In this document: positions 1-64,000 of the stretch, in pieces | How positions within the stretch are numbered: the stretch's first letter is position 1 | Layout of the letters: each line of letters starts with the position of its first letter | DNA from: Pseudomonas sp. ADAK18 | Lineage (GTDB): Bacteria > Pseudomonadota > Gammaproteobacteria > Pseudomonadales > Pseudomonadaceae | Reading direction: 5' to 3' | DNA: 64,000 nucleotides | Assembly: GCF_012935695.1 (NCBI RefSeq) | Contig: NZ_CP052859.1 | Coordinates: 2,025,001-2,089,000 of the forward strand | Program-made: the position numbers and the translations under genes | The notes under the pieces: generated by a model | What the model was told of the DNA's origin: nothing | Database searches by the model: none | Seen by the model: only the letters and a program-made list of their open reading frames with translations

Positions 1-229
1 CCACCTCGCCGCCGCTGGGCGCCACCAGGCCCATCAGCAGTTGGGCGAGGGTGCTTTTGCCGCAGCCGGATTCGCCGACAATGCCCAGGGTTTCACCTGG
101 GCATACCTGCAAGTCGATGCCGTTAAGGGCATGGGCATAACCACGAGGGCGGCCCAGCCAGTCGTTTTTTACCGGGAACTTCACCTGCACGTCCCGCAGG
201 GTCAGCAAGGGCTCTTGGGAAACCGTCAT
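1..229 (-). CDS. ddpF: Dipeptide ABC transporter ATP-binding protein (DdpF/DppF-like), 3' part beyond window
   Basis: Only the first 76 codons lie in the window. They encode the N-terminal part of a peptide-transporter ATPase, with a Walker A motif GESGCGKST at residues 52-60. The preceding region ([10 protein letters not shown], ending in HALNGIDL) is typical of DppF/OppF proteins. The start ATG shares one base with the stop codon of the upstream ATPase gene (TGATG), so the two are translationally coupled. It is the last visible gene of the ddp-type operon. The family is clear; the ddp name rests on the VanX-like dipeptidase in the same operon. Confidence 0.85.
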
Positions 230-1221
230 CACACAGACTCCTTGGCGGACAGCCAGCACGCACTTTTGCGCAGGTGGGCCGGATCGATCGGGTTAAGGCG
301 CGGGCGTTCGGCACATTGGGTCATGGCCTGGGGGCAGCGTTCGCGAAAGGTGCAGCCCGAGGGCAGGGCGGCCAGGTTGGGCACTTGGCCGGGGATGGTC
401 AGCAGGTCTTCGCCGGGTTGCACCTGCTCCGGCAGGCCGCTGAGCAAGCCTTGGGTGTAGGGATGCCGGGGATCGCCCATGACGTGGGCGGTGGGGCCTT
501 CTTCGACCACGGCGCCGGTGTACATCACGTACACCCGGTCACAGAACTGCGAGACCACCGCCATGTCGTGGGTGATCAGCAAGATCGCCGTGCCGCGTTG
601 GCGTGCCTTTTCCCGCAGCAGCAACAACACCTGGCGCTGTACCGTGACGTCGAGGGCGGTGGTCGGCTCGTCGGCGATCAGCAGTTGCGGATCGCAGGAA
701 AACGCCAGGGCAATCATCACCCGCTGACGCATGCCGCCGGACAGTTCGAAGGGGTAGCTGTCGAGGATCTGCTCGGGGTCGGCGATGTGCATGTCCTTGA
801 GCAGGGCGATGGCTTTGGCGCGCGCCTCGGCCTTGCTCAGGCGCTGGTGGTGGATGATCACGTCGAGCATCTGCCGGCCGATGCGCCGCGTGGGGTTGAG
901 GGCGGTCATCGGCTCCTGGAAGATCATCGCCGCGTCACGGCCACGGACCTGCAACAGGTCTTTTTCCTGGGCGCCAAGCATATCGCGGCCGAGCATGTGC
1001 AAGCTGCCCTGGGTGATCCGGTAACTGCGCTCCGGCAGCAGGCGCAAGCTGAGCATCGCGGTGACCGATTTACCCGAACCGGACTCACCCACCACGCCGA
1101 CGATTTCGCCGGGATTGACGTGCAGTGACACACCGTTAAGGGCCTGGACGTTGTTGCGGTAAGCCGGGAATTCCAGGCTCAGGTTGTCGATGGCGAGGAC
1201 CGCTGGACTGGACATGCTCAT
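229..1221 (-). CDS. ddpD: Dipeptide ABC transporter ATP-binding protein (DdpD/DppD-like)
   Basis: This 330-residue cytoplasmic ATPase energises peptide import. Walker A (GESGSGKS) is at about 45-52, the Q-loop lies near FQEP at 101-104, the signature SGGMRQRV begins at 161 and Walker B (LLIADEP) is at about 180-186. The C-terminus carries the cysteine-containing extension (GCTFRERCP, then TQCAERP) typical of Dpp/Opp ATPases, so the protein looks full length. It overlaps the preceding permease gene by 4 bp. The pair of different ATPases after two permeases is the standard Dpp/Ddp arrangement. Confidence 0.9.
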
Positions 1222-2117
1222 TTCCCCTGTTGCCGTGGATCAAGCAGGTCACGCACACCGTCACCCAGCAGGTTGAAACCGGTAGCGGTGATCAGGATCG
1301 CCAGCCCCGGGAAGGTCGAGTACCACCAGTTGTCGAGGATGAAATTACGCCCGGTGGCGACCATAGCGCCCCATTCGGCGGTGGGCTGTTGTGCGCCCAG
1401 GCCGATAAAACCGAGGGCCGAGGCCATGAGGATGGCGCTGCCGATGTCCAGGCTCAGTTGCACCAGCAAGGGTGGCATGGCGTTGCGGCCCACGTGCCAG
1501 GAGACGATATGCCAGCGCCCTGCACCGAAGGTCTGGGATGCCTTGACGTAGCCCATCTGGCGAATACTCAAGGCCTGGCCGCGGGCCAGACGCACGTAGA
1601 ACGGAATGCGCACCACGGTGATCGCCAGCATCGCATTGAACAGGCTCGGGCCCAGGGCGGCGGCCAGCGCCATGATCAGCACCAGAGACGGCACCGAAAG
1701 CATGATATCCATCAAGCGCATGATCAGGCCGTCGAAACGCCCTCCGATGATGCCCGACAGACAGCCCAACAGGCCGCCCGCCAGGCACGAGGCAAACGCC
1801 ACGAACAGGCCGACGCCCACCGATTGACGGCTGCCATGCAATACACGGCTGAACAGGTCGCGGCCCACTTCATCGGTGCCGAACCAGTGCTCGGCCGAGG
1901 GCGCAGCCAGGCGTTGGGCCAGGTTCAGGGCGTTGGGGTCATGGCTGGCCAGCCACGGCGCGAAAGCCATGCAGATCAGTACGATCAGGGTGATGGTCAG
2001 GCCGGCAATGGTCAGCGGGCTGCGTCGCACTTGATAAGCCAGGTACGCCAGGCGCGCGTGCAGGGTCGGGCGTTGGGCCAAGGGCACGGGCAGTGGGATA
2101 GTCACAGGCGTGGTCAT
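1218..2117 (-). CDS. ddpC: Dipeptide ABC transporter permease (DdpC/DppC-like)
   Basis: This is a 299-residue inner-membrane permease. A polar N-terminus precedes the first hydrophobic segment (LTIAGLTITLIVLICMAF), and several more follow. The stretch HWFGTDEVGRDLFSRVLHGSR and the terminal NLLGDGVRDLLDPR are hallmarks of DppC/OppC permeases. The gene is separated from the upstream permease gene by one base and overlaps the downstream ATPase gene by 4 bp. Family assignment is firm; substrate specificity is inferred from the operon. Confidence 0.9.
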   Translation of the reverse strand: MTTPVTIPLPVPLAQRPTLHARLAYLAYQVRRSPLTIAGLTITLIVLICMAFAPWLASHDPNALNLAQRLAAPSAEHWFGTDEVGRDLFSRVLHGSRQSVGVGLFVAFASCLAGGLLGCLSGIIGGRFDGLIMRLMDIMLSVPSLVLIMALAAALGPSLFNAMLAITVVRIPFYVRLARGQALSIRQMGYVKASQTFGAGRWHIVSWHVGRNAMPPLLVQLSLDIGSAILMASALGFIGLGAQQPTAEWGAMVATGRNFILDNWWYSTFPGLAILITATGFNLLGDGVRDLLDPRQQGK

Positions 2118-2118
2118 T

Positions 2119-3135
2119 TCAATTCACCTCGCCAATACGCGGATCGATCACCCGGTACAGCAGGTCGATCGCCATGTTCAGCAGCACATAAATAAACGAC
2201 ACCAGGATCGCGAAGCCCATCACCGCCGGGAAATCCAGGGACTGGATCGACTTGACCACATAGGCGCCCATGCCGGGCCAGGCGAACACGGTTTCGGTAA
2301 GCACGGCGCCGTAGAGCAAGTCGCCGAGGGTCAGGCCGAGGACGGTGACCGAGGGAATCAGCGCGTTGGGCAGCGCATGCCGCAGAATCACCGCCCAACG
2401 TGACAGACCGTAGGCGCGCGCGGTGCGGATATAGTCTTCGCCCAACTGATCCAGCATCGCCGAGCGGATCTGCCGCGCCACTACACCGAGGTTGACGAAG
2501 CCCAGGGTGATCGCCGGCAGGATCAAGTGTTGCAGGGCGTTAAGAAACAGCGGGATATCACCGGCCAGCAACGCGTCCACCAGATAGAACCCGGTGATGG
2601 TGTGAGGCGGCTCCAGGCCTTCGTCCAGGCGACCGCTGCCGGGCAACCAGCCGAGTTGCCCGTAGAACAACACGATCAGCCCCAACCCAAGCCAGAACGC
2701 CGGGGTGGAAATGCCGGTGACGGCCAATGTGCGGGCGATCTGGTCAATGGCGCGGTTGTGATAGACCGCCGATAACACGCCCAGCGGCACGCCCACCAGC
2801 ACCGACAACAGCAGGGCGGCCAAGGCCAGTTCCAGGGTGGCCGGGAAGAATGCTTGCAGGTCCTCCAGCACCGGGCGGCTGGTACGGATCGAGGTGCCGA
2901 GGTCGCCGTGCAGCAGGTCACTCATGTAGCGGCCGTACTGTTGATACAGCGGCAAGTCCAGGCCCAGTTGATGGCGGATGTTCTCGACAATGGCATCGCT
3001 GGCCCGGTCGCCGGCAATCAGCCGTGCCGGGTCACCCGGGATCAGGTGGGAGATGCAAAAGGTGATCAGCGAAACACCGATCACGACCAACAGCAGGCCG
3101 AGCAGGCGTTTGCGCAACATATTCAGGAAGGCCAT
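2119..3135 (-). CDS. ddpB: Dipeptide ABC transporter permease (DdpB/DppB-like)
   Basis: This encodes an inner-membrane permease of about 338 residues. The reading frame is open for 15 more codons upstream, but MAFLNMLRKRLLGLLLVVIG at 3135 is chosen because GAGGAG lies just before it and the N-terminus then matches DppB permeases. Family features include the N-terminal first membrane segment, HLIPGDPARLIAGD, and the C-terminal half with ETVFAWPGMGAYVVKSIQ. A REPIN palindrome separates it from the binding-protein gene upstream. Confidence 0.9.
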   Translation of the reverse strand: MAFLNMLRKRLLGLLLVVIGVSLITFCISHLIPGDPARLIAGDRASDAIVENIRHQLGLDLPLYQQYGRYMSDLLHGDLGTSIRTSRPVLEDLQAFFPATLELALAALLLSVLVGVPLGVLSAVYHNRAIDQIARTLAVTGISTPAFWLGLGLIVLFYGQLGWLPGSGRLDEGLEPPHTITGFYLVDALLAGDIPLFLNALQHLILPAITLGFVNLGVVARQIRSAMLDQLGEDYIRTARAYGLSRWAVILRHALPNALIPSVTVLGLTLGDLLYGAVLTETVFAWPGMGAYVVKSIQSLDFPAVMGFAILVSFIYVLLNMAIDLLYRVIDPRIGEVN

Positions 3136-3200
3136 GGGGGCTCCTCGTTGTGGCGAGCAGGTTTGCTGTGTGTGGGGCATATCTGTGGTGAGCGAGCTTG

Positions 3201-3335
3201 CTTGTGGCGAGCGGGCTTGCCCGCGTTGGGTTGCGCAGCAGCCCTAAACCAGCCACCGAGTTCTACCTGACAGAACTCGGTGACCTTATTGGGGCCGCTT
3301 CGCAGCCCAACGCGGGCAAGCCCGCTCGCCACAAG
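3201..3335. repeat. REPIN-type palindrome between ddpA and ddpB
   Basis: Two near-perfect inverted arms begin CTTGTGGCGAGCGGGC and end in its complement at 3320-3335. A second small hairpin sits in the centre (CCGAGTTC / GAACTCGG). The arms match the elements at 13158-13292 and 30981-31109, so this is one family of dispersed Pseudomonas repeats. Its place between the binding-protein gene and the permease genes suggests an mRNA-stabilising or attenuating role, which is inference. Confidence 0.85.
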
Positions 3336-3348
3336 AGCTCGCTTGGCG

Positions 3349-4908
3349 TTACTTACTGATCTGCGCCACGTTAAACACCTGCTCCAGCATCGGATGGAAC
3401 ACATACCCCTTCACCGAATCACGCATCGGCAGGCTGTAGTTCTTCTGATACAGGTAGGCGTAGACCGCGTCCTTGAGCACGATCTTCTGCGCTTGCTGGT
3501 ACAGCTCGATGCGCTTGGCGGTGTCGTTGTTGGCCGCTGCATCACGCACCAGTGTGTCCACCTGCGGGTTGCTATAGAACGAGCGATTGCCTGCCAGCCC
3601 TTGCAGGTTGGAGTCGAACCAGAAGTTCATGAACATGTAGGGGTCGGCGAAGTCCGGGCTCCAGGAACCGATGGCGACATCGAAGTCGCCCTTGCCCAGG
3701 CGCTCACGCATCGTGGCATTGGCCAGTTTTTCCATCTTCAGGTTGATCCCCAATGGCGCCAGGCCGGCTTGCAGGGTCAGGCCAATGGATTCCCAGTTGG
3801 CGTCTTTGTCCGAGTAGACAAAGTTCAGGTTGCTGATTTTCTGCGGCAGTTTCTTGAGGTTGGCCTCTGCGGCTGCCACGTCTTGTTTCATCACCGGCAG
3901 GCTGGTGTCGTGGGCCCACATGCCGTCGGGGATCGGCCCGTTCATCAACTTGGCCTGGCCCTTGAGGATGCCGTCGACGATGCCTGTGTAATCCACCGCG
4001 TCGACGATGGCCTGGCGTGCGTCGCGGTTGTCCAGCGGGGCTTTTTTGTTGTTCAGGTACAGGTACGTTACCCGCAGCGACGGGAATTTTTCGACGACGA
4101 TCCCCGGCTTGCTGGCCAGGGTGCTGAGCTGGTCTTCGGGCATGTCCTCGATGATGTCCAGGTCACCCCGTTCCAGTTGCAGGCGCCGTACCGAGGCTTC
4201 GCTGATGATCTTGATCACCACCTTGTTCAGGCTGGGTTTGGGCCCGGCGTAGTACGTGTTGGGCTCCAGGGTCAGGGCCTGGCCTTTCTGCCAGTTGCTC
4301 AGGCGAAACGCACCGGAGCCGGCCGTGTGGGTCGACAGGTAGGCGTTGATGTCACCCTGTTTCGCCACGTCCGGGTTGACGATGCCGGCGCCGTTGTGGG
4401 CGAGGGTGAAGAGGAAGGGCGCATAGGGTTTAGTCAGGGTGAAGCGTACGGTCATCGGGTCAACGACACTGACGGCCATGTCATCTGGAAAGGCGCCGGA
4501 AGGGCCTTGCTTGAGCTTCATCAGACGGTCGAAGGAGAACTTCACCGCGTTGGCATCCACTGCCGCGCCATCGTCGAATTTGTTGCCGGGCTTGAGCTTG
4601 AAGTCCCACACCAGATTGTCTGGCGAAATGCTCCAGCTCTCGGCCAGGTCGCCCTGGACTTCGGTGCTGCCTTTACCGTTTTCAACCTTGTAGGCCACCA
4701 GTTTCTGGTACGCCGGGTAGGTCACCGCCCAATCGTTGTTGTCGATGGTCACGGCGGGGTCGAGGGTTTGCGGGTCGGCAGCCTTGCCGATCATCAGGGT
4801 GTCCTTGGGGGCGGCGGCGCTTGCCGATTGCCAGGCGCCAAGGCTCAGCGCGGCGCACAACAGGGACAGGACGAGGGTCTTGCGGGTGGTCACGGTGTTA
4901 AGGGTCAT
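3349..4908 (-). CDS. ddpA: Periplasmic peptide-binding protein (DdpA/DppA-like, SBP_bac_5)
   Basis: This 519-residue family-5 solute-binding protein should capture D-Ala-D-Ala or similar dipeptides in the periplasm. A Sec signal peptide (TLVLSLLCAALSLGAWQSASA) is followed by the mature start KDTLMIGKAADPQTLDPA. Later landmarks are LAESWSISPDNLVWDFKLKP and a C-terminal YQQAQKIVLKDAVYAYLYQK block, all typical of the family. The start at 4908 is preferred over 4926 because AAGGAAA precedes it at normal distance. It lies 115 bp downstream of the dipeptidase gene. Confidence 0.9.
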   Translation of the reverse strand: MTLNTVTTRKTLVLSLLCAALSLGAWQSASAAAPKDTLMIGKAADPQTLDPAVTIDNNDWAVTYPAYQKLVAYKVENGKGSTEVQGDLAESWSISPDNLVWDFKLKPGNKFDDGAAVDANAVKFSFDRLMKLKQGPSGAFPDDMAVSVVDPMTVRFTLTKPYAPFLFTLAHNGAGIVNPDVAKQGDINAYLSTHTAGSGAFRLSNWQKGQALTLEPNTYYAGPKPSLNKVVIKIISEASVRRLQLERGDLDIIEDMPEDQLSTLASKPGIVVEKFPSLRVTYLYLNNKKAPLDNRDARQAIVDAVDYTGIVDGILKGQAKLMNGPIPDGMWAHDTSLPVMKQDVAAAEANLKKLPQKISNLNFVYSDKDANWESIGLTLQAGLAPLGINLKMEKLANATMRERLGKGDFDVAIGSWSPDFADPYMFMNFWFDSNLQGLAGNRSFYSNPQVDTLVRDAAANNDTAKRIELYQQAQKIVLKDAVYAYLYQKNYSLPMRDSVKGYVFHPMLEQVFNVAQISK

Positions 4909-5023
4909 GCCGGTTTCCTTGATCATCAGATGAGGGGAACGTCGTCAGGTTTTTTATTAAATGTATAACCGGGCAGTTGGAGCTAAGGCGTGCTGCTTAT
5001 TGTTGTGGTGTGGCGGTAAACGG

Positions 5024-5566
5024 TCAGCGGGGTTCCTCGATAAGGGGGAAGTGTTCGGCGTCCGGCAGCTCGTAGTGCCACCATTCGGTGGTGATGGCCT
5101 TGAAGCCGGCGCTCAGCATGATCCCCATCAACAGCAGGCGATTGCGTTGCACCTGGGGCGGCAAGTCGGGGTAGAACGGGTGGGACTTGGGCTCCATGGC
5201 GTCGAAGGCCGTGCCCATGTCCAGGGCTTCGCCGTGTTCGTCGACCAGGGTCAGGTCGATGGCCACGCCTCGGGTGTGATGCGAGCCAAGGCGCGGGTCG
5301 CGTACGTAGTTGGGGTCGGGCAGGACCTGCCAGAGCAACTGTTGGGCGTACGCGGGCCGATAGGCATCCAGGATGCGCAGGGTCAACCCGGCTTGGCGCG
5401 CTGCCTGGCTGGCCTTGCGCAGGCAGGCGGCCGCGTCGACATGCAGCAGGCAACGGTTGTTGCGATAGATCACACGGCCGGCCAGGTTGTCGGCGCTGGC
5501 GTAGATCAGGTCGATCTGCACCGGGTACACCTGGGGGTCGATCTCTACCAAGGGGCTGTTATTCAC
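5024..5566 (-). CDS. ddpX: D-alanyl-D-alanine dipeptidase (VanX/DdpX family)
   Basis: This 180-residue zinc dipeptidase splits D-Ala-D-Ala into two D-Ala. The VanX signature SxHxxGxAxD is present as SHHTRGVAID at 95-104 (zinc ligands H97 and D104). The second signature is EWWH at 161-164, giving the catalytic Glu161 and ligand His164. The conserved Arg70 lies in LRILDAYRP. No signal peptide is visible, so hydrolysis should occur in the cytoplasm after import by the downstream transporter. Gene order ddpX-A-B-C-D-F is that of E. coli. Confidence 0.93.
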   Translation of the reverse strand: MNNSPLVEIDPQVYPVQIDLIYASADNLAGRVIYRNNRCLLHVDAAACLRKASQAARQAGLTLRILDAYRPAYAQQLLWQVLPDPNYVRDPRLGSHHTRGVAIDLTLVDEHGEALDMGTAFDAMEPKSHPFYPDLPPQVQRNRLLLMGIMLSAGFKAITTEWWHYELPDAEHFPLIEEPR

Positions 5567-5587
5567 GCAAACACATCCTCTTTAGGG

Positions 5588-6442
5588 TCAGGATTCAAAC
5601 TGGCCGAAGGCCTGTTGCAGGGCGCGGTTTTTCGCCAGACGCGCATCCAGGCGCTCGCCGTACTGTTCGGCGACAGCAGAGACAATCAAGTTGAACAGGC
5701 AGGCCAGCGGCGCCAGAGAGTCCCAGAACTGGCCGACATCGGTTTTCAATTGCAACAGGTCCAGCTCGTAATCCCGGGCCCAGGGGCATTGCAGGTCGGT
5801 GATCAGGGCCAGTGGCAGGTGATGCAGGTTGGCGGTTTCGCAGAACGTCGGCGTGACGGCGGAGTAGGCACGGAAGTCCGAAATGATCGCGTAGGGTTTT
5901 TCAAAACCCGAGTTCAGGGTTTCGGCGTAGATCCCCGACAAGCCATCGACGTAATAGACCTTGGGCCGGATGTATTCCAGGTGGCTGTGGAAGGCGCTGA
6001 GGATGCCGCGGGTGGATTGGATACCGAGGATGAACACGGCGTCGGCCTCGACAATCTGCTGCACGATCGCGCTGAAAGCCTGGCTGCGGGCCAGGCCATA
6101 CACATGCTGTATGGCCTCGATTTCCCGGTTCAGGGAGCGGTCGAGGGTGTCTTCCTGGTCATTCTCGTTGCGAAAGGCTCCCAGCCGGTCAGTGATCAGC
6201 CACGACGCGGGCGTGTCGCCGCGCAGGCCTTGCTTGACGTCATCGAGGTTGCGATAGCCCAAGGTACGCAAGAACCGTCCTACTGAAATGCCGGTCGTCC
6301 CGGCTTGCTGAGCGATGCTGTCGGCGGTCTCGAATGGCAACTGCTGCAGGTTGCCCAGCAGATAAGTGGCAATGCGCTTGCCGGTGGGCGTCAGCGTGGG
6401 GAACTGTTGTTCCAGCGTCAGTTGGAAGCTGTTCTTGTCCAT
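5588..6442 (-). CDS. MurR/RpiR-family transcriptional regulator
   Basis: This 284-residue regulator has an N-terminal RpiR helix-turn-helix (LTPTGKRIATYLLGN, then SIAQQAGTTGISVGRFLRTLG at about 40-62) and a C-terminal SIS domain that would bind a sugar phosphate or related ligand. The SIS region includes DAVFILGIQSTRGILSAF and PYAIISDFRAYS. It is the first gene of the operon, 21 bp upstream of ddpX, so it probably controls itself and the ddp genes. Peptidoglycan-derived ligands fit this family (compare MurR), but the ligand here is unknown. Confidence 0.88.
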   Translation of the reverse strand: MDKNSFQLTLEQQFPTLTPTGKRIATYLLGNLQQLPFETADSIAQQAGTTGISVGRFLRTLGYRNLDDVKQGLRGDTPASWLITDRLGAFRNENDQEDTLDRSLNREIEAIQHVYGLARSQAFSAIVQQIVEADAVFILGIQSTRGILSAFHSHLEYIRPKVYYVDGLSGIYAETLNSGFEKPYAIISDFRAYSAVTPTFCETANLHHLPLALITDLQCPWARDYELDLLQLKTDVGQFWDSLAPLACLFNLIVSAVAEQYGERLDARLAKNRALQQAFGQFES

Positions 6443-6464
6443 GACGGTCTCGAAAAGGGTGACA

Positions 6465-6519
6465 GCGGATGTTATCTAGATTTCATATATGCATTAGCTG
6501 TTAGAAACATAACATCGGC
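6465..6519. promoter_or_regulatory. Candidate operator pair upstream of the RpiR/ddp operon
   Basis: An 11-bp inverted repeat with one mismatch, GCGGATGTTAT at 6465-6475 and ATAACATCGGC at 6509-6519, flanks an AT-rich stretch. A second short dyad, TGTTA-N6-TAACA, lies at 6499-6514. It sits just before the regulator start, where RpiR proteins usually bind. Assignment as the operator is inference. Confidence 0.4.
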
Positions 6520-6569
6520 AGTTACAACAATACAATGGCTTTTCGGTGATCCGTTAAGCGCCGCAGAAC

Positions 6570-6698
6570 AAACTGTGGGAGCGAGCTTGTGTGAGAGCGG
6601 CGGTGCGACGATTCGACTTGCTCGCTAAAGCGGTGGGTCAGTCGCCAAATGTACTAACTGACCCACGGCCTTCGCGAGCAAGCCCGCTCCCACAGTTT
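6570..6698. repeat. REPIN-type palindrome upstream of ddp operon
   Basis: The arms begin AAACTGTGGGAGCGAGCTTG and end in CGCTCCCACAGTTT, 129 bp in total. One arm contains the extra GCGGTGCGACGATTCGACTTG segment also seen at 35622-35730 and 37906-38014. It lies between the ddp operon promoter region and the end of the PSD-like gene. Confidence 0.85.
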
Positions 6699-6704
6699 GA
6701 GTGG

Positions 6705-8135
6705 TTAGCGACCTTTCTTTTGCGTATCCAACGCCGTAGCAATCACCGTCCCCATGGCGGTCGGTTGCGGATCGTTCTGGTGGGCCACCGCATCAATCGC
6801 CCATTGCTCAAGGCGCACCCGATCTTTCTGGAACACCATCATGTGGGTCGAACCACCGAACTCGAAGTGGCCGATTTCCGTACCGCGAGTGATCGTCACC
6901 GGGGCACTGCCTTCGTTGACGATAAACTGCGGCTCGATGATGCAGGTCGACACCTCGACCATGCCGATGCAAATCAATGCCACATAACCACAGGTGGCGT
7001 GCTCGAAAATAAAGATAGCGCGAGCCGCCACATGTCCCAGATAGGGCTGCGACTCGGTACCTTCCCAAGTGCCTTCACCTTCACCCTGAGCCGGGCGTTG
7101 GGCGAAGTAAGTGCCCGGTTGTACCCATGAGCGCAGGATGGTGCCGTCCAGCGGCGCGTTCCAGCGGTGGTAGTGGGTGGCGGACAAAAATCCCTGATAG
7201 ATCTGGCCGCCTGCAAACGGCTCTGCCCATTGTGCCTGGCCGGCAAAAAGATCCAGCAGCGAATAGTTGACGTCCTTGATCCAGAAGTCGGTCTCGAAGG
7301 CGATATTGTTTTCGTATTGCCATGGCGTGGTCTCACAGCCAATGTCGATCTGGGTCAGTGGGTCGCCCTGGAAAGGCCGCGCACCGGGCACGAATGTGCG
7401 GATGAAAAACGCGTTCCAGGAATCGAAGCCATAACCCGGCTTCTGCGGGTCGCACTCCATCTGGTCCCACACACCGGCGGCCCAGGCGGCCTCGGAAATC
7501 CACGAGCCTTCTTTCTCGGGATCGTTGATATCCAGTTTGTCGAGGGATTCGGGGCTTTTGAGGAAGGTGTTCCAGGTGTCCAGCACCTTCTTGAATTGCT
7601 GGTTGAACGTCTCGTCGTGAAACACCGCCACGCCGGCTTCAGTGGCCATGGAAATGGCCAGGAAGGCGTTCATCGGCGTACCGACCTGCGCGGTGGCATT
7701 GAACGAGGAAGAGGTGGTGACGATTTCGTTGAGTATCTCGAAGAAACTGTCGTAGTCCTTGATCCACACGGCGTCGCCGTCCTGGTCCTTGATCTGTTCC
7801 AGGGTCTCGGGGTCCAGGGTCAGGACGTAGGCATTGGACTGGTCGATCATCGACATCACCCACATGCGGTACACGCTGTTGGTGGTCACCCAGCGCTTGA
7901 ATTCGATGAGTTGCGGGCGCATCGGCGTGAGCGTGCCGGCTTTCTTCTTGGCGGCGATGAAGTCGCGCAGGGGCACCAGGAACTTGGCGGTGGCCCACAC
8001 CCGGTTGGGCACCCAGAACCCCATCTGCACAGGGCCGGCGTTATCGAGGGTGAGGAGGTTGGATCGAGTGCTCTCTACACGGGGCGGGGTTGACGGGTGT
8101 TTAGACGAGGCGGTGGAACGATCGAATTGAGCCAT
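6705..8135 (-). CDS. Phosphatidylserine-decarboxylase-family protein with N-terminal PSD-associated domain
   Basis: This 476-residue protein has the two-part layout of soluble PSD-like enzymes: an N-terminal helical domain (about 60-210) and a C-terminal decarboxylase domain (about 230-460). The autocleavage site FEFGGST, with GGST at 427-430, would generate the pyruvoyl group at Ser429. HYHRWNAPLDG is the conserved His region. No membrane segment or signal peptide is seen. Fungal PsiD, a tryptophan decarboxylase, has this architecture, so the substrate may be an amino acid and not a phospholipid. The gene ends next to a REPIN and has AAGGA before its ATG. Confidence 0.85.
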   Translation of the reverse strand: MAQFDRSTASSKHPSTPPRVESTRSNLLTLDNAGPVQMGFWVPNRVWATAKFLVPLRDFIAAKKKAGTLTPMRPQLIEFKRWVTTNSVYRMWVMSMIDQSNAYVLTLDPETLEQIKDQDGDAVWIKDYDSFFEILNEIVTTSSSFNATAQVGTPMNAFLAISMATEAGVAVFHDETFNQQFKKVLDTWNTFLKSPESLDKLDINDPEKEGSWISEAAWAAGVWDQMECDPQKPGYGFDSWNAFFIRTFVPGARPFQGDPLTQIDIGCETTPWQYENNIAFETDFWIKDVNYSLLDLFAGQAQWAEPFAGGQIYQGFLSATHYHRWNAPLDGTILRSWVQPGTYFAQRPAQGEGEGTWEGTESQPYLGHVAARAIFIFEHATCGYVALICIGMVEVSTCIIEPQFIVNEGSAPVTITRGTEIGHFEFGGSTHMMVFQKDRVRLEQWAIDAVAHQNDPQPTAMGTVIATALDTQKKGR

Positions 8136-8266
8136 TTTGTTAGTCCTTTAAGATAGACGCTTGCGAGAACTCCGTTTAAGCGAAGTTCAGCGTAGCTACC
8201 GCAGGACCCGGGGGTTGTAATCGTTGGCTATAAATGGCCCAGACAAGGGTGCATAAGCGCCCACGC

Positions 8267-8839
8267 TCAGCTGACAAAAATGATCTTCGACACCAACTCG
8301 ACAATGTTTTTCGCCTGCATTTTCTTCATCAGGCGCGCCCGGTGGACTTCCACGGTGCGGTGGGAGATTTCCAGTTGTTTAGCGATTTCCTTGGACTTCA
8401 GCCCGTTGACGATGAGCATCGCGATTTCCCGTTCCCGGGGTGTGAGGTCGCCGGTGCCGTGGTGCGTGCGGTTCAGGCGCTCGAAGTGCCAGACCATCAG
8501 CTTGAACGGGTCGTCCGGGGTCAGGGTGTAGCCATGGGACTTGGCCCAGAACACCTCGCCGTTCTTGTGTTGCATGAAGCGCTCATCGGAATAGGAGTCG
8601 CTGGGGCTGTTGTGCAACCAGTCGAGGCTGCGCTTGCCGATGGCGTGGTAGTCGGCTTGGGAGGGGTAGATCAGCAGGGTCAACTGATTGAGCAGCTCGT
8701 CGCGCTGATAGCCGAACAACTGCAGGAAGGCTTCATTGCAGTCGAGTATCGCCCGGTGGCTGGTGATCAGTTGCGGGGCGGGCGACACCTTGAACGCCAG
8801 GCATTCGATGTCTTGGAGTTGTTGTGCAAAGACGGTCAT
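8267..8839 (-). CDS. PAS-domain LuxR-type transcriptional regulator
   Basis: This is a 190-residue one-component regulator. A PAS-like sensor spans about 15-120 (ILDCNEAFLQLFGYQRDELL, then HKNGEVFWAKSHGYTL). A LuxR/GerE helix-turn-helix spans about 130-190 (LTPREREIAMLIVNGLKSKE, then HRTVEVHRARLMKKM). It lacks a receiver domain, so it probably senses a small molecule or redox state directly. It is divergent from the thiolase operon starting at 8992 and lies upstream of the PSD-like gene in the same orientation, so it may control either. Confidence 0.88.
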   Translation of the reverse strand: MTVFAQQLQDIECLAFKVSPAPQLITSHRAILDCNEAFLQLFGYQRDELLNQLTLLIYPSQADYHAIGKRSLDWLHNSPSDSYSDERFMQHKNGEVFWAKSHGYTLTPDDPFKLMVWHFERLNRTHHGTGDLTPREREIAMLIVNGLKSKEIAKQLEISHRTVEVHRARLMKKMQAKNIVELVSKIIFVS

Positions 8840-8991
8840 CGGGCATCCTGCCTCAGGTTGAATCCGGCCATGGCGAACGCCGCCTGTCGCAGCGGCTACT
8901 TACCCATGTAAGTAGTTGCACGAACTAGCGGGAAATTGGCACGGTAGTTCATTGTAGGGAAAGTTCGAGCCAAGAGAAGAAGAAATTAAAC

Positions 8992-10170
8992 ATGCCTGTT
9001 GATTGCGTATCGATTGTTGCTGCCGGTCACTCCCGTTTTGGCCGCCTGGACGGTGCCAAGCTGGAAGATCTGATCGTCCAGGTTACCCGCGAGGCCCTGG
9101 CGGACGCGGCCATTGACGCCTCGGAGATCGATGCGCTGTTTCTCGGGCACTTCAACTCGGGGATGGTCCCTGACGGTTTTCCCGCCTCGCTGATGCTGCA
9201 AGCCGATCCCGGCCTGCGGTTCAAGCCGGCCACCCGCTGTGAGAACGCCTGTGCCTCGGGTTCGGCGGCGATTCAGGCGGGGATCAACGCAATTCTCTCC
9301 GGCTCAGCCGAACTGGTACTGGTGGTGGGCGCGGAAAAGATGACCGGCAACTCCACCGCCGAGGTCACCCGGGCGCTGGCCGGTGCCGGTTACCAGAATG
9401 ATGCGGCCGAAGCCGGCTTGAGTTTCCCGCAGTTGTTCGGCATGGCCTCGCGGCAGTACGCCGAGCGCTACCATTGCCCGATGGCTTCAATGGCGGCCAT
9501 CGCCACCAAGAACCACTCCAATGCCATGGCCAATCCTTTGGCGCAGATGCGCAAGGTCATGGATTTTGAGCATTGCAACAACGTCTCTCAGAGCAACCCG
9601 TATGTGGCGGACTCCCTGCGCCTGACGGATTGCTCATTGATCAGCGACGGTGCCGCCGCCATCATCCTGGCCTCGCCCAAGCGTGCCCGGCTGTTTCGGC
9701 GTGACGTGCAGATTCGTACGATGGCCCAGGTCAACGATTTCCTGCCGATTGCCCAGCGCGACATCCTTGCGTTTGACGGCCCGCAGCGGGCGATTCACTC
9801 GGCCTTGCGCGGGGCCAATGTGACCCTGGCAGACCTGAGTTTTGCCGAAGTCCACGACTGCTTCACCATCGCTGAACTGCTGATCTACGAAGCCATGGGC
9901 CTGGCGCCCAAGGGCGAAGGGCATCGGGCGTTGGATTCCGGTGTGGTGCGCGCTGGCGGGCGCTTGCCGGTGAACCTGTCCGGCGGGCTCAAGGCCAAAG
10001 GGCATCCGGTGGGCGCCACTGGAGTCTCGATGCATGCCCTGGCGTTTCGTCAATTGACGGGGGAGCCCATTGGCCTGTCGGTGCCCAACCCCGAGTTCGG
10101 CCTGGTGTTCAATATGGGTGGGATGGCGGTCGCCAACTATGCCTCGGTGCTGCAAGTACGCCGGAGCTGA
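8992..10170 (+). CDS. Thiolase-family acyl-CoA acetyltransferase
   Basis: This 392-residue thiolase has its nucleophilic Cys87 in ENACASGSAA. The C-terminal His and Cys loops are NLSGGLKAKGHPVGATGVS and the VFNMGGMA region. The sequence is closest in style to SCP2/acetyl-CoA acetyltransferase thiolases that act in degradative pathways. The CoA ligase gene begins 2 bp after its stop and an MHS transporter follows, pointing to catabolism of a carboxylic acid through a CoA thioester. The substrate cannot be read from sequence. Confidence 0.9.
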   Translation: MPVDCVSIVAAGHSRFGRLDGAKLEDLIVQVTREALADAAIDASEIDALFLGHFNSGMVPDGFPASLMLQADPGLRFKPATRCENACASGSAAIQAGINAILSGSAELVLVVGAEKMTGNSTAEVTRALAGAGYQNDAAEAGLSFPQLFGMASRQYAERYHCPMASMAAIATKNHSNAMANPLAQMRKVMDFEHCNNVSQSNPYVADSLRLTDCSLISDGAAAIILASPKRARLFRRDVQIRTMAQVNDFLPIAQRDILAFDGPQRAIHSALRGANVTLADLSFAEVHDCFTIAELLIYEAMGLAPKGEGHRALDSGVVRAGGRLPVNLSGGLKAKGHPVGATGVSMHALAFRQLTGEPIGLSVPNPEFGLVFNMGGMAVANYASVLQVRRS

Positions 10171-10172
10171 GG

Positions 10173-11705
10173 ATGAACATCGCCAATTGGCTGCACGATA
10201 CCAGCCGCCGTTACCCGCAACGCCCGGCGCTGTTTGAAGGCGCCCGCCAAATCGCCGACTACGCCACCTTTGCCACCCGCGTTCGTCAACGTGCCGCGCA
10301 CCTGATGGACGTTCACGGCATTGTGCCGGGCGACCATGTGGCGCTGTTGATGAAGAACTGTTGTGAATACCTGGAACTGCTCTACGCCATCTGGTGGGTC
10401 GGTGCAGTGGCGGTGCCGGTCAACAGCAAGCTGCACCCTGGCGAAGCCGCCTGGATCGCCGAAAATGCCGAGGCCCGGTTGATCTTTACCGACGGCGGCC
10501 AGGTGTTTTCATCCCAGGGTTTACCCGCCGAATGCCGCGAGTTGGACGGACGAACGCCGCCGGACAGCGCCGGCGATTCAGGGCTGGAATTCCCCTGCAT
10601 TCGTCAGGATCACGACCTGGCGTGGCTGTTCTACACCTCCGGCACCACCGGGCGGTCCAAGGGCGTGATGCTGTCCCACGGCAACCTGATCGCCATGTCG
10701 CTGTGCTACGCCACGGACGTGGACCCGGTCAACGCCGGGGACGCCGCGGTGTATGCCGCGCCGATGTCCCATGGCGCCGGTCTCTACAACTTTATCCATG
10801 TGCGCTGCGGCGCACGCCATGTGGTCCCTGAGTCCCGTGGTTTTGATGCCGTCGAGCTGTTCGGGCTGGCGGCGGAGCTGGGTAATGTCTCGTTGTTCGC
10901 CGCGCCGACCATGGTCAAGCGCATGGTGGAACAGGCGCGTCGCCAGGAATACGCAGGCGAGGGGATCAAGACCATTGTCTACGGCGGCGGCCCGATGTAC
11001 CTGGCCGACCTGATGGATGCCGTCGAAAGCTTTGGCCCGCGCCTGGTGCAGATCTATGGCCAGGGCGAGAGCCCGATGACCATCAGTGTCTTGCCACGCG
11101 AACTGATCGCTGACCGGCAACGGTCGGATTGGGCCACGCTGGCGGGGTCTGTTGGGCAGGCGCAATCCTGCGTGGAAATCCGCATTCTGGATGCAACCCA
11201 CAGCCCTGTGCCTTGCGGCGAGCGCGGAGAAATCGCCGTGCGTGGCGCCACCGTGATGCAGGGCTATTGGCATAACGAAACAGCCACCCGCCAGACCCTG
11301 GTGGATGGGTGGCTATTGACCGGCGACATCGGCTTTATGGACCCGGCCGGCTACCTGACGCTCACCGATCGCTCCAAGGATGTGATCATCACCGGCGGCA
11401 GCAATGTGTACCCCCGGGAAGTCGAGGAAGTGCTGGCGCAGCACCCCGATGTGTTTGAAGTCTGCGTGGTCGGTGAGCCGGATGCGCAGTGGGGCGAGTC
11501 AGTGGTAGCCTTTGTGGTTTCCCGGGACGCACAGGCGCTCAATGAAGCGCTGCTCAACGCCTGGTTTATCGAGCGCATGGCCTCGTTCAAAAAACCCAAG
11601 AAGTACCTGTTTCGTAGCGATTTGCCGAAGAACAGCTACGGCAAGGTTCTCAAGACACAATTGCGGCAGTGGTTGAAAGACACGAGCATTACCGCCGTTC
11701 CCTGA
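10173..11705 (+). CDS. AMP-forming acyl-CoA synthetase
   Basis: This 510-residue ANL-superfamily ligase activates a carboxylate as acyl-AMP and then acyl-CoA. The P-loop-like A3 motif is YTSGTTGRSKGVMLSHGN at about 151-168. QIYGQGESP is the A5 region, GWLLTGDIGFMDPAGY is A7, and DRSKDVIITGGSNVYPREVE covers A8. The catalytic lysine of A10 is in LPKNSYGKVLK. It is full length for the family. It is coupled to the thiolase gene, so its product is probably that enzyme's pathway precursor. Chain length is not predictable. Confidence 0.9.
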   Translation: MNIANWLHDTSRRYPQRPALFEGARQIADYATFATRVRQRAAHLMDVHGIVPGDHVALLMKNCCEYLELLYAIWWVGAVAVPVNSKLHPGEAAWIAENAEARLIFTDGGQVFSSQGLPAECRELDGRTPPDSAGDSGLEFPCIRQDHDLAWLFYTSGTTGRSKGVMLSHGNLIAMSLCYATDVDPVNAGDAAVYAAPMSHGAGLYNFIHVRCGARHVVPESRGFDAVELFGLAAELGNVSLFAAPTMVKRMVEQARRQEYAGEGIKTIVYGGGPMYLADLMDAVESFGPRLVQIYGQGESPMTISVLPRELIADRQRSDWATLAGSVGQAQSCVEIRILDATHSPVPCGERGEIAVRGATVMQGYWHNETATRQTLVDGWLLTGDIGFMDPAGYLTLTDRSKDVIITGGSNVYPREVEEVLAQHPDVFEVCVVGEPDAQWGESVVAFVVSRDAQALNEALLNAWFIERMASFKKPKKYLFRSDLPKNSYGKVLKTQLRQWLKDTSITAVP

Positions 11706-11745
11706 AGCGTTTTCCATGGACAGACATCAGACAGGAGTCCTTTAG

Positions 11746-13095
11746 ATGGGCATTCAACAGCAGGACACGGCCCGCAAGCGGCGCCGTGCGTTTATCGGTG
11801 CCACCTCCGGTCACCTGATCGAGTGGTACGACTACGGCGTCTATGGTTTTCTCGCCGTGTACATCGGCCAGGCTTTCTTCGTTTCCGACGACCCCACCAC
11901 CAGCCTGCTGGCGAGCTTCGCCGCCTTTGCCCTGAGCTTTTTCATCCGACCTCTGGGTGGGCTGTTCTTCGGCCCGCTGGCGGACAAGATCGGCCGGCGC
12001 AAGACCCTGATCACTGTGCTGGTGATGATGACCGGTTCGACCTGCCTGCTGGGTCTGTTGCCGACCTACGCCAGCATTGGGATCGCCGCGCCCATCCTGT
12101 TGGTACTGGTGCGTTGCGTGCAGGGCTTCTCGGCGGGTGGTGAAATCGGCACGGTGACCAGCTTCATCTCCGAATACGCCGGCCCCGGTCGACGTGGGTT
12201 CGCTACCTGCTGGCTGATGGTGACGGCGGTACTCGGCCTGCTGGTCGGGGGCGCCGTGGCCAACGGCATGACCTGGATCCTCGGCGCCGAGCTGATGCAA
12301 GAGTGGGCCTGGCGCATTCCGTTCCTGATCGCCGCGCCCTTGGGCATGATCTCCATGTACATCCGCCTCAAGCTGGAAGACAGCCCCGAGTTTCTTGCCT
12401 TGCAGCGCGCAGGACAGACCTCCCGGGCGCCACTGCGGGAAGTCTGGCAGTGGAAACGGGCGATTGCCCTGGTGTTCTTCATCATCACCCTGCACAGCTC
12501 GATCTTCTATCTGGTACTGACCTTCGCCTCGACCTATATGTCGAAAATCCTCAAGTTCGAAAGCGGCACCACGCTGCTCTACGTGTTTGTCGCCAGTTTT
12601 TCGGCGGCCTTTGTGATGCCGTTTGGTGGCGCGTTTACCGACAAGTACGGGCGTAAGCCGTTCTTGCTGGTGATTGGTACGCTGGCCACGTTGGCGATGT
12701 TTTGGCTGTTCAAGTCAGCCCCGACGGCGACGGCCACCTCGTTCTTCTTCCCGCTGATGGCGGTGGCGATCCTGTTCGGGCTGTACGCTTCGTCGACCTA
12801 CGCGCTGATGAGTGAACTGCTGCCCACACGCATCCGCTCCACCGGTATTGCCGTGGCCTACAACGTCCCGGTGGCGGTATTCGGTGGCAGTGCGCCGCTG
12901 ATTTCCACCTGGCTGATCAAGGCCACCGGCGACATCACGTCGCCCTGGTACTTTTATGTAGGCACGGGCGTGGTGTCGCTGATCGCCCTGGTGATTTTGC
13001 GCAAGGAAGATTTTGTGGCCATTGGCAGTGCGGTGGTAACGCCTGTGGATGGGCGAGGGGAGTTGGGACTGGCACCAGCTTCGCCCGTCAGTTAA
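11746..13095 (+). CDS. MFS transporter of the metabolite:H+ symporter (MHS) family
   Basis: This 449-residue inner-membrane symporter resembles ShiA/KgtP/ProP proteins. The family opening GATSGHLIEWYDYGVYGFLA is followed by MFS motif A, GPLADKIGRRKTL, and its second-half copy AFTDKYGRKPFLL. About 12 hydrophobic segments are visible. It is 40 bp after the CoA ligase gene and probably imports the acid that the ligase activates. An AGGAGT ribosome-binding site precedes the ATG. Confidence 0.9.
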   Translation: MGIQQQDTARKRRRAFIGATSGHLIEWYDYGVYGFLAVYIGQAFFVSDDPTTSLLASFAAFALSFFIRPLGGLFFGPLADKIGRRKTLITVLVMMTGSTCLLGLLPTYASIGIAAPILLVLVRCVQGFSAGGEIGTVTSFISEYAGPGRRGFATCWLMVTAVLGLLVGGAVANGMTWILGAELMQEWAWRIPFLIAAPLGMISMYIRLKLEDSPEFLALQRAGQTSRAPLREVWQWKRAIALVFFIITLHSSIFYLVLTFASTYMSKILKFESGTTLLYVFVASFSAAFVMPFGGAFTDKYGRKPFLLVIGTLATLAMFWLFKSAPTATATSFFFPLMAVAILFGLYASSTYALMSELLPTRIRSTGIAVAYNVPVAVFGGSAPLISTWLIKATGDITSPWYFYVGTGVVSLIALVILRKEDFVAIGSAVVTPVDGRGELGLAPASPVS

Positions 13096-13419
13096 GGACG
13101 GTTGTCCTAAGGTGAGCGGATATACCTGATACAGCTCAATTAAGGTTGAACTCGGTCCCTGTGGCGAGCGGGCTTGCCCGCGTTGGGTCGCGAAGCGATC
13201 CTGATAAAGTGATTGCGGTCTACCGGAAAGAACTCAGAGACCTTCTCGGGGCTGCTACGCAGCCCAACGGGAGCAAGCTCCCTCGCCACAGGTTAATTAT
13301 TGCACGCTCTATTTCATTAACTGGCCGACGTTAGGGCTGGCCCGCCGACCCGATTTAAAAACCGCTGGATCAGGCTGCTCACTTCATCCGGGGTTACCCG
13401 GTGTGATAACGCCGGGTTG
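13096..13419. other. Gene-free interval of 324 bp
   Basis: It holds the REPIN at 13158-13292 and otherwise no credible gene. Short open frames here translate repeat arms or run antisense to the following gene. No strong terminator with a T-run is seen directly after the MHS transporter, so the palindrome may serve as the 3' end structure. Confidence 0.6.
13158..13292. repeat. REPIN-type palindrome after MHS transporter
   Basis: The left arm CCTGTGGCGAGCGGGCTTGC pairs with the right arm ending CTCCCTCGCCACAGG. The two arms carry different variants of the core (GCGGGCTTGCCCGC versus GGGAGCAAGCTCCC), so it is a hybrid of the forms at 3201 and 30981. Confidence 0.85.
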
Positions 13420-13851
13420 TCAGCCAGCGGCTTGCGGCTGGATCTGTAACGCTCCATCCACATCCTTGACCAGCCCACTGGCCACCAACAGCGGCAACAA
13501 CTGTTTGTGCAATTGCGGCTCAACAAATTCCTTCACCGTCGCCAGTTCCAGGGTGCCGCTCAGGGGCAATTCGGCCTTGGTGTAGGACAACCAGGCTTTT
13601 TTCAGCATCAGCAGCACATCGCTGCCGGCGGTGGAGGCGAAGCGGCGGTTGGCCGTTTGGCCCTGGAAGTCGAAGGTGTGCTGGAATTCGTAACCGGTCT
13701 CGTCGCCGCTGCTGGCCACGCAGCGTATGCAGGCGCAGGGGCCTGCGGCGAAGGCGGCAATCAGGTAGCTGTTGAAGTCCACCACGGGCTTGAGCGACAG
13801 ACGCTTGTCCACTTCAAACAGGTCCCCAGTCATTTTTTCGTCAGTGTTCAA
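13420..13851 (-). CDS. Conserved hypothetical protein with a CACIRC cysteine cluster
   Basis: This is a small soluble protein of 137-143 residues whose function I do not recognise. The first in-frame start is TTG at 13851, with AGGA nearby; an ATG six codons later (13833) is the alternative. The N-terminal half has a short hydrophobic stretch, FNSYLIAAFAAGPCACIRC, with three closely spaced cysteines that could bind metal or be redox active. The C-terminal half reads LELATVKEFVEPQLHKQLLP and looks helical. It stands alone and is convergent with the MHS transporter. Confidence 0.6.
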   Translation of the reverse strand: MNTDEKMTGDLFEVDKRLSLKPVVDFNSYLIAAFAAGPCACIRCVASSGDETGYEFQHTFDFQGQTANRRFASTAGSDVLLMLKKAWLSYTKAELPLSGTLELATVKEFVEPQLHKQLLPLLVASGLVKDVDGALQIQPQAAG

Positions 13852-14086
13852 CGTCCTATTCCTTGCAAGTCGGCGGCTGGCTTTTCAAGCGCGGCACCAT
13901 AACAGCCGAAGGGCGCGCGTGGGTATTTTTTGCGTACGGGGCACCCTTGGTCGGTGTGTATCGCTACGTATCTACCTTGCGCGCAGCCACGGTGACATAC
14001 AAAACCCTGGGCATGCTGACACCCTGGGGATACATGCAAGCTTCCTAATGAGCTCACCGCATTCGTGCACTCACCGGAGAACTGCA

Positions 14087-14506
14087 ATGACTCGTCCCCG
14101 TGCCATCCTCGGTATCGCCTTGGCCCTTGCCACCTTCACGAACCTGTGCCATGCCGAAGACAAACAACCACCGCAAAACTGGCAGGCCGGGCTGCACCGT
14201 ACTGACCTGACGCGGGGCGACCTTGATGTAGCCGGTCGCGAAGTGATCCAGGTGCGTGTGGATTTCGATCCGGGCGTAACGTCGCCCAAGCATGCTCACC
14301 CTGGGGTCGAAGTGGCCCACGTACTGGCGGGCACGTTCGAGTATCAGCTTGATGGACGGCCTACGGTCATCCTCAAAGCCGGTGATTCGTTGCTGATTCC
14401 AGCGGGCATTGCTCATGTGGCGAAGAATGTCGGTGCCACCAAGGGATCGGAACTGGCGACCTATATCGTCAAGAAAGACCTGCCATTGGTGGTACTGGAG
14501 AAATAA
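14087..14506 (+). CDS. Exported cupin-domain protein
   Basis: This is a 139-residue single-domain cupin with an N-terminal signal peptide (ILGIALALATFTNLCHA). Cupin motif 1 is SPKHAHPGVEVAHVLAGTFE with candidate metal ligands His, His and Glu. Motif 2 is DSLLIPAGIAHVAKN. The frame is open far upstream, but ATG 14087 is chosen because it gives the signal peptide directly and has GGAG before it. Such small exported cupins are common in Pseudomonas and of unknown function. Confidence 0.82.
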   Translation: MTRPRAILGIALALATFTNLCHAEDKQPPQNWQAGLHRTDLTRGDLDVAGREVIQVRVDFDPGVTSPKHAHPGVEVAHVLAGTFEYQLDGRPTVILKAGDSLLIPAGIAHVAKNVGATKGSELATYIVKKDLPLVVLEK

Positions 14507-14523
14507 CCGGGCGGCTGCGGCAA

Positions 14524-14555
14524 GCCTGGGGAAGGCCCCAGGCGGACGCTGTTTT
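14524..14555 (+). terminator. Possible rho-independent terminator after cupin gene
   Basis: Perfect 8-bp stem GCCTGGGG / CCCCAGGC (14524-14543) with loop AAGG. A GTTTTT run follows seven bases later, so the spacing is not ideal. Confidence 0.4.
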
Positions 14556-14644
14556 TCGCATAACAATAGATCCCGATATTCTTTTCCGGTCTCAGGATTG
14601 GTCATTACTCTCGTGGGCCTTCTCGACCTCACGACAGATCCCTC

Positions 14645-15667
14645 ATGAAACCGACTCCCTTCAAGCGTTCCGCGCTGACCCTCCTGACCACTTCCCTTGC
14701 CGCCATCAGTGCACTGCTCAGCCCCGGTGCCCAGGCCGAAGGCAAGATCAGCATCGCCCAGCAGTTTGGTATCGGTTACCTGATCCTCGATGTGGTGCGT
14801 GACCAGCACTTGATCGAGAAGCAGGGCAAGGCGCAGGGCCTGGATATCCAGGTGGAATGGAACAGTATCTCCGGCGCCACCGCGATGAACGAATCGCTGT
14901 TGGCCGGTGCGCTGGACGTGGTGTCGGCAGGCGTGCCGCCGATGCTCACCCTGTGGGACCGCACCAAGGGCAAACAGAACGTCAAGGCCATTGCTTCCCT
15001 GGGGTCGATGCCCAACTACCTGCTGACCAACAACCCGAACGTGAAGAGCCTCAAGGACTTTACCGAAAAGGACCGTATCGCCGTGCCCGCCGCCGGCGTT
15101 GGTTTCCAGTCACGCACGCTGCAGATTGAAACGGCCAAGCAGTTCGGCAATGACCAGTACAAGAAATTCGACGACATTTCCATCAGCCTGGCGCACCCGG
15201 ATGCGACGGCTGCGCTGATTGCCGGTGGTTCGGAGATCAACGCGCACTTTTCCAGCCCGCCGTTCCAGTACCAGGAACTGTTGAATCCCAAGGTGCACAA
15301 AGTGCTCAGTTCCTACGACATCCTAGGCGGCCAGGCCACGTTCAACGTGCTGTACACCACACAGAAGTTCCACGACGAAAACCCGAAGACCTACAAGGCG
15401 TTTTATGACGCCCTGGCTGAGGCCGAGCAGATCATCAAGGCTGACAAACCGGCCGCGGCCCAGGCGTATATCCGTGTCGAGCAATCGAAACTGCCGTTGG
15501 CGCTGGTGGAGAAAATCGTCGAAGACCCGGAAATCGACTTCACCATCGTGCCCCAGCGCACCTTTATCTACGCCGAGAAACTGCAGGAGCTGGGGGTGTT
15601 GAAGAACAAGGCGGGCAGTTGGAAGGATTATTTCTTTGAAGAGGCCCATGGGGGTGAGGGGAGCTGA
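14645..15667 (+). CDS. Orphan NitT/TauT-type ABC substrate-binding protein
   Basis: This is a 340-residue periplasmic binding protein with a signal peptide (LTLLTTSLAAISALLSPGAQA). The mature protein starts GKISIAQQFGIGYLILDVV. SISGATAMNESLLAGALDVV and the later FTEKDRIAVPAAG are typical of the nitrate/sulfonate/taurine family. No permease or ATPase gene is adjacent: AraC follows on the other strand and a cupin precedes. It must share transporter subunits encoded elsewhere, or act as a sensor. Confidence 0.85.
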   Translation: MKPTPFKRSALTLLTTSLAAISALLSPGAQAEGKISIAQQFGIGYLILDVVRDQHLIEKQGKAQGLDIQVEWNSISGATAMNESLLAGALDVVSAGVPPMLTLWDRTKGKQNVKAIASLGSMPNYLLTNNPNVKSLKDFTEKDRIAVPAAGVGFQSRTLQIETAKQFGNDQYKKFDDISISLAHPDATAALIAGGSEINAHFSSPPFQYQELLNPKVHKVLSSYDILGGQATFNVLYTTQKFHDENPKTYKAFYDALAEAEQIIKADKPAAAQAYIRVEQSKLPLALVEKIVEDPEIDFTIVPQRTFIYAEKLQELGVLKNKAGSWKDYFFEEAHGGEGS

Positions 15668-15668
15668 G

Positions 15669-16457
15669 CTAGCGGAAAAACTCCCCCGGCGTGGCGTCGA
15701 ACTGTTGCCGGAATGCAGCGATAAACGCTGAAGTCGATTCGTAGCCACAGGCCAATGCCACGTCAGTTACCCGGTCACCTTGTTCCAGCGCGGGCAGGGC
15801 ACTTAATAGACGCAAGCGCTGACGCCATGCCCTGAACGTCAGCCCGGTATCACTGAGGAACAGACGGCTCAGGGTTTTCTCACTCACTTCCAGCTTCTGG
15901 CTCCACTGGCCCAAGGTGGTCTGTTGCTCCGGGTGCTGGTCCAGGCTGCGGTAGATCTGCCGCAGACGACTGTCATGGGGCAGTGGCAGCATCAAGTCGA
16001 CCTTCGGCGCGGCGGCCAGTTGATCCAGCACCACCTGGGCCAGCCGACCTTGGGGGCCATCCTCGACGTACTCCACCGGCAACTCGCTGAAACTGCGAAT
16101 CAACTCGCGCAGCAGGCTGCTGACGGCCAACACCTGACAACGCTCGGCGGCCCAGGCGGTGACACTGCAATCCAGATACAGACTGCGCATTTCGGTATGG
16201 GGCGAACTGAACACCCGGTGTGGCATCCCGGCCGGAATCCATACCGCCCGTTGCGGCGGCGCGACGAAACGTCCGACACTGGTCTGGATCTCCAGTACCC
16301 CGGAGATGGCGTAGGACAACTGCACCCACGGATGACTGTGACGACGGGTCAGGGCACGGTTGGGCAATGATTCAGTGCGCCCATACACCGGGCGCGGCAA
16401 GCTGGATAGCCCGGGAATACTGCGGCGGACGGCTTTCTCATGTCCTTTAGGCGGCAT
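15669..16457 (-). CDS. AraC-family regulator with N-terminal cupin sensor
   Basis: This is a 262-residue regulator. The N-terminal cupin-like ligand domain includes SHPWVQLSYAISGVLEIQTS and AVWIPAGMPHRVFS. The C-terminal double HTH includes LGQWSQKLEVSEKTLSRLFL and VTDVALACGYESTSAFIAAF. This subtype (AraC_E, 6-cysteine-free cupin form) often represses or activates a neighbouring transporter. It lies tail to tail with the orphan binding protein, 1 bp apart, and is divergent from the bile-acid-type symporter at 16545, its most likely target. Confidence 0.88.
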   Translation of the reverse strand: MPPKGHEKAVRRSIPGLSSLPRPVYGRTESLPNRALTRRHSHPWVQLSYAISGVLEIQTSVGRFVAPPQRAVWIPAGMPHRVFSSPHTEMRSLYLDCSVTAWAAERCQVLAVSSLLRELIRSFSELPVEYVEDGPQGRLAQVVLDQLAAAPKVDLMLPLPHDSRLRQIYRSLDQHPEQQTTLGQWSQKLEVSEKTLSRLFLSDTGLTFRAWRQRLRLLSALPALEQGDRVTDVALACGYESTSAFIAAFRQQFDATPGEFFR

Positions 16458-16544
16458 TTAGTGGCTCATTGGCGTTAGTCGGTAACAAGCCGTTACGTTA
16501 GAGTCGCCAGGATGCTCTTGGCAACCCCCTGGAAGATCCTGCTT

Positions 16545-17543
16545 ATGACCCGCCCGCGCTTTTTGCCTGATAACTTCACCCTGACCCTGATTGGCACGGT
16601 GATTTTCGCCTCGTTGTTGCCCGTCAGCGGCCAGGCCTCTGTGGCCTTTGGCTGGCTGACCAACCTGGCCATCGCGCTGCTGTTTTTCCTGCATGGTGCC
16701 AAGCTGTCGCGCCAGGCCATCGTCGCCGGCGCCGGTCATTGGCGCCTGCACCTGCTGGTGTTCAGCCTGACTTTCGTGTTGTTTCCACTGCTGGGCCTGG
16801 CGCTCAAGCCGGTGCTGTCGCCGCTGATTGGCAAAGACCTGTACATGGGCATGCTTTACCTGTGTGCACTGCCGGCCACGGTGCAATCGGCGATTGCCTT
16901 TACCTCCCTGGCCCGGGGCAATATCCCGGCGGCGATTTGCAGCGCGGCGGCGTCCAGCCTGTTCGGGATCTTCCTGACACCGTTGCTGGTGACCTTGCTG
17001 CTGAATGTCCATGGCGATGGCGGTTCCACCGTTGATGCGATCCTGAAAATCAGCGTGCAATTGCTGCTGCCGTTTATTGCCGGGCAGATTGCTCGGCGCT
17101 GGATCGGTGAATGGGTGGGCCGCAACAAGACCTGGCTGAAGTTCGTCGATCAGGGCTCGATTCTGTTGGTGGTTTACGGTGCGTTCAGTGAAGCAGTGAA
17201 TGAAGGCATCTGGCACCAGATTCCTCTGTGGGAGCTGGGCGGGCTGGTGGTGGCGTGCTGCGTACTGCTGGCATTGGTGCTGGTGGCGTCGACGGTGTTG
17301 GGCAAGGCCTTTGGTTTTAGTCAGGAAGACCGTATCACCATTCTGTTTTGTGGTTCGAAGAAAAGCCTGGCAACCGGGGTGCCCATGGCGCAGGTGTTGT
17401 TTGCGGGAGCGACCATGGGCGTGCTGATCCTGCCATTGATGCTGTTTCACCAGATTCAGTTGATGGTATGCGCGGCGTTGGCGCAGCGCTATGCCCAGCG
17501 GCCGGAGTCGATTCCTGAGTTGATGGGGCAGGTGGATCCCTGA
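16545..17543 (+). CDS. Bile acid:sodium symporter family (SBF/YfeH-like) membrane protein
   Basis: This 332-residue membrane protein has about 10 hydrophobic segments and matches the YfeH-like SBF branch. Landmarks are FFLHGAKLSRQAI, ALPATVQSAIAFTSLARGN and FCGSKKSLATGVPMAQVLF, the last being the conserved crossover region. Translation could begin at 16512, but 16545 has GGAAG upstream at better spacing and gives the usual N-terminus. The transported substrate is unknown. The divergent AraC gene is the probable regulator. Confidence 0.85.
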   Translation: MTRPRFLPDNFTLTLIGTVIFASLLPVSGQASVAFGWLTNLAIALLFFLHGAKLSRQAIVAGAGHWRLHLLVFSLTFVLFPLLGLALKPVLSPLIGKDLYMGMLYLCALPATVQSAIAFTSLARGNIPAAICSAAASSLFGIFLTPLLVTLLLNVHGDGGSTVDAILKISVQLLLPFIAGQIARRWIGEWVGRNKTWLKFVDQGSILLVVYGAFSEAVNEGIWHQIPLWELGGLVVACCVLLALVLVASTVLGKAFGFSQEDRITILFCGSKKSLATGVPMAQVLFAGATMGVLILPLMLFHQIQLMVCAALAQRYAQRPESIPELMGQVDP

Positions 17544-17660
17544 TTTGCTGAGACTTGGTTGGCAATCTGAAAAAATAAGTGGGATCGGGCAGCGTAAAGG
17601 CTAAAGCTGGCGACCAGACTGACGACGTAATCCTTAACTTCCCAAGTAAGGAGCGTCGGC

Positions 17661-18038
17661 ATGAACCTCAAGCGTTTGTCAGTGGTTACAGGGCTCTTTT
17701 TCACCATGGTGGGCTCCTGCGGTGCAACGCCGCAAGCGACTCAGGGCGTGATTCAGTTTCATGGCAGCATTGTGGAGTCCAGTTGTGCCAGCAACGCGGC
17801 CGGAGCGGTCATGGAGCTTAAAGGGTGTTCACCTGCCAGTCGCGGCAGTCAAATAAATGTACGCAGCGTTCAACCAGTCAGCAGCGTGACGGCGCTCGAC
17901 CATTCGGCGGTCAGCGTCAAGCTGATGGCCGACAGCGGTGCAGGCAGGCGCTATTACGACCAGCAATACGTGCTGGTGAACAATGCCGGCAAGCAGGTCT
18001 ACTCCGGAACCTATTTGATTACCCTGACCTCACCCTGA
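17661..18038 (+). CDS. Type 1 fimbrial-like exported protein, orphan
   Basis: This is a 125-residue exported protein with a signal peptide (LSVVTGLFFTMVGSCGA). The mature part begins like a chaperone-usher pilin: GVIQFHGSIVESSCASNAAG has the pilin-type strand and first cysteine, and a second cysteine (LKGCSP) would form the usual disulfide. It ends YSGTYLITLTSP. It is shorter than true pilins, and no usher or chaperone gene is nearby, so it may be a stand-alone secreted protein. A terminator follows. Confidence 0.7.
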   Translation: MNLKRLSVVTGLFFTMVGSCGATPQATQGVIQFHGSIVESSCASNAAGAVMELKGCSPASRGSQINVRSVQPVSSVTALDHSAVSVKLMADSGAGRRYYDQQYVLVNNAGKQVYSGTYLITLTSP

Positions 18039-18086
18039 CAGGTTTCGCTACCCTTCCTTGCGCCCGACATTTATCGTTGGCACTGC

Positions 18087-18112
18087 AATAGAGGCTTCGG
18101 CCTCTATTTTTG
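18087..18112 (+). terminator. Rho-independent terminator after fimbrial-like gene
   Basis: Stem ATAGAGGC / GCCTCTAT with a stable TTCG loop (18088-18107), followed directly by TTTT. It is a canonical intrinsic terminator. Confidence 0.9.
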
Positions 18113-18209
18113 TTGCGGTAACATTCAACTCACCCTGCTGTCTTTCACGATGTCCCCGCGTCGGGGGAAGTCGATCCATCGGCCTGTCTGTTCATCCATA
18201 GAGTTTTAA

Positions 18210-19394
18210 ATGACCATCTCAGCGGCTACACCCCAGGCCAACTGGCAGCCCGTCATCGCGCTGGCGCTGGCCGCCTTTGTCTTCAACACCACTGAATTCG
18301 TCCCGGTCGGCCTGCTCAGTGCCATCGGTCTGAGCTTCGACATGCCGGTCGCGAAGGTCGGGCTGATGCTCACCATCTACGCCTGGGTCGTCTCCCTGAC
18401 CTCGCTGCCGGTGATGCTGATGACCCGCAACGTCGAGCGGCGCAAGCTATTGATCGTGCTGTTCGGCCTGTTCATCGTCAGCCATATCCTGTCCAGCGTG
18501 GCCACCGGCTTCGGCATGCTGATGGTCAGCCGTATCGGTATCGCGCTGTCCCACGCGCTGTTCTGGTCCATCACCGCGTCCCTGGCCGTACGCCTGGCGC
18601 CGGAAGGCAAGCAGGTCCAGGCCCTTGGATTGCTGGCAACCGGCACCTCGTTGGCGATGGTCTTGGGTATCCCGCTCGGCCGCTTGCTGGGCGAAGCCAT
18701 GGGTTGGCGCACCACTTTTATCGTCATCGCCGCCTTTGCGGCTGCGCTGGTGTTCTGGCTGGCGCGGACATTGCCGTTGCTGCCGAGCCAGAACTCCGGC
18801 TCCCTGAGAAGCCTGCCCATGTTGTTCAAGCGCCCGGCACTGGTGGCGCTTTATGTGTTGACTGCGCTGGTGGTCACCGCCCAATTCACCGCCTACAGCT
18901 ACATAGAACCCTTCGTCGAAGACGTCGCCGGCATGAGCGGTAACACGGTGACTCTGGTGCTGCTGGTGTTCGGTGGTGCGGGCATCATCGGTTCACTGCT
19001 GTTCAGCCTGCTGCACCGGTTCAATCCTTATCGCTTCCTGATTACTGCGGTCACTGTGCTCACCCTGTGCCTGGCTTTGCTGTTGCCGTTGAGTGGAGAG
19101 GTGTCGTACCTGGTGACGTTGAGCGTGTTCTGGGGCATGGCGATCATGGCTTTCGGCCTGGCGCTGCAATCCAAAGTGCTGGTGTTGGCACCTGATGCCA
19201 CGGATGTGGCCATGGCGATGTTTTCTGGCATCTACAACATCGGCATTGGCGGCGGGGCGTTGCTGGGCAGTTGGGTGGGCGGGCAGTTTGGCTTTGCTTA
19301 CATCGGTGCGGCGGGCGGGTTGCTGGCGGCGTTGGCGTTGGGGGTTTACTGCGTGGCGATCTACCGGTTTGGGCAGGGGGGCGCTCGGCAGTAG
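18210..19394 (+). CDS. sotB: Sugar efflux transporter, MFS (SotB family)
   Basis: This 394-residue drug/sugar:H+ antiporter matches SotB/YdeA. The N-terminal [20 protein letters not shown] is characteristic. The motif region [20 protein letters not shown] and [28 protein letters not shown] are family landmarks. About 12 hydrophobic segments are visible and length is normal. In E. coli this family exports arabinose and IPTG. It is monocistronic here, between a terminator and a convergent thioesterase gene. Confidence 0.9.
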
Positions 19395-19547
19395 GGCACG
19401 GGTGTAAGACCACTATTTTATAAAAACTCCGTGGTGGTCTGACCTTTACGTGTGCAACGCGTTTATCCAGTAAACACGCATTACCGTTAACGACCATCAC
19501 TACCCAGCCCGCGCCTACAGTGACTTCATGCGTCGAGCTGGCGGGCA

Positions 19548-20096
19548 CTAACCCGCCCGACCTTCCTCCTCCCGCAACTGCCTACTCATCCCATCACAAC
19601 TGCGGGCCCAATCCACCAGCCACTGCGGCATCGGCGGTGACTGTTCGCTCACCCCCAACTCCCGCAGCAATTGCGCGGGTGGGATTGTGCCCTTGGCCGA
19701 GCGAAACAGCCCGCGCATCACCACCACGCCTACCACGCGACCGTTACTGATAAAACGGTGCTCCATCAGGCTCCATTTCTCGTCCCAGCCCAACATCCGC
19801 GTGTGAATTTCAAACGCTTCGAACAGTTTCAGTTCCCGCCGAAACTTACCCCAGGTGTCGCCCACAATCGGCACGGCCTTGTGGCGCAAAGCAACGCGGA
19901 ATGCGCCGGTACGCAGGACGAAGTCCATGCGCCCGACATCCGCCAGGGTGAAGTACCGGCCATTGGTGACGTGTCGGTTCAGGTCCAGGTCGGTCGGCCA
20001 TACCCGCATCCGTATAACGGTGGTTGCAGCGCCGTCGACGGGCTTGCGCCAGGGGCGGCGAAACAGCATGTACAGCAAGCGAAACCACAGATTCAT
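19548..20096 (-). CDS. Hot-dog-fold thioesterase, THEM6-like
   Basis: This is a 182-residue protein with an N-terminal hydrophobic/basic segment (LWFRLLYMLFRRPWRKP). A 4-hydroxybenzoyl-CoA-thioesterase-like hot-dog fold follows, with the motif DLDLNRHVTNGRYFTLADVG (Asp at the active-site position). RTGAFRVALRHKAVPIVGDT and KWSLMEHRFISNGRVVGVVV complete the domain. These proteins probably hydrolyse acyl-CoAs near the membrane; the substrate is unknown. It is divergent from the GlxA-type regulator. Confidence 0.83.
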   Translation of the reverse strand: MNLWFRLLYMLFRRPWRKPVDGAATTVIRMRVWPTDLDLNRHVTNGRYFTLADVGRMDFVLRTGAFRVALRHKAVPIVGDTWGKFRRELKLFEAFEIHTRMLGWDEKWSLMEHRFISNGRVVGVVVMRGLFRSAKGTIPPAQLLRELGVSEQSPPMPQWLVDWARSCDGMSRQLREEEGRAG

Positions 20097-20203
20097 AAAA
20101 AATGCCCAGCAGTGATAAGTGGCTGCACTGTAGTGGGTGTGGATCGGGTAAGGTAGGTGCGCAAATGACTTTTTCCATGCGAAAAGCGCAAGTAGGCTTC
20201 TTT

Positions 20204-21163
20204 ATGCACATTACCTTGCTCCTGGCCGATCACTGTTCCGCTGCCGGTGCTACCACGGCACTGGAGATGCTCAATGCGGCCAACCTGTTCGCGGAGGTCG
20301 CGCCGTTTGAGGTGGTGGCGGTTTCGCTGGATGGCCAAGAGGTGAACGCCTGGGGAGGGCAGCGGTTGCGGGCGGACCGTGCCCTGGCGCAGGTTGGGCG
20401 GACCGATCTGGTGTTGATTCCGGGTTTTCTGTTCACCCTCAAGCAGGCCATGCCGACGTTTCCCGCGTACGGTCCATGGCTGCGCCAGCAACACGCTCAG
20501 GGTGCGGTGGTGGCGTCGATGTGTACGGCGGCGTTCATGCTGGCCGAGGTCGGGTTGCTGGATGGATTGCGGGCGACCACCCACTGGACGTTTGCCGATT
20601 ACTTTCGGCATCGGTACGCCGAGGTGGTGCTGGATGAGGCGCAGATGCTGTGCGAAGAAAACCGGGTGATCACCTGCGGCGGCGCGACGGCGGCGATGGA
20701 CCTGTTGCTGCATCTGATCCGCCGCTTCGGGTCGCCGGAGCTGGCGCAAACCTGCAGTAAGTACCTGCTGATCGACAAGGTGCGCAGCGAGCAATCGGTC
20801 TATGCCATGTGGTCGCTGCCCAAGGCGCACGGCGACGCTGACATCCTGCGGGTGCAGCATTGGCTGGAGCAGCATTTCCCCCAGCCGCTGGTGATTGATG
20901 ACGTGGCCCAGCGCTTTGGCTTTGGCGTGCGCAATTTCAAGCGGCGCTTCAAGGACGCCACCGGCTACACGCCGATTGCTTACCTGCAAACCCTGCGCCT
21001 GGAGCGGGCCAAGCAGTTGCTGGAGTCCAGCCGCATGACGCTGGAGAGCATCACCTACGCGGTGGGCTATGAAGACAGCAACTCGTTTCGGCGGTTGTTC
21101 CAACAGCGGGTCGGCCTGTTGCCGGCGGCGTACCGCAAGCGATTCCAGTCCAATATGGGCTGA
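20204..21163 (+). CDS. GlxA-type transcriptional regulator (DJ-1/PfpI domain plus AraC HTH)
   Basis: This 319-residue regulator joins an N-terminal DJ-1/PfpI domain to a C-terminal AraC double HTH. The first part includes ITLLLADHCSAAGATTALEM and the nucleophile-elbow region ASMCTAAFMLAEVGLLDG. The HTH region includes FGVRNFKRRFKDATGYTPIA and ITYAVGYEDSNSFRRLFQQR. The start is uncertain: 20204 puts the first beta strand at the N-terminus, while 20165 or 20177 would add 9-13 residues. Relatives (GbdR, ArgR, CdhR) control amine and amino-acid catabolism. Confidence 0.88.
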   Translation: MHITLLLADHCSAAGATTALEMLNAANLFAEVAPFEVVAVSLDGQEVNAWGGQRLRADRALAQVGRTDLVLIPGFLFTLKQAMPTFPAYGPWLRQQHAQGAVVASMCTAAFMLAEVGLLDGLRATTHWTFADYFRHRYAEVVLDEAQMLCEENRVITCGGATAAMDLLLHLIRRFGSPELAQTCSKYLLIDKVRSEQSVYAMWSLPKAHGDADILRVQHWLEQHFPQPLVIDDVAQRFGFGVRNFKRRFKDATGYTPIAYLQTLRLERAKQLLESSRMTLESITYAVGYEDSNSFRRLFQQRVGLLPAAYRKRFQSNMG

Positions 21164-21164
21164 G

Positions 21165-22028
21165 TCAACGCTGCAACTGCGGCTCGCCCTCGATGCACTC
21201 CACCAGAAAATCCATCACCACCTTCACCGAAGGCGAACGCCGAATATCCGGGTACACCGTCAGCCAGATATCCCGCACCGGGCCTTCGCTGCCGGTGGGC
21301 AGGCGCACCAGCGCCGGGTCGTTATCGCCGATGATTGTCGGCAGCACCACTGCGCCCACTTCAGCCCTGGCGGCCATTTGCTGGGTGATCAGGTCGCTGG
21401 CGGCGAATACCATTTTTCGGGTGCCGCGTAGCTGATGCATCCAGGCTTGTTGGGGCAGGTGGTCACGGGTCGCGTCATAGGCAATGAAGGTCCACTGTTC
21501 GGTTGACTGTTGCCTGAGGGCAGGCGTGCCATACAGGCCAAAGCGCACGACACCCACCTGCCGGCGTACCAGCGCCTCTTCGTCGGGGCGTACCGTGCGC
21601 AGGGCAATGTCGGCCTCGCCCTTGTCCAGCGCGGCGAGCGTCGTCGAGGACATCAGCACGATATTCAACTGCGGGTATTGGCGCCTGAGCCGGGCGACAT
21701 GGGGCGCGATGCAGTGGATGGCGATGGACGGCGGGCAACTGACCTTGACCGTACCGGCGACGTCAATCGAGGCGGCACGGGACAAGCGCATCACTTCGCC
21801 GGCCATTTCGCTCATGCCCGCCGCCAGTTTGGCCAATGCCAAGCCTTCTTCGGTCAGAGGGCGACTTCTGGGCAGGCGGTCCACCAGCTTCAATCCCAGG
21901 GATTTTTCCAGGGCATCCACCCGGCGGCCGACGGTGGCGTGTTCCACCTGCAATTCCCGGGCGGCGGCGGACAGTGACTGGGTGCGCGCCAAGACGGTGA
22001 AGAAGTACAGATCCTGCCAGTCGAACAT
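21165..22028 (-). CDS. LysR-family regulator
   Basis: This is a 287-residue LTTR. The winged HTH spans about 1-60 (FDWQDLYFFTVLARTQSLSA, then LQVEHATVGRRVDALEKSLG), and a substrate-binding domain follows (VAGTVKVSCPPSIAIHCIAP). The open frame extends 200 codons upstream, but the LTTR N-terminus fixes the start at 22028. It is divergent from the quinone oxidoreductase gene at 22131, its expected target. The C-terminus ends 1 bp after the GlxA-type gene, tail to tail. Confidence 0.9.
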   Translation of the reverse strand: MFDWQDLYFFTVLARTQSLSAAARELQVEHATVGRRVDALEKSLGLKLVDRLPRSRPLTEEGLALAKLAAGMSEMAGEVMRLSRAASIDVAGTVKVSCPPSIAIHCIAPHVARLRRQYPQLNIVLMSSTTLAALDKGEADIALRTVRPDEEALVRRQVGVVRFGLYGTPALRQQSTEQWTFIAYDATRDHLPQQAWMHQLRGTRKMVFAASDLITQQMAARAEVGAVVLPTIIGDNDPALVRLPTGSEGPVRDIWLTVYPDIRRSPSVKVVMDFLVECIEGEPQLQR

Positions 22029-22130
22029 CGGGTTATTTCCGCACAGAGGGTGGGAGAGATTGGGGAGTTCTCGTACAGAGACAGCCCTTTTACCATGGCG
22101 CATCCCCCCTGCAAACGGAGTTGTCACGCG

Positions 22131-23135
22131 ATGAAAGCCCTTACCCTGGAAACCTACGGCGGTCCGGAAGTTGTTCACCTGCGCCACGATGTGCCAACGC
22201 CGCGTGTAACGCCTGGCCATGTGCTGATCAAGGTCGCCTGCGCCGGGATCAATTTCATGGATATCCATACCCGCCAAGGCAAATACGCTCAGTCCTCGAC
22301 TTACCCGGTAAGGCTGCCTTGCACCTTGGGGATGGAGGGCGCGGGTCTGGTGATTGAGGCAGGCGAGGGCGTGACTCATCTGGCGCCGGGGGATCGTGTG
22401 GCGTGGTGCATCGCCTGGGGCGCCTTCGCTGAATACGCCAGTGTGCCTGCTGCGCGGGTGGCGCAAATCCCTGCGGCCATCGGCTTCGATCAGGCGGCTG
22501 CGGCGATGTTCCAGGGCTGTACCGCGCACTACCTGATTGAAGACGTCGCCAGGTTGCAGGCGGGCCATGCATGCCTGGTGCATGCCGCCTCGGGCAGTAT
22601 TGGCCAGTTGCTGGTGCAGATGGCGCACCGTCTGGGTGCCACGGTGTTTACCACGGGCAGCACCGCCGAGAAGTGCGCCATCGCGTTGCAGCGCGGTGCC
22701 GATCAGGCGTGGGAGTATGACGGCGGTCGCTTTGCCGATCGGGTGCTGGAGGCCACCGACGGTGTGGGTGTGGATGTGGTGTTTGACTCCGTAGGCAAGT
22801 CCACCTTGCGTGACAGTTTCCGTGCATGCCGCACACGAGGCCTGATCGTTAATTACGGCAATGTCTCCGGCTCGTTGATCGACCTGGACCCCATGGAGTT
22901 GGGGGAAGCCGGTTCACTCTTCCTGACCCGGCCGCGGCTGGCCGATCACATGGCCGATGGCCCGACCGTGCAACGGCGCGCCAATGCAGTGTTCGCGGCG
23001 ATGCTTGAAGGCTCGCTGACGGTGGATATCGAAGGGCATTACACGATGGAGGAGGTGCAACAGGTTCACGCCCGGATCGAGGCGCGGCAACAGGTGGGCA
23101 AGGCGGTGATGTGGGTCGATCGCAACCTTGAATAA
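22131..23135 (+). CDS. NADPH:quinone reductase / zinc-independent MDR-family oxidoreductase
   Basis: This 334-residue medium-chain reductase is of the quinone oxidoreductase (Qor) type. The N-terminal GroES-like domain includes VACAGINFMDIHTRQGKY and LGMEGAGLVIEAGEGVTHLA. The Rossmann motif is VHAASGSIGQLLVQMAHRLG. The catalytic-zinc cysteine pattern of alcohol dehydrogenases is absent. The start at 22131 (KALTLETYGGPEV) follows GGAG; the frame is open upstream over the LysR promoter. Regulation by the divergent LysR is likely. Confidence 0.88.
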   Translation: MKALTLETYGGPEVVHLRHDVPTPRVTPGHVLIKVACAGINFMDIHTRQGKYAQSSTYPVRLPCTLGMEGAGLVIEAGEGVTHLAPGDRVAWCIAWGAFAEYASVPAARVAQIPAAIGFDQAAAAMFQGCTAHYLIEDVARLQAGHACLVHAASGSIGQLLVQMAHRLGATVFTTGSTAEKCAIALQRGADQAWEYDGGRFADRVLEATDGVGVDVVFDSVGKSTLRDSFRACRTRGLIVNYGNVSGSLIDLDPMELGEAGSLFLTRPRLADHMADGPTVQRRANAVFAAMLEGSLTVDIEGHYTMEEVQQVHARIEARQQVGKAVMWVDRNLE

Positions 23136-23147
23136 TCCGAGGCGAAA

Positions 23148-23173
23148 AAAAACCGGCTGATCAGGCCGGTTTG
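23148..23173 (-). terminator. Rho-independent terminator, mainly for the minus-strand repeat-protein gene
   Basis: Stem AAACCGGC / GCCGGTTT around TGATCAG. Read on the minus strand it runs into eight T residues (the A-run at 23145-23152), so it terminates the gene at 23199-23429. It may also slow transcripts leaving the oxidoreductase gene. Confidence 0.75.
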
Positions 23174-23198
23174 GGGGTGAACCGCGAACAACACTGGG

Positions 23199-23429
23199 TT
23201 ATGCGCGGTTTTCCATCAGACGGTCAGCGCCACCTTCGGCTACGCGGCGTTCCAACAGGCGATCAGAGCCACCTTCGGCAATCCGGCGATCTTGCAGGCG
23301 GTCAGAACCACCCTCGGCCACCCGGCTTTCCATCAAACGATCCGCGCCGCCTTCAGCGACAACAGGGTGGGCAAAAACATTTACAGCCAGTACCGAAAAA
23401 GTGAGACCGAGGAAGAGTTGGCGTTTCAT
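23199..23429 (-). CDS. Small exported protein of four 13-residue AEGG-DRL repeats
   Basis: This is a 76-residue protein. Residues 1-20 form a signal peptide (RQLFLGLTFSVLAVNVFA). After HPV come four consecutive 13-residue repeats of the form [V/I]AEGG[A/S]DRL-x-[E/D]-x-R, then a final Ala. The repeats are VAEGGADRLMESR, VAEGGSDRLQDRR, IAEGGSDRLLERR and VAEGGADRLMENR. No catalytic domain is present. Similar Pseudomonas microproteins exist under the uninformative name phage infection protein, from memory. It is a monocistron with its own terminator. Function unknown; a structural, metal-binding or precursor-peptide role is possible. Confidence 0.8.
   Translation of the reverse strand: MKRQLFLGLTFSVLAVNVFAHPVVAEGGADRLMESRVAEGGSDRLQDRRIAEGGSDRLLERRVAEGGADRLMENRA
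23205..23360 (-). repeat. Four tandem 39-bp coding repeats
   Basis: The DNA encoding the four 13-residue units is a tandem array of 39-bp copies in perfect frame. The most conserved part of each copy, on the plus strand, reads like GATCAGAGCCACCTTCGGC. Copies have diverged at third positions and at the residues between Leu and Arg, which suggests selection on the AEGG-DRL core. Confidence 0.8.
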
Positions 23430-23564
23430 GAGAGTGTGCTCCGGGATGTCTTGGTTGGTATGGGTTTGATGGTACGCCGTGGATTTTTTAAGAGAACTTC
23501 ATTGGGATGATGGTGACTATCGACGACAGCGATGGACCGGTTGTCCGGGCCATCGCGTGGTTGA

Positions 23565-24287
23565 TCACGGCATTTCTGGCAGCTCACGTGGCCTGAGGTC
23601 GAACACCAGCACCTCGGCGTCCTCGCCGTGGCTCAGGTGAATCTCGCGCTCATCGCGCAGCCGTGCGCCGTCGCCTTCCTGCAAGCGTTGGCCGTTGACT
23701 TCAACGCTGCCCCGCGCCACATGGATGTAGGCATAACGCTCCGGGGCCAAGGTCAGGCTGGCGGCTTCATCACCGTTGAACCGCCCGGCGTAAACCCGTG
23801 CATCCTGGCGAACGCTGAGGGCGCCGTCGGTGCCGTCGGGGGCAATGATCAACTGCAAATGCCCACGTTTCTGCGCCGCGCTGAAATGCTCCTGCTGATA
23901 ACGCGGTTCGGCGCCACCGACGTTGGGCACAATCCAGATTTGCAGGAAGTGCACGCCCTCGGTCGGGCTGTGGTTGAACTCGCTATGGGCCACGCCGCTG
24001 CCGGCGCTCATCAACTGCACGTCACCGGGGCGGATTACCGAGCCGGTGCCGAGGGTGTCCTTGTGTTCCAGGGCGCCTTCGAGCACATAGGAGAAAATCT
24101 CCATGTCGCGGTGTGGGTGTTGGCCGAAGCCTTTACCCGCAGCGACGCGGTCATCGTTGATCACCAGCAGGTCGGAAAAACCCTGTTCCCTCGGGTTCCA
24201 GTAATTGGCGAAGGAAAAGGTATGGAACGACTTCAACCAACCGTGGTTGGCGGCACCGCGTTCCGAGGCTTTGCGAAGGGTCAGCAT
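23565..24287 (-). CDS. Pirin-family protein (YhhW-like quercetinase type)
   Basis: This is a 240-residue bicupin. The family opening is KASERGAANHGWLKSFHTFS, then FANYWNPREQGFSDLLVIND. Metal ligands lie in GFGQHPHRDMEIFSYVLEG (His-His) and SAGSGVAHSEFNHS. The start at 24287 follows GAGGAG; five upstream codons in frame are ignored. Family members bind iron or nickel and some cleave quercetin; the physiological role in Pseudomonas is unclear. It lies downstream of an AraC gene in the same direction. Confidence 0.9.
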   Translation of the reverse strand: MLTLRKASERGAANHGWLKSFHTFSFANYWNPREQGFSDLLVINDDRVAAGKGFGQHPHRDMEIFSYVLEGALEHKDTLGTGSVIRPGDVQLMSAGSGVAHSEFNHSPTEGVHFLQIWIVPNVGGAEPRYQQEHFSAAQKRGHLQLIIAPDGTDGALSVRQDARVYAGRFNGDEAASLTLAPERYAYIHVARGSVEVNGQRLQEGDGARLRDEREIHLSHGEDAEVLVFDLRPRELPEMP

Positions 24288-24359
24288 GGGTCTTCTCCTC
24301 AAGGGGGAGCGGAAGGGCTCCCGGGTTGAGAAGAAGGTTAATGGTTATGAGTTAATTCA

Positions 24360-24800
24360 TTAAGAAGCTGAAAACTGAATAACTGTCTCGCTGAAGTTGA
24401 CAGTCGCTATCTGCATTTTTCTCAGATGATGGCGATACCGCAACTGACGATTACGCCAAGTCATCGGGTTAACCCCTTCACTGCGGCTGAACATATGGCT
24501 GAAATGCGCCTGGTCACAGAATCCGCATTCCTGGCCAATTTGCGTCAGGCTCAGCTCAGAGCCGGCGATCAACACCTTGGCCCGCTGGATACGCTGCTGA
24601 CGAATCCATTCCCGAGGTGACAAGCCTGTGGTGGACTTGAACGCCCTGGAGAAATGGCTGCGCGACAGCGCACATGCTCGGGCGAGTTCCGTCACTTCCA
24701 GGCTTTCCCCAAGGTTAGCGAGGATCAGTTGCTTGACCATGCGCTCGCGGTGGGCGCACAGGGTACCGGTGGTTGAAGCAAAGTGCTCGGGATGGGCCAT
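24360..24800 (-). CDS. Short AraC-family regulator (HTH only)
   Basis: This is a 146-residue protein that is essentially a DNA-binding domain, with the two AraC HTH motifs in LEVTELARACALSRSHFSRA and LTQIGQECGFCDQAHFSHMF. The sensor domain of classical AraC proteins is missing. The frame continues upstream to 25082, but that part overlaps the start of the divergent ABM gene and has no domain character, so 24800 is chosen. It probably controls the divergent ABM-amidohydrolase pair, and perhaps pirin 72 bp downstream. Confidence 0.8.
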   Translation of the reverse strand: MAHPEHFASTTGTLCAHRERMVKQLILANLGESLEVTELARACALSRSHFSRAFKSTTGLSPREWIRQQRIQRAKVLIAGSELSLTQIGQECGFCDQAHFSHMFSRSEGVNPMTWRNRQLRYRHHLRKMQIATVNFSETVIQFSAS

Positions 24801-24969
24801 GGTCGGTTTCCGGGGCTGGGGCAGCGCAATTTCCCTAGAGATTGCTTTACTCAACCGCAGATTGCCAGTGCGGCGTGGATCGGTCGCACACAGCACATAC
24901 ATGCAATTTTTCCATCTCGAAGCGTCGCAGACTGGCGGTACCGTTCGAGCATTCAGGGGAGGCGCAAGC

Positions 24970-25566
24970 ATGGACTCATCGCTGCAAAATTCACCGGCGT
25001 CAGACGAAGTGGTCACCCTGGTGGTCAAGCACCGCGTCAAGCAAGGCTGTGAGGTTGAATATGAAGCCTGGCTGCGGCGCACCGTGCGTATCGCCGGTGA
25101 GCGCCCGGGGCATCTTGGGGTCGACGTGGTGCGCAGTAAACAAGGTGGCCTGGCGCTGTTTACCTGCGTGTTGCGCTACCGCTCGGCTGATGACCTCAAG
25201 CGCTGGCTGGATTCGCCGCAACGTTCGGAGCTGATCAACGAAGCCACACCGTTACTGGCCGACGGCGACAGCACCGAAGTCGGCCCGGTCAATGAGTTCT
25301 GGTTCGCGCCGCTGGCCGATGCCGCCGCCAAGCCGCCGCGCTGGAAGCAGGCGGTGGTCACGCTGCTGGTGATTCTGCCGCTGACCCTGCTGATCCCGCT
25401 GTTATGGCGCCCGGTACTGGGCCTGCACCCGTTGTTATCCAACTACTTCATCGCCACCTTCCTGGTCACCCTGACCATCGTCCTGTTGGTGGTCTATCTG
25501 CTGATGCCGGCCGCGACCCGCCTGTTTGCGCCCTGGCTTGAAGCCTCTGTCAAGGAATCCCTATGA
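24970..25566 (+). CDS. Antibiotic-biosynthesis-monooxygenase (ABM) domain protein with C-terminal membrane anchor
   Basis: This is a 198-residue protein. Residues 15-110 form a ferredoxin-like ABM fold (VTLVVKHRVKQGCEVEYEAW, then RPGHLGVDVVRSKQGGLALF). Two hydrophobic segments follow, at about 128-148 and 158-180 (TLLVILPLTLLIPLLW and FLVTLTIVLLVVYLL). A GGGGAGG ribosome-binding site precedes the ATG at 24970; the longer upstream frame crosses the AraC gene and is rejected. It overlaps the amidohydrolase gene by 4 bp. ABM domains can be heme- or cofactor-free oxygenases; here the role is unknown. Confidence 0.83.
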   Translation: MDSSLQNSPASDEVVTLVVKHRVKQGCEVEYEAWLRRTVRIAGERPGHLGVDVVRSKQGGLALFTCVLRYRSADDLKRWLDSPQRSELINEATPLLADGDSTEVGPVNEFWFAPLADAAAKPPRWKQAVVTLLVILPLTLLIPLLWRPVLGLHPLLSNYFIATFLVTLTIVLLVVYLLMPAATRLFAPWLEASVKESL

Positions 25567-27401
25567 ACGCCGATCTGATTCTGTTCAATGGCCAGTTCCA
25601 CACCGTGGACCGTGAAAACCCACGCGCCAGTGCCGTCGCCATCAGCCTGGGGCGCTTTGTTGCCGTGGGTACGGATGCCGAAGCCATGGCCCTGCGCGGC
25701 AGCGGCACTCAGGTCATCGACCTCAAGGGGCGCACGGTGATCCCCGGTCTTAACGACTCGCACCTGCACCTGATCCGTGGTGGCCTGAATTACAACCTGG
25801 AACTGCGCTGGGAAGGCGTGCCATCCCTGGCCGATGCGTTGCGCATGCTCAAGGATCAGGCCGACCGCACGCCAACGCCGCAATGGGTGCGGGTAGTGGG
25901 TGGCTGGAATGAATTCCAGTTCGCCGAAAAACGCATGCCTACCCTGGAAGAGCTCAACCAGGCGGCGCCCGACACCCCGGTGTTTGTCCTGCACCTGTAC
26001 GACCGCGCCTTGCTCAACCGCGCAGCATTGCGGGTGGCCGGCTACACCAAGGACACACCGAATCCGCCCGGTGGCGAGATTGTCCGCGACCACAACGGCA
26101 ACCCTACCGGCATGCTGGTCGCACGGCCCAACGCGATGATCCTCTACGCGACCCTGGCCAAAGGCCCGAAATTGCCCCTGGAATATCAGGTCAACTCCAC
26201 CCGTCAGTTCATGCGTGAACTCAATCGCCTGGGCCTGACCAGCGCCATCGATGCCGGTGGTGGTTTCCAGAATTATCCCGACGATTACGCGGTGATCGAG
26301 CAGTTGGCCAAGGATCAGCAACTGACGGTGCGTATTGCCTACAACTTGTTTACCCAGAAGCCCAAGGAAGAACTCAGCGACTTCAAGCACTGGACCGGCA
26401 GCGTCACCCTGCACCAGGGCGACGACTACCTGCGGCACAACGGTGCCGGCGAGATGCTGGTGTTTTCCGCAGCGGATTTCGAAGACTTCCTCGAACCGCG
26501 CCCGGACCTGCCGCTAACCATGGAACAGGAGCTGGAGCCGGTGGTGCGCCACCTGGTGGAACAGCGTTGGCCGTTTCGCCTGCACGCGACCTACGATGAG
26601 TCGATCTCACGGATGCTTGATGTATTCGAGAAGGTCAATCGCGACATCCCGTTCAATGGGTTGCCCTGGTTCTTCGACCATGCCGAGACCATCACCCCGA
26701 AAAACATTGAGCGTGTGCGCGCCCTGGGTGGCGGCATTGCGATTCAGGACCGCATGGCGTTCCAGGGTGAATACTTTGTGGAGCGCTATGGCGCCAAGGC
26801 TGCTGAAGCCACGCCGCCGATCAAACGCATGCTGGCCGAAGGCGTGCCGGTAGGCGCGGGCACCGACGCCACGCGGGTGTCGAGTTACAACCCGTGGACC
26901 TCGTTGTACTGGATGGTCAGCGGTCGTACCGTCGGCGGCCTTGAGTTGCATGCCGAAGGTTTGCCACGGCTGACCGCCCTGGAGCTGTTCACCCATGGCA
27001 GCGCCTGGTTTTCCTCTGAACAGGGCAAGAAGGGCCAGATCAAGGTTGGGCAACTGGCGGATGTGGCGGCGCTGTCGGCGGACTTTTTCACCGTCGAGGA
27101 CGAGGCGATCAAGTGGATCGAGTCGGTGTTGACGGTGGTCGGTGGCAAGGTCGTTTACGGCGCCGGTGATTTTGAGTCGCTCGCGCCCGCCGCCGTACCG
27201 GTGCTGCCGGACTGGTCGCCGGTGGTCAAGGTGCCGGGGCATTGGCGGCCGGCCTCGCCGTTGCAGGCTCAGGTGCATCAGTGCAGCGGCCCTTGTGCGG
27301 TGCATGCCCATGGCCATGAACGGGCGCGTTTGTCGAATGCGCCGGTCAGCGACTTCCAGGGGTTCTGGGGAGCGTTTGGGTGTTCGTGTTTTGCCTTCTG
27401 A
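25563..27401 (+). CDS. YtcJ-type amidohydrolase with cysteine/histidine-rich C-terminal tail
   Basis: This is a 612-residue metal-dependent hydrolase of the amidohydrolase-3 (YtcJ) family. The N-terminal NADLILFNGQFHTVD and the metal motif DSHLHL lead into the barrel. Later ligands lie in RLHATYDE, FFDHAE and GTDATRVSSYNPW. The last 40 residues (HQCSGPCAVHAHGHERARLS, ending GCSCFAF) lie beyond the normal end and hold four cysteines and four histidines, suggesting an extra metal or redox site. It is coupled to the membrane-anchored ABM gene. The substrate is unknown. Confidence 0.88.
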   Translation: MNADLILFNGQFHTVDRENPRASAVAISLGRFVAVGTDAEAMALRGSGTQVIDLKGRTVIPGLNDSHLHLIRGGLNYNLELRWEGVPSLADALRMLKDQADRTPTPQWVRVVGGWNEFQFAEKRMPTLEELNQAAPDTPVFVLHLYDRALLNRAALRVAGYTKDTPNPPGGEIVRDHNGNPTGMLVARPNAMILYATLAKGPKLPLEYQVNSTRQFMRELNRLGLTSAIDAGGGFQNYPDDYAVIEQLAKDQQLTVRIAYNLFTQKPKEELSDFKHWTGSVTLHQGDDYLRHNGAGEMLVFSAADFEDFLEPRPDLPLTMEQELEPVVRHLVEQRWPFRLHATYDESISRMLDVFEKVNRDIPFNGLPWFFDHAETITPKNIERVRALGGGIAIQDRMAFQGEYFVERYGAKAAEATPPIKRMLAEGVPVGAGTDATRVSSYNPWTSLYWMVSGRTVGGLELHAEGLPRLTALELFTHGSAWFSSEQGKKGQIKVGQLADVAALSADFFTVEDEAIKWIESVLTVVGGKVVYGAGDFESLAPAAVPVLPDWSPVVKVPGHWRPASPLQAQVHQCSGPCAVHAHGHERARLSNAPVSDFQGFWGAFGCSCFAF

Positions 27402-27466
27402 CCTACAGTTTCTAATACACAGGTGAACCCATGTGGGAGCGGCGGTGCGACCTGCTCGCGAATACC

Positions 27467-27570
27467 CTGTAGCCGCTGCCGAGGTACGAGGCTGCGATGC
27501 GTGTCCGAAGGACCGCCCAAAGGGCCGCTACGCAACCCATCGCAGCCTCGTACCTCGGCAGCGGCTACAG
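27467..27570. repeat. Perfect 33-bp inverted repeat with adjacent REP half-site
   Basis: The left arm 27467-27499 (starting CTGTAGCCGCTGCCGAGGTA) is an exact complement of the right arm 27538-27570, with a 38-bp loop. Just upstream (27432-27461) is an isolated REP-like segment, GTGGGAGCGGCGGTGCGACC, without its partner arm. It lies between the amidohydrolase and LysR genes and could act as a transcription end structure. Confidence 0.85.
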
Positions 27571-27643
27571 TAGGCCGCATTTTGATTTGTGGCGGTGCTA
27601 CTAACTGGCTATAAAGAGCTTCATCGTCCACCGAGAAGCGACA

Positions 27644-28531
27644 ATGAACCCTTTCGAAGACATGCGCCTGTTCTGCCAGGTCATGGAGTCCGGCAGTTTC
27701 ACCGCCGCCGCCGAGCAATTGGGCCTGTCCAAACAGTTCGTCAGCCGCCGTCTTATCCAGCTGGAAGACCGTCTGGGTGTGCGTCTGCTCAATCGGTCCA
27801 CCCGCCGTCTGGATGTCACGCCACTGGGGCAGAGTTACTACGAATCGGCCCTGCGCCTGCTCAGCGAGGTCGAGCAAGTGGAGCAGGGCATTGCCGGGCA
27901 AAACAGTGAGGCCCGGGGCACGATACGTCTGAGTGCGCCCTTGTCCTTTGCCATGGCCCACTTGGGCAGCCTGCTGCCGCTGTTCCTGCAACGGCATCCC
28001 CACGTCTCGGTGGAAGTGGACTTGAGCGACCGCCCGGTGGACCTGATCAGCGAAGGCTACGACCTGGTGTTGCGCATTGGCACCCTGGAAGACTCCACCC
28101 TGATTGCGCGTCGCATTGCCAGCGTCCAGCGTGTGTACTGCGCCAGCCCGGATTATCTGGCTGCTTATGGCGCACCCCTCACACCCGAAGACCTCGCCCA
28201 TCACCAATGCCTGCCTTATGGCCATGGTCGCCAGGTGCAATGGCGTTTCCAGGCCAAGGGTAAACCGCTGACGCTGAATGTGAGCGGGCGCATGCGGGTC
28301 AACAACGGTGAGTTGCTGCGCGATGCCGCCGTCGCGGGCTTGGGCATTACGTATTTACCGACGTTTATCGTCGCCCAGGCGCTGGAGCAAGGGCAGTTGG
28401 TCAGGGTGCTGGAGGACTTTGCCCCTGAGCCCCTAACCCTATCGGCGGTGTATCCCCAGCATCGGCAAAGCTCACGGCCGGTGCAGGCGTTGGTGGAGTA
28501 CCTGCGGGAAAGCCTGGCGGGCGGCTGCTGA
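27644..28531 (+). CDS. LysR-family regulator
   Basis: This 295-residue LTTR is of the large AaeR/DmlR-like group. The HTH spans about 3-62 (EDMRLFCQVMESGSFTAAAE, then RLIQLEDRLGVRLLNRSTRR). The effector domain includes GTIRLSAPLSFAMAHLGSLL and LSDRPVDLISEGYDLVLRIG. It is convergent with the TonB-receptor operon (8 bp between ends) and follows the amidohydrolase gene on the same strand, so it has no clear divergent target. Confidence 0.9.
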   Translation: MNPFEDMRLFCQVMESGSFTAAAEQLGLSKQFVSRRLIQLEDRLGVRLLNRSTRRLDVTPLGQSYYESALRLLSEVEQVEQGIAGQNSEARGTIRLSAPLSFAMAHLGSLLPLFLQRHPHVSVEVDLSDRPVDLISEGYDLVLRIGTLEDSTLIARRIASVQRVYCASPDYLAAYGAPLTPEDLAHHQCLPYGHGRQVQWRFQAKGKPLTLNVSGRMRVNNGELLRDAAVAGLGITYLPTFIVAQALEQGQLVRVLEDFAPEPLTLSAVYPQHRQSSRPVQALVEYLRESLAGGC

Positions 28532-28539
28532 ACCGATGG

Positions 28540-31152
28540 CTAAAACGCATATTGCACGCGACTGTAGTAATACCCCCCGGTAAACCCGAACGGCGAATAA
28601 CTGCCCCAGTTATCGCCAAACGATGAGTTCTTCACGCCGATGTGATCCGGGTATTTATCGAACAGGTTCTGTGCCCCGACGGCCACCGTCAGTTGCTTGG
28701 TCAGCGCATAGGCCACGTCCAGGTCGGTGATCCACTTGGCCGAATATTCGCGGTCCAGGCTCGGGTCGCTGGAGCTGTTGACCTCGGTGTAGGTGCCGTA
28801 GCGGGTCAAGCGCAGGTTGACGTCGAAGTCATGGATGGCCCAGTCGGCGGAGAAGATCATCTTGCTGCTGGGGGAGGTCTTGGTAATCAGCGCGCGGGAC
28901 TGGCGCCCCAGCAGTTGGAAGTCTCCCAGGGCACTGAGTTGCGCCGGGGTGTCGTTGACGCTGAGGATTTGCGTGTGGTTGTAGTTCAGCGCGGCGGTCC
29001 ACTTGACCACGCCGTAGCGGTCGAGGTTCTGCCGGTAGTTGCCCACCACATCCACCCCTGAAGTGCGGGTGTTGGCGCCGTTGGTGAAGTACTGCGCGCC
29101 GGCAGTAGCCGGTACGCCGATGCTGTCCAGCAGGGCGGCGACGCCGGGTCCCTGGAAGCGCTCGCTGAGCACCAGGCGATCCCGCAGGTTGATCACGTAG
29201 CCGTCCACCGTCAGGCTCAGGTCATCGCTGGGGGTCAAGGCGAAACCCAGGCTGAAGTTGGTACTGCGCTCGGGTTTCAGCGACTTGGCACCCAGGGCCT
29301 GGGCGCCGGCCGAATCCACCGGCAGGATCACGTAGTTATAGGATTGGTACACGCCGTTGATGGTGTCAAAACCGGTGGAACGTGCGGTGAAGATCTCGTT
29401 GGCCAGGGACGGCGCGCGAAAGCCATTGCTGAGGGTGCCGCGCACCGAGAACAGCGGGTTGAATGCATAGCGGGTGCTGAGCTTGCCGCTGCGGGTACCG
29501 CCGACGCCTTCGTTGTAATGCTCATAGCGCCCGGCGACGCCGACGTACCATTGTTCGGTGGGGTAAAACCCCAGGTCGATGTAGCTGGCAACGCTGTTGC
29601 GGCTGATTTTCTGCGCGTCTTGTGGGGTGATGCCATTGGTGACCTGGGCGCCTGGATCGGGGCGTTGCCCGGCCCGTGGATGGCCTTCGGGAAACACGTA
29701 GCCGCCATCGATATAGGAGGCCTCGGAGCCCGCACGGGTCTCGTAGCTTTCCCGCCGATGCTCGAAGCCGAAGGCCACGTCCAACGGTTTGGCCAGGCCC
29801 ACTTCATAGCTGTTTTTAAGGTCCAGGTTGCTGGTCAACTGGTCGGCGATGTAGATGCCGGAGGTGAACTTGTTAGGGGTGTTTTCGCCCAGGGATGGGT
29901 TCTGGTTGTCGTAGGTGCGTTGCTTAGCATAGTTGCGCCCATAGGTGCTGCTCAAGTCCCAGGCCCAGCCGCCCAGGTCATCGCCCTTGGCGCCGAAAGC
30001 CGATTGGAAGTCGGTCTCGTTGACCAGCCAGTACGGGCTGTAGCCGTCGGGGTAACCCTTGGGTCCGGTGGTGATGGTGTTGCGCCCGTTGGGCAAGCGG
30101 AAGTTCTGGCCATCGTTGTTCTCGCGGGTGGCGAGGGTGGAAAACGAGTAGAGCGTCAGGTTGTCATTCAGCGGCAGGTCGAGGTTATAGGCGAAGTCGG
30201 CCAATTGGCTGCGGGGCGCACCGTAGCCTTTGTAGGTGTGGTGGCTGGCCTCGGCCTCACGCGGGTCTGGCGAGCCGTCGGCCAACGGGTAGTAATGGTT
30301 GCTGTAGCCGTTGCTGCCCGCCTTGTTGTCCCGCTCCTGATAGCGGGTGTCGAGGGACACGTTGAGTACGCCGGCTTCACCCACCTGGAACCCATAATTC
30401 AACGCCTCCTGGCCGGTGCCACGCTTGCCGTCGTAGTTCTGCCCCAGGGTGGTGTCGGAACTGCCGCCGGTGGTTTGTTTGAGGATGATGTTGATCACCC
30501 CGGAGATCGCGTCCGAACCGTACTGCGCCGCCGCGCCGTCGCGCAGCACTTCGATATGGTCAATGGCGGCCACCGGGATCAGGTCCAGGTCACTGGGGGC
30601 TGCGCCGCTGTTGATGCCGTTGATATTCAAGGTGGCGCTGGTGTGCCGGCGCTTGCCGTTGACCAGTACCAGCACATGGGACGCCGTCAGGCCGCGCAGC
30701 GTGGCCGAGCGCACCACGCCGCTGGCGTCCCAGCCGGCGCGGTCCGGCAGGTTGAACGAAGGGATGAGCTTTCCCAGGGCTTCCAGCAGGCTCGGCTTAC
30801 CCACCGCCCGCAACTGAGCGGCGCTGATCACATCGATGGGCGTGGGGCTGGTGGTGACGGTGCGTTGCTCGGCGCCACGGTTACCGGTGACCACCACGGT
30901 GTCGAGGGTAGGGGAGCGGTCTTCGGCGGATTCGACGCCGAAGGAAGCCAGGCCGCACGCCAGGGAGAGCGGCAGCCATGTGTGGCGAGGGAGCTTGCTC
31001 CCGTTGGGGCGCGAAGCGGCCCTGAAACTTGGCATCGTGCGCCTGAAAAATCGGGACGGCGCTATTGGGGCTGCTACGCAGCCCAACGGGAGCAAGCTCC
31101 CTCGCCACAGGGTATTGGCCAACCGGGCAACCTTGTGTAAGTGCTTGTGCAT
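28540..31152 (-). CDS. TonB-dependent outer-membrane receptor with REPIN-interrupted signal peptide
   Basis: This is an 870-residue TonB receptor. The plug includes a TonB-box-like TLDTVVVTGNRGAEQ, then DVISAAQLRAVGKPSLLEAL and IEVLRDGAAAQYGSDAISGV. The beta barrel ends in YYYSRVQYAF with a terminal Phe. The start at 31152 has AAGGAG upstream. Residues 16-58 are the translation of a 129-bp REPIN; removing it leaves an ordinary signal peptide (MHKHLHKVARLANT, then PWLPLSLACGLASFG). An internal ATG at 31035 within the repeat could also start translation. It is the last gene of the amine oxidase operon. Confidence 0.88.
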   Translation of the reverse strand: MHKHLHKVARLANTLWRGSLLPLGCVAAPIAPSRFFRRTMPSFRAASRPNGSKLPRHTWLPLSLACGLASFGVESAEDRSPTLDTVVVTGNRGAEQRTVTTSPTPIDVISAAQLRAVGKPSLLEALGKLIPSFNLPDRAGWDASGVVRSATLRGLTASHVLVLVNGKRRHTSATLNINGINSGAAPSDLDLIPVAAIDHIEVLRDGAAAQYGSDAISGVINIILKQTTGGSSDTTLGQNYDGKRGTGQEALNYGFQVGEAGVLNVSLDTRYQERDNKAGSNGYSNHYYPLADGSPDPREAEASHHTYKGYGAPRSQLADFAYNLDLPLNDNLTLYSFSTLATRENNDGQNFRLPNGRNTITTGPKGYPDGYSPYWLVNETDFQSAFGAKGDDLGGWAWDLSSTYGRNYAKQRTYDNQNPSLGENTPNKFTSGIYIADQLTSNLDLKNSYEVGLAKPLDVAFGFEHRRESYETRAGSEASYIDGGYVFPEGHPRAGQRPDPGAQVTNGITPQDAQKISRNSVASYIDLGFYPTEQWYVGVAGRYEHYNEGVGGTRSGKLSTRYAFNPLFSVRGTLSNGFRAPSLANEIFTARSTGFDTINGVYQSYNYVILPVDSAGAQALGAKSLKPERSTNFSLGFALTPSDDLSLTVDGYVINLRDRLVLSERFQGPGVAALLDSIGVPATAGAQYFTNGANTRTSGVDVVGNYRQNLDRYGVVKWTAALNYNHTQILSVNDTPAQLSALGDFQLLGRQSRALITKTSPSSKMIFSADWAIHDFDVNLRLTRYGTYTEVNSSSDPSLDREYSAKWITDLDVAYALTKQLTVAVGAQNLFDKYPDHIGVKNSSFGDNWGSYSPFGFTGGYYYSRVQYAF
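30981..31109. repeat. 129-bp REPIN inserted in frame in a signal-peptide coding region
   Basis: The ends are TGTGGCGAGG and CCTCGCCACA, with arms of the same family as 3201-3335 and 13158-13292. It lies wholly inside the start region of the TonB receptor gene. Its length is 43 codons, so the reading frame is kept. Read on the minus strand it contains no stop codon in the receptor frame. Confidence 0.9.
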
Positions 31153-31188
31153 GAGAGTGAAGCTCCTTGATCTCGGGGGAGTCCTGAA

Positions 31189-31680
31189 TCACCGCTTGCG
31201 CGCGGCAACGGCCTCGATTTCCACCAGCCCACCGGGCAGCGGCAGCGCAACCACTTGAACGGCGGTGCGGGCTGGCTTTTTCGGTTGCTCGGCGCTGCCG
31301 AAGAAGGGTGTGTAGCCTTCCTGCAAACCGGAGAAATCGAGCTTGCCGCCCTTGCTCGGGTCGCCCACCAGGAATACCCGCAGTTGCACCACGTCACCCA
31401 AATCCAGGCCCTGGCTTTTCAGCACGCTTGTGAGTTTTTTGAGGATCGACGTGGTTTGGGTCGCGGTATCGCCATAGGCGGCGAACGAGTCCTTGGGGGC
31501 TTTCGGATCGTGCAAGTCAGCCAGCAAACCACTGACAAACAGCAGCTCGGTTTGCGGCGGCACCGAAACCGCCAGGGAGATCGGGAAGTTGGAGTTGGGC
31601 AGCGGCACGCGCTTGATCTCATCAGCGTGGGCGGCGAGGGTGGTGGCGGTCATCAGCAATCCTGCGAATAAGGTTTTCAT
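31189..31680 (-). CDS. Exported RidA-family (YjgF/YER057c/UK114) protein
   Basis: This is a 163-residue RidA-type protein with a Sec signal peptide (TLFAGLLMTATTLAAHADE), which is unusual because RidA is normally cytoplasmic. The core reads FPISLAVSVPPQTELLFVSG, then LKKLTSVLKSQGLDLGDVVQ, and ends ARTAVQVVALPLPGGLVEIE. That C-terminal segment holds the family's conserved Arg and Glu positions. RidA proteins hydrolyse reactive imines or enamines. It sits 25 bp after a Tat-type amine oxidase gene, whose product makes imines. Confidence 0.87.
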   Translation of the reverse strand: MKTLFAGLLMTATTLAAHADEIKRVPLPNSNFPISLAVSVPPQTELLFVSGLLADLHDPKAPKDSFAAYGDTATQTTSILKKLTSVLKSQGLDLGDVVQLRVFLVGDPSKGGKLDFSGLQEGYTPFFGSAEQPKKPARTAVQVVALPLPGGLVEIEAVAARKR

Positions 31681-31705
31681 AAGGTCAGTCCGTAGTGAGA
31701 AAAGA

Positions 31706-33280
31706 TCAGGCAGCAACGCCCGGTTGTTGGCGTTCGGCATGGCGACCGATCAGCGAGACGATGCGCCGTGCCGAATCGGCGGCGCTGTTCTGCCAGATGC
31801 CGACACCGCCATGGGCGAGGGCGTCGCTGGCCAGGTACGTACGGCCCTGGGGCTCGTTGAGAATGCGATAGGCGCTTTCGCCCACCTCGTCGTTGACGAT
31901 CCAGGGACCTTTGCTGAAGCTGACTTTTGCCCAGTTGATGGCCACCGGTTTTTGCAGCTTGGCGCTGTGGCCGGGGTGCAGCAGTTCCACGGCCTGGCGT
32001 GAGGAGGCGAACTGTTCGGCAAGGGATTTTTTGCTGAAGGCCACGGCGGACTCGCTGGTGTTGTAGGCCGCCACCAGAATCCCCTGGGCGCTGTTGAGTC
32101 GGTCACTGGGGTACCACAGGCCTTTGACTTCATGGTCGAGGTACGACAGGCCGCCGTAGATGTTGAAGTCGCTTTCCCAGAAGCGCGGTGACTGCCAGGC
32201 CACCTTGTTGGCCTGGTCGCTCTGTGCGGTCTGGATCGCCTGCTTGAACGGGGTGGTGAAGTTGCTCGGCAGCTTGGCCAGCAACGGCAAGGGTACGGTG
32301 ACGATGGCGTAGTCGGCGCTCAGGGTCTGGGTTTTGCCGCTGATACGGTCGCGGTAGGTGATGCGGCTGCCAAGCTCGCCCGTCTGGATATCGCTGACTT
32401 CGGCGTTGAAGCGCACGGCATCCTTGAGGTGTTCGTAGAAGGCGTAGGGAATGCGGTCCATGCCGCCCACCGGTTGGAACATGGTCGATGAAAACTCCGG
32501 GATTTCATCGAACACCAGCGCGCCCCACAGTTTGGGATTGAGCAAGGTTTGCAGCGCCAGCGGTGCCCGGGTTACCCCGGTTTGATCGCCGGCACCAGGG
32601 ATGCGGGTGTAGCCGGAGCGCACCGAGCCCTTGTATTGCAGGTCGCTGTTGAGGTCGCCATACACCTTGAGGAAATTGAGCAGCGCCTTGCGGTCGTCAA
32701 CGTTCAAATCCTGATCCAGGGCCTTGCGGCTGACGGTGCGTGCCAGCAGTTCCGAGAGCTGCCCGCGGGTATCGTTGACCGCCTGGCGCAACTGAAACGC
32801 CGGTTGCTGTGTATTCGGCAGGGCCAAGGCGTTGCGGCTGCTGTTGACCAACACTTGCAGCTCCACGCCCAGCTCGCGGCAGTAGCCGAGGAGAGTCTGG
32901 TGATGGCTGGGAATACGCGCGGGGCCGGCGTTGAAGAACTGCCCGTCATCGAAGTCGACGGTTTGGCTGACGCCGTCGTCGAAGTCGACTTTACTGCCAC
33001 GGCGCAGGGTCCAGTTGCGGCCACCGACGCGATCACGAGCTTCCAGGATGGTCACGTTGAAACCGGCTTTGCGTAGCTCATAGGCGCTGACCAGTCCGGA
33101 AATCCCGGCGCCGACCACCACCACGTTTTTGCCTTTGCCGGTGCTGCCCAATTGCAGCGGGGTGAAGCTCGACGCCACGGCCTGGGGCGTCAACCCCAAT
33201 GCACCGAGGGCGCTGACGGCGGCGGAATAGCCGCCCACGGCGGCAATACGGGAAATCAATTCCCTGCGGGTAAAAGCCAT
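31706..33280 (-). CDS. Flavin monoamine oxidase with twin-arginine signal
   Basis: This is a 524-residue FAD-dependent amine oxidase. Residues 1-36 look like a Tat signal (TRRELISRIAAVGG, then ALGALGLTPQAVA). The FAD-binding motif is VVVVGAGISGLVSAYELRKA, with GAGISG at 57-62 and Glu at its end (ILEARDRVGGRNW). The C-terminal FAD motif region is RTYLASDALAHGGVGIWQNS. It oxidises an amine or amino acid to an imine with H2O2 release, probably in the periplasm. It lies 26 bp after a TonB receptor gene and 25 bp before exported RidA. Confidence 0.9.
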   Translation of the reverse strand: MAFTRRELISRIAAVGGYSAAVSALGALGLTPQAVASSFTPLQLGSTGKGKNVVVVGAGISGLVSAYELRKAGFNVTILEARDRVGGRNWTLRRGSKVDFDDGVSQTVDFDDGQFFNAGPARIPSHHQTLLGYCRELGVELQVLVNSSRNALALPNTQQPAFQLRQAVNDTRGQLSELLARTVSRKALDQDLNVDDRKALLNFLKVYGDLNSDLQYKGSVRSGYTRIPGAGDQTGVTRAPLALQTLLNPKLWGALVFDEIPEFSSTMFQPVGGMDRIPYAFYEHLKDAVRFNAEVSDIQTGELGSRITYRDRISGKTQTLSADYAIVTVPLPLLAKLPSNFTTPFKQAIQTAQSDQANKVAWQSPRFWESDFNIYGGLSYLDHEVKGLWYPSDRLNSAQGILVAAYNTSESAVAFSKKSLAEQFASSRQAVELLHPGHSAKLQKPVAINWAKVSFSKGPWIVNDEVGESAYRILNEPQGRTYLASDALAHGGVGIWQNSAADSARRIVSLIGRHAERQQPGVAA

Positions 33281-33306
33281 GATTCGCTCCTTGATGTAGC
33301 GAGGGG

Positions 33307-35427
33307 TTAGAGGTCGTAGCGCACGGATAACAAGAGGGTTCGCGGGTCGTTGATCGAGTAGTAGCGCGCACCGCTGGAAGGCACATAGCCCACCGATTGC
33401 GGGTAGGCGCGGTCCAGCAGGTTTTTCACCGACAGCGTGGTGGTCCAGTGGCCGTCGCCGGAGAGGTAGCTGGTGTGAGCGTTCCAGAAGGTCTGGGTAG
33501 GAATTTCCTGGATATCGTCGTTCAGCGCATTGGCGTAGGACTTGGTCTGGAACTGCGCATCGGTGCCTGCCAGCAAGGTGCCGGGCAGCCCGATGGGCAC
33601 GGTGTAGTTGAGGCCGACACTGGCGTTCCAGCGCGGTGAAAACACCAGCTGTTTGCCGTTGGCATCCACCCCGGCGCCGGCGGCGTTCTGAAAGTCGTCG
33701 TACTGGCTTTGCAAGTAGCCGAGATTGGCCGTCAGTTGCAGGTCGCGGCTCAGGGCGGTGAGGGTTTCCACTTCGACGCCATACGTGTGGGCCTGGCCGA
33801 CATTGGTGCGCAGGCTGACCCCCAGCGCCGGGTCATAGGCGTTGGTTTGCAGGTCTTTGTAGTCGTTGTAGAACAGCGCGACATTGGCCCGCAGGCGCTG
33901 GTCGAAGAAGTCGCCCTTGAGCCCGGTTTCCCAGGTGGTTACGTCTTCCGGGGAGAACGCCTGTTCGGCCGCGGCGCGGGTGGGGGCGCGGTTGTCGTAG
34001 CCGCCGGCCTTGAAGCCCTTGGCGACGTAGGCGTATTGATTCAGGTATGGGGTCCAGGCGTATTCGAAGCCGATTTTCGGGCTGGTGGACTGCCAGGACT
34101 TGCTCGATTCGGCGCTGAAGTTGGTGCCGGTGATTTGCCGGTCGGTGGTGATCGCGTAGTTGGTGAAGTCGAAATTCTTGTGCTCGCGGGTAAAGCGCAG
34201 CCCGGCGATCAGCGACAATTGTGCGGTCAGTTTGTAGGTGCCCTGGCCATACAAGGCGTAGCTTTCGGTGTTGGTGGTGCTGTATTGGCCTTGGCCGATC
34301 ACCTGGTTGCGCGCGACGGAATACGTGAGGTTGTCGCGGTCGGCGTCGAACTTCTCGCGGTACAGGTACAGGCCGGTGCTGAAACTGAAATCGTCGTAGT
34401 CGCCGTTGAGCTGGAACTCCTGGGTGGCGTAGTTCTGTTGGTAAAGAATCAGGTTGTTCTGGATCAGCGCGGCTTGCCCGGAGTTGTCATAGTCCACCGG
34501 CTGATGGAAGGCCGACCAGGCGCTGACCGACTTGAAATTCAGGTGATCGTCGATGGCGTAGATCGCCCGCAGCACCGAGCTGCCTTGATCGAGGCGGTTT
34601 TTCGGGTTGAGGCTGCTGTAGCTCTTGAACTTGTCGAAGTGGCCGTTGGCATCAAACGGGGTATAGCTGGTGGTGTCGCCCCGGTCGAAGGTGCCGGCCA
34701 GGGTCAGTTGTACATCCCACGGTGAGTCCACGGGGTTGTAGCGCAGCTTGCCGCGATAGGACTGGATGTCGACGTTGTTCACGTCCTTGCCCCGGGTCGG
34801 ATCGGAAACGGTGCCATCGCGGGTGAGGCGAATGGCCGAAAAGCTGCCGAACAGCGCGTTGTCCACCAGCGGCCCGCTGATCAGCAGCCGGCCGTTCTGC
34901 GCGTTGTAGTTGCCGGCGCCCAACTCCAGGAAACCACGGGTTTCCTGGGTCGGATCGCGGGTGATCACACGGATCGCGCCGGCGCTGCTGTTGCGTCCGT
35001 ACAACGTGCCTTGAGGTCCACGCAGGACTTCGACGCGTTCGACATCGTTGAAATCGAGCATCGAGGAAATGGCGCGGGGGATGTACAGGTCATCGGCATA
35101 CACCGCCACCGCGGATTCCTGGATCGGGTCGGTTTCGCCGATGCCGCGAATCCCGTAGGTCTGGGAGCTGTAGGAGATCGACTGGCGGCTCAGGGACAGG
35201 TTTGGCACCTGGCCGGCAAGGTCGCGCACACTTTTGATCTGCTTGTCTTCCAGGGCCTTTTCGTCGAACGCGGAAATCGCCAGTGGGGTTTTTTGCAGGT
35301 CTTCGCTGCGGTGCTCGGCGGTGACGTTGACCACGGGCAGGGCGGTGTCGTCGGCGTGGGCCGAAAGGCCAAACAGCGCAAGGGAAACGGCCAGTGTCAG
35401 GCGATTGGGTACGAGGGTGTGACTCAT
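33307..35427 (-). CDS. TonB-dependent outer-membrane receptor
   Basis: This is a 706-residue receptor with a clear signal peptide (LTLAVSLALFGLSAHA). The plug includes LPVVNVTAEHRSEDLQKTPL, SYSSQTYGIRGIGETDPIQE and RVEVLRGPQGTLYGRNSSAG. The barrel ends RTLLLSVRYDL, with Leu where Phe is usual. The plug style matches the large iron-complex/substrate TonB receptors found in catabolic clusters. It is the first gene of the four-gene operon with amine oxidase, RidA and a second receptor, so it may import the amine-containing substrate. Confidence 0.9.
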   Translation of the reverse strand: MSHTLVPNRLTLAVSLALFGLSAHADDTALPVVNVTAEHRSEDLQKTPLAISAFDEKALEDKQIKSVRDLAGQVPNLSLSRQSISYSSQTYGIRGIGETDPIQESAVAVYADDLYIPRAISSMLDFNDVERVEVLRGPQGTLYGRNSSAGAIRVITRDPTQETRGFLELGAGNYNAQNGRLLISGPLVDNALFGSFSAIRLTRDGTVSDPTRGKDVNNVDIQSYRGKLRYNPVDSPWDVQLTLAGTFDRGDTTSYTPFDANGHFDKFKSYSSLNPKNRLDQGSSVLRAIYAIDDHLNFKSVSAWSAFHQPVDYDNSGQAALIQNNLILYQQNYATQEFQLNGDYDDFSFSTGLYLYREKFDADRDNLTYSVARNQVIGQGQYSTTNTESYALYGQGTYKLTAQLSLIAGLRFTREHKNFDFTNYAITTDRQITGTNFSAESSKSWQSTSPKIGFEYAWTPYLNQYAYVAKGFKAGGYDNRAPTRAAAEQAFSPEDVTTWETGLKGDFFDQRLRANVALFYNDYKDLQTNAYDPALGVSLRTNVGQAHTYGVEVETLTALSRDLQLTANLGYLQSQYDDFQNAAGAGVDANGKQLVFSPRWNASVGLNYTVPIGLPGTLLAGTDAQFQTKSYANALNDDIQEIPTQTFWNAHTSYLSGDGHWTTTLSVKNLLDRAYPQSVGYVPSSGARYYSINDPRTLLLSVRYDL

Positions 35428-35745
35428 GTGGGGCCCCTGAGGTAAATGACGGTTTAGGCAAGGCCTCCACCTGGTCAGGGGTCGGTGCTGGATGTAACAG
35501 TATTTGTATAAACGCGGCCCGTAAAAGTCCGATTAGTTATAAGTTAATTATAAAAAATAGACATTTATAGTTTTGATAGAAATGCGTAAGTCTGATGATA
35601 TGTTTCGACGAATGCATAACCAATGTGGGAGCGGGCTTGCTCGCGAAAGCGGAATGTCAGTCACCGGATATGTCGACTGATACACCGCTTTCGCGAGCAA
35701 GTCGAATCGTCGCACCGCCGCTCCCACATTTTGATCCCGCTCGGC
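35428..35745. other. 318-bp intergenic region: AT-rich promoter zone plus REPIN
   Basis: The half next to the TonB receptor (35500-35585) is strongly AT-rich (TTATAAGTTAATTATAAAAA) and is the likely promoter of the receptor/amine oxidase operon. The other half holds the REPIN at 35622-35730. No small gene is supported. Confidence 0.6.
35622..35730. repeat. REPIN-type palindrome
   Basis: 109-bp element with ends AATGTGGGAGCGGGCTTGCT and CGCTCCCACATT. It has the same sequence family and the same length as 37906-38014, but is in the opposite orientation, since the arm with the extra GTGCGACGATTCGACTT segment is on the right here. Confidence 0.88.
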
Positions 35746-36705
35746 TTAATAACCGTGCTGGGTATTGGCCAGGTTTTCCAGCGGTAAACCCTCGAGATAG
35801 CGTTCCAGATTGCCCAGAAAACTATCCGCAATGTCATACCGGCTATGGGTTGAAATCGCCGACGTATGCGGCGACAGCCTCACCCTTGGATGCCCATACA
35901 ACGCATGCCCATCCGGCAACGGCTCCGGCTCCGTCACATCGAGCGAGGCCAGGCCCACGCTGCCGTTGTCCAAGGCCTCCAGCAGCGCCTCATGATCCAG
36001 CAACCCACCCCGCGCGATGTTGATCAGGTGCAGGCCCGGCTTGGCGCTGGCCAACACTTGGCGATCCACCAGATGGCGTGTCGCCTCGGTCAATGGCGCG
36101 GCCAGCACCAGGTGATCGGAGCGGGCAAACAGGTCATGGATATCCCGCGCAGCTTCAACCCCGTCCACCTCGAACGGTATCTGGCTCTGACGCAACGCGA
36201 CGACCTTGATCCCCAGGCCATGGGCCTTTTGCGCGAGGCTGCGGCCAATCGCACCAAAGCCCAGTATCCCCAGGGTCGTGCCCTTAAGTGGCTTCAGCGC
36301 GGTGAACTGCCACTGCGAGTCATGCACCCAGATATCCGGCAAATGCTTGGCCGCAGCGAAAAGGGCGGCCAGGGCGAACTCGGCGATGTTCTCGGCGGCG
36401 CTGCCTCGTGACGTACTCACCGGCGGGCCGTTGAACAGCCATTTGGGGTAAAAGTCGATGCCCGAGGACACCACCTGAATCCACTGCACCCCATACGGCC
36501 AGCCCGGTGGCGGCGTGTCCGGCGCTTGATAACCGCGCACATTGATGGGTCGCGCCAGCAGGATATTGGCCTGGGCCGGCAGGTCGCTGGGCACGCCCGT
36601 CGGTACGCCGATGACCTCGGCATCGGGATGGGTCAGGGCCAGGCGTTGGCGGATGACCTCGTTGAAATCGTCGTCTAACTGGCTGGCGATAATCACCTGG
36701 CTCAT
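35746..36705 (-). CDS. D-2-hydroxyacid dehydrogenase, NAD-dependent
   Basis: This 319-residue enzyme is of the D-isomer 2-hydroxyacid dehydrogenase family. The nucleotide motif is TLGILGFGAIGRSLAQKAHG. The catalytic triad positions are visible as Arg in INIARGGLLDHEALLEAL, Glu in LDVTEPEPLPDG and His in RLSPHTSAIS. It reduces a 2-oxoacid or oxidises a D-2-hydroxyacid; the substrate is unknown. The start at 36705 overlaps the acyl-CoA dehydrogenase stop by 4 bp, so both act together, perhaps on the carbon product left after desulfurisation. Confidence 0.88.
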   Translation of the reverse strand: MSQVIIASQLDDDFNEVIRQRLALTHPDAEVIGVPTGVPSDLPAQANILLARPINVRGYQAPDTPPPGWPYGVQWIQVVSSGIDFYPKWLFNGPPVSTSRGSAAENIAEFALAALFAAAKHLPDIWVHDSQWQFTALKPLKGTTLGILGFGAIGRSLAQKAHGLGIKVVALRQSQIPFEVDGVEAARDIHDLFARSDHLVLAAPLTEATRHLVDRQVLASAKPGLHLINIARGGLLDHEALLEALDNGSVGLASLDVTEPEPLPDGHALYGHPRVRLSPHTSAISTHSRYDIADSFLGNLERYLEGLPLENLANTQHGY

Positions 36706-37886
36706 GTGCGCTCCTTTTGGCGTTGGGCGAAGACGGCCTTGCCGACGCCTTGCAGCACCGCGTCGTTCTGCGGGGTATGTACCCGGCTGCACAGCACGTC
36801 GCGGTAATGCCGTTGCAGCGGGCTATGGCGCGACAAGCCGGGATTACCCGAGGCCTCGATGGCCAGCTCGACGGCGCGGATGGCGTTGCCGGTTACCAGG
36901 AATTTCAACTGCGCGGCGTTGGCAGCCGGCGTATGCCCCTCGGCCGCTGCGTCCAGCAGGCTGCGGTTGGCGAACAACAGGGTGTCGATATGGCCAACGG
37001 TTTCCTGAAAGCGCGGCAGGGTCGACAGTGCCGCGCCGAGGTTGGACGGCTTGCGTTGTTCCAGCCAGTCCACCAGCCAGTCCCGCGCGGCCTGCGCCAC
37101 GGCGTCGTAGACCGACGACAGCAGCACCGACATCCACAGGAAACCATCGCCATCCAGCTCTGCCTGCGGCGCGCTCCAGGGGCTGACGCTGACGGCGTGA
37201 TCCAGGGGCACCAGCACGTTGTCGAACACCACTTCATGGCTGCAGGTGGCGCGCATGCCCAGGTGATCCCAGGTGTCGATGATGCTGATGCCGGGGCTGT
37301 CCTTGGGCACCAGCCAGGCGCCTACCAGCGGGTCTTCATCACTGCTGCGGGCCCAGACGCTGAACCAGGTCAGGCCATGGCTGCCGGTGGAGTAGATCTT
37401 GCGCCCGCTGATCCGCCAACCGGCGCAGGTGCGCCGGGCGATGGTCGCCGGCAGGCCGCCACGGGCTGGCGTTCCGAGGTCTGGCTCAACCCTCAGGGCG
37501 TTGATCAGCGCGCCGTTGCGCACCGCATCTTCGGCGACTTTTACCCGCAGTGACGGAGGCCAGCTTTTGCTGTCTTGCAGACGCGTGTGTTGCAGGTACT
37601 GCATCACCAGGATCAACGCGGTGGACGGTTCGGCCTTGGCGATCGCGCTGATGGCCTTGCGTGCCTGGGCCAGATTGGCACCGCCACCACCGAGGGCCTT
37701 GGGCACGGTCAATGCCACCAGACCGTGCGCGTGCAGCAGTTTGAAATTATCGTGGGGGAAGGCGCCGCTTTCGTCAACGATGTGTGCAGTGGCGGCGAGC
37801 TGGGCGCTGAGGCGTTCCAGCAAGGCTTCGAAATTGGCCACTTCCACGGAGCGCAGAAGCGGCGGTTGTTGAGAGGAAAGGCTCAT
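36702..37886 (-). CDS. Acyl-CoA dehydrogenase-family flavoprotein (SfnB/DszC-like)
   Basis: This is a 394-residue protein. An N-terminal helical domain (LVALTVPKALGGGGANLAQA) leads into the flavin-binding middle (WFSVWARSSDEDPLVGAWLV, then WDHLGMRATCSHEVVFDNVL). The helical C-terminus lacks an obvious catalytic Glu typical of true acyl-CoA dehydrogenases. Its family context, alongside LLM monooxygenases and sulfonate-type binding proteins, matches the SfnB/DszC flavin monooxygenases of sulfur scavenging. It is likely to oxygenate an organosulfur compound using reduced flavin from a separate reductase. Confidence 0.82.
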   Translation of the reverse strand: MSLSSQQPPLLRSVEVANFEALLERLSAQLAATAHIVDESGAFPHDNFKLLHAHGLVALTVPKALGGGGANLAQARKAISAIAKAEPSTALILVMQYLQHTRLQDSKSWPPSLRVKVAEDAVRNGALINALRVEPDLGTPARGGLPATIARRTCAGWRISGRKIYSTGSHGLTWFSVWARSSDEDPLVGAWLVPKDSPGISIIDTWDHLGMRATCSHEVVFDNVLVPLDHAVSVSPWSAPQAELDGDGFLWMSVLLSSVYDAVAQAARDWLVDWLEQRKPSNLGAALSTLPRFQETVGHIDTLLFANRSLLDAAAEGHTPAANAAQLKFLVTGNAIRAVELAIEASGNPGLSRHSPLQRHYRDVLCSRVHTPQNDAVLQGVGKAVFAQRQKERT

Positions 37887-37905
37887 TATCGGTGTACTCG
37901 GTCAA

Positions 37906-38014
37906 AATGTGGGAGCGGCGGTGCGACGATTCGACTTGCTCGCGAAAGCGGTGGATCATTCAGTGCATGTGGTGCCTGACACACCGCTTTCGCGAGCAAG
38001 CCCGCTCCCACATT
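37906..38014. repeat. REPIN-type palindrome between two sulfur-gene groups
   Basis: 109-bp element with ends AATGTGGGAGCGGCGGTGCG and CCCGCTCCCACATT. It separates the binding-protein gene ending at 38041 from the acyl-CoA dehydrogenase gene and is the inverted counterpart of 35622-35730. The two therefore bracket the dehydrogenase pair. Confidence 0.88.
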
Positions 38015-38040
38015 GGCTATTCGGCGTTTTCGAAGGAGGG

Positions 38041-39045
38041 TTATAGCGGCAGCAACTTGAACTGCCGATCCCACAACGGGCTGACATCCAGCCGCTCGCT
38101 CAACACGCCGGCATTGAAGAACAGGTCCGCGACTTCCTGCTGTGAGGCGATGGCCTGGTCGTTGACCTCGATCATGCGGTAGGGCTGGCTGCGGTTGTTG
38201 TACATGTCGAGAAACACCGCTTTATCCACCCCCAGCAGTTGTGCCGATTTAGCGGCCCAGGGTTCGGGGTTGTTGTTCATCCATTCCAGGGTGCGTGCCT
38301 CGCGCTGCAAGTAATCCTGGATCGCCTGCTTGCGCAGCGGGTCTTCCAGGGCAGCAGGACGCGCGGCGATCAGGTAGTTGCCCGAGAGGTAGCCCAAGGC
38401 GGTTTTCAGCACCCGCGCGCCGCTGCGGAATTTCGCCAGTTGGATAAACACGCCATAGATCACCCAGGCGTCCAGCTGACCACTTTGGAAGGCACTGAAA
38501 CCGTCTTGCGGGGTCAGTGGTACGGCAGTGATGTCGTTCAGCGTCAGCCCTTGTTCTTTCAAGGCCTTGATCAAAAAGTAGTGGGAGGTGGTAGAGCGCA
38601 CATACCCCACGCGCTTGCCCTTCAGTTGCGCGACCGACTCCAGTTTCGAGTCCTTGGGAATCAGGAACACCTGGTTATTCACGTCCCCTTGCAGCACGGC
38701 GATCAGCCTGGGTTCGCGATGACTCTGGATCGAGAAAATCGGCGGGATTTCACTCATGCCGCCGATGTCCAGGCTGCCGGAAGCCAAGGCTTCGACGATC
38801 AGGTTGCCGCCGGCAAATTCTGCGAAGTCGACCTTGTAAGGGCGCTCGGAGGTACCGGCGTCATCGGTGAAGTACGAATCCTGGCCACGGTAGGTGGCGA
38901 CGCTCAGGGTTACGTCCGCCAGTGGGTGGGCCTGGGCGAACGCCCGTGCAGGCAGCCCCAGGGACGACAAACCCATGGCGCCGAGGGCGATGGAGCTGGC
39001 GGTGAGAAAGCCGCGACGATTGAACTGTCCGTGTGTGTGCTTCAT
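38041..39045 (-). CDS. Sulfonate/organosulfur ABC substrate-binding protein (SsuA-like)
   Basis: This is a 334-residue periplasmic protein. The N-terminus NRRGFLTASSIALGAMGLSS carries a twin-arginine-type motif (RRGFLT) and a cleavage region ARAFA-QA. The mature part includes EFAGGNLIVEALASGSLDIG, LKGKRVGYVRSTTSHYFLIK and QSGQLDAWVIYGVFIQLAKF, all typical of the SsuA/TauA family. No permease is adjacent; the SsuBC pair at 47-49 kb may serve it. It follows the LLM monooxygenase gene by 13 bp. Confidence 0.88.
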   Translation of the reverse strand: MKHTHGQFNRRGFLTASSIALGAMGLSSLGLPARAFAQAHPLADVTLSVATYRGQDSYFTDDAGTSERPYKVDFAEFAGGNLIVEALASGSLDIGGMSEIPPIFSIQSHREPRLIAVLQGDVNNQVFLIPKDSKLESVAQLKGKRVGYVRSTTSHYFLIKALKEQGLTLNDITAVPLTPQDGFSAFQSGQLDAWVIYGVFIQLAKFRSGARVLKTALGYLSGNYLIAARPAALEDPLRKQAIQDYLQREARTLEWMNNNPEPWAAKSAQLLGVDKAVFLDMYNNRSQPYRMIEVNDQAIASQQEVADLFFNAGVLSERLDVSPLWDRQFKLLPL

Positions 39046-39058
39046 GGTCGGGCCCTGG

Positions 39059-40390
39059 TCAGATGGCGAGTTCAAGCTCGACGGCGTGACGATTGACCGG
39101 CACGTCCAGGCCGAAGTTGTCCCGCAGCGTGTGGCCGCTGTATGCCTGGCGAAACAGCCCGCGCTGTTGCAGCACCGGCACCACCCATTCGGTGAAGGAC
39201 TGCAGGCCGTCCGGCAGCAGAGAGTTGATGATGAAACCGTCGGCGGCGCCGCCTTCGAACCAGGTCTGAATGGCGTCGGCCACCTGTTGCGGCGTGCCGA
39301 CAAAGTCCCGCCGTGGCCGGGAGAAACGCAGTGCGACTTCCCGCAGGGTCAGGCCTTCATCCCGGGCCAGTTGTTTGATGCGGTCGGAGCCGCCTTTTTG
39401 GCTGTTGGAGCCCAGGTCGCCCAGCTCGGGGAACGGCGCGTCCAACGGGTATTGGCTGAAGTCATGGTCATTGAAGGGGCGGCCGAGGGCGACGATGGCG
39501 TCTTCGATGGTCACCAGCTCCACCGCTTGCTGATAGCGGCTTTCTACCTCGGCGGCATCGCGCCCGACAATGGGTCGGATGCCCGGCAGGATGGACAGGT
39601 GGCTGGCGTCGCGACCAAAACCGCGAGCACGCTGTTTAAGGTCCTGCGCGTAGCTCAGTGCTTCTTCGAAACTCTCGGCGTGGACAAAAATGGCATCAGC
39701 GTTTTCGGCGGCAAAGTTGCGGCCGTCCTCGGAGGTGCCGGCCTGGAAAATCACCGGCTGGCCTTGGCGGGAGCGCGCAATATTGAGCGGACCCTTGACC
39801 GAGAAAAACTCACCTTTGTGGTCCAGGGCGTGGAGCTTGCCGGGGGTGAAAAACTCACCGCTCTGCTTGTTGTAGGCAAACGCATCGTCTTCCCAGGAAT
39901 CCCACAGGCCCTGGACCACCTTCACATGCTCCTTGGCGATGCGATAACGCACGGCATGGGGTGGATGCTCGGGCTTGCTGAAGTTGTCGGCGGTGCCGCT
40001 GAGCCAGGAGGTCACCACGTTCCAACCGGCGCGGCCGCCGCTGATATGGTCCAGCGAAGCAAACTGGCGCGCCACCTGGAACGGCTCGGTGTAGCTGACC
40101 GTCACGGTGGCCACCAGGCCGATGTTTGAGGTCAGTGCCGCCAGGGCCGAGAGGATGGTCAGCGGCTCGAAGCGGTTGAGGTAGTGGGGGCTGGATTTTT
40201 CGTGGATATGCAGGCTGTCGGCAATGAACACGAAATCGAACTTGGCGCCTTCGGCCAGTTGCGTCTGCTGCTTGTAGAAACCGAAGTTCACACTGGCATT
40301 GGCCAGGGCTTGCGGGTGGCGCCATTCGCCCCAGCCATGACCGACGCCATGGACCATCGCACCGAGTTTCAGTTGGCGTTGTTTGCTCAT
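39059..40390 (-). CDS. LLM-class FMN-dependent monooxygenase (NtaA/SnaA/DszA type)
   Basis: This is a 443-residue TIM-barrel monooxygenase. Landmarks are [20 protein letters not shown] near the N-terminus, [13 protein letters not shown] in the middle (the NtaA-family signature), and [20 protein letters not shown]. It uses reduced FMN from a separate reductase to cleave C-S or C-N bonds; DszA and DmoA of sulfur metabolism are relatives. It is flanked on both sides by SsuA-like binding protein genes with 12-13 bp gaps, which supports an organosulfur substrate. Confidence 0.9.
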
Positions 40391-40402
40391 GGTTCTACTC
40401 CT

Positions 40403-41359
40403 TTAGCGGGAAGCCTGGTTAAGAAGGGCGCGCTGGGCGTTGAAGCTTTTGTCGAAACCCTGGGAGACGTCGATGGGTTTGGCGAGGATGCCTTCTTCGC
40501 GGTAGATCTCGGCAGTGGCTTGCAAGCCGCTGATCACGCCATCGTCGATCAGTACTGGCTGCATGTGGGTGGTATTCGCCACGGCCACATGCACGGCCAG
40601 CGGCAAGCCGGTGACTTTGGCTTGGGCTGCGGCGAAGGCCTCGGGGTGGGCGTTGGTCCAGCGGTAGGCGCGGTCGACCCTGGCAACAAAGTCGTCCAGT
40701 TGCGGGCGTTTGTCGGCGATGGCCTGGCGGGTGGCGGCGAGGTACAGGTGGTTGGTCAGCAGGGTGTCGCCACTGGCCAGGACTTTGGCCTGGCTCTGGC
40801 TGGTGACCACGGTGGTGTAGGGATCCCAGGTCGACCAGGCGTCGGCAGTACCGTTATCCAGCAACAAGCGCGACTCACTGGGCAACAAGTAGATGAACTG
40901 CACATCGTGGGTACTCAGGCCAACACTGCGCAGGGCTTTGATCGCCAACAGGTGGCCGATGGAACCGCGGGTGGTGACGATGCGTTTGCCCTTGAGGTCG
41001 AGGGCGGTGTTCAGCGGCGAGTCCTTGGGCGCGAGAATCGCGGTGGTGTAGCGGCCCTCGGCGTGGATGATGCTCACCACCTTGAGCGGCGCACCGGCAC
41101 CCAGGGCGAAAACGTAGGGCGCATCGCCCAGGGCGCCGATGTCGACAGCGCCAGCGTTCAGGGCTTCACCCAAGGGCGCTGCGGCGGGGAATTCGGAGAA
41201 CTGGATCTCGTAGGGCACATCTTTCAGTTCACCGGAAACTTCCAACAGCACTTTGATGGTGGACTTCTGGTTGGCCACCCGCAGCGGTTGCAGATCGGCG
41301 GCCTGGCTGGTGCTGCCCAAGGCGAGGGCGATCAACAGGAGGGGAAGGGTAAAACGCAT
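40403..41359 (-). CDS. Sulfonate/organosulfur ABC substrate-binding protein (SsuA-like)
   Basis: This is a 318-residue periplasmic protein with a signal peptide (FTLPLLLIALALGSTSQAAD). Mature landmarks are VRVANQKS-like LRVANQKSTIKVLLEVSGEL, LGEALNAGAVDIGALGDAPY and LKGKRIVTTRGSIGHLLAIK. It differs clearly from the neighbouring binding protein, so the two are probably for different ligands and not recent duplicates. It is 12 bp upstream of the LLM gene and 101 bp downstream of the rhodanese gene. Confidence 0.88.
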   Translation of the reverse strand: MRFTLPLLLIALALGSTSQAADLQPLRVANQKSTIKVLLEVSGELKDVPYEIQFSEFPAAAPLGEALNAGAVDIGALGDAPYVFALGAGAPLKVVSIIHAEGRYTTAILAPKDSPLNTALDLKGKRIVTTRGSIGHLLAIKALRSVGLSTHDVQFIYLLPSESRLLLDNGTADAWSTWDPYTTVVTSQSQAKVLASGDTLLTNHLYLAATRQAIADKRPQLDDFVARVDRAYRWTNAHPEAFAAAQAKVTGLPLAVHVAVANTTHMQPVLIDDGVISGLQATAEIYREEGILAKPIDVSQGFDKSFNAQRALLNQASR

Positions 41360-41460
41360 CGGGGTTGCTCCAGGCTAGGTCTTGCGTTGGGTCGCCTCCG
41401 CCTGGAGAAGGGGTCGGCCAATGTTGGGGGAGCAGCGAGCAGGCTCGCTGCGGGTGTGCT

Positions 41461-43044
41461 TCAGATCACAAAGAAACCATGGGTACCGTCGCGAGCCAGT
41501 TGGTCCACCAACCCGAACTCCCAATCGAGGTAAGCCTGCATGGCTTCCCGAGGGTTGTCGGTGCCCTCGTAAGGGCGGCGATAACGGTCGATGCGCGGGG
41601 AGGCGAGGTGGCTTTCGCCTTCCTCAAGCGGTAATTGCGCGGCAATCCAGCTGGCCGTGCCGTCCTTTAGCAAAAACACCTGTTTGCCGGTGATGGCCTC
41701 CACTTCGGCCACTGCCAGGCGTGCTAACTGGCTGCTGCCACAGGTCAGCACATAGCGCTGCGCCGACGGCACGTTGCCCAGGGCTTGGGCCAGTTGCCCG
41801 CGCAAGGCCCACCAGGCACCCGGGATATGGCGTTTGACGTAATTGGCGCTGCTGGTGAAGTCCAGCACGGCGGTGTCGCCGTGGGTCAGCCATTCGGCCA
41901 GGGTTTGCGGGCTGATTGCTTCGGCCTGCTGCGCGGCAGGAACCGGGGCCTGCCAGGCACCACGCTGGCTGAAATGGGCCGGTTGCAGGTCATCCACCAC
42001 GAAGACCTCCCAGCCCAACTGCGCCAACCAGGAGGCGGACATATTGGCCCGCACGCCATCGTCGTCCACCAGTACCAGGCGCGCGCCGCGAACGCTGGCC
42101 ACATGATCGGTTTCCTGCACCAGTTGGCCGCCAGGCGTCGAGCGGGCCGAGGGCAGGTGGCCCGTTTCGAATTCTTCCGGGGTGCGCACATCGAACAGGT
42201 AGGTGGTGCGCGACAGCTCCTGTTGCCAGCGGCTCAGGTCGGCGAAGGTGGCGCGGCCAACCTGGGCCTTGTCGGCGACCCGGCGCGCCTCTTGCGCGGC
42301 CACTTGGCGATGTTCTTCGCCGGTGGGCAAGAAGCGCCGTGATTGGCCGTGTTGCAGGGTTTGCCCGGCGAGGGTCCAGCCGATGGTGCCGTTGCGCAGG
42401 GCGGACACCGGGTTGGGAATACCGGCATTGATCAGCGATTGGGTGCCGATGATGCTGCGGGTACGCCCGGCGCAATTGACGATGATGCGGGTGGCCGGGT
42501 CCGGCGCCAGCTCCCGGGCTCGCAGCACCAGTTCGGCCCCCGGTACGCTGATGCTGGAGGGGATGCTCATGGTTTGGTATTCATCGAAACGGCGGGCGTC
42601 GAGCACCACCACATCGGCCTCGTTATCCAGCAGCGCCTGAACCTCTTCCGCCGCCAGGGACGGCGTATGGCGTTGGCTTTCCACCAGTTCGCCGAATGCC
42701 TTGCTGGGCACGTTGACGTCGATAAACAGCTCACCACCGGCGCTGCGCCAGCCGTCCAGCCCGCCTTCCAGCAGGCTGATCCGGGTGTAGCCGAGTGCCT
42801 GCAAACGTTGGGCAGCAATCTCTGCCAGGCCTTCGCCATTGTCATACACGGTGACGGCGGTATCACGGCGCGGAATGCGCGAATACACCTCCAGCTCCAG
42901 CTTGGACAACGGGATATTGGCCGCAAACAGCGGATGGGCTTCGGCGAACGGCGCCTCTTCACGCACATCCACGAGGGCCAACTCTTCATGGGCCAGCAGT
43001 GCCAGGCGAATCTGGGCGAAGGAGCGGGAGGGTACAGTACTCAT
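41461..43044 (-). CDS. Four-domain rhodanese (tandem sulfurtransferase)
   Basis: This is a 527-residue cytoplasmic protein made of four consecutive rhodanese domains at about 8-105, 125-240, 265-365 and 375-475. The catalytic-loop cysteine is present in domain 2 (NCAGRTRS, Cys191) and domain 4 (TCGSSQLA, Cys435). In domains 1 and 3 the loop carries Asp instead (YDNGEG at about 67-72 and VDDDGV at about 326-331), so those are probably non-catalytic. It would carry persulfide sulfur released from organic thiols. It overlaps the thiol dioxygenase gene by 4 bp. Confidence 0.9.
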   Translation of the reverse strand: MSTVPSRSFAQIRLALLAHEELALVDVREEAPFAEAHPLFAANIPLSKLELEVYSRIPRRDTAVTVYDNGEGLAEIAAQRLQALGYTRISLLEGGLDGWRSAGGELFIDVNVPSKAFGELVESQRHTPSLAAEEVQALLDNEADVVVLDARRFDEYQTMSIPSSISVPGAELVLRARELAPDPATRIIVNCAGRTRSIIGTQSLINAGIPNPVSALRNGTIGWTLAGQTLQHGQSRRFLPTGEEHRQVAAQEARRVADKAQVGRATFADLSRWQQELSRTTYLFDVRTPEEFETGHLPSARSTPGGQLVQETDHVASVRGARLVLVDDDGVRANMSASWLAQLGWEVFVVDDLQPAHFSQRGAWQAPVPAAQQAEAISPQTLAEWLTHGDTAVLDFTSSANYVKRHIPGAWWALRGQLAQALGNVPSAQRYVLTCGSSQLARLAVAEVEAITGKQVFLLKDGTASWIAAQLPLEEGESHLASPRIDRYRRPYEGTDNPREAMQAYLDWEFGLVDQLARDGTHGFFVI

Positions 43045-43649
43045 AGGGCAGGGCTCTCTTTGGACAAGTCCCAGATATTGGGGAGAAAGGCGTTGGAGTA
43101 ACCGGAGATAAACAGCTTTTCGCTGCCGTCGGCCTGGTACACCGCGCGGCGTACGGCACCGATATTGGCACCGTAGACGTGGATGCTGATGGACACTTGG
43201 TCGTCAAAAGCATTGCTGACCTGGTGGATGTCGCCGATCTTCGGTGACACCGCCTCCACCTGGCCCGGTTCAAGCTGGACCCGCTTGCCCTCCGCGATCA
43301 GGACGCCCTGGGCATCACGCCCAAAGCCCTGGGCATATTCGGAACCGCGCAACATGCCGATCAACCCCCACACCCGGTGGTCATGAATCGGCGTGGTCTG
43401 CCCCGGCCCCCACACGAAACTGACAATGCTGAAGCGCTGGCGCGAATCGGCATGCAGCAGGTATTGCTGATAGCGCTCGGGGTTGGCCTGGGCGAACTCA
43501 TCCGGCAGCCAGTCGTCATGGCTGACCAGTTGCGCCAGCAGCTTGCCGCCGCGGTGCAGCAAATCGCCTTCGCGAGGATTGCCGTCGATCAATTCCGCCA
43601 GGGCGCCTATGAAGGCTCTGAGTCTTTCCGGGTGTCGGGCCTGGGTCAT
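43041..43649 (-). CDS. Cysteine dioxygenase-type thiol dioxygenase
   Basis: This is a 202-residue cupin of the cysteine dioxygenase type I family. The three-histidine iron site is visible: His89 and His91 in GQTTPIHDHRVWGLIGML, and His142 in GDIHQVSNA. The RFSIVSFVWGPG lead-in is typical of bacterial enzymes, some of which prefer 3-mercaptopropionate. It oxidises a thiol to a sulfinic acid with O2. It is the first gene of the minus-strand sulfur operon, divergent from a LysR regulator and coupled to the four-domain rhodanese. Confidence 0.88.
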   Translation of the reverse strand: MTQARHPERLRAFIGALAELIDGNPREGDLLHRGGKLLAQLVSHDDWLPDEFAQANPERYQQYLLHADSRQRFSIVSFVWGPGQTTPIHDHRVWGLIGMLRGSEYAQGFGRDAQGVLIAEGKRVQLEPGQVEAVSPKIGDIHQVSNAFDDQVSISIHVYGANIGAVRRAVYQADGSEKLFISGYSNAFLPNIWDLSKESPAL

Positions 43650-43721
43650 GGCAGTTCCATCGTCGCAGTGATTGGATTTATCTAAGCATAATGTTCATTG
43701 TTAATATGCTATTTTTTAATG

Positions 43722-43731
43722 ATTAGGTTAT
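43722..43731 (+). promoter_or_regulatory. ATTAGGTTAT motif in LysR/dioxygenase divergent promoter
   Basis: The 10-mer ATTAGGTTAT recurs at 46972-46981 in the other divergent promoter of the sulfur region (SsuD-like / SsuC-like genes). Both copies are embedded in unusually AT-rich DNA. It is a candidate shared regulator site; evidence is limited to two copies. Confidence 0.3.
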
Positions 43732-43862
43732 AGCTGAAAGTAATTTAGAACCGGTTTGAATAGCGTTAGACGTTATCGATAGGCCCTGCGGGCTATCCAG
43801 ATACCGACAATGGAACTATGCTTTTCCGACATCTTATTGACTGTTCTCTATGTGCGGGCCAA

Positions 43863-44768
43863 ATGAAAATTGACGATATCGATGCCTTTGTCGAAGTGAT
43901 TCGTTGCCAGTCCATCAGCCATGCCGCCGAGTCGTTGCAACTGACTCAGCCGGCAATTACCCGCCGCGTGCAGAACTTCGAGCAGGCGCTGGGCGTGGAG
44001 TTGTTCGACCGCAACACCAAACCCCTCAAGCCTACTTTGATCGGTACTCGGGTTTATGAACAGTGCCGATTGATCCTGCGGGAAATGGATGCCCTGCGCG
44101 AGCTGGTGGCTACCGACGCGCCGCCCACCGGGCTGCTGCGCCTGGGCGTGCCGCAAACCATCGGCGATGTGGTGCTGCTGGACGCTCTCAAGCACCTGCG
44201 CGGTGAGTACCCCGACTTACGCGCTCAGGTCGTGACCGGGTGGGGCAGTCAACTGGTGGGCAAGATCGAGCGCGGTGAACTGGACGCCGCAGCGGCGCTG
44301 TTCCCGGCCGGGAAAATTTTTCCGGACAACATCGTCGGCGAATCCATCGGCAAGATGGAGCTGGTGGTGGTCTGCGCCAAGGCTCAGCTACCCAAGCGCC
44401 CGTGCAAGCTGGCTGACGTCTATCAGAATGGCTGGGTGCTCAATCCTGATGGCTGCGGCTTTCGCGCCGGTTTACAGCGCACCTTGTCGGACCAGGGCCT
44501 GGCCCTGCGGGTCAATCTGGAGACCTTTGGCACCGAGCTGCAACTGGGCCTGGTGGCGGATGGCCTGGGCCTGGGGTTGGTGCCGCGCCCGCTGCTGGAA
44601 CGCAGCGCCCACCGTGATCAACTGGCGGTGCTGCCCCTCAAGGATTTCAAGCCGGTAATGGACCTGTGGCTGATCTACCCGCACTTTCTTGGCAACCTGC
44701 AAGGGCCGGTGGGTGCGTTTGGCAAACGTGTGGCCGACTCACTGCACAAGGTCCGGGACGCAGCGTGA
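43863..44768 (+). CDS. LysR-family regulator of the sulfur cluster
   Basis: This is a 301-residue LTTR with HTH at about 1-60 (IDAFVEVIRCQSISHAAESL, then RRVQNFEQALGVELFDRNTK) and an effector domain (GLLRLGVPQTIGDVVLLDAL). The frame is open 15 codons further upstream, but 43863 gives the standard LTTR N-terminus. It is divergent from the thiol dioxygenase gene over an AT-rich 213-bp region, so it is the likely activator of that operon, perhaps responding to sulfur status. Confidence 0.9.
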   Translation: MKIDDIDAFVEVIRCQSISHAAESLQLTQPAITRRVQNFEQALGVELFDRNTKPLKPTLIGTRVYEQCRLILREMDALRELVATDAPPTGLLRLGVPQTIGDVVLLDALKHLRGEYPDLRAQVVTGWGSQLVGKIERGELDAAAALFPAGKIFPDNIVGESIGKMELVVVCAKAQLPKRPCKLADVYQNGWVLNPDGCGFRAGLQRTLSDQGLALRVNLETFGTELQLGLVADGLGLGLVPRPLLERSAHRDQLAVLPLKDFKPVMDLWLIYPHFLGNLQGPVGAFGKRVADSLHKVRDAA

Positions 44769-44808
44769 TGATGCGCATGGGACATAAAAAATAATAATAA
44801 TTAGCTTA

Positions 44809-44818
44809 GATTAAAATG
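44809..44818 (-). promoter_or_regulatory. CATTTTAATC motif upstream of the aldolase gene
   Basis: The minus strand of 44809-44818 reads CATTTTAATC. The same 10-mer is on the plus strand at 46960-46969, just before the ATTAGGTTAT motif. The surrounding DNA (44788-44835) is almost pure A+T. Possibly a promoter element or regulator site shared within the sulfur region. Confidence 0.25.
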
Positions 44819-44887
44819 TGCTTTTTATTATTTTTTGCCTTCCCCTAGGCTGACTGGAGATTTCCAATACCTCCAGGAAGTGTTGCC

Positions 44888-45682
44888 ATGAGCAGTGTCA
44901 GTCCGTTATCCAGCGCCTCGAAAAATGTTCGCCAGCGGGTCAGCCCTGAAGAGTGGGAGGTGCGGGTCAAGCTGGCTGCCGCCTATCGATTGGCGGCCTT
45001 GTACAAGTGGACCGATCATATCTATACCCACTTCTCCGCACGGGTGCCGGGCCCCGAGGAGCACTTCCTGATCAACGCCTTCGGCTTGTTGTTCGATGAA
45101 ATCAGCGCCTCCAACCTGGTCAAGGTGGACATCGACGGCACTATCGTTGATGACCCGACGGGCCTTGGCATCAACTACGCCGGCTATGTGATCCACAGTG
45201 CCATCCACGCTGCCCGCCCCGACCTGCAAGCGGTGTTGCACACCCACACCCGAGACGGCATTGCAGTGTCGGCGCAAAAGGACGGGTTGCTACCGATTTC
45301 CCAGCACTCCATTGGTTTCTCCGGGCGCGTGGCGTATCACGGGTATGAGGGCGTGGCCCTGGACCTGGATGAGCGTGAACGGCTGGTGGCAGACCTAGGC
45401 GACAAGAGCGTGATGATCCTGCGTAACCACGGGCTGTTGACGGCTGGCATCAGTGTCGAGCACGCGTTCCAGCAACTGCAGGGGCTGGAGCGCGCCTGTA
45501 ATATTCAGATCGCGGCGCAGGCGGGCGGGAATGCCGAGTTGATCTTCCCGCCGGCAGAGGTGGTGGCCAAGGTCGAGAAACAGGCCGAGGTCTTCAAGAG
45601 CGGGGATGGGCCGGGCGTGACTCGGCATTGGAATGCGCTGATCCGGCAGTTGGAGCGTACGGATACCGACTACAAGGATTGA
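44888..45682 (+). CDS. Class II aldolase/adducin-domain protein
   Basis: This is a 264-residue class II aldolase fold. The zinc ligands are expected in VLHTHTRDGIAVSAQ (HxH) and in ILRNHGLLTAG (His). YTHFSARVPGPEEHFLINAF is the conserved N-terminal block. Family members include fuculose- and ribulose-phosphate aldolases and methylthioribulose dehydratase, as well as adducin-like proteins without known activity. Placement between a sulfur-cluster LysR and an SsuD-like gene suggests handling of a sulfur-compound carbon skeleton, which is inference. Confidence 0.85.
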   Translation: MSSVSPLSSASKNVRQRVSPEEWEVRVKLAAAYRLAALYKWTDHIYTHFSARVPGPEEHFLINAFGLLFDEISASNLVKVDIDGTIVDDPTGLGINYAGYVIHSAIHAARPDLQAVLHTHTRDGIAVSAQKDGLLPISQHSIGFSGRVAYHGYEGVALDLDERERLVADLGDKSVMILRNHGLLTAGISVEHAFQQLQGLERACNIQIAAQAGGNAELIFPPAEVVAKVEKQAEVFKSGDGPGVTRHWNALIRQLERTDTDYKD

Positions 45683-45688
45683 AGCATT

Positions 45689-45716
45689 GATCGTTCCCGC
45701 GTGAGTGGGAACGATC
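45689..45716. terminator. Bidirectional hairpin between convergent genes
   Basis: Perfect 10-bp stem GATCGTTCCC / GGGAACGATC with loop GCGTGAGT. It lies between the ends of the aldolase and SsuD-like genes. There is no T-run, so termination would rely on the stem alone or on Rho. Confidence 0.5.
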
Positions 45717-45722
45717 TGCGTG

Positions 45723-46799
45723 TCAGGCCGCTTGCTGCTTGCGCTCGGCCACCAGCTGACGGGTCAGTGGAATCAGGCGCTTGCCATAGTCGATTGCATC
45801 ATTGAGCGGGTCAAAGCCGCGAATCAGGAAGGTGGTGATGCCCAGATCGTAATAGTCGAGCAGGGCCTCGGCCACTTGTTCCGGGGTACCGACCAGTGAG
45901 GTGGAGTTACCTTGTGCACCCAACAGGCCGGCGATCCCGGTCCACAAACGCTTATCCAGTCTCGAGCCTTGCGCCGCCGCCGCTAACAGACGACGGGAGC
46001 CTTCATTCGGGGGTCCACGTCTTACAAAACCGTTCTTTTCAGCCAGCGCGGTAGCCTGTTGCAGAATGCGCTCGGCACGCTCCCAGGCCAGTTCTTCGGT
46101 CTCGGCCAGGATCGGTCGCAACGACAAGCTGAAACGTATAGTTCGTCCATGCTTGGCCGCTTCAGCCCGCACCTGTGTCACCACTTCCCGCACTTGCTCA
46201 TAGGTTTCGCCCCACAGCGCATACACGTCCGCATGCTTGCCGGCCACGGCGATGGCCGCCGCTGATGATCCACCGAAATACAGCGGGATATGCGGCTGTT
46301 GCGGCGACTTGACTGTCGAGTGTGCGCCTTCGACCTGGTAGTAGGTGCCGTCATAGTCGAAGGGTGTCTCGCTGGTCCATTCCTGGCGCACCACGCTCAG
46401 GTATTCATCCGTGCGGGCGTAGCGTTCGTCCTTGCCGATGTGGCTGCCATCGGCCCGCAATTCACGGTCGTCGCCACCGGTGATGATGTGCACGGCGGTG
46501 CGCCCGCCGTTGAAGACGTCGAGGGTGGTGAACTGCCGGGCGGCCAGCGTGGGCTGGACGAAGCCGGGTCGATGGGCAATCAGGAACTGCAGCTTTTTCG
46601 TCACGCTGGCGGCATGGGAGGCGATCAACGTGCTGTCCGGACTATTGGAGTGGAAGGCGATCAGGGCGCGGTCGAAACCGGCCTCTTCGTGGGCGCGGGC
46701 GACGGTTTCCACATAGTCGGGCTGCAAGGTCGGGCCGCTGCGGGGATGGATTTCCGAGGCGTGGTGGCCACCGATGTAGCCGATAAATTCAATGCTCAT
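45723..46799 (-). CDS. LLM-class alkanesulfonate monooxygenase-like enzyme (SsuD family)
   Basis: This is a 358-residue FMNH2-dependent monooxygenase. SsuD-type features are the N-terminal SIEFIGYIGGHHASEIHPRS, then AHRPGFVQPTLAARQFTTLD, VFNGGRTAVHIITGGDDREL and PHIPLYFGGSSAAAIAVAGK. It should release sulfite from a sulfonate. It is divergent from the SsuC-like permease gene, with a 274-bp AT-rich region between, and therefore forms a functional unit with that transporter. No flavin reductase gene is nearby. Confidence 0.9.
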   Translation of the reverse strand: MSIEFIGYIGGHHASEIHPRSGPTLQPDYVETVARAHEEAGFDRALIAFHSNSPDSTLIASHAASVTKKLQFLIAHRPGFVQPTLAARQFTTLDVFNGGRTAVHIITGGDDRELRADGSHIGKDERYARTDEYLSVVRQEWTSETPFDYDGTYYQVEGAHSTVKSPQQPHIPLYFGGSSAAAIAVAGKHADVYALWGETYEQVREVVTQVRAEAAKHGRTIRFSLSLRPILAETEELAWERAERILQQATALAEKNGFVRRGPPNEGSRRLLAAAAQGSRLDKRLWTGIAGLLGAQGNSTSLVGTPEQVAEALLDYYDLGITTFLIRGFDPLNDAIDYGKRLIPLTRQLVAERKQQAA

Positions 46800-46959
46800 G
46801 GTCAGTCCTTGTTGAGAGTGAGGTTAAAGCCTCCACCTGGCAGGGGGTCGGGTATGAGGGTGAAAGTAGGGGCAGCGGCAGGGCCTGTAAAATGCCGTTT
46901 TGTTCTATCCTAATTATTAAAATAAAGAATCATACTTATATGTAGATATCAGTAATGTG

Positions 46960-46981
46960 CATTTTAATCGTATTAGGTTAT
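46960..46981 (+). promoter_or_regulatory. Shared motif pair in SsuD/SsuC divergent promoter
   Basis: CATTTTAATC (46960-46969) and ATTAGGTTAT (46972-46981) lie close together here and recur singly at 44809-44818 and 43722-43731. The region 46910-46985 is AT-rich. It is the most plausible control region for both divergent units. Confidence 0.3.
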
Positions 46982-47073
46982 TCCCAAAAAGAATTTCACT
47001 GAGGTTTTTTATGCGAATAGCATGAAACCGCAGCGGCGCTCCTGGCCGTGTTCTTGATGAGGTAGGAAGCCTG

Positions 47074-47943
47074 ATGACTGAAAAGACCCTCAATACCCGT
47101 TCGTTTTCCGTCAACAAGGCTGCTCGCCTCACCGGCGATGAAGGCGCGTCACGATTGATCCCCCATTGGGTACGCAACTGGCGCACCCCCGACGTGTTGC
47201 TACGCCTGGTCAGCCCGATTGTGCTGTTACTGCTGTGGGAACTGGCCTCCGAGCTGGGGCTGATCCCGCAACGGATCATCGCCGCGCCGTCGCAGATCGG
47301 CGGCACGTTGTGGGCGATGATCATCTCCGGTGAGCTGGGCAAGCACCTGTGGGTGTCCCTGCAACGGGCGCTGCTGGGCTTGAGCATAGGCGTCAGTATC
47401 GGCGTGGTGGCGGCCTTGATTACCGGCTTGTCCAAGCGCGGCGAGGTGATCCTCGACTCACCGATGCAGATGTTGCGCACTATTCCTTCCTTGGCGCTGG
47501 TGCCGTTGTTCATCCTTTGGTTTGGCATTGGCGAGTTCACCAAAATCGCCCTGATTGTCACCGGCACCACGTTTCCGGTGTACCTCAATCTGTTCGCCGG
47601 CATCCGCAACATCGACCCCAAGTTGATCGAGGCCGCCAACACGTTGGGCCTCAGTCGTCGCGAGCTGATCTGGCATGTGATTCTGCCGGGCTCCTTGCCT
47701 TCGTTTTTTGTCGGCCTGCGCTACTCCCTGGGGATTTCCTGGCTGGCCCTGGTGTTTGTCGAGCAAATCAACACCACCGCCGGCATCGGCTACCTGGCCA
47801 GTGATGCCCGGGACTTCATGCGCACCGATGTGATCGTCATCTGCCTGCTGATCTATAGCGTGCTCGGCCTCTTGATCGATGGGCTGATCCGCACCCTGGA
47901 ACGATTCGCCCTGGCCTGGCGCCCATCTTTTGTGAGGAACTGA
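47074..47943 (+). CDS. Sulfonate ABC transporter permease (SsuC-like)
   Basis: This is a 289-residue inner-membrane permease with about six hydrophobic segments. The N-terminal cytoplasmic region of about 45 residues is followed by LVSPIVLLLLWELASELGLI. The EAA loop with its conserved Gly is IEAANTLGLSRRELIWHVIL, and the end SLGISWLALVFVEQI leads to the last segments. This is the SsuC/TauC/NrtB type. The ATPase gene starts 1 bp after its stop. Confidence 0.9.
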   Translation: MTEKTLNTRSFSVNKAARLTGDEGASRLIPHWVRNWRTPDVLLRLVSPIVLLLLWELASELGLIPQRIIAAPSQIGGTLWAMIISGELGKHLWVSLQRALLGLSIGVSIGVVAALITGLSKRGEVILDSPMQMLRTIPSLALVPLFILWFGIGEFTKIALIVTGTTFPVYLNLFAGIRNIDPKLIEAANTLGLSRRELIWHVILPGSLPSFFVGLRYSLGISWLALVFVEQINTTAGIGYLASDARDFMRTDVIVICLLIYSVLGLLIDGLIRTLERFALAWRPSFVRN

Positions 47944-47944
47944 T

Positions 47945-48718
47945 ATGTCGAGCATTGAACCTTCAGCAGCACCGGTGCAGTTGCGTAATGTGGTGCGCCA
48001 ATTCGGCCAGCAGCGGGTGATAGATGGCCTGGACCTGGACATCGCCCCCGGCGAGTTCGTCGCCTTGTTGGGCGCCAGCGGTTCCGGCAAGACCACCTTG
48101 CTGCGCAGCCTGGCCGGGCTGGACAGTATCGACAGCGGCCAACTACGCGTGCCCAAGGCCCGCGCGGCGGTGTTTCAGGAGCCGCGGTTGATGCCCTGGA
48201 AACGCGCCTGGAAAAACGTGACCCTCGGCCTGCGCGTTCCCGATGCCAAGGCCCGCGCCGTGCAAGCCTTGACGGAAGTCGGGCTGGCCCATCGGCTTGA
48301 AGCCTATCCGGCGACGCTCTCCGGCGGCGAAGCCCAGCGCGTGGCATTGGCTCGAGGGTTGGTGCGCGAGCCGAAGTTGCTGTTACTGGACGAGCCTTTT
48401 GCGGCTCTGGACGCGTTGACTCGAATCAAGATGCATAGGTTGATCATCGAGTTGTGGCGCAAGCACACGCCAGCCGTACTGCTGGTGACCCACGACGTTG
48501 ATGAGGCGATCCTGCTGGCGGACCGCGTGATTGTCCTGGCCAATGGCAAGATTGCCGAGCAGTTGAGTATCGACTTGCCTCGGTCACGAGATACCGGCCA
48601 GGAAGGTTTCCAGGCGATCCGGGCACGCTTGCTGAGCCTGTTGGGGGTTGAGGTGGACGCCCCGGCACAGGTCGCGCAAGCCGCAGCCGCTAGCGTCCGG
48701 CGGTTTGCCCATGCTTGA
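47945..48718 (+). CDS. Sulfonate ABC transporter ATP-binding protein (SsuB-like)
   Basis: This is a 257-residue ATPase with Walker A LLGASGSGKTTLLRSL at about 39-54, a Q-loop in AAVFQEPRLMPWKRAWKNVT, signature LSGGEAQRVALARGLV and Walker B LLLLDEPFAALD. The switch His lies in LLVTHDVDEAILLADRV. It matches SsuB/TauB length. It overlaps the lipoprotein binding-protein gene by 8 bp, making a complete permease-ATPase-binding protein transporter. Confidence 0.92.
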   Translation: MSSIEPSAAPVQLRNVVRQFGQQRVIDGLDLDIAPGEFVALLGASGSGKTTLLRSLAGLDSIDSGQLRVPKARAAVFQEPRLMPWKRAWKNVTLGLRVPDAKARAVQALTEVGLAHRLEAYPATLSGGEAQRVALARGLVREPKLLLLDEPFAALDALTRIKMHRLIIELWRKHTPAVLLVTHDVDEAILLADRVIVLANGKIAEQLSIDLPRSRDTGQEGFQAIRARLLSLLGVEVDAPAQVAQAAAASVRRFAHA

Positions 48719-49682
48719 GTTCAAAACGTTAATGCTGCTGGGTACCGTGCTGTTGTTAGTCGGTTGCGATAAAGCGGTGGAGGCCCCCAAGTCTTCATCG
48801 GAGTTGTCCGGTGTGACCTTGATCCTCGGCGATCAAGCCAAAGGTTTGCGCACGGTGGTGGAGGCCGCCAATGCCCTGGAAGGCATCGATTACAAGGTCC
48901 AATGGGCCAATTTCCAGGGTGCCGCACCGCTGTTCGAAGCCTTGCGCGCCGGAGCGGTAGACCTGGGGCCTGCCGGCGACACACCGGTTCTGGCTGCGGC
49001 CACTGGCGGCACGCCTTTGCGCATTGTTGCGGTGCGTCGCAGCCAATCCCGAGGGATTGCGATCCTGGTACCGCCGGATTCACCGATTCGCACCGTGGCC
49101 GACCTGAAAGAACGCAATGTGGTGGTGTCATCGGCCCGAGGCAGTATTTCCCAGTACCTGTTGATTCGTGCCCTGGCCAATGCCGGGGTGGATGAGCAGG
49201 ACGTCAAGGTCGGCTTTGTGCTGCCCACCGACGCACTGCCGGCTTTCAATGCCGGGAAGATCGACGCCTGGGCCACCTTCGGTGTGTATCAAGCGTTCGC
49301 CGAGCAGGAGGGCGCGCGGGTACTGATCAGCGGCGAAGGGATCAATACCGGGTTGACCTTTATCACCGCCTCCGACGAAGTGCTCGCCGATCCACTTAAG
49401 CGCAAGGCCCTCAGCGACCTGTTGCAGCGCTTCGCCAAGGCCTTCGAATGGGCCCGGCAGAACCCCGGGGAATACGCCCGGGTGTTTGCCAAGGTCAACG
49501 ATATCCCCCTTGAGGTTTCTCAGCTGTTGCGCAGTTGGGGTGATGAGTCGCTGCTGCCGGTAGAGGCCCGGGATGTGCAGGCGCTGCAGCAGGTGGATGA
49601 TTTGTTCGTGGAGAAGAAGATTTTTCCGCATCGGGTGGAGGTGCAGAAATTGACGGACACCGAGGTGTTTACGCCGCAATGA
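48711..49682 (+). CDS. Lipoprotein-type SsuA-like substrate-binding protein
   Basis: This is a 323-residue binding protein. Its N-terminus LLGTVLLLVGCDKA contains a lipobox (LVGC), so it is probably anchored in the inner membrane by Cys18, unlike the two soluble SsuA-like proteins of the cluster. Family landmarks are VQWANFQGAAPLFEALRAGA, LKERNVVVSSARGSISQYLL and AFNAGKIDAWATFGVYQAFA. The start lies inside the end of the ATPase gene, and the longer upstream frame is rejected. Confidence 0.88.
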   Translation: MLEFKTLMLLGTVLLLVGCDKAVEAPKSSSELSGVTLILGDQAKGLRTVVEAANALEGIDYKVQWANFQGAAPLFEALRAGAVDLGPAGDTPVLAAATGGTPLRIVAVRRSQSRGIAILVPPDSPIRTVADLKERNVVVSSARGSISQYLLIRALANAGVDEQDVKVGFVLPTDALPAFNAGKIDAWATFGVYQAFAEQEGARVLISGEGINTGLTFITASDEVLADPLKRKALSDLLQRFAKAFEWARQNPGEYARVFAKVNDIPLEVSQLLRSWGDESLLPVEARDVQALQQVDDLFVEKKIFPHRVEVQKLTDTEVFTPQ

Positions 49683-49795
49683 TCCTGGGAGGAGGGGCAG
49701 TTTTCGCCACAAAGTGCGACCGTAGATAACGTTGTATTTTGCCGGGGCCTGGGGTCTCATAGACGCCGGAAAAAACCGGGAAGGAATAAACATTG

Positions 49796-50404
49796 ATGAG
49801 GGCTGAACTTGCGCAATATGGCGGTATTACCGTCATGATTCCGGCTGCGTTGGTGATCGCCGTCTGGTTGTGGCACTCCCGTCCCCAGGCGCTGAAGTGG
49901 TGGGGGGTGACAATCGCTTGCACCTACTCGATCGTGGCGCTCAGCAAGGTGTTGTTCAAGGGCTGGGGCGTGTCCATCCAGTCTCTCGATCTTGCCGTGA
50001 TCAGCGGTCACGCCATGAACACCTCGCTGATGGTCACGGTGGCGCTGAGCCTGGTGGCACGTCGGATCAACCCCGACTGGCGCTGGCCGGCAGCAGTCGG
50101 CGGCGTGTTAATCAGTGGATGGTTCAGTGCGTTTTGCGTCGCGCCCACGGTTCATCCGCTCAATGAGGCCCTGGCGGGTTGCGTGTTGGGGGTGGGCGCC
50201 GCGATAGTGTTTCTATGGCGACTTGAGATGGTCGATGTCCGGGTTTCCCCGTCGTTGATCGGTGGTGGCATTGTTATTCTGTTGCTGAGTGCACTGCTGC
50301 CCAAATACAACGCCGAGAAGCTGCTCAACCATGTGGCCGTTACGGTCTCAGGTGCGGACCAGGCCCATCAGGAGCCTGTGTGGCGAGAATCGCCTGAGCG
50401 CTGA
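49796..50404 (+). CDS. PAP2-like membrane protein
   Basis: This is a 202-residue membrane protein with several hydrophobic segments (VMIPAALVIAVWLW, VGGVLISGWFSAFCVA, IGGGIVILLLSALL). The stretch DLAVISGHAMNTSL and the later VHPLNEALAGCVLGV resemble the SGH and HxxxE/D motifs of type 2 phosphatidic acid phosphatases, but the usual Arg residues are not evident, so activity is doubtful. ATG 49796 is preceded by GGAAGGA; an in-frame TTG lies just before. The C-terminus overlaps the convergent AraC gene by 37 bp. Confidence 0.65.
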   Translation: MRAELAQYGGITVMIPAALVIAVWLWHSRPQALKWWGVTIACTYSIVALSKVLFKGWGVSIQSLDLAVISGHAMNTSLMVTVALSLVARRINPDWRWPAAVGGVLISGWFSAFCVAPTVHPLNEALAGCVLGVGAAIVFLWRLEMVDVRVSPSLIGGGIVILLLSALLPKYNAEKLLNHVAVTVSGADQAHQEPVWRESPER

Positions 50405-51264
50405 ACGGGGTCTTCGCCCGCAAAGGCAATGGTTGCCTGACCGTCCAGTGGGATGGGGGCACTTGCGCCGATGCGATCTGCCAGGTAACGCGCCGGCGGT
50501 TTGCCCACGGCTTTACGGAACATGGTGATAAAGCCGCTCGCGTTTTCGTAGCCCAGGTCCAGGGCCACTGCCTGTACGCTTTCGCCCCTGGCCAGGCGTT
50601 GCAGCGACAGGATCACGTGCAACTGCCGGCGCCAGCGGCCAAAACTCAAGCCAATTTCCTCCTGCAACAGTCGGGTCATGCTGCGTTCGCTCATGCCGAT
50701 GCGCACGGCCCACTTGTCGAGGGTCGCCTTGTCGCTCGGGTCGGCCAGCAAGCTGTTGGCCAGGCGCTTTAGCCGAGGGTCCCGGGGCATGGGCAAGTGT
50801 AGGGCTTCGATCGGGGCCTGGGCCAGTTCATCCAATAACGTGGATAGCAAGCGTCCCTGGGGGCCGTCGATCTCATACAGCTGCGGGAAACTGACGGTCT
50901 TGCCGATCAACTCATGCAGCAGCGCCGATACCGACAAGGTGCAACAGTGGTGGGGCAGGGCGTTGGCAGCACCGGGCTCGATCAGCAGGCAATAGACCTG
51001 CGCCTCTCCAGAGCCACGGGCAGCATGGGAAATGCCGCCGGGAATCCACAGTGCGCATTGGGGCGGTACGATCCAGATGCCTTCTTCGATGTCGCAATGA
51101 ATCACCCCCCGCAAGGTGTACATCAACTGCCCCCGGCGATGCTGGTGTTGAGCATGTTCCCAGCGTTCGGCGTCGCTGGAGGCGCCTGCGGCGACGACCG
51201 CACGGGGGACGGCATCGACGTCTTTTGCCAGCAGCGGGTCATGGAGTTCAAGGCGGTGCTTCAT
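50368..51264 (-). CDS. AraC-family regulator with cupin sensor
   Basis: This 298-residue protein has an N-terminal cupin-like domain (HQHRRGQLMYTLRGVIHCDI, then CALWIPGGISHAARG) and a C-terminal double HTH (ATLDKWAVRIGMSERSMTRL, then VQAVALDLGYENASGFITMF). It resembles the regulator at 15669 in architecture (shared WIPxGxxH and DGPQGRL motifs) but is a distinct paralogue. It is divergent from the small hypothetical gene at 51375. A C-terminal tail of about 35 residues extends past the HTH. Confidence 0.88.
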   Translation of the reverse strand: MKHRLELHDPLLAKDVDAVPRAVVAAGASSDAERWEHAQHQHRRGQLMYTLRGVIHCDIEEGIWIVPPQCALWIPGGISHAARGSGEAQVYCLLIEPGAANALPHHCCTLSVSALLHELIGKTVSFPQLYEIDGPQGRLLSTLLDELAQAPIEALHLPMPRDPRLKRLANSLLADPSDKATLDKWAVRIGMSERSMTRLLQEEIGLSFGRWRRQLHVILSLQRLARGESVQAVALDLGYENASGFITMFRKAVGKPPARYLADRIGASAPIPLDGQATIAFAGEDPVQRSGDSRHTGS

Positions 51265-51374
51265 GGGGGGATTCGCTGGTGGCTGGAATGCGAAATAGTT
51301 TGGCTATTCTGTGCAATGCCGTCCAGGGGTGAGCTGATTATAGTTGGGAACCAATCTCATTAGAGGGTTCTGCC

Positions 51375-51785
51375 ATGCAACTCGACAGCTCAACATTTCC
51401 TGTGGTGAAAATTGATTTCGACGCCCCGGCCGGCCCAGGTGCAGAGGACGTATTTGTGACGTTCAGTCGCTTGTTGGAGCGGCAGCAACCGTTCCTGTTG
51501 CTGCACGACAAAGCCGTGGATGAAACCGCCCATGAGCACTCCCACGAAGAGCGCAAACAAGCCTCGATCTGGATGAAGAAGAACAAACCGGCCCTGTGCA
51601 CCTTCGTCAAAGGCATGATCCAGGTTGAGCCGAGTGCGGCCAAGCGCCTTGCGCTCAAGCCGTTTGCCGCAACTTTTGGCAAGGCGTGGGGGTATCCGTT
51701 ACTGGTAGTGGAGTCCAAGGAACGAGCCTGGACACTGGCGCGGGATGTACTGGATGGTGAGGTTTCGGACGTGGCGCATTTCTAG
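51375..51785 (+). CDS. Conserved hypothetical protein
   Basis: This is a 136-residue soluble protein of unrecognised family. It has no signal peptide or membrane segment. Features are a His/Glu-rich stretch (DETAHEHSHEERKQASIWMK), a basic helix after it (KKNKPALCTFVKGMIQVEPS) and a C-terminal KERAWTLARDVL helix. It is divergent from the AraC gene and ends just before the LacI gene on the other strand. An AGAGGG sequence precedes the ATG. It probably is expressed under AraC control; function unknown. Confidence 0.7.
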   Translation: MQLDSSTFPVVKIDFDAPAGPGAEDVFVTFSRLLERQQPFLLLHDKAVDETAHEHSHEERKQASIWMKKNKPALCTFVKGMIQVEPSAAKRLALKPFAATFGKAWGYPLLVVESKERAWTLARDVLDGEVSDVAHF

Positions 51786-51796
51786 CGTCGACCACC

Positions 51797-52795
51797 TTAT
51801 TGATGAGTGGGCAGGGCTGCCGTGCTGCCGCGTAAGGCGAGCTCAAACGGCAACACCACATGACGCTGTGGCAGCGACGTTTTCTCGATCAGCGCGATGA
51901 GCATTTCGACGGCTGTGCGGCCAAACATTTCCGCTGGCTGGGCGATGGTGGTCAGCGGCGGGTCGCAGTAGGCGGCGAAGGGAATGTCATCAAAACCCAC
52001 CAGCGAAATATCCTGCGGCACACGCAAGCCCTGTTGTTTGATGCGCTTTAACGCACCAATGGCCATTTCATCGTTCTCGCAGAAGAGGGCGGTAGGGCGG
52101 CCGGGTAGTTCCAACATCATACCCGCACCGTCGAACCCGGCCTGCAAGGTAAAGTCCCCGTGGCAGATGAGGACCGGGTCACGCGGGATACCCGCAGCCA
52201 ACAAGGCGTCTTCATAACCGGCCACGCGATCTTGGGTCAGGGGGCTGCTTTTCGGGCCTTTGACCAAGCCGATGCGACGGTGGCCCAAGTCGATCAAATG
52301 CTGGGTCATGGCCCTTGCCGCGCCGCGATTATCCAGGCTGATGGTGGGGTGGCGGCCGTTCTGGATCACCTCGCAGGCATTGACCAGGGGCGGTGAGTCC
52401 GTGCAATCGGTAAAGGGATCGTATGCCCGCAGTTGAATCACGCCATCAGCCTGATGGGCGTAGACCAGCTCGGCGAACTGCTTTTCGATTTCTGCCTGGC
52501 CTTGGGTGTCGCACAACAGCAGCCGATAACCCGCCGCTTGTGCCGCTTGCTGTGCACCGCTGATGACCCGGGCGAAAAACGTGTTGGCAATCGCCGGTAC
52601 CAGGATCACCAGGTTACCGGTGCGCCGGGAGCGAAACTGCACCGCCATACGGTTAGGCCGGTAACCGGTCTGTTCCACGGCGGCGTTGACCTTGTCTCGG
52701 GTCTCGGGGAGTACACGTTCGGGGGAGGCCAGGGTTCTGGATACGGTGGCCACCGAGACACCGGCCAGGCGCGCGACTTCACGAATATTGGACAA
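51797..52795 (-). CDS. LacI-family transcriptional repressor
   Basis: This is a 332-residue regulator. The LacI HTH and hinge are SNIREVARLAGVSVATVSRT and LASPERVLPETRDKVNAAVE. The periplasmic-binding-protein-like sensor contains GNLVILVPAIANTFFARVIS and DISLVGFDDIPFAAYCDPPL. It is divergent from the Gfo/Idh oxidoreductase operon, with a perfect 20-bp palindrome between them, and so almost certainly represses that operon. The effector is probably a sugar or cyclitol-type metabolite. Confidence 0.92.
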   Translation of the reverse strand: MSNIREVARLAGVSVATVSRTLASPERVLPETRDKVNAAVEQTGYRPNRMAVQFRSRRTGNLVILVPAIANTFFARVISGAQQAAQAAGYRLLLCDTQGQAEIEKQFAELVYAHQADGVIQLRAYDPFTDCTDSPPLVNACEVIQNGRHPTISLDNRGAARAMTQHLIDLGHRRIGLVKGPKSSPLTQDRVAGYEDALLAAGIPRDPVLICHGDFTLQAGFDGAGMMLELPGRPTALFCENDEMAIGALKRIKQQGLRVPQDISLVGFDDIPFAAYCDPPLTTIAQPAEMFGRTAVEMLIALIEKTSLPQRHVVLPFELALRGSTAALPTHQ

Positions 52796-52912
52796 GGCAA
52801 CCTCACTATCAGAGCAGCAGCCGGCGAGCTTACCGCAGTCGGGTCATGGCAGAAACGCCGATGTCTTCCATTCAGGGTTTGACACTGCATGTAACTGGGC
52901 TTAGATTTTGTG

Positions 52913-52932
52913 TGATGTAACCGGTTACATCA
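52913..52932. promoter_or_regulatory. LacI-family operator, perfect 20-bp palindrome
   Basis: TGATGTAACCGGTTACATCA is a perfect palindrome with the central CG step typical of LacI/GalR operators. It lies 35 bp before the oxidoreductase ATG, next to the divergent lacI-type gene. A partial half-site, TGTAACTGG, occurs at about 52890. Confidence 0.85.
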
Positions 52933-52966
52933 TGATCGAAAATCGTCTGAAAAGAGAAGACTTGTC

Positions 52967-54124
52967 ATGAATGCTGCTGTGCCAAAAATAAGAATGGGCT
53001 TTGTTGGAGGCGGCGAGGGGGCGTTTATCGGCCAGGCCCACCGCCAGGCTGCCGGGCTGGCTGGCCGTTTTGAGCTGGTGTGCGGCGCTTTCAGCCGCGA
53101 CCCAGACAACAACCGCGACACCGGTGCCACATTGGGTTTGCCCGCATCCCGCTGTTACAACGATTGGCAGCACATGCTGACGGCAGAACAGGCGCTGCCC
53201 GTTGAACAGCGTATGGAGTTGCTGGTCATCGTCACCCCCAATCATTTGCACGTCCCCATCGCCACTCAGGCGTTACAACAGGGCTTCCACGTGTTCAGTG
53301 AAAAACCCGCCGCACTTAACCTCGCCGAAGTCCGGGCGCTGGCAGAGGTGGTGAACAGCAGCCCCGGCCTCTATGGCCTGGCCCATACCTACCTGGGCTA
53401 TCCGATGGTTTGGCAGGCTCGGGACATGGTGCGCAGGGGTGTCATTGGTGCGCTGCGCAAAGTCATCGTCGAATACCCCCAGGGCTGGCTGAGCCAGGAC
53501 GTGGCCGGGCAGGGCAATAAGCAAGCGAGTTGGCGCGATCAGCCCGAGCAGTCGGGGCTGGGTGGTTGCATTGGCGATATCGGCACTCACGCCTTTTCCC
53601 TGGCGGAATTTGTCGCCGACCAACCGATTGAACAGGTCTGCGCCAGCCTGGGTACCCACGTGCCCGGCCGGCAACTGGATGATGACGCGGCCATGCTGTT
53701 CAAAATGGCCTCCGGTGCCAGCGGTGTACTGATCGCCAGCCAGGTTTGCGCCGGCGAAGAAAACCCGCTGAAGATCCGCCTCTATGGTGAAAACGGCGGC
53801 CTGGAATGGCGCCAGGAAGAACCGGCCAGCCTGATCCACCGTTCCCTCGACCAGCCCTTGCGTATCCTGCGCTCCGGTGTCGGCCAGCCTTGGTTGTGCG
53901 ACGCAGCTCTGCAACGCATGCGCTTACCCCCGGGGCATCCCGAGGGTTACCTGGAAGCCATGGCCAACCTCTACGGTGACTTCGCCACTGCCATTCGCCA
54001 AGGCACCGAGGCTGTCGGCGTGCCCGGTATTGAAGTGGGCGTGCGCGGCCTGGCCTTTGTCGAAGCCGTGATCGCCAACCATCGCGGCGACGCGAAGTGG
54101 ACGACATTGGCCTGCAACCCATGA
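52967..54124 (+). CDS. Gfo/Idh/MocA-family oxidoreductase
   Basis: This is a 385-residue NAD(P)-dependent dehydrogenase for a sugar or cyclitol. The Rossmann motif is [20 protein letters not shown]. The conserved nucleotide-binding block [20 protein letters not shown] continues into [10 protein letters not shown], where EKP is the family's catalytic lysine motif. The [18 protein letters not shown] segment holds the substrate-site Asp and His. It is first in the LacI-controlled operon, followed by a TIM-barrel isomerase and an NHS-type permease. Confidence 0.92.
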
Positions 54125-54138
54125 AGGAGATCGCCTCG

Positions 54139-55203
54139 ATGAACCCAGGAATGCGCGGCCCCGGCATTTTTCTCGCTCAGTTCATATCGACTGAAGCCCC
54201 TTTCGACACGTTGGCCAACATCGCCCAATGGGCAGCCTCCCAAGGCTATAAGGCGATTCAGTTGCCGACCCTCGGCACCCAATACATTGACCTGGCCCGC
54301 GCCGCTGAAAGCCAAGACTACTGCGATGAAATCAAGGCGGTCTGCGCGCAGGCCGGCGTAGAAATCAGCGAGCTGTCGACTCACCTGCAAGGCCAACTCG
54401 TCGCGGTGCACCCGGCCTTCGATACCTTGTTCGATGACTTCGCCCCGGCTCACCTGCGTGGCCAACCCCTGGCTCGCACCGAGTGGGCCATCGACCAATT
54501 GAAGCTGGCCGCCCGTGCCAGCCAGCGCCTGGGTTTAAAAGCCCACGCGACGTTCTCCGGCGCGCTGCTCTGGCCGTATATTTACCCTTGGCCACAACGC
54601 CCCAGCGGGTTGGTGGCGCAAGGTTTTGCCGAGTTGGCCAAGCGCTGGTTGCCGATCCTCGATTGCTTCGATGCGGCCGGTGTCGACCTCTGCTACGAAA
54701 TCCATCCTGGCGAAGACCTGCACGACGGGGCGTCCTTCGAGCGCTTCCTCGAAGCCGTCGATTTCCACCCTCGCGCGAATATTCTCTATGACCCCAGCCA
54801 CCTGCTGTTGCAGCAAATGGACTACCTGGGGTTTATCGACCGCTACCACGAGCGCATCCGTATGTTCCACGTCAAGGACGCCGAGTTCCGTCCCGATGCG
54901 CGCTCTGGTGTGTATGGCGGCTATCAAGGCTGGGTCGAGCGCCCCGGCCGTTTTCGCTCCCTGGGCGATGGCCAGATCGATTTCAAATCGATTTTCAGCA
55001 AACTCACCCAATACGACTTCAGCGGCTGGGCGGTGCTGGAATGGGAATGTTGCCTGAAGGATGCACAGCAAGGCGCGGCAGAAGGCGCGGCGTTCATCCG
55101 GCAGCACATGATTTGCAAGACCACCAAGGCCTTTGACGATTTCGCCGGTGTGACGTCCAGCGAACAGGTCAATCGACGGCTGCTCGGCCTGCCCGACGCC
55201 TGA
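54139..55203 (+). CDS. Sugar phosphate isomerase/epimerase-type TIM barrel (xylose isomerase-like)
   Basis: This 354-residue protein is of the AP-endonuclease-2/xylose isomerase-like family. Metal-site blocks are CYEIHPGEDLHDG, NILYDPSHLLLQ, RIRMFHVKDAEFRPDARSGV and WAVLEWECCLKD. The start at 54139 has AAGGAG upstream at 9 bp. Two earlier in-frame ATGs exist, one overlapping the previous stop. With the neighbouring Gfo/Idh enzyme it would epimerise, isomerise or dehydrate an oxidised sugar or inositol. Confidence 0.9.
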   Translation: MNPGMRGPGIFLAQFISTEAPFDTLANIAQWAASQGYKAIQLPTLGTQYIDLARAAESQDYCDEIKAVCAQAGVEISELSTHLQGQLVAVHPAFDTLFDDFAPAHLRGQPLARTEWAIDQLKLAARASQRLGLKAHATFSGALLWPYIYPWPQRPSGLVAQGFAELAKRWLPILDCFDAAGVDLCYEIHPGEDLHDGASFERFLEAVDFHPRANILYDPSHLLLQQMDYLGFIDRYHERIRMFHVKDAEFRPDARSGVYGGYQGWVERPGRFRSLGDGQIDFKSIFSKLTQYDFSGWAVLEWECCLKDAQQGAAEGAAFIRQHMICKTTKAFDDFAGVTSSEQVNRRLLGLPDA

Positions 55204-55246
55204 ACACAGCGTTGTTTACCAAAATAACAATAAAACGGTGATCACA

Positions 55247-56482
55247 ATGAAAGCGCGACTGAGCGTCATGATGTTCTTGCAGTTCTTTATCTGGGGCGGC
55301 TGGTTCGTCACCCTCGGCACTTTTCTTGCCAGCAACCTGGGCGCCAGTGGCGGGCAAATCGGCATGGCGTTTTCGACCCAGTCGTGGGGCGCGATCATCG
55401 CGCCCTTTATCATCGGGCTTATTGCCGACCGCTACTTCAATGCCGAGCGGATTCTTGCGGTGCTGCACCTGATTGGCGCCGTGTTGCTGTATCAGCTGTA
55501 CTGCGCGCCGGATTTCATCGATTTTTACCCCTACGTGCTGGCCTACATGGTCATCTACATGCCGACCCTGGCGCTGGTCAACTCCGTGGCTTTCCGCCAA
55601 ATGAGCGACCCGGCGCAGGAGTTTTCCCGCATCCGGGTGTGGGGCACTATCGGCTGGATCGTCGCGGGATTGGTGATCAGCTTTGTATTTGCCTGGGATG
55701 CCCAACAGGCAATCACCAGCGGCGCGTTGCGTAACACCTTCCTGATGTCGGCCATTGCTTCACTCGCGCTGGGCCTCTACAGCTTCAGCCTGCCGCGCAC
55801 TGCGCCGTTAAAAGCTGAAGCGGGCAGCGGCGGGATCAAGCAACTGCTGGGGCTGGACGCATTGGGATTGCTCAAGGATCGCAGCTACCTGGTGTTCTTC
55901 ATTGCCTCGATCCTGATCTGCATCCCCCTGGCGTTTTATTACCAGAACGCCAACCCGTTCCTCGCGGAAATCGGCGTGACCAACCCTACGGCAAAAATGG
56001 CCATCGGGCAGGTGTCCGAGGTGCTGTTCATGCTGTTGTTGCCGCTGTTCATTCAGCGATTCGGCATCAAGCTCGCGCTGTTGGTGGGCATGCTGGCCTG
56101 GGCACTGCGTTATGCGTTGTTCGCCTACGGTAATAACGGTGAGCTGGCTTTCATGCTGTTCACCGGGATCGCGTTGCATGGCATCTGCTATGACTTCTTC
56201 TTTGTCTCGGGGCAGATCTACACCGACGCCAAGGCGCCGGAGCGCTTCAGAAGCTCGGCCCAGGGGTTGATTACCCTGGCGACCTATGGGGTCGGCATGT
56301 TGATCGGGTTCTGGGTGGCGGGACAGGTGACAGATCACTATGCGGCGGCGGGTGGCAGCCATGATTGGCGCAGCATCTGGCTGTTTCCGGCGGGTTTTGC
56401 GCTACTGATCTTTTTTTGTTTTTCGGTGGCGTTCAAAGGCCGTGAGAAAGGGGTGGGGGCGTCGGGAGTGGAGCAGCACTAA
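55247..56482 (+). CDS. MFS permease of the NHS (NupG/XapB-like) family
   Basis: This 411-residue transporter resembles nucleoside:H+ symporters: LSVMMFLQFFIWGGWFVTLG at the N-terminus, GAIIAPFIIGLIADRYFNAE and RIRVWGTIGWIVAGLVIS are family landmarks. About 12 hydrophobic segments are visible. In this operon it probably imports the substrate of the Gfo/Idh and isomerase enzymes, which may be a nucleoside-like or sugar compound. The ATG at 55247 is preferred over a GTG three codons upstream. Confidence 0.88.
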   Translation: MKARLSVMMFLQFFIWGGWFVTLGTFLASNLGASGGQIGMAFSTQSWGAIIAPFIIGLIADRYFNAERILAVLHLIGAVLLYQLYCAPDFIDFYPYVLAYMVIYMPTLALVNSVAFRQMSDPAQEFSRIRVWGTIGWIVAGLVISFVFAWDAQQAITSGALRNTFLMSAIASLALGLYSFSLPRTAPLKAEAGSGGIKQLLGLDALGLLKDRSYLVFFIASILICIPLAFYYQNANPFLAEIGVTNPTAKMAIGQVSEVLFMLLLPLFIQRFGIKLALLVGMLAWALRYALFAYGNNGELAFMLFTGIALHGICYDFFFVSGQIYTDAKAPERFRSSAQGLITLATYGVGMLIGFWVAGQVTDHYAAAGGSHDWRSIWLFPAGFALLIFFCFSVAFKGREKGVGASGVEQH

Positions 56483-56501
56483 CGTACGCACCCGTTGAAA
56501 A

Positions 56502-56942
56502 TCACTCATGCAGCGGCGGCAACCTGCGCTTCACCGGGGTTTTCTTGACGATGGCGGTATTGGTTTCGGCGTAGGCATTCAGCCGGTCGAGCAACGTATC
56601 CAATTGATCCATGGTGCGTACGTGCAGGCGTGCGATAAAGCAGTCGTCGCCTGTCACCTTGTCGCATTCGGTGAACTCCGGGATCGACTGGATCTGGCGT
56701 TCCACCTCCTGCAACTTCCCGGGCAGGGGGCGGATGCGCACGATGGCTTGCAGCAGATAACCGAAGTGTTTGGGTTCGATGTCCACCGTGTAGCTTTTGA
56801 TGATCCCGCGCTCTTCCAGGCGCCGCAGGCGTTCGCTGACGCTTGGGGAGGAGAGGCCGCTGATACCCGCCAATGTCTTCAGGGACAGGCGCGAGTCTTC
56901 CATCAGTGCAGCGATCAGTTGTTGGTCAATGGTGTCGATCAT
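56502..56942 (-). CDS. Lrp/AsnC-family regulator
   Basis: This is a 146-residue regulator with an N-terminal HTH (LAGISGLSSPSVSERLRRLE, then ERGIIKSYTVDIEPKHFGYL) and a C-terminal RAM ligand domain (EFTECDKVTGDDCFIARLHV). It is divergent from the EamA exporter gene at 57074 and convergent with the NHS permease. Small Lrp proteins next to EamA or LysE exporters commonly control amino-acid export. Confidence 0.9.
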   Translation of the reverse strand: MIDTIDQQLIAALMEDSRLSLKTLAGISGLSSPSVSERLRRLEERGIIKSYTVDIEPKHFGYLLQAIVRIRPLPGKLQEVERQIQSIPEFTECDKVTGDDCFIARLHVRTMDQLDTLLDRLNAYAETNTAIVKKTPVKRRLPPLHE

Positions 56943-57073
56943 GGCGGCCTCGCAAGCTGATAGTGAGGTTTTGCCTTATAAATAAAGGCAGTTTTGTCAT
57001 TTCACATTTTTTAGACACTGGAAGCGCTGGCGTCGAGATTGCCATAATTTAGCCTCATTTGAGGAGCTCAATC

Positions 57074-57967
57074 ATGGATAAGTCCATACGCCGTGGTTCT
57101 TGGGAAATGATCGGCGCCATGCTGATTTCCGGCACCATCGGCTGGTTCGTATTGGTGTCCGGGGTGTCGGTGGTCGAGGTGGTGTTCTGGCGTTGCGTGA
57201 TCGGCGCCCTGACCCTGGCGCTGATCTGCCTGGTGCTGGGCTACTTGCGCGTCAACCTGCTGACCTGGCGCATCCTGGCCTTGGCGGTGCTGAGCGGTGT
57301 CGCCATCGTGGGCAACTGGCTGTTGTTGTTTGAGTCCTACTCCCGGGCTTCCATCTCGATCTCGACGGCGGTCTATAACGTTCAGCCCTTTATGTTGGTG
57401 CTGCTGGCGGCGTTGTTTCTTGGCGAGAAAATCACCGTGCAGAAACTGGCATGGTTGAGCGTGGCGTTTCTCGGCATGCTGGCCATCGTGACGGCTCATG
57501 GCGGCCAACAGAACAGCGGCGACGATTATCGGGTGGGTGTCGCGCTGGCCCTGGGGGCAGCGTTTCTGTATGCGATTGCGGCGCTGATCATCAAGCGCTT
57601 GACCGGTACGCCCCCGCACCTGATTGCGCTGATCCAGGTCAGCACCGGCGCCTTGCTGCTGGCGCCCATGATCGGGTCGCAGGATCTGCCGGTTTCACCC
57701 AGTTCCTGGGCTGCGTTGGCGAGCATGGGCGTGGTGCATACCGGCCTGATGTATGTGCTGCTCTATGGCGCGATTCAGAAGTTGCCGACCGCCATTACCG
57801 GAGCGCTGTCGTTTATCTACCCGATTGCCGCGATCTTCGTCGACTGGATCGCCTTCGGTCATCGGCTCGGTTGGCTGCAATGGCTGGGGGTGGCCGCGAT
57901 CCTGCTGGCGGCAGCGGGGCTGCAGCGAGGCTGGTGGTGGAGGGCGAAAGCGGTGGTGCCGGCTTGA
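57074..57967 (+). CDS. EamA-family (DMT) transporter
   Basis: This is a 297-residue membrane protein with about 10 hydrophobic segments in two EamA repeats. The first contains GTIGWFVLVSGVSVVEVVFW and ends LFLGEKITVQKLAWLSVAFL; the second contains ALAAAFLYA-like GAAFLYAIAALIIKRL and SFIYPIAAIFVDWIAFGHRL. ATG 57074 follows GAGGAG. It probably exports an amino acid or related metabolite, with the divergent Lrp gene as regulator. Confidence 0.9.
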   Translation: MDKSIRRGSWEMIGAMLISGTIGWFVLVSGVSVVEVVFWRCVIGALTLALICLVLGYLRVNLLTWRILALAVLSGVAIVGNWLLLFESYSRASISISTAVYNVQPFMLVLLAALFLGEKITVQKLAWLSVAFLGMLAIVTAHGGQQNSGDDYRVGVALALGAAFLYAIAALIIKRLTGTPPHLIALIQVSTGALLLAPMIGSQDLPVSPSSWAALASMGVVHTGLMYVLLYGAIQKLPTAITGALSFIYPIAAIFVDWIAFGHRLGWLQWLGVAAILLAAAGLQRGWWWRAKAVVPA

Positions 57968-58036
57968 TCAAGCGGGCGCTTGATGTATCCTCCGCGCCCG
58001 CTCACCGACTTTTTCCGAAGAATGACAGAACTCAAC

Positions 58037-58945
58037 ATGCAAGCCCTGCTGGAGTCGATCCTCGACGAAGTCCGTCCACTGATCGGCCTTGGCAAGGTCG
58101 CTGATTACATCCCCGCTCTGGCCGATGTACCAGCGCAACAACTGGGCATCGCCGTGTATGGCAACGACGGCGCTTATTACTGCGCCGGCGACGCCTACAC
58201 CTTGTTCTCGGTACAGAGCATTTCCAAGGTGTTCAGCTTGGTCCAGGCCATCGAACATGGCGGCGAAACCATCTGGGAGCGCCTGGGCCATGAGCCTTCA
58301 GGGCAACCGTTCAACTCCATGGTGCAGTTGGAATTCGAACGCGGCCGGCCGCGCAATCCCTTCATCAACGCCGGCGCCCTGGTGATCTGCGACATCAACC
58401 AATCGCGCTTTGCCGTGCCGATTTTGTCGATGCGCGATTTCGTGCGGCGCCTGTCAGGCAACCCGCAGATCCTGGTCAACAGCGTCGTCGCCGAATCTGA
58501 AGCCCAGCACGGCGCACGCAATGCGGCCATGGCTTATCTGATGAAGTCTTTTGGCAACTTCCACAATGATGTGGATGCGGTGCTGCACAGTTACTTCAAC
58601 TACTGCGCGTTGCAGATGAGCTGTCTGGACCTGGCCAAAGCGTTCTGTTTTTTAGCGAACGAAGGGACCTGTACCCACAGTGGCGAGCAGATCCTCACGC
58701 CGCGCCAGACCAAGCAAGTCAACTCGATCATGGCCACCAGCGGGCTGTATGACGAAGCGGGCAACTTTGCCTACCGGGTCGGGCTGCCGGGCAAGAGCGG
58801 GGTAGGCGGCGGGATCGTCGCGGTGGTGCCGGGGCAGTTTACGGTGTGCGTGTGGTCGCCGGAGTTGAATGCAGCGGGGAATTCGCTGGCAGGGATGAAG
58901 GCGTTGGAGCTGTTGAGTGAGCGGATCGGGTGGTCGGTGTTTTGA
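58037..58945 (+). CDS. glsA: Glutaminase
   Basis: This is a 302-residue serine-dependent glutaminase that converts glutamine to glutamate and ammonia. The beta-lactamase-like SxxK motif is SISK at 61-64 in [36 protein letters not shown] and [20 protein letters not shown] are strongly conserved blocks. Start 58037 gives the usual 302-residue length; ATG 58022 would add five residues. It begins 69 bp after the EamA gene and may have its own promoter. Confidence 0.92.
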
Positions 58946-58979
58946 CCCAGAGGACGCAGTGCTTTCCCGTCCTCTTGGG
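58946..58979. terminator. Hairpin after glutaminase gene
   Basis: Stem CCCAGAGGACG / CGTCCTCTTGGG with a short loop lies right after the stop codon, between convergent glutaminase and MddA-like genes. It is not followed by a T-run. Confidence 0.5.
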
Positions 58980-59012
58980 ATCGTTGTCATCTCGATGAGC
59001 GCACGTGTGTGC

Positions 59013-59789
59013 TCATTCAGGGGGGGTCCTCTTACGCCTTGGCAACGGAAATACCATGCTGACCTCACGCTGATAGCGCCGATACGGCTCTCCAAACAGA
59101 GTCACCAAGTCCTTTTCTTCAATATGCGCACCCATAAATATGTAGATGGAAAACCCCAGGGCAAATAGAAAGTGGCCAGCGGTCATGTCTGGCGTGGCCC
59201 AGAAAGCAATCAGAAACCCCAGGTAAAGCGGGTGGCGCACAATCTTGTAGAGCAGTGGCGTTTTAAAGGGCTGGGCGCGTGGCACCGCATTACGAAAGCG
59301 ATCGACAGCCTGTTTCAGGCCAAATAGCTCGAAATGACTGATCAGTACCGTTGCCAGCAAGACAATGCCCCAGCCCGTCCAGAAAACCCCGGTTAACAGC
59401 GCTCTTCCCAAAGGCGAGTCTACGGTCCAGAGGTCGGTCGTAATGGGCCGCCAAAGCCAGAAGATCAGCATCAATACCAGGCTGCTGAGCAGCACGTAGG
59501 TTGAGCGTTCAGCGGATACGGGAATGAATCTGATCAGCCATGCTTTGAAGTTTTTCCGAGCCATCACGGTGTGCTGGACGGCGAACAGTGCGAGCAAAGA
59601 GGTGTTGATCAACGCTGCCGTCCACCCGCCAACGGTTACACCGTCATCAATATTTTTGGGAACGATGACGCGGCCAAGAAAGCCGATCAAATAGAGAACG
59701 GTCAGTAAAAAAACCAGATAGCTGGCGGTACTGTAGATAAGTCCAGCCAGGCGCACTGCCAGATTGCTTGCGGTGCTTTTGGTATTCAT
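59013..59789 (-). CDS. mddA: Methanethiol S-methyltransferase (MddA-like, NnrU/isoprenylcysteine-type membrane enzyme)
   Basis: This is a 258-residue membrane protein with about five hydrophobic segments. The C-terminal block KIVRHPLYLGFLIAFWATPD, then MTAGHFLFALGFSIYIFMGA and EEKDLVTLFGEPYRRYQREV, matches MddA, which methylates methanethiol to dimethyl sulfide using S-adenosylmethionine. The start at 59789 has AAGGAG upstream; the longer frame has no family support. It is monocistronic. The link to the organosulfur cluster is thematic, not positional. Confidence 0.85.
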   Translation of the reverse strand: MNTKSTASNLAVRLAGLIYSTASYLVFLLTVLYLIGFLGRVIVPKNIDDGVTVGGWTAALINTSLLALFAVQHTVMARKNFKAWLIRFIPVSAERSTYVLLSSLVLMLIFWLWRPITTDLWTVDSPLGRALLTGVFWTGWGIVLLATVLISHFELFGLKQAVDRFRNAVPRAQPFKTPLLYKIVRHPLYLGFLIAFWATPDMTAGHFLFALGFSIYIFMGAHIEEKDLVTLFGEPYRRYQREVSMVFPLPRRKRTPPE

Positions 59790-60420
59790 GGACGACTCCT
59801 TTCGTTGTGAAGCTCCTTTGGAAATGGAGTTGCCACGATTCGCGGTCAAACGAAGAGGGTGGCAACTGTACGCGGGTTGACCGACCGGCCCAAAGAAAAA
59901 CCGGCATACCCGAAGGTATCCTGCGTACAGCTGCCGCGACACGATACATCAGACGTAAAAAAACGCCTAAGATCGGTGTTGGCGCAGTTGCACTTTGGGA
60001 TCGGACGGTCAAATCCGGTCGCTGAATTGGCAGCGACGGCGAAGGTTAGTCAGCGCAGTTCTGAGCGGCAACCCGAAACCTTTATCGCAAATATCCGAAA
60101 GCCCGCGATACACCACCGTCTACTGTAGGAGCGAGCCGTTCGACCTTAAACAAAAAATGCGCCCATTCGGGCTAATGCCAGTCAGTTAAGGAATGGAGAT
60201 CCAACAAGCGAAGCAGATCCAGTGTGGGAGTTGTCGAGCCCCAGCGAGGCTGCGATGGCGTCGGCACCGTCAACATTGATGTTGCCTGACCCACCGCTAT
60301 CGCAGCCTCGCTGGGGCTCGACAACTCCCACCTTTGATCTTCTCTGTCTTGAGGCTCTGTGTTCGCTTAACTGATCGGCATTAGCCCATTCGGGCGCATT
60401 TTTTCAGGCTGTTATCGCTC
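59790..60420. other. 631-bp gene-free region
   Basis: It holds the promoter side of the MddA-like gene, about 360 bp in which I see no gene or clear structure, and then the nested inverted repeat at 60152-60404. Short open frames here lack ribosome-binding sites and domain character. Confidence 0.6.
60152..60404. repeat. Nested inverted repeat: terminator arms around a REPIN
   Basis: Outer 39-bp arms (60152-60190 and 60366-60404) are imperfect inverted copies; each contains a GCCC-N4-GGGC hairpin bordered by six A or T residues (AAAAAATGCGCCC left, GGGCGCATTTTTT right). Inside lies a REPIN at 60224-60331 with arms beginning GTGGGAGTTGTCGAGCCCCA. The left hairpin is a terminator for leftward transcripts, ending the carboxyspermidine operon; the right one terminates rightward transcripts. 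Confidence 0.8.
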
Positions 60421-61665
60421 TCAGGCGATAGCATCCCAAGCACGATCACCGTTCTCGTCTTTAATCCGAGTCGGCAAGCCCATCACGTCCAACGCTTTCA
60501 GGAACGGCTCAGCCGGCAGTTCCTCGACGTTGGCCATGTGTTTCACATCCCACACGCCACGGGCAACCAACAGCGCGGCAGCCACTGGCGGTACGCCGGC
60601 GGTGTAGGAAATACCCTGGCTGTCGGTTTCGGCAAAGGCTTCTTCGTGGCAGGCCACGTTGTAGATGAACAGCTCGCGTGGCTGGCCATCCTTAGTGCCT
60701 TTGACCAGGTCGCCGATGCAGGTCTTGCCGGTGTAGCCTGGCGCCAGCGAAGACGGGTCAGGCAGCACGGCCTTGACCAGTTTCAGAGGCACGACTTCCA
60801 GGCCTTCGGCGGTCTTGACCGGTTTTTCGGAGAGCAGGCCGAGGTTTTTCAGCACGGTGAACACGTTGATGTAGTGTTCGCCGAAGCTCATCCAGAAACG
60901 CACGTTGGGCACGTCGAGGTTTTTCGACAGCGAGTGCACTTCATCGTGGCCGGTCAGGTACAGGTTCTGCGAGCCTACAACCGGCAGGTCGTCGGTGCGC
61001 TTGACTTCGAACATGGTGTTGCTGGTCCACTGGCTGTTCTGCCAGCTCCACACCTGTCCGGTGAATTCGCGAAAGTTGATTTCCGGGTCGAAATTGGTGG
61101 CGAAATATTTGCCATGGAAGCCGGCATTGACGTCGAGAATGTCGATCGAATCAATGCGGTCAAAATGCTTTTGTTGCGCCAACGCCGCGTAAGCGTTGAC
61201 GACACCCGGGTCGAAGCCCACGCCGAGGATGGCCGTGATGTTCTTCTGTTTGCACTCTTCCAGGTGGTTCCACTCATAGTTGCCGTACCACGGCGGCGTC
61301 TCGCAGACTTTGCCCGGTTCTTCGTGGATGGCGGTGTCGAGGTAGGCCACGCCGGTATCGATGCAGGCACGCAGCACCGACATGTTGAGGAAGGCGGAAC
61401 CGACGTTGATCACGATCTGCGATTCGGTTTCGCGAATCAGTGCCTTGGTCGCTTCCACGTCCAGGGCGTTCAGCGAGAAGGCTTTGATGTCGGCGGGAAC
61501 CTTAAGGCTACCCTTGGCCTTGACGCTGTCGATGATGGCCTGGCATTTGGAGATGTTGCGCGACGCGATAGCAATACGACCGAGTTCGTCGTTGTGCTGC
61601 GCGCACTTGTGGGCCACCACCTTGGCGACACCTCCTGCACCAATGATAAGAACGTTCTTTTTCAA
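60421..61665 (-). CDS. Carboxy(nor)spermidine dehydrogenase (saccharopine dehydrogenase family)
   Basis: This 414-residue enzyme condenses a diamine with aspartate semialdehyde, giving carboxyspermidine or carboxynorspermidine, with NADPH. The Rossmann motif is NVLIIGAGGVAKVVAHKCAQ. IVINVGSAFLNMSVLRACID and ITAILGVGFDPGVVNAYAAL are typical of this branch and differ from lysine-pathway enzymes. The decarboxylase gene lies 29 bp upstream in the same operon. Together they form the alternative spermidine route. Confidence 0.92.
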   Translation of the reverse strand: MKKNVLIIGAGGVAKVVAHKCAQHNDELGRIAIASRNISKCQAIIDSVKAKGSLKVPADIKAFSLNALDVEATKALIRETESQIVINVGSAFLNMSVLRACIDTGVAYLDTAIHEEPGKVCETPPWYGNYEWNHLEECKQKNITAILGVGFDPGVVNAYAALAQQKHFDRIDSIDILDVNAGFHGKYFATNFDPEINFREFTGQVWSWQNSQWTSNTMFEVKRTDDLPVVGSQNLYLTGHDEVHSLSKNLDVPNVRFWMSFGEHYINVFTVLKNLGLLSEKPVKTAEGLEVVPLKLVKAVLPDPSSLAPGYTGKTCIGDLVKGTKDGQPRELFIYNVACHEEAFAETDSQGISYTAGVPPVAAALLVARGVWDVKHMANVEELPAEPFLKALDVMGLPTRIKDENGDRAWDAIA

Positions 61666-61694
61666 TTGCTTTAGCTCTCCTTTATCTGTCCGCT

Positions 61695-62792
61695 TTACGA
61701 AAGGCTGGACAGGTAGTCTTCGTAACCAAATTCACGAACCACTTCGACTGTACCGTCGAGTTGTTTCACTACGATGGACGGCATTTTCAGGCCGTTGAAC
61801 CAGTTTTTCTTGACCATGGTGTAGCCTGCCGTGTCGATGAACGACAGTCGATCGCCGATGGTCAGCGGACGATCAAATGGGTATTCACCGAAGATATCCC
61901 CGGCCAGGCACGACTTACCGCACACCATGTAGGTGTGTTCGCCTTCGCTTGGCGCCAGTTTGGCGTTCAGGCGATAGATCAGCAGGTCCAGCAAGTGGGC
62001 TTCGATGGAGCTGTCTACCACGGCCAGGTTTTTGCCGTTGTAGAGGGTGTCGAGCACAGTGACTTCAAGTGAGGCGCTGTTGGTGATCGCGGCTTCCCCC
62101 GGTTCCAGGTACACCTGCACGTCGTACTTTTGCGAGAACGCTTTGAGGCGCTGGCAGAAGGCGTCGATGGCATAGCCTTCACCGGTGAAGTGGATGCCGC
62201 CGCCGAGGCTGACCCAGTTAACCTTGTGCAGCAGCGCGCCGAAGCGTTCTTCGATGGTGTTGAGCATCTGGTCGAACAGGCCGAAGTCGGCGTTCTCGCA
62301 GTTGTTGTGGAACATGAAGCCAGAGATTTGCTCGATCACGGCTTCGATCTTCACCGGGTCCCATTCGCCCAGGCGGCTGAACGGGCGCGCCGGGTCGGCC
62401 AGCAGGTAGTCGGAGCTGCTCACTTGCGGGTTGACGCGCAGGCCGCGGGTCTTGCCTTCGCTGCGCTCGGCAAAGCGTTGCAGTTGGCTAATGGAGTTGA
62501 AGATGATCTTGTCGCAGTTATCGAGCATCTCCTCGATCTCATCGTCGGCCCAGGCCACGCTGTAGGCATGGGCTTCACCCTCGAACTTCTGCCGGCCGAG
62601 CTTGAGCTCATAGAGCGACGAAGACGTGGTGCCGTCCATGTACTCCTGCATCAGGTCGAACACCGACCAGGTGGCGAAGCACTTGAGCGCCAGCAGGGCC
62701 TTGGCCCCGGACTGTTCGCGCACGTAGGCGATCTTCTGCATGTTGACCAGAAGCTTCTGTTTGTCGATGAGGTAGTACGGCGTTTTGATCAT
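61695..62792 (-). CDS. nspC: Carboxynorspermidine/carboxyspermidine decarboxylase
   Basis: This is a 365-residue PLP-dependent fold-III (alanine racemase-like) decarboxylase producing (nor)spermidine. The PLP lysine is expected at about Lys37 in KALLALKCFATWSVF. WVSLGGGIHFTGEGYAIDAF holds the phosphate-binding Gly loop, and MVCGKSCLAGDIFGEYPF carries the conserved active-site Cys and Asp. The start at 62792 follows GGAGG; 14 upstream in-frame codons are rejected. It precedes the dehydrogenase gene. Confidence 0.92.
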   Translation of the reverse strand: MIKTPYYLIDKQKLLVNMQKIAYVREQSGAKALLALKCFATWSVFDLMQEYMDGTTSSSLYELKLGRQKFEGEAHAYSVAWADDEIEEMLDNCDKIIFNSISQLQRFAERSEGKTRGLRVNPQVSSSDYLLADPARPFSRLGEWDPVKIEAVIEQISGFMFHNNCENADFGLFDQMLNTIEERFGALLHKVNWVSLGGGIHFTGEGYAIDAFCQRLKAFSQKYDVQVYLEPGEAAITNSASLEVTVLDTLYNGKNLAVVDSSIEAHLLDLLIYRLNAKLAPSEGEHTYMVCGKSCLAGDIFGEYPFDRPLTIGDRLSFIDTAGYTMVKKNWFNGLKMPSIVVKQLDGTVEVVREFGYEDYLSSLS

Positions 62793-63148
62793 TTTCAGAG
62801 CCTCCGACGGTGCCTGCCAAAAAAGGACACGCATTGTGCCCGCACTTGGTTCAGATCGAAAGGTTAGTGAGCGGATTTTGCGGGCCCAGCTATAAGCTGG
62901 CCTGAAAATATGACATCTCGTGGGTCAACGTGCCCACGAAAGACATACTCGCCAGCGCGACTGAGGAAGGGCTTGTCGCCTGATGTTGAAACACAGAACT
63001 ATCAGGCAACAACGATCCCCTGTGGGAGCCGTCGAGCTTTAGCGAGGCCGCGATAGCGGTGTGTCAGGCAACATCTTTATTGGCTGTGCCGACGCCTTCG
63101 CGGCCTCGCTAAAGCTCGACGGCTCCCACATCCGACTTGCGCAATATT
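62793..63148. other. 356-bp gene-free interval
   Basis: It holds the promoter side of the nspC operon (62793-63015) and the REPIN at 63021-63130, which sits just before the end of the GNAT gene. No small gene is supported. Confidence 0.6.
63021..63130. repeat. REPIN-type palindrome, GTCGAGC variant
   Basis: 110-bp element with ends TGTGGGAGCCGTCGAGCTTT and AAGCTCGACGGCTCCCACA. It is related to the inner repeat at 60224-60331 (shared GTCGAGC and AGCGAGGC cores) and thus a second REP family in this window. Confidence 0.88.
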
Positions 63149-63640
63149 TCACAAGGAGCTCGGCCGGGCTCCCAAGGATCTGGCGTGCGTTGCGTGCTCG
63201 TCTTGTATCAGCTCAAACCCGCAGCGCAGGTAAAATGCTGCACCCTCGGGCGTATCCGTGGACAGGCGCACGACGCGAAACTGCCGGGATGCATGTTCAA
63301 GAAGCTGCCCGACCAGTGCGTTTCCAATGTTGCGACCTCTTGAGGCCCGTGCGACATACACCCTGCGTAGCCTGCCAACGTCGGGCCCGGCATAAGGGTC
63401 ATATGACAAACCGCCAACGGCGACCAACTTTCCACTGTCGATGACGCCCAAAAGACACTCACCGGTGCGCTCGAAACGGTTGGCCCCGCTTTCCCACTCT
63501 GCAATCAGCCGCGTCAGAAACCTGAATCCTTCAGCAACCGCGTCTGCTTCCAGTGCCCAAATTGCTTTGGGCAACGCTGAGAGTTTGCGTATCGACAATC
63601 CGTCCGTTGCTTTAGCCACTGTGTATTGACTCAATCCCAT
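63149..63640 (-). CDS. GNAT-family N-acetyltransferase
   Basis: This is a 163-residue single-domain acetyltransferase. Motif A, the acetyl-CoA-binding loop, is RRVYVARASRGRNIGNALVG. Flanking landmarks are GECLLGVIDSGKLVAVGGLS upstream and DTPEGAAFYLRCGFELIQDE near the end (motif B). ATG 63640 is chosen over a TTG two codons upstream; neither has a strong ribosome-binding site. The substrate is unknown; polyamine acetylation is possible given its neighbours but unproven. Confidence 0.85.
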   Translation of the reverse strand: MGLSQYTVAKATDGLSIRKLSALPKAIWALEADAVAEGFRFLTRLIAEWESGANRFERTGECLLGVIDSGKLVAVGGLSYDPYAGPDVGRLRRVYVARASRGRNIGNALVGQLLEHASRQFRVVRLSTDTPEGAAFYLRCGFELIQDEHATHARSLGARPSSL

Positions 63641-63673
63641 GCTCAATGGGGTGACTATAACGTTCTCTCGGTG

Positions 63674-64000
63674 TTACGTATTGGTCTTCAGCTTCGTCCA
63701 CAACCGCGTCGCCAACCGCGCGATCGCCGGTGGCAGGTCCTCGACGATGAACAGCTTGTCCATCACGCTTTTGGGCGGGTAAATCGCCAGGTCCTGCTTC
63801 ACCGCCGGGGTGACGTATTCATCCGCCGCGCTGTTGGGGTTGGCGTAATGAATGCTGTTGCTGATATTGGCAATCACCTTCGGCTCAAGCAGGTAGTTCA
63901 TATACGCATAGCCATTCTTCTCATGGGGCGCGCCCTTGGGCATTACCATCATGTCCAGCCACAGGGTTGAGCCTTCGTCAGGAATCGAATAGGCAATCTC
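63674..64000 (-). CDS. Polyamine ABC transporter substrate-binding protein (PotF-like), 5' part beyond window
   Basis: Only the last 108 codons are in the window; the frame runs open to the edge. The visible C-terminal part reads IAYSIPDEGSTLWLDMMVMP, then NGYAYMNYLLEPKVIANISN and ANPNSAADEYV, which matches the C-lobe of PotF/SpuD-type putrescine/spermidine-binding proteins. It lies near the carboxyspermidine genes, consistent with a polyamine theme. ABC partners, if any, are outside the window. Confidence 0.85.
   Translation of the reverse strand, partial: EIAYSIPDEGSTLWLDMMVMPKGAPHEKNGYAYMNYLLEPKVIANISNSIHYANPNSAADEYVTPAVKQDLAIYPPKSVMDKLFIVEDLPPAIARLATRLWTKLKTNT

Follow-up and report, generated by a model that had tools for sequence, protein, structure and literature searches.

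A REPIN in frame within the signal-peptide region of a Pseudomonas TonB-dependent receptor gene: a probably tolerated and repeated capture

A gene for a TonB-dependent receptor in Pseudomonas sp. ADAK18 carries a 129-bp REPIN in frame, inside the part that encodes its signal peptide. The gene lies in the window, which is the whole stretch of 64,000 nucleotides that was analysed (G000:C1:2025001-2089000, in a genome assembled as a single contig of 6.47 Mb). The repeat is present and open in the receptor frame, orthologues occur in both empty and filled form, and carriers have kept the start signals as well as the receptor body. Sequence comparison leads us to regard the repeat as a probable tolerated in-frame capture that lengthens the n-region of the signal peptide and that probably took place twice.

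The receptor ORF, at 28540-31152 on the minus strand, comprises 870 codons, and a domain search revealed the Plug and beta-barrel domains. The REPIN occupies codons 15-58, directly before the hydrophobic core WLPLSLACGLASFG; the ORF, the domains and the orthologues thus bear out the initial annotation, which placed it in frame within the signal-peptide coding part. The features of the locus are as follows.

30981-31109, unstranded: REPIN of 129 bp with core GGGAGCTTGCTCCC, inverted arms and a 45-nt spacer.
28540-31152, minus strand: TonB-dependent receptor gene with the REPIN in codons 15-58, from ORF, domains and orthologues.
31163-31168, minus strand: Shine-Dalgarno (SD) sequence AAGGAG, with equal spacing in four REPIN and four folded empty alleles.
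31150-31152, minus strand: usual ATG start, 5' of the REPIN.
31111-31149, minus strand: codons 2-14, HKHLHKVARLANT, with nothing matching in empty alleles beyond the first codons.
31033-31035, minus strand: in-frame ATG in the REPIN spacer (codon 40), a possible secondary start with an anti-SD duplex of -2.5 kcal/mol.
30925-30978, minus strand: hydrophobic core together with the probable cleavage region, WLPLSLACGLASFGVESA, of the signal peptide, similar in empty alleles, with boundaries set by eye.

Between the first receptor codons and the REPIN there are 37 nt that have no counterpart in the empty alleles, so the insertion was not bare and clean. Within the window the only match of this left flank is itself. 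Scoring of 40 of 133 candidates in the genome turned up no second copy of the stretch of codons 2-14, except for nine bases beside one other REPIN. A consensus scan of 30850-31350 found no promoter or terminator at the REPIN. The receptor ends an apparent operon on the minus strand (28540-35427), whose other members, named by reading the ORF translations, are another TonB receptor (33307-35427), a protein resembling flavin amine oxidases (31706-33280) and a RidA-like protein that has a signal peptide (31189-31740). A LysR-type gene, likewise named from its translation, adjoins on the plus strand (27644-28531).

The coordinates, length and termini given to the repeat at the outset proved right. 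Its two arms (30981-31022 and 31068-31109) are 42 nt each, 90% complementary and 45 nt apart. The 129-mer, taken on the plus strand of the window, has a predicted fold of -102.5 kcal/mol against -53.1 +/- 3.7 for its shuffles (z -13.4), none of 200 shuffles folding as well; on the mRNA strand the REPIN with its flanks (321 nt) folds to -155.7 (z -8.0), equalled by none of 100 shuffles. Copies occur in at least 40 places in the same genome (80 BLAST rows; 40 of 198 candidates scored), and the others are 76-83% identical in the better orientation where they align end to end. The 16-mer GAGGGAGCTTGCTCCC, which has 20 exact occurrences in this genome, is the commonest group III REP 16-mer of P. 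fluorescens SBW25 in Table 1 of PMC3116915. Two inverted REPs and a spacer that can form one long hairpin, present in many copies, are what defines a REPIN, and this is what 30981-31109 shows. Given the palindrome, the fold, the copy number and the group III 16-mer, the stretch is a REPIN of the group III type.

Among 39 fetched loci, 31 REPINs, a subset of the copies, could be parsed with at most three mismatches per 22-nt arm end; 27 of them measure 130-133 bp, including 17 of 132 bp. All except the receptor copy lie outside codon-scored ORFs (30/31), which makes it the sole parsed copy inside a gene and the family predominantly extragenic. Long ORFs also cross the REPINs of three other loci (L087, L100 and L079); the codon score places these copies outside genes, and we take the ORFs for shadow frames. 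The view that REPINs are normally extragenic therefore holds for this genome, but in-frame intragenic REPs have already been described (PMC3733652). As for the RAYT transposase raised in the initial annotation, three of four matches in the genome exceed the NF047646 cut-off, and one match (G000:C1:4322496-4322906) has related, non-identical REPINs (TGTGGCGAGCGGGCTTGCCCGC) on both flanks. None of the four RAYT loci that were fetched showed the core GGGAGCTTGCTCCC. The REPIN was presumably mobilised by a RAYT. Elsewhere in the window, a group III REP core with a CCTCGCCACA end lies on the minus strand at 13269-13290 (G000:C1:2038269-2038284), with no exact partner among the nearby matches listed.

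Empty sites were sought among orthologues from a genus sample of 398 genomes (including the close matches of an earlier 298) and from the 31 loci of a pattern scan. This yielded 31 distinct alleles at 83% identity or more, of which 27 lack the REPIN, as judged on translated N-termini, and four carry it. Left out of this count were 18 loci at 59-62% protein identity (L021-L038), eight distant loci of the pattern scan, and L072, whose match spans residues 606-870 only. The carriers are ADAK18 (G000), P. fluorescens ISL-62 (G186) with the same insertion, P. yamanorum IPO3780 (G048) and G261, and in all four the repeat is open in the same phase. It is thus an in-frame repeat in a real gene whose frame is kept, with orthologues that lack it. 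The empty alleles nearest on the tree begin with MHTRPLLLPLSLACG (P. spelaei), MYSRPLLL (G095), MQSRPLLL (G030) and MHSRPLLL (G339). The ordinary signal peptide expected from precise removal of the repeat is the one of none of the 27 empty alleles; the nearest natural alleles are that of P. spelaei and others like it. An assembly artefact was rejected: the genomes of ADAK18 and G261 are single contigs, and the separate assemblies of ISL-62 and IPO3780 have the same two structures. A further search among relatives gave no new carrier (5 of 144 genomes matched, all already found), and plasmid searches gave nothing useful. The extended N-termini, used as protein queries, retrieved no extended receptor among the candidates inspected (5 of 51 and 4 of 488, all weak). 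Ten receptors at 79% identity or more, among the best 120 of 338 rows, are 712-831 aa long; clustering at 90% in the protein search could hide longer forms.

In the second lineage, G048 and G261, a 132-bp REPIN follows codon 10, at about the same place as in ADAK18 and ISL-62 and in the opposite orientation. Next come some five additional tandem units of 18 bp copied from the REP arm end (L012, L014); they encode SKLPRH-like six-residue repeats, are equal in length in both genomes and have a dN/dS of 0.34. Compared with the 30 other REPINs parsed in the ADAK18 genome, all turned to one orientation, the spacer scored better in sense than in complement in 30 of 30 cases for both G048 and G261; for G000 as well as G186 this was so in 1 of 30. 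The junctions of the two types differ on both sides. A receptor-body tree of 22 of the 31 alleles (23 were chosen, one being too short) joins G000 with G186 (97/91) beside P. spelaei, and groups G048 and G261 with G339 and G095. On this tree the presence of the REPIN requires three changes, at least two of them forced by well-supported branches, and a single origin occurs in 0% of 200 bootstrap trees. The REPIN label itself is not clearly clustered, since 89 of 500 shuffles need equally few changes. Two separate insertions, one in the G000/G186 lineage and one in the G048/G261 lineage, would be the likelier history.

The signals of the usual start are retained in the carriers. Spacing from the SD sequence to the ATG is equal in the four REPIN and four empty alleles tested; all of them read AAGGAG except G030, which has AAGGAA. 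In G000 and G186, in-frame ATG, GTG or TTG codons occur at codons 1, 11, 20, 23 and 40, the next not before codon 86; in G048 and G261 they occur at codons 1, 11 and 16, the next not before codon 122. A start 3' of the repeat was rejected, as none of the four alleles has an in-frame ATG, GTG or TTG from the repeat to the hydrophobic core; an exported receptor thus requires that at least part of the repeat be translated. Rare starts such as CTG aside, translation of an exported receptor would have to begin before or inside the REPIN. The proposal that a hairpin at the translation start controls this receptor fared poorly: the stem starts 43 nt past the A of the ATG, and the mean unpaired probability at positions -20 to +15 is 0.54-0.63 when the REPIN is present (four alleles) and 0.49-0.62 when it is absent (four alleles), so predicted folds do not support such control. 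Most likely, the ribosome reads through the repeat from the usual ATG.

Two other histories of the locus have to be weighed against two insertions that are read through from the usual ATG. Both lineages have the gene, the approximate place, the REP core and the reading phase in common, and recombination between inverted arms can flip the spacer of such an element. A single ancestral insertion might accordingly have undergone arm-to-arm inversion in one lineage and been lost, by exchange with empty alleles, in P. spelaei, G095 and perhaps G339. We consider this unlikely, as the flanks are unlike on both sides and the tree asks for several losses, each restoring an xxRPLLLPLS allele. Less likely still is translation from the ATG inside the repeat (31035, codon 40), a start already raised, with its upstream AGG, in the initial annotation, by which the REPIN would provide both the start and the n-region of an ordinary-length signal peptide (MPSFRAASRPNGSKLPRHTWLPLSLACG...), the remainder of the repeat serving as 5' UTR. 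That ATG is indeed in frame with AGG six bases 5', it belongs to the spacer, where the prediction leaves both its SD region (0.67) and the AUG (0.57) partly unpaired, and the n-region produced would be cationic. However, its anti-SD duplex is weak, at -2.5 kcal/mol against -7.7 for the usual ATG, which is still present, and the REPIN of G048 and G261 has no ATG, the TTG codons 11 and 16 at its left end being the sole ATG, GTG or TTG alternatives to the usual start.

The consequences of the insertion for the gene leave room for two further readings. A very stable hairpin is predicted where insertions usually hurt, and the initial annotation had suggested that export may be abolished; the hairpin or the longer n-region would then block expression or export, and the gene would be on its way to a pseudogene. 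The substitution data make this most improbable. Over 766 codons of the receptor body, dN/dS is 0.037 for the pair G048/G261 and 0.039 for the carriers G000 and G186 (dS 0.194), the latter value being close to the 0.036 obtained when G000 is set against P. spelaei, whose allele is empty; judged from these ratios, the body is under strong purifying selection. Nor are there stops or frameshifts, and the N-terminal parts align without gaps over 252 nt (G000/G186) and 360 nt (G048/G261). The low body dN/dS indicates that the gene has been useful since the insertions if these are older than the splits, and as an argument against harm it holds only if the insertion predates the split of G000 and G186. 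The opposite reading, that the captured REPIN is functional as RNA or peptide and is kept by selection, for example through mRNA processing, pausing or tuning of secretion, is compatible with a tolerated capture and has a modest chance of being right. Between G000 and G186 the REPIN differs by one change in 129 bp, which is synonymous (34.7 synonymous and 97.3 nonsynonymous sites), against 110 changes in 2358 bp of the body, and none of 52 overlapping body windows of 129 bp has so few. If 132 unconstrained sites had changed at the body's synonymous rate of 0.171 per site, this dip would have a P of about 5e-10; it reaches, however, only 0.015 in a binomial comparison with mean body divergence, and 0.012 on synonymous sites alone. 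In G048 and G261 the arms have changed less than the spacer (2/84 against 15/48; Fisher P 4e-6). These patterns fit selection on the hairpin or the peptide, but a recent recombination tract or conversion of the arms by other REPINs would look alike. Moreover, the two arm changes fall at facing positions and leave U-G in one genome and C-A in the other, which gives no compensatory support, the predicted accessibility of the start site is unaltered, and the encoded peptide looks little constrained in this pair because the dN/dS of its REPIN codons is 0.88.

A tolerated capture read through from the usual ATG enables us to propose a putative course of events. Initially, a RAYT would have brought a group III REPIN into the 5' end of this gene, the palindrome being free of stops in the phase used (LWRGSLLPLG...NGSKLPRH) and its length a multiple of three. 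The usual SD sequence and ATG would still be used, the ribosome passing through the hairpin, and 43 REPIN-encoded residues would be added to the n-region, leaving it cationic, before the kept hydrophobic core; relative to P. spelaei the N-terminal extension would total 52 residues. Afterwards, the extension would be removed with the signal peptide, leaving the mature receptor as it was and thereby making the insertion tolerable. Cleavage and export would proceed, with a neutral or near-neutral effect of the extension. In the sister lineage a like insertion, most likely independent, would have been followed by amplification of an arm end in 18-bp, or six-residue, steps. The phase used is a permissive one for this family: 23 of 62 element-by-orientation combinations of REPINs in the ADAK18 genome are open and frame-keeping in it, compared with 17 of 124 in the two remaining phases together (40 of 186 over all phases), and the ends of the palindrome read similarly in either orientation (LWRGSLLPLG...GSKLPRH). 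The cationic n-region varies among relatives, and the insertion may be tolerable because a peptide placed before the core merely lengthens a part that is already variable. As a point against this course, a stem of 28 pairs directly 3' of the start might delay the ribosome or make the mRNA a target of cleavage. More speculatively, and with considerable doubt, REPINs may be ready-made, frame-keeping cationic extensions of signal peptides. They would have entered the n-region of one receptor on two or more occasions, one lineage would have extended its copy by six-residue units taken from the REP arm, and selection acting on the hairpin, the peptide or both would maintain the captured repeat today.

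Long n-regions before an ordinary hydrophobic core are also found in the extended signal peptide regions of autotransporters. There they form a conserved class of motif, whereas the receptor extension is a captured repeat, and the two are likened by description. Among the papers that one open-licence library listed for REPs associated with signal peptides, or for long n-regions of TonB receptors, none was relevant. With the group III REPINs of SBW25, as presented in PMC3116915, the ADAK18 element shares the 16-mer, the inverted doublet able to form a hairpin, the many copies and the presence of RAYTs in the genome; those REPINs are defined there in extragenic space, whereas the ADAK18 copy is intragenic and in frame. 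Closer to the receptor REPIN are the GTAG/CGTC REPs of PMC3733652, which in the passages concerned are read as parts of genes, some of them N-terminal. The same passages allow that many N-terminal cases, including those of P. putida, may be extragenic through wrongly assigned starts; in the receptor, unlike these cases, the usual start lies upstream, and empty and filled orthologues are compared. The Rickettsia palindromic elements (RPEs), according to parts of PMC10969869 and PMC3733652, are palindromes of about 150 bp that lie in frame in genes and encode peptides, and proteins with an N-terminal RPE-1 are expressed (PMC3733652). The resemblance is again one of description; the host differs, and nearly half of the R. 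conorii RPEs lie in genes by the review PMC10969869, against one of 31 parsed REPINs here.

The case contributes a locus where the doubt about wrong starts is met by sequence, with alleles that are empty, shared and probably separately filled; the upstream SD sequence and ATG, the lack of an ATG, GTG or TTG between repeat and core, and the empty and filled orthologues largely close that escape. Provided the usual ATG is used, with 58 and 94 residues before the core in the two lineages, the locus would offer a natural test of how far an n-region can be stretched. It would equally be one of ribosome read-through of a hairpin predicted at about -100 kcal/mol, and would illustrate how a mobile repeat from non-coding DNA can be turned into part of a protein-coding gene.

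Some minor observations concern REPIN-like sequences elsewhere. The weak matches in the protein searches are unrelated proteins with REPIN-like peptides (E 0.046-1.3 in the search that gave 5 of 51). Among P0001-P0003, a PF02366 protein and a chemotaxis protein have such a peptide N-terminally, a position in which the repeat may precede the true start; in a CobN fragment it is found close to the C-terminus. In the gap 5' of the receptor, G095 has a different REPIN of the AGGAGCGAGCTTGCTCGCGAAG type (L011) and G030 a REP-like CCTCGCCACA scrap (L013); as both lie at the same junction, the 5' junction of the receptor may be a hot spot of insertion.
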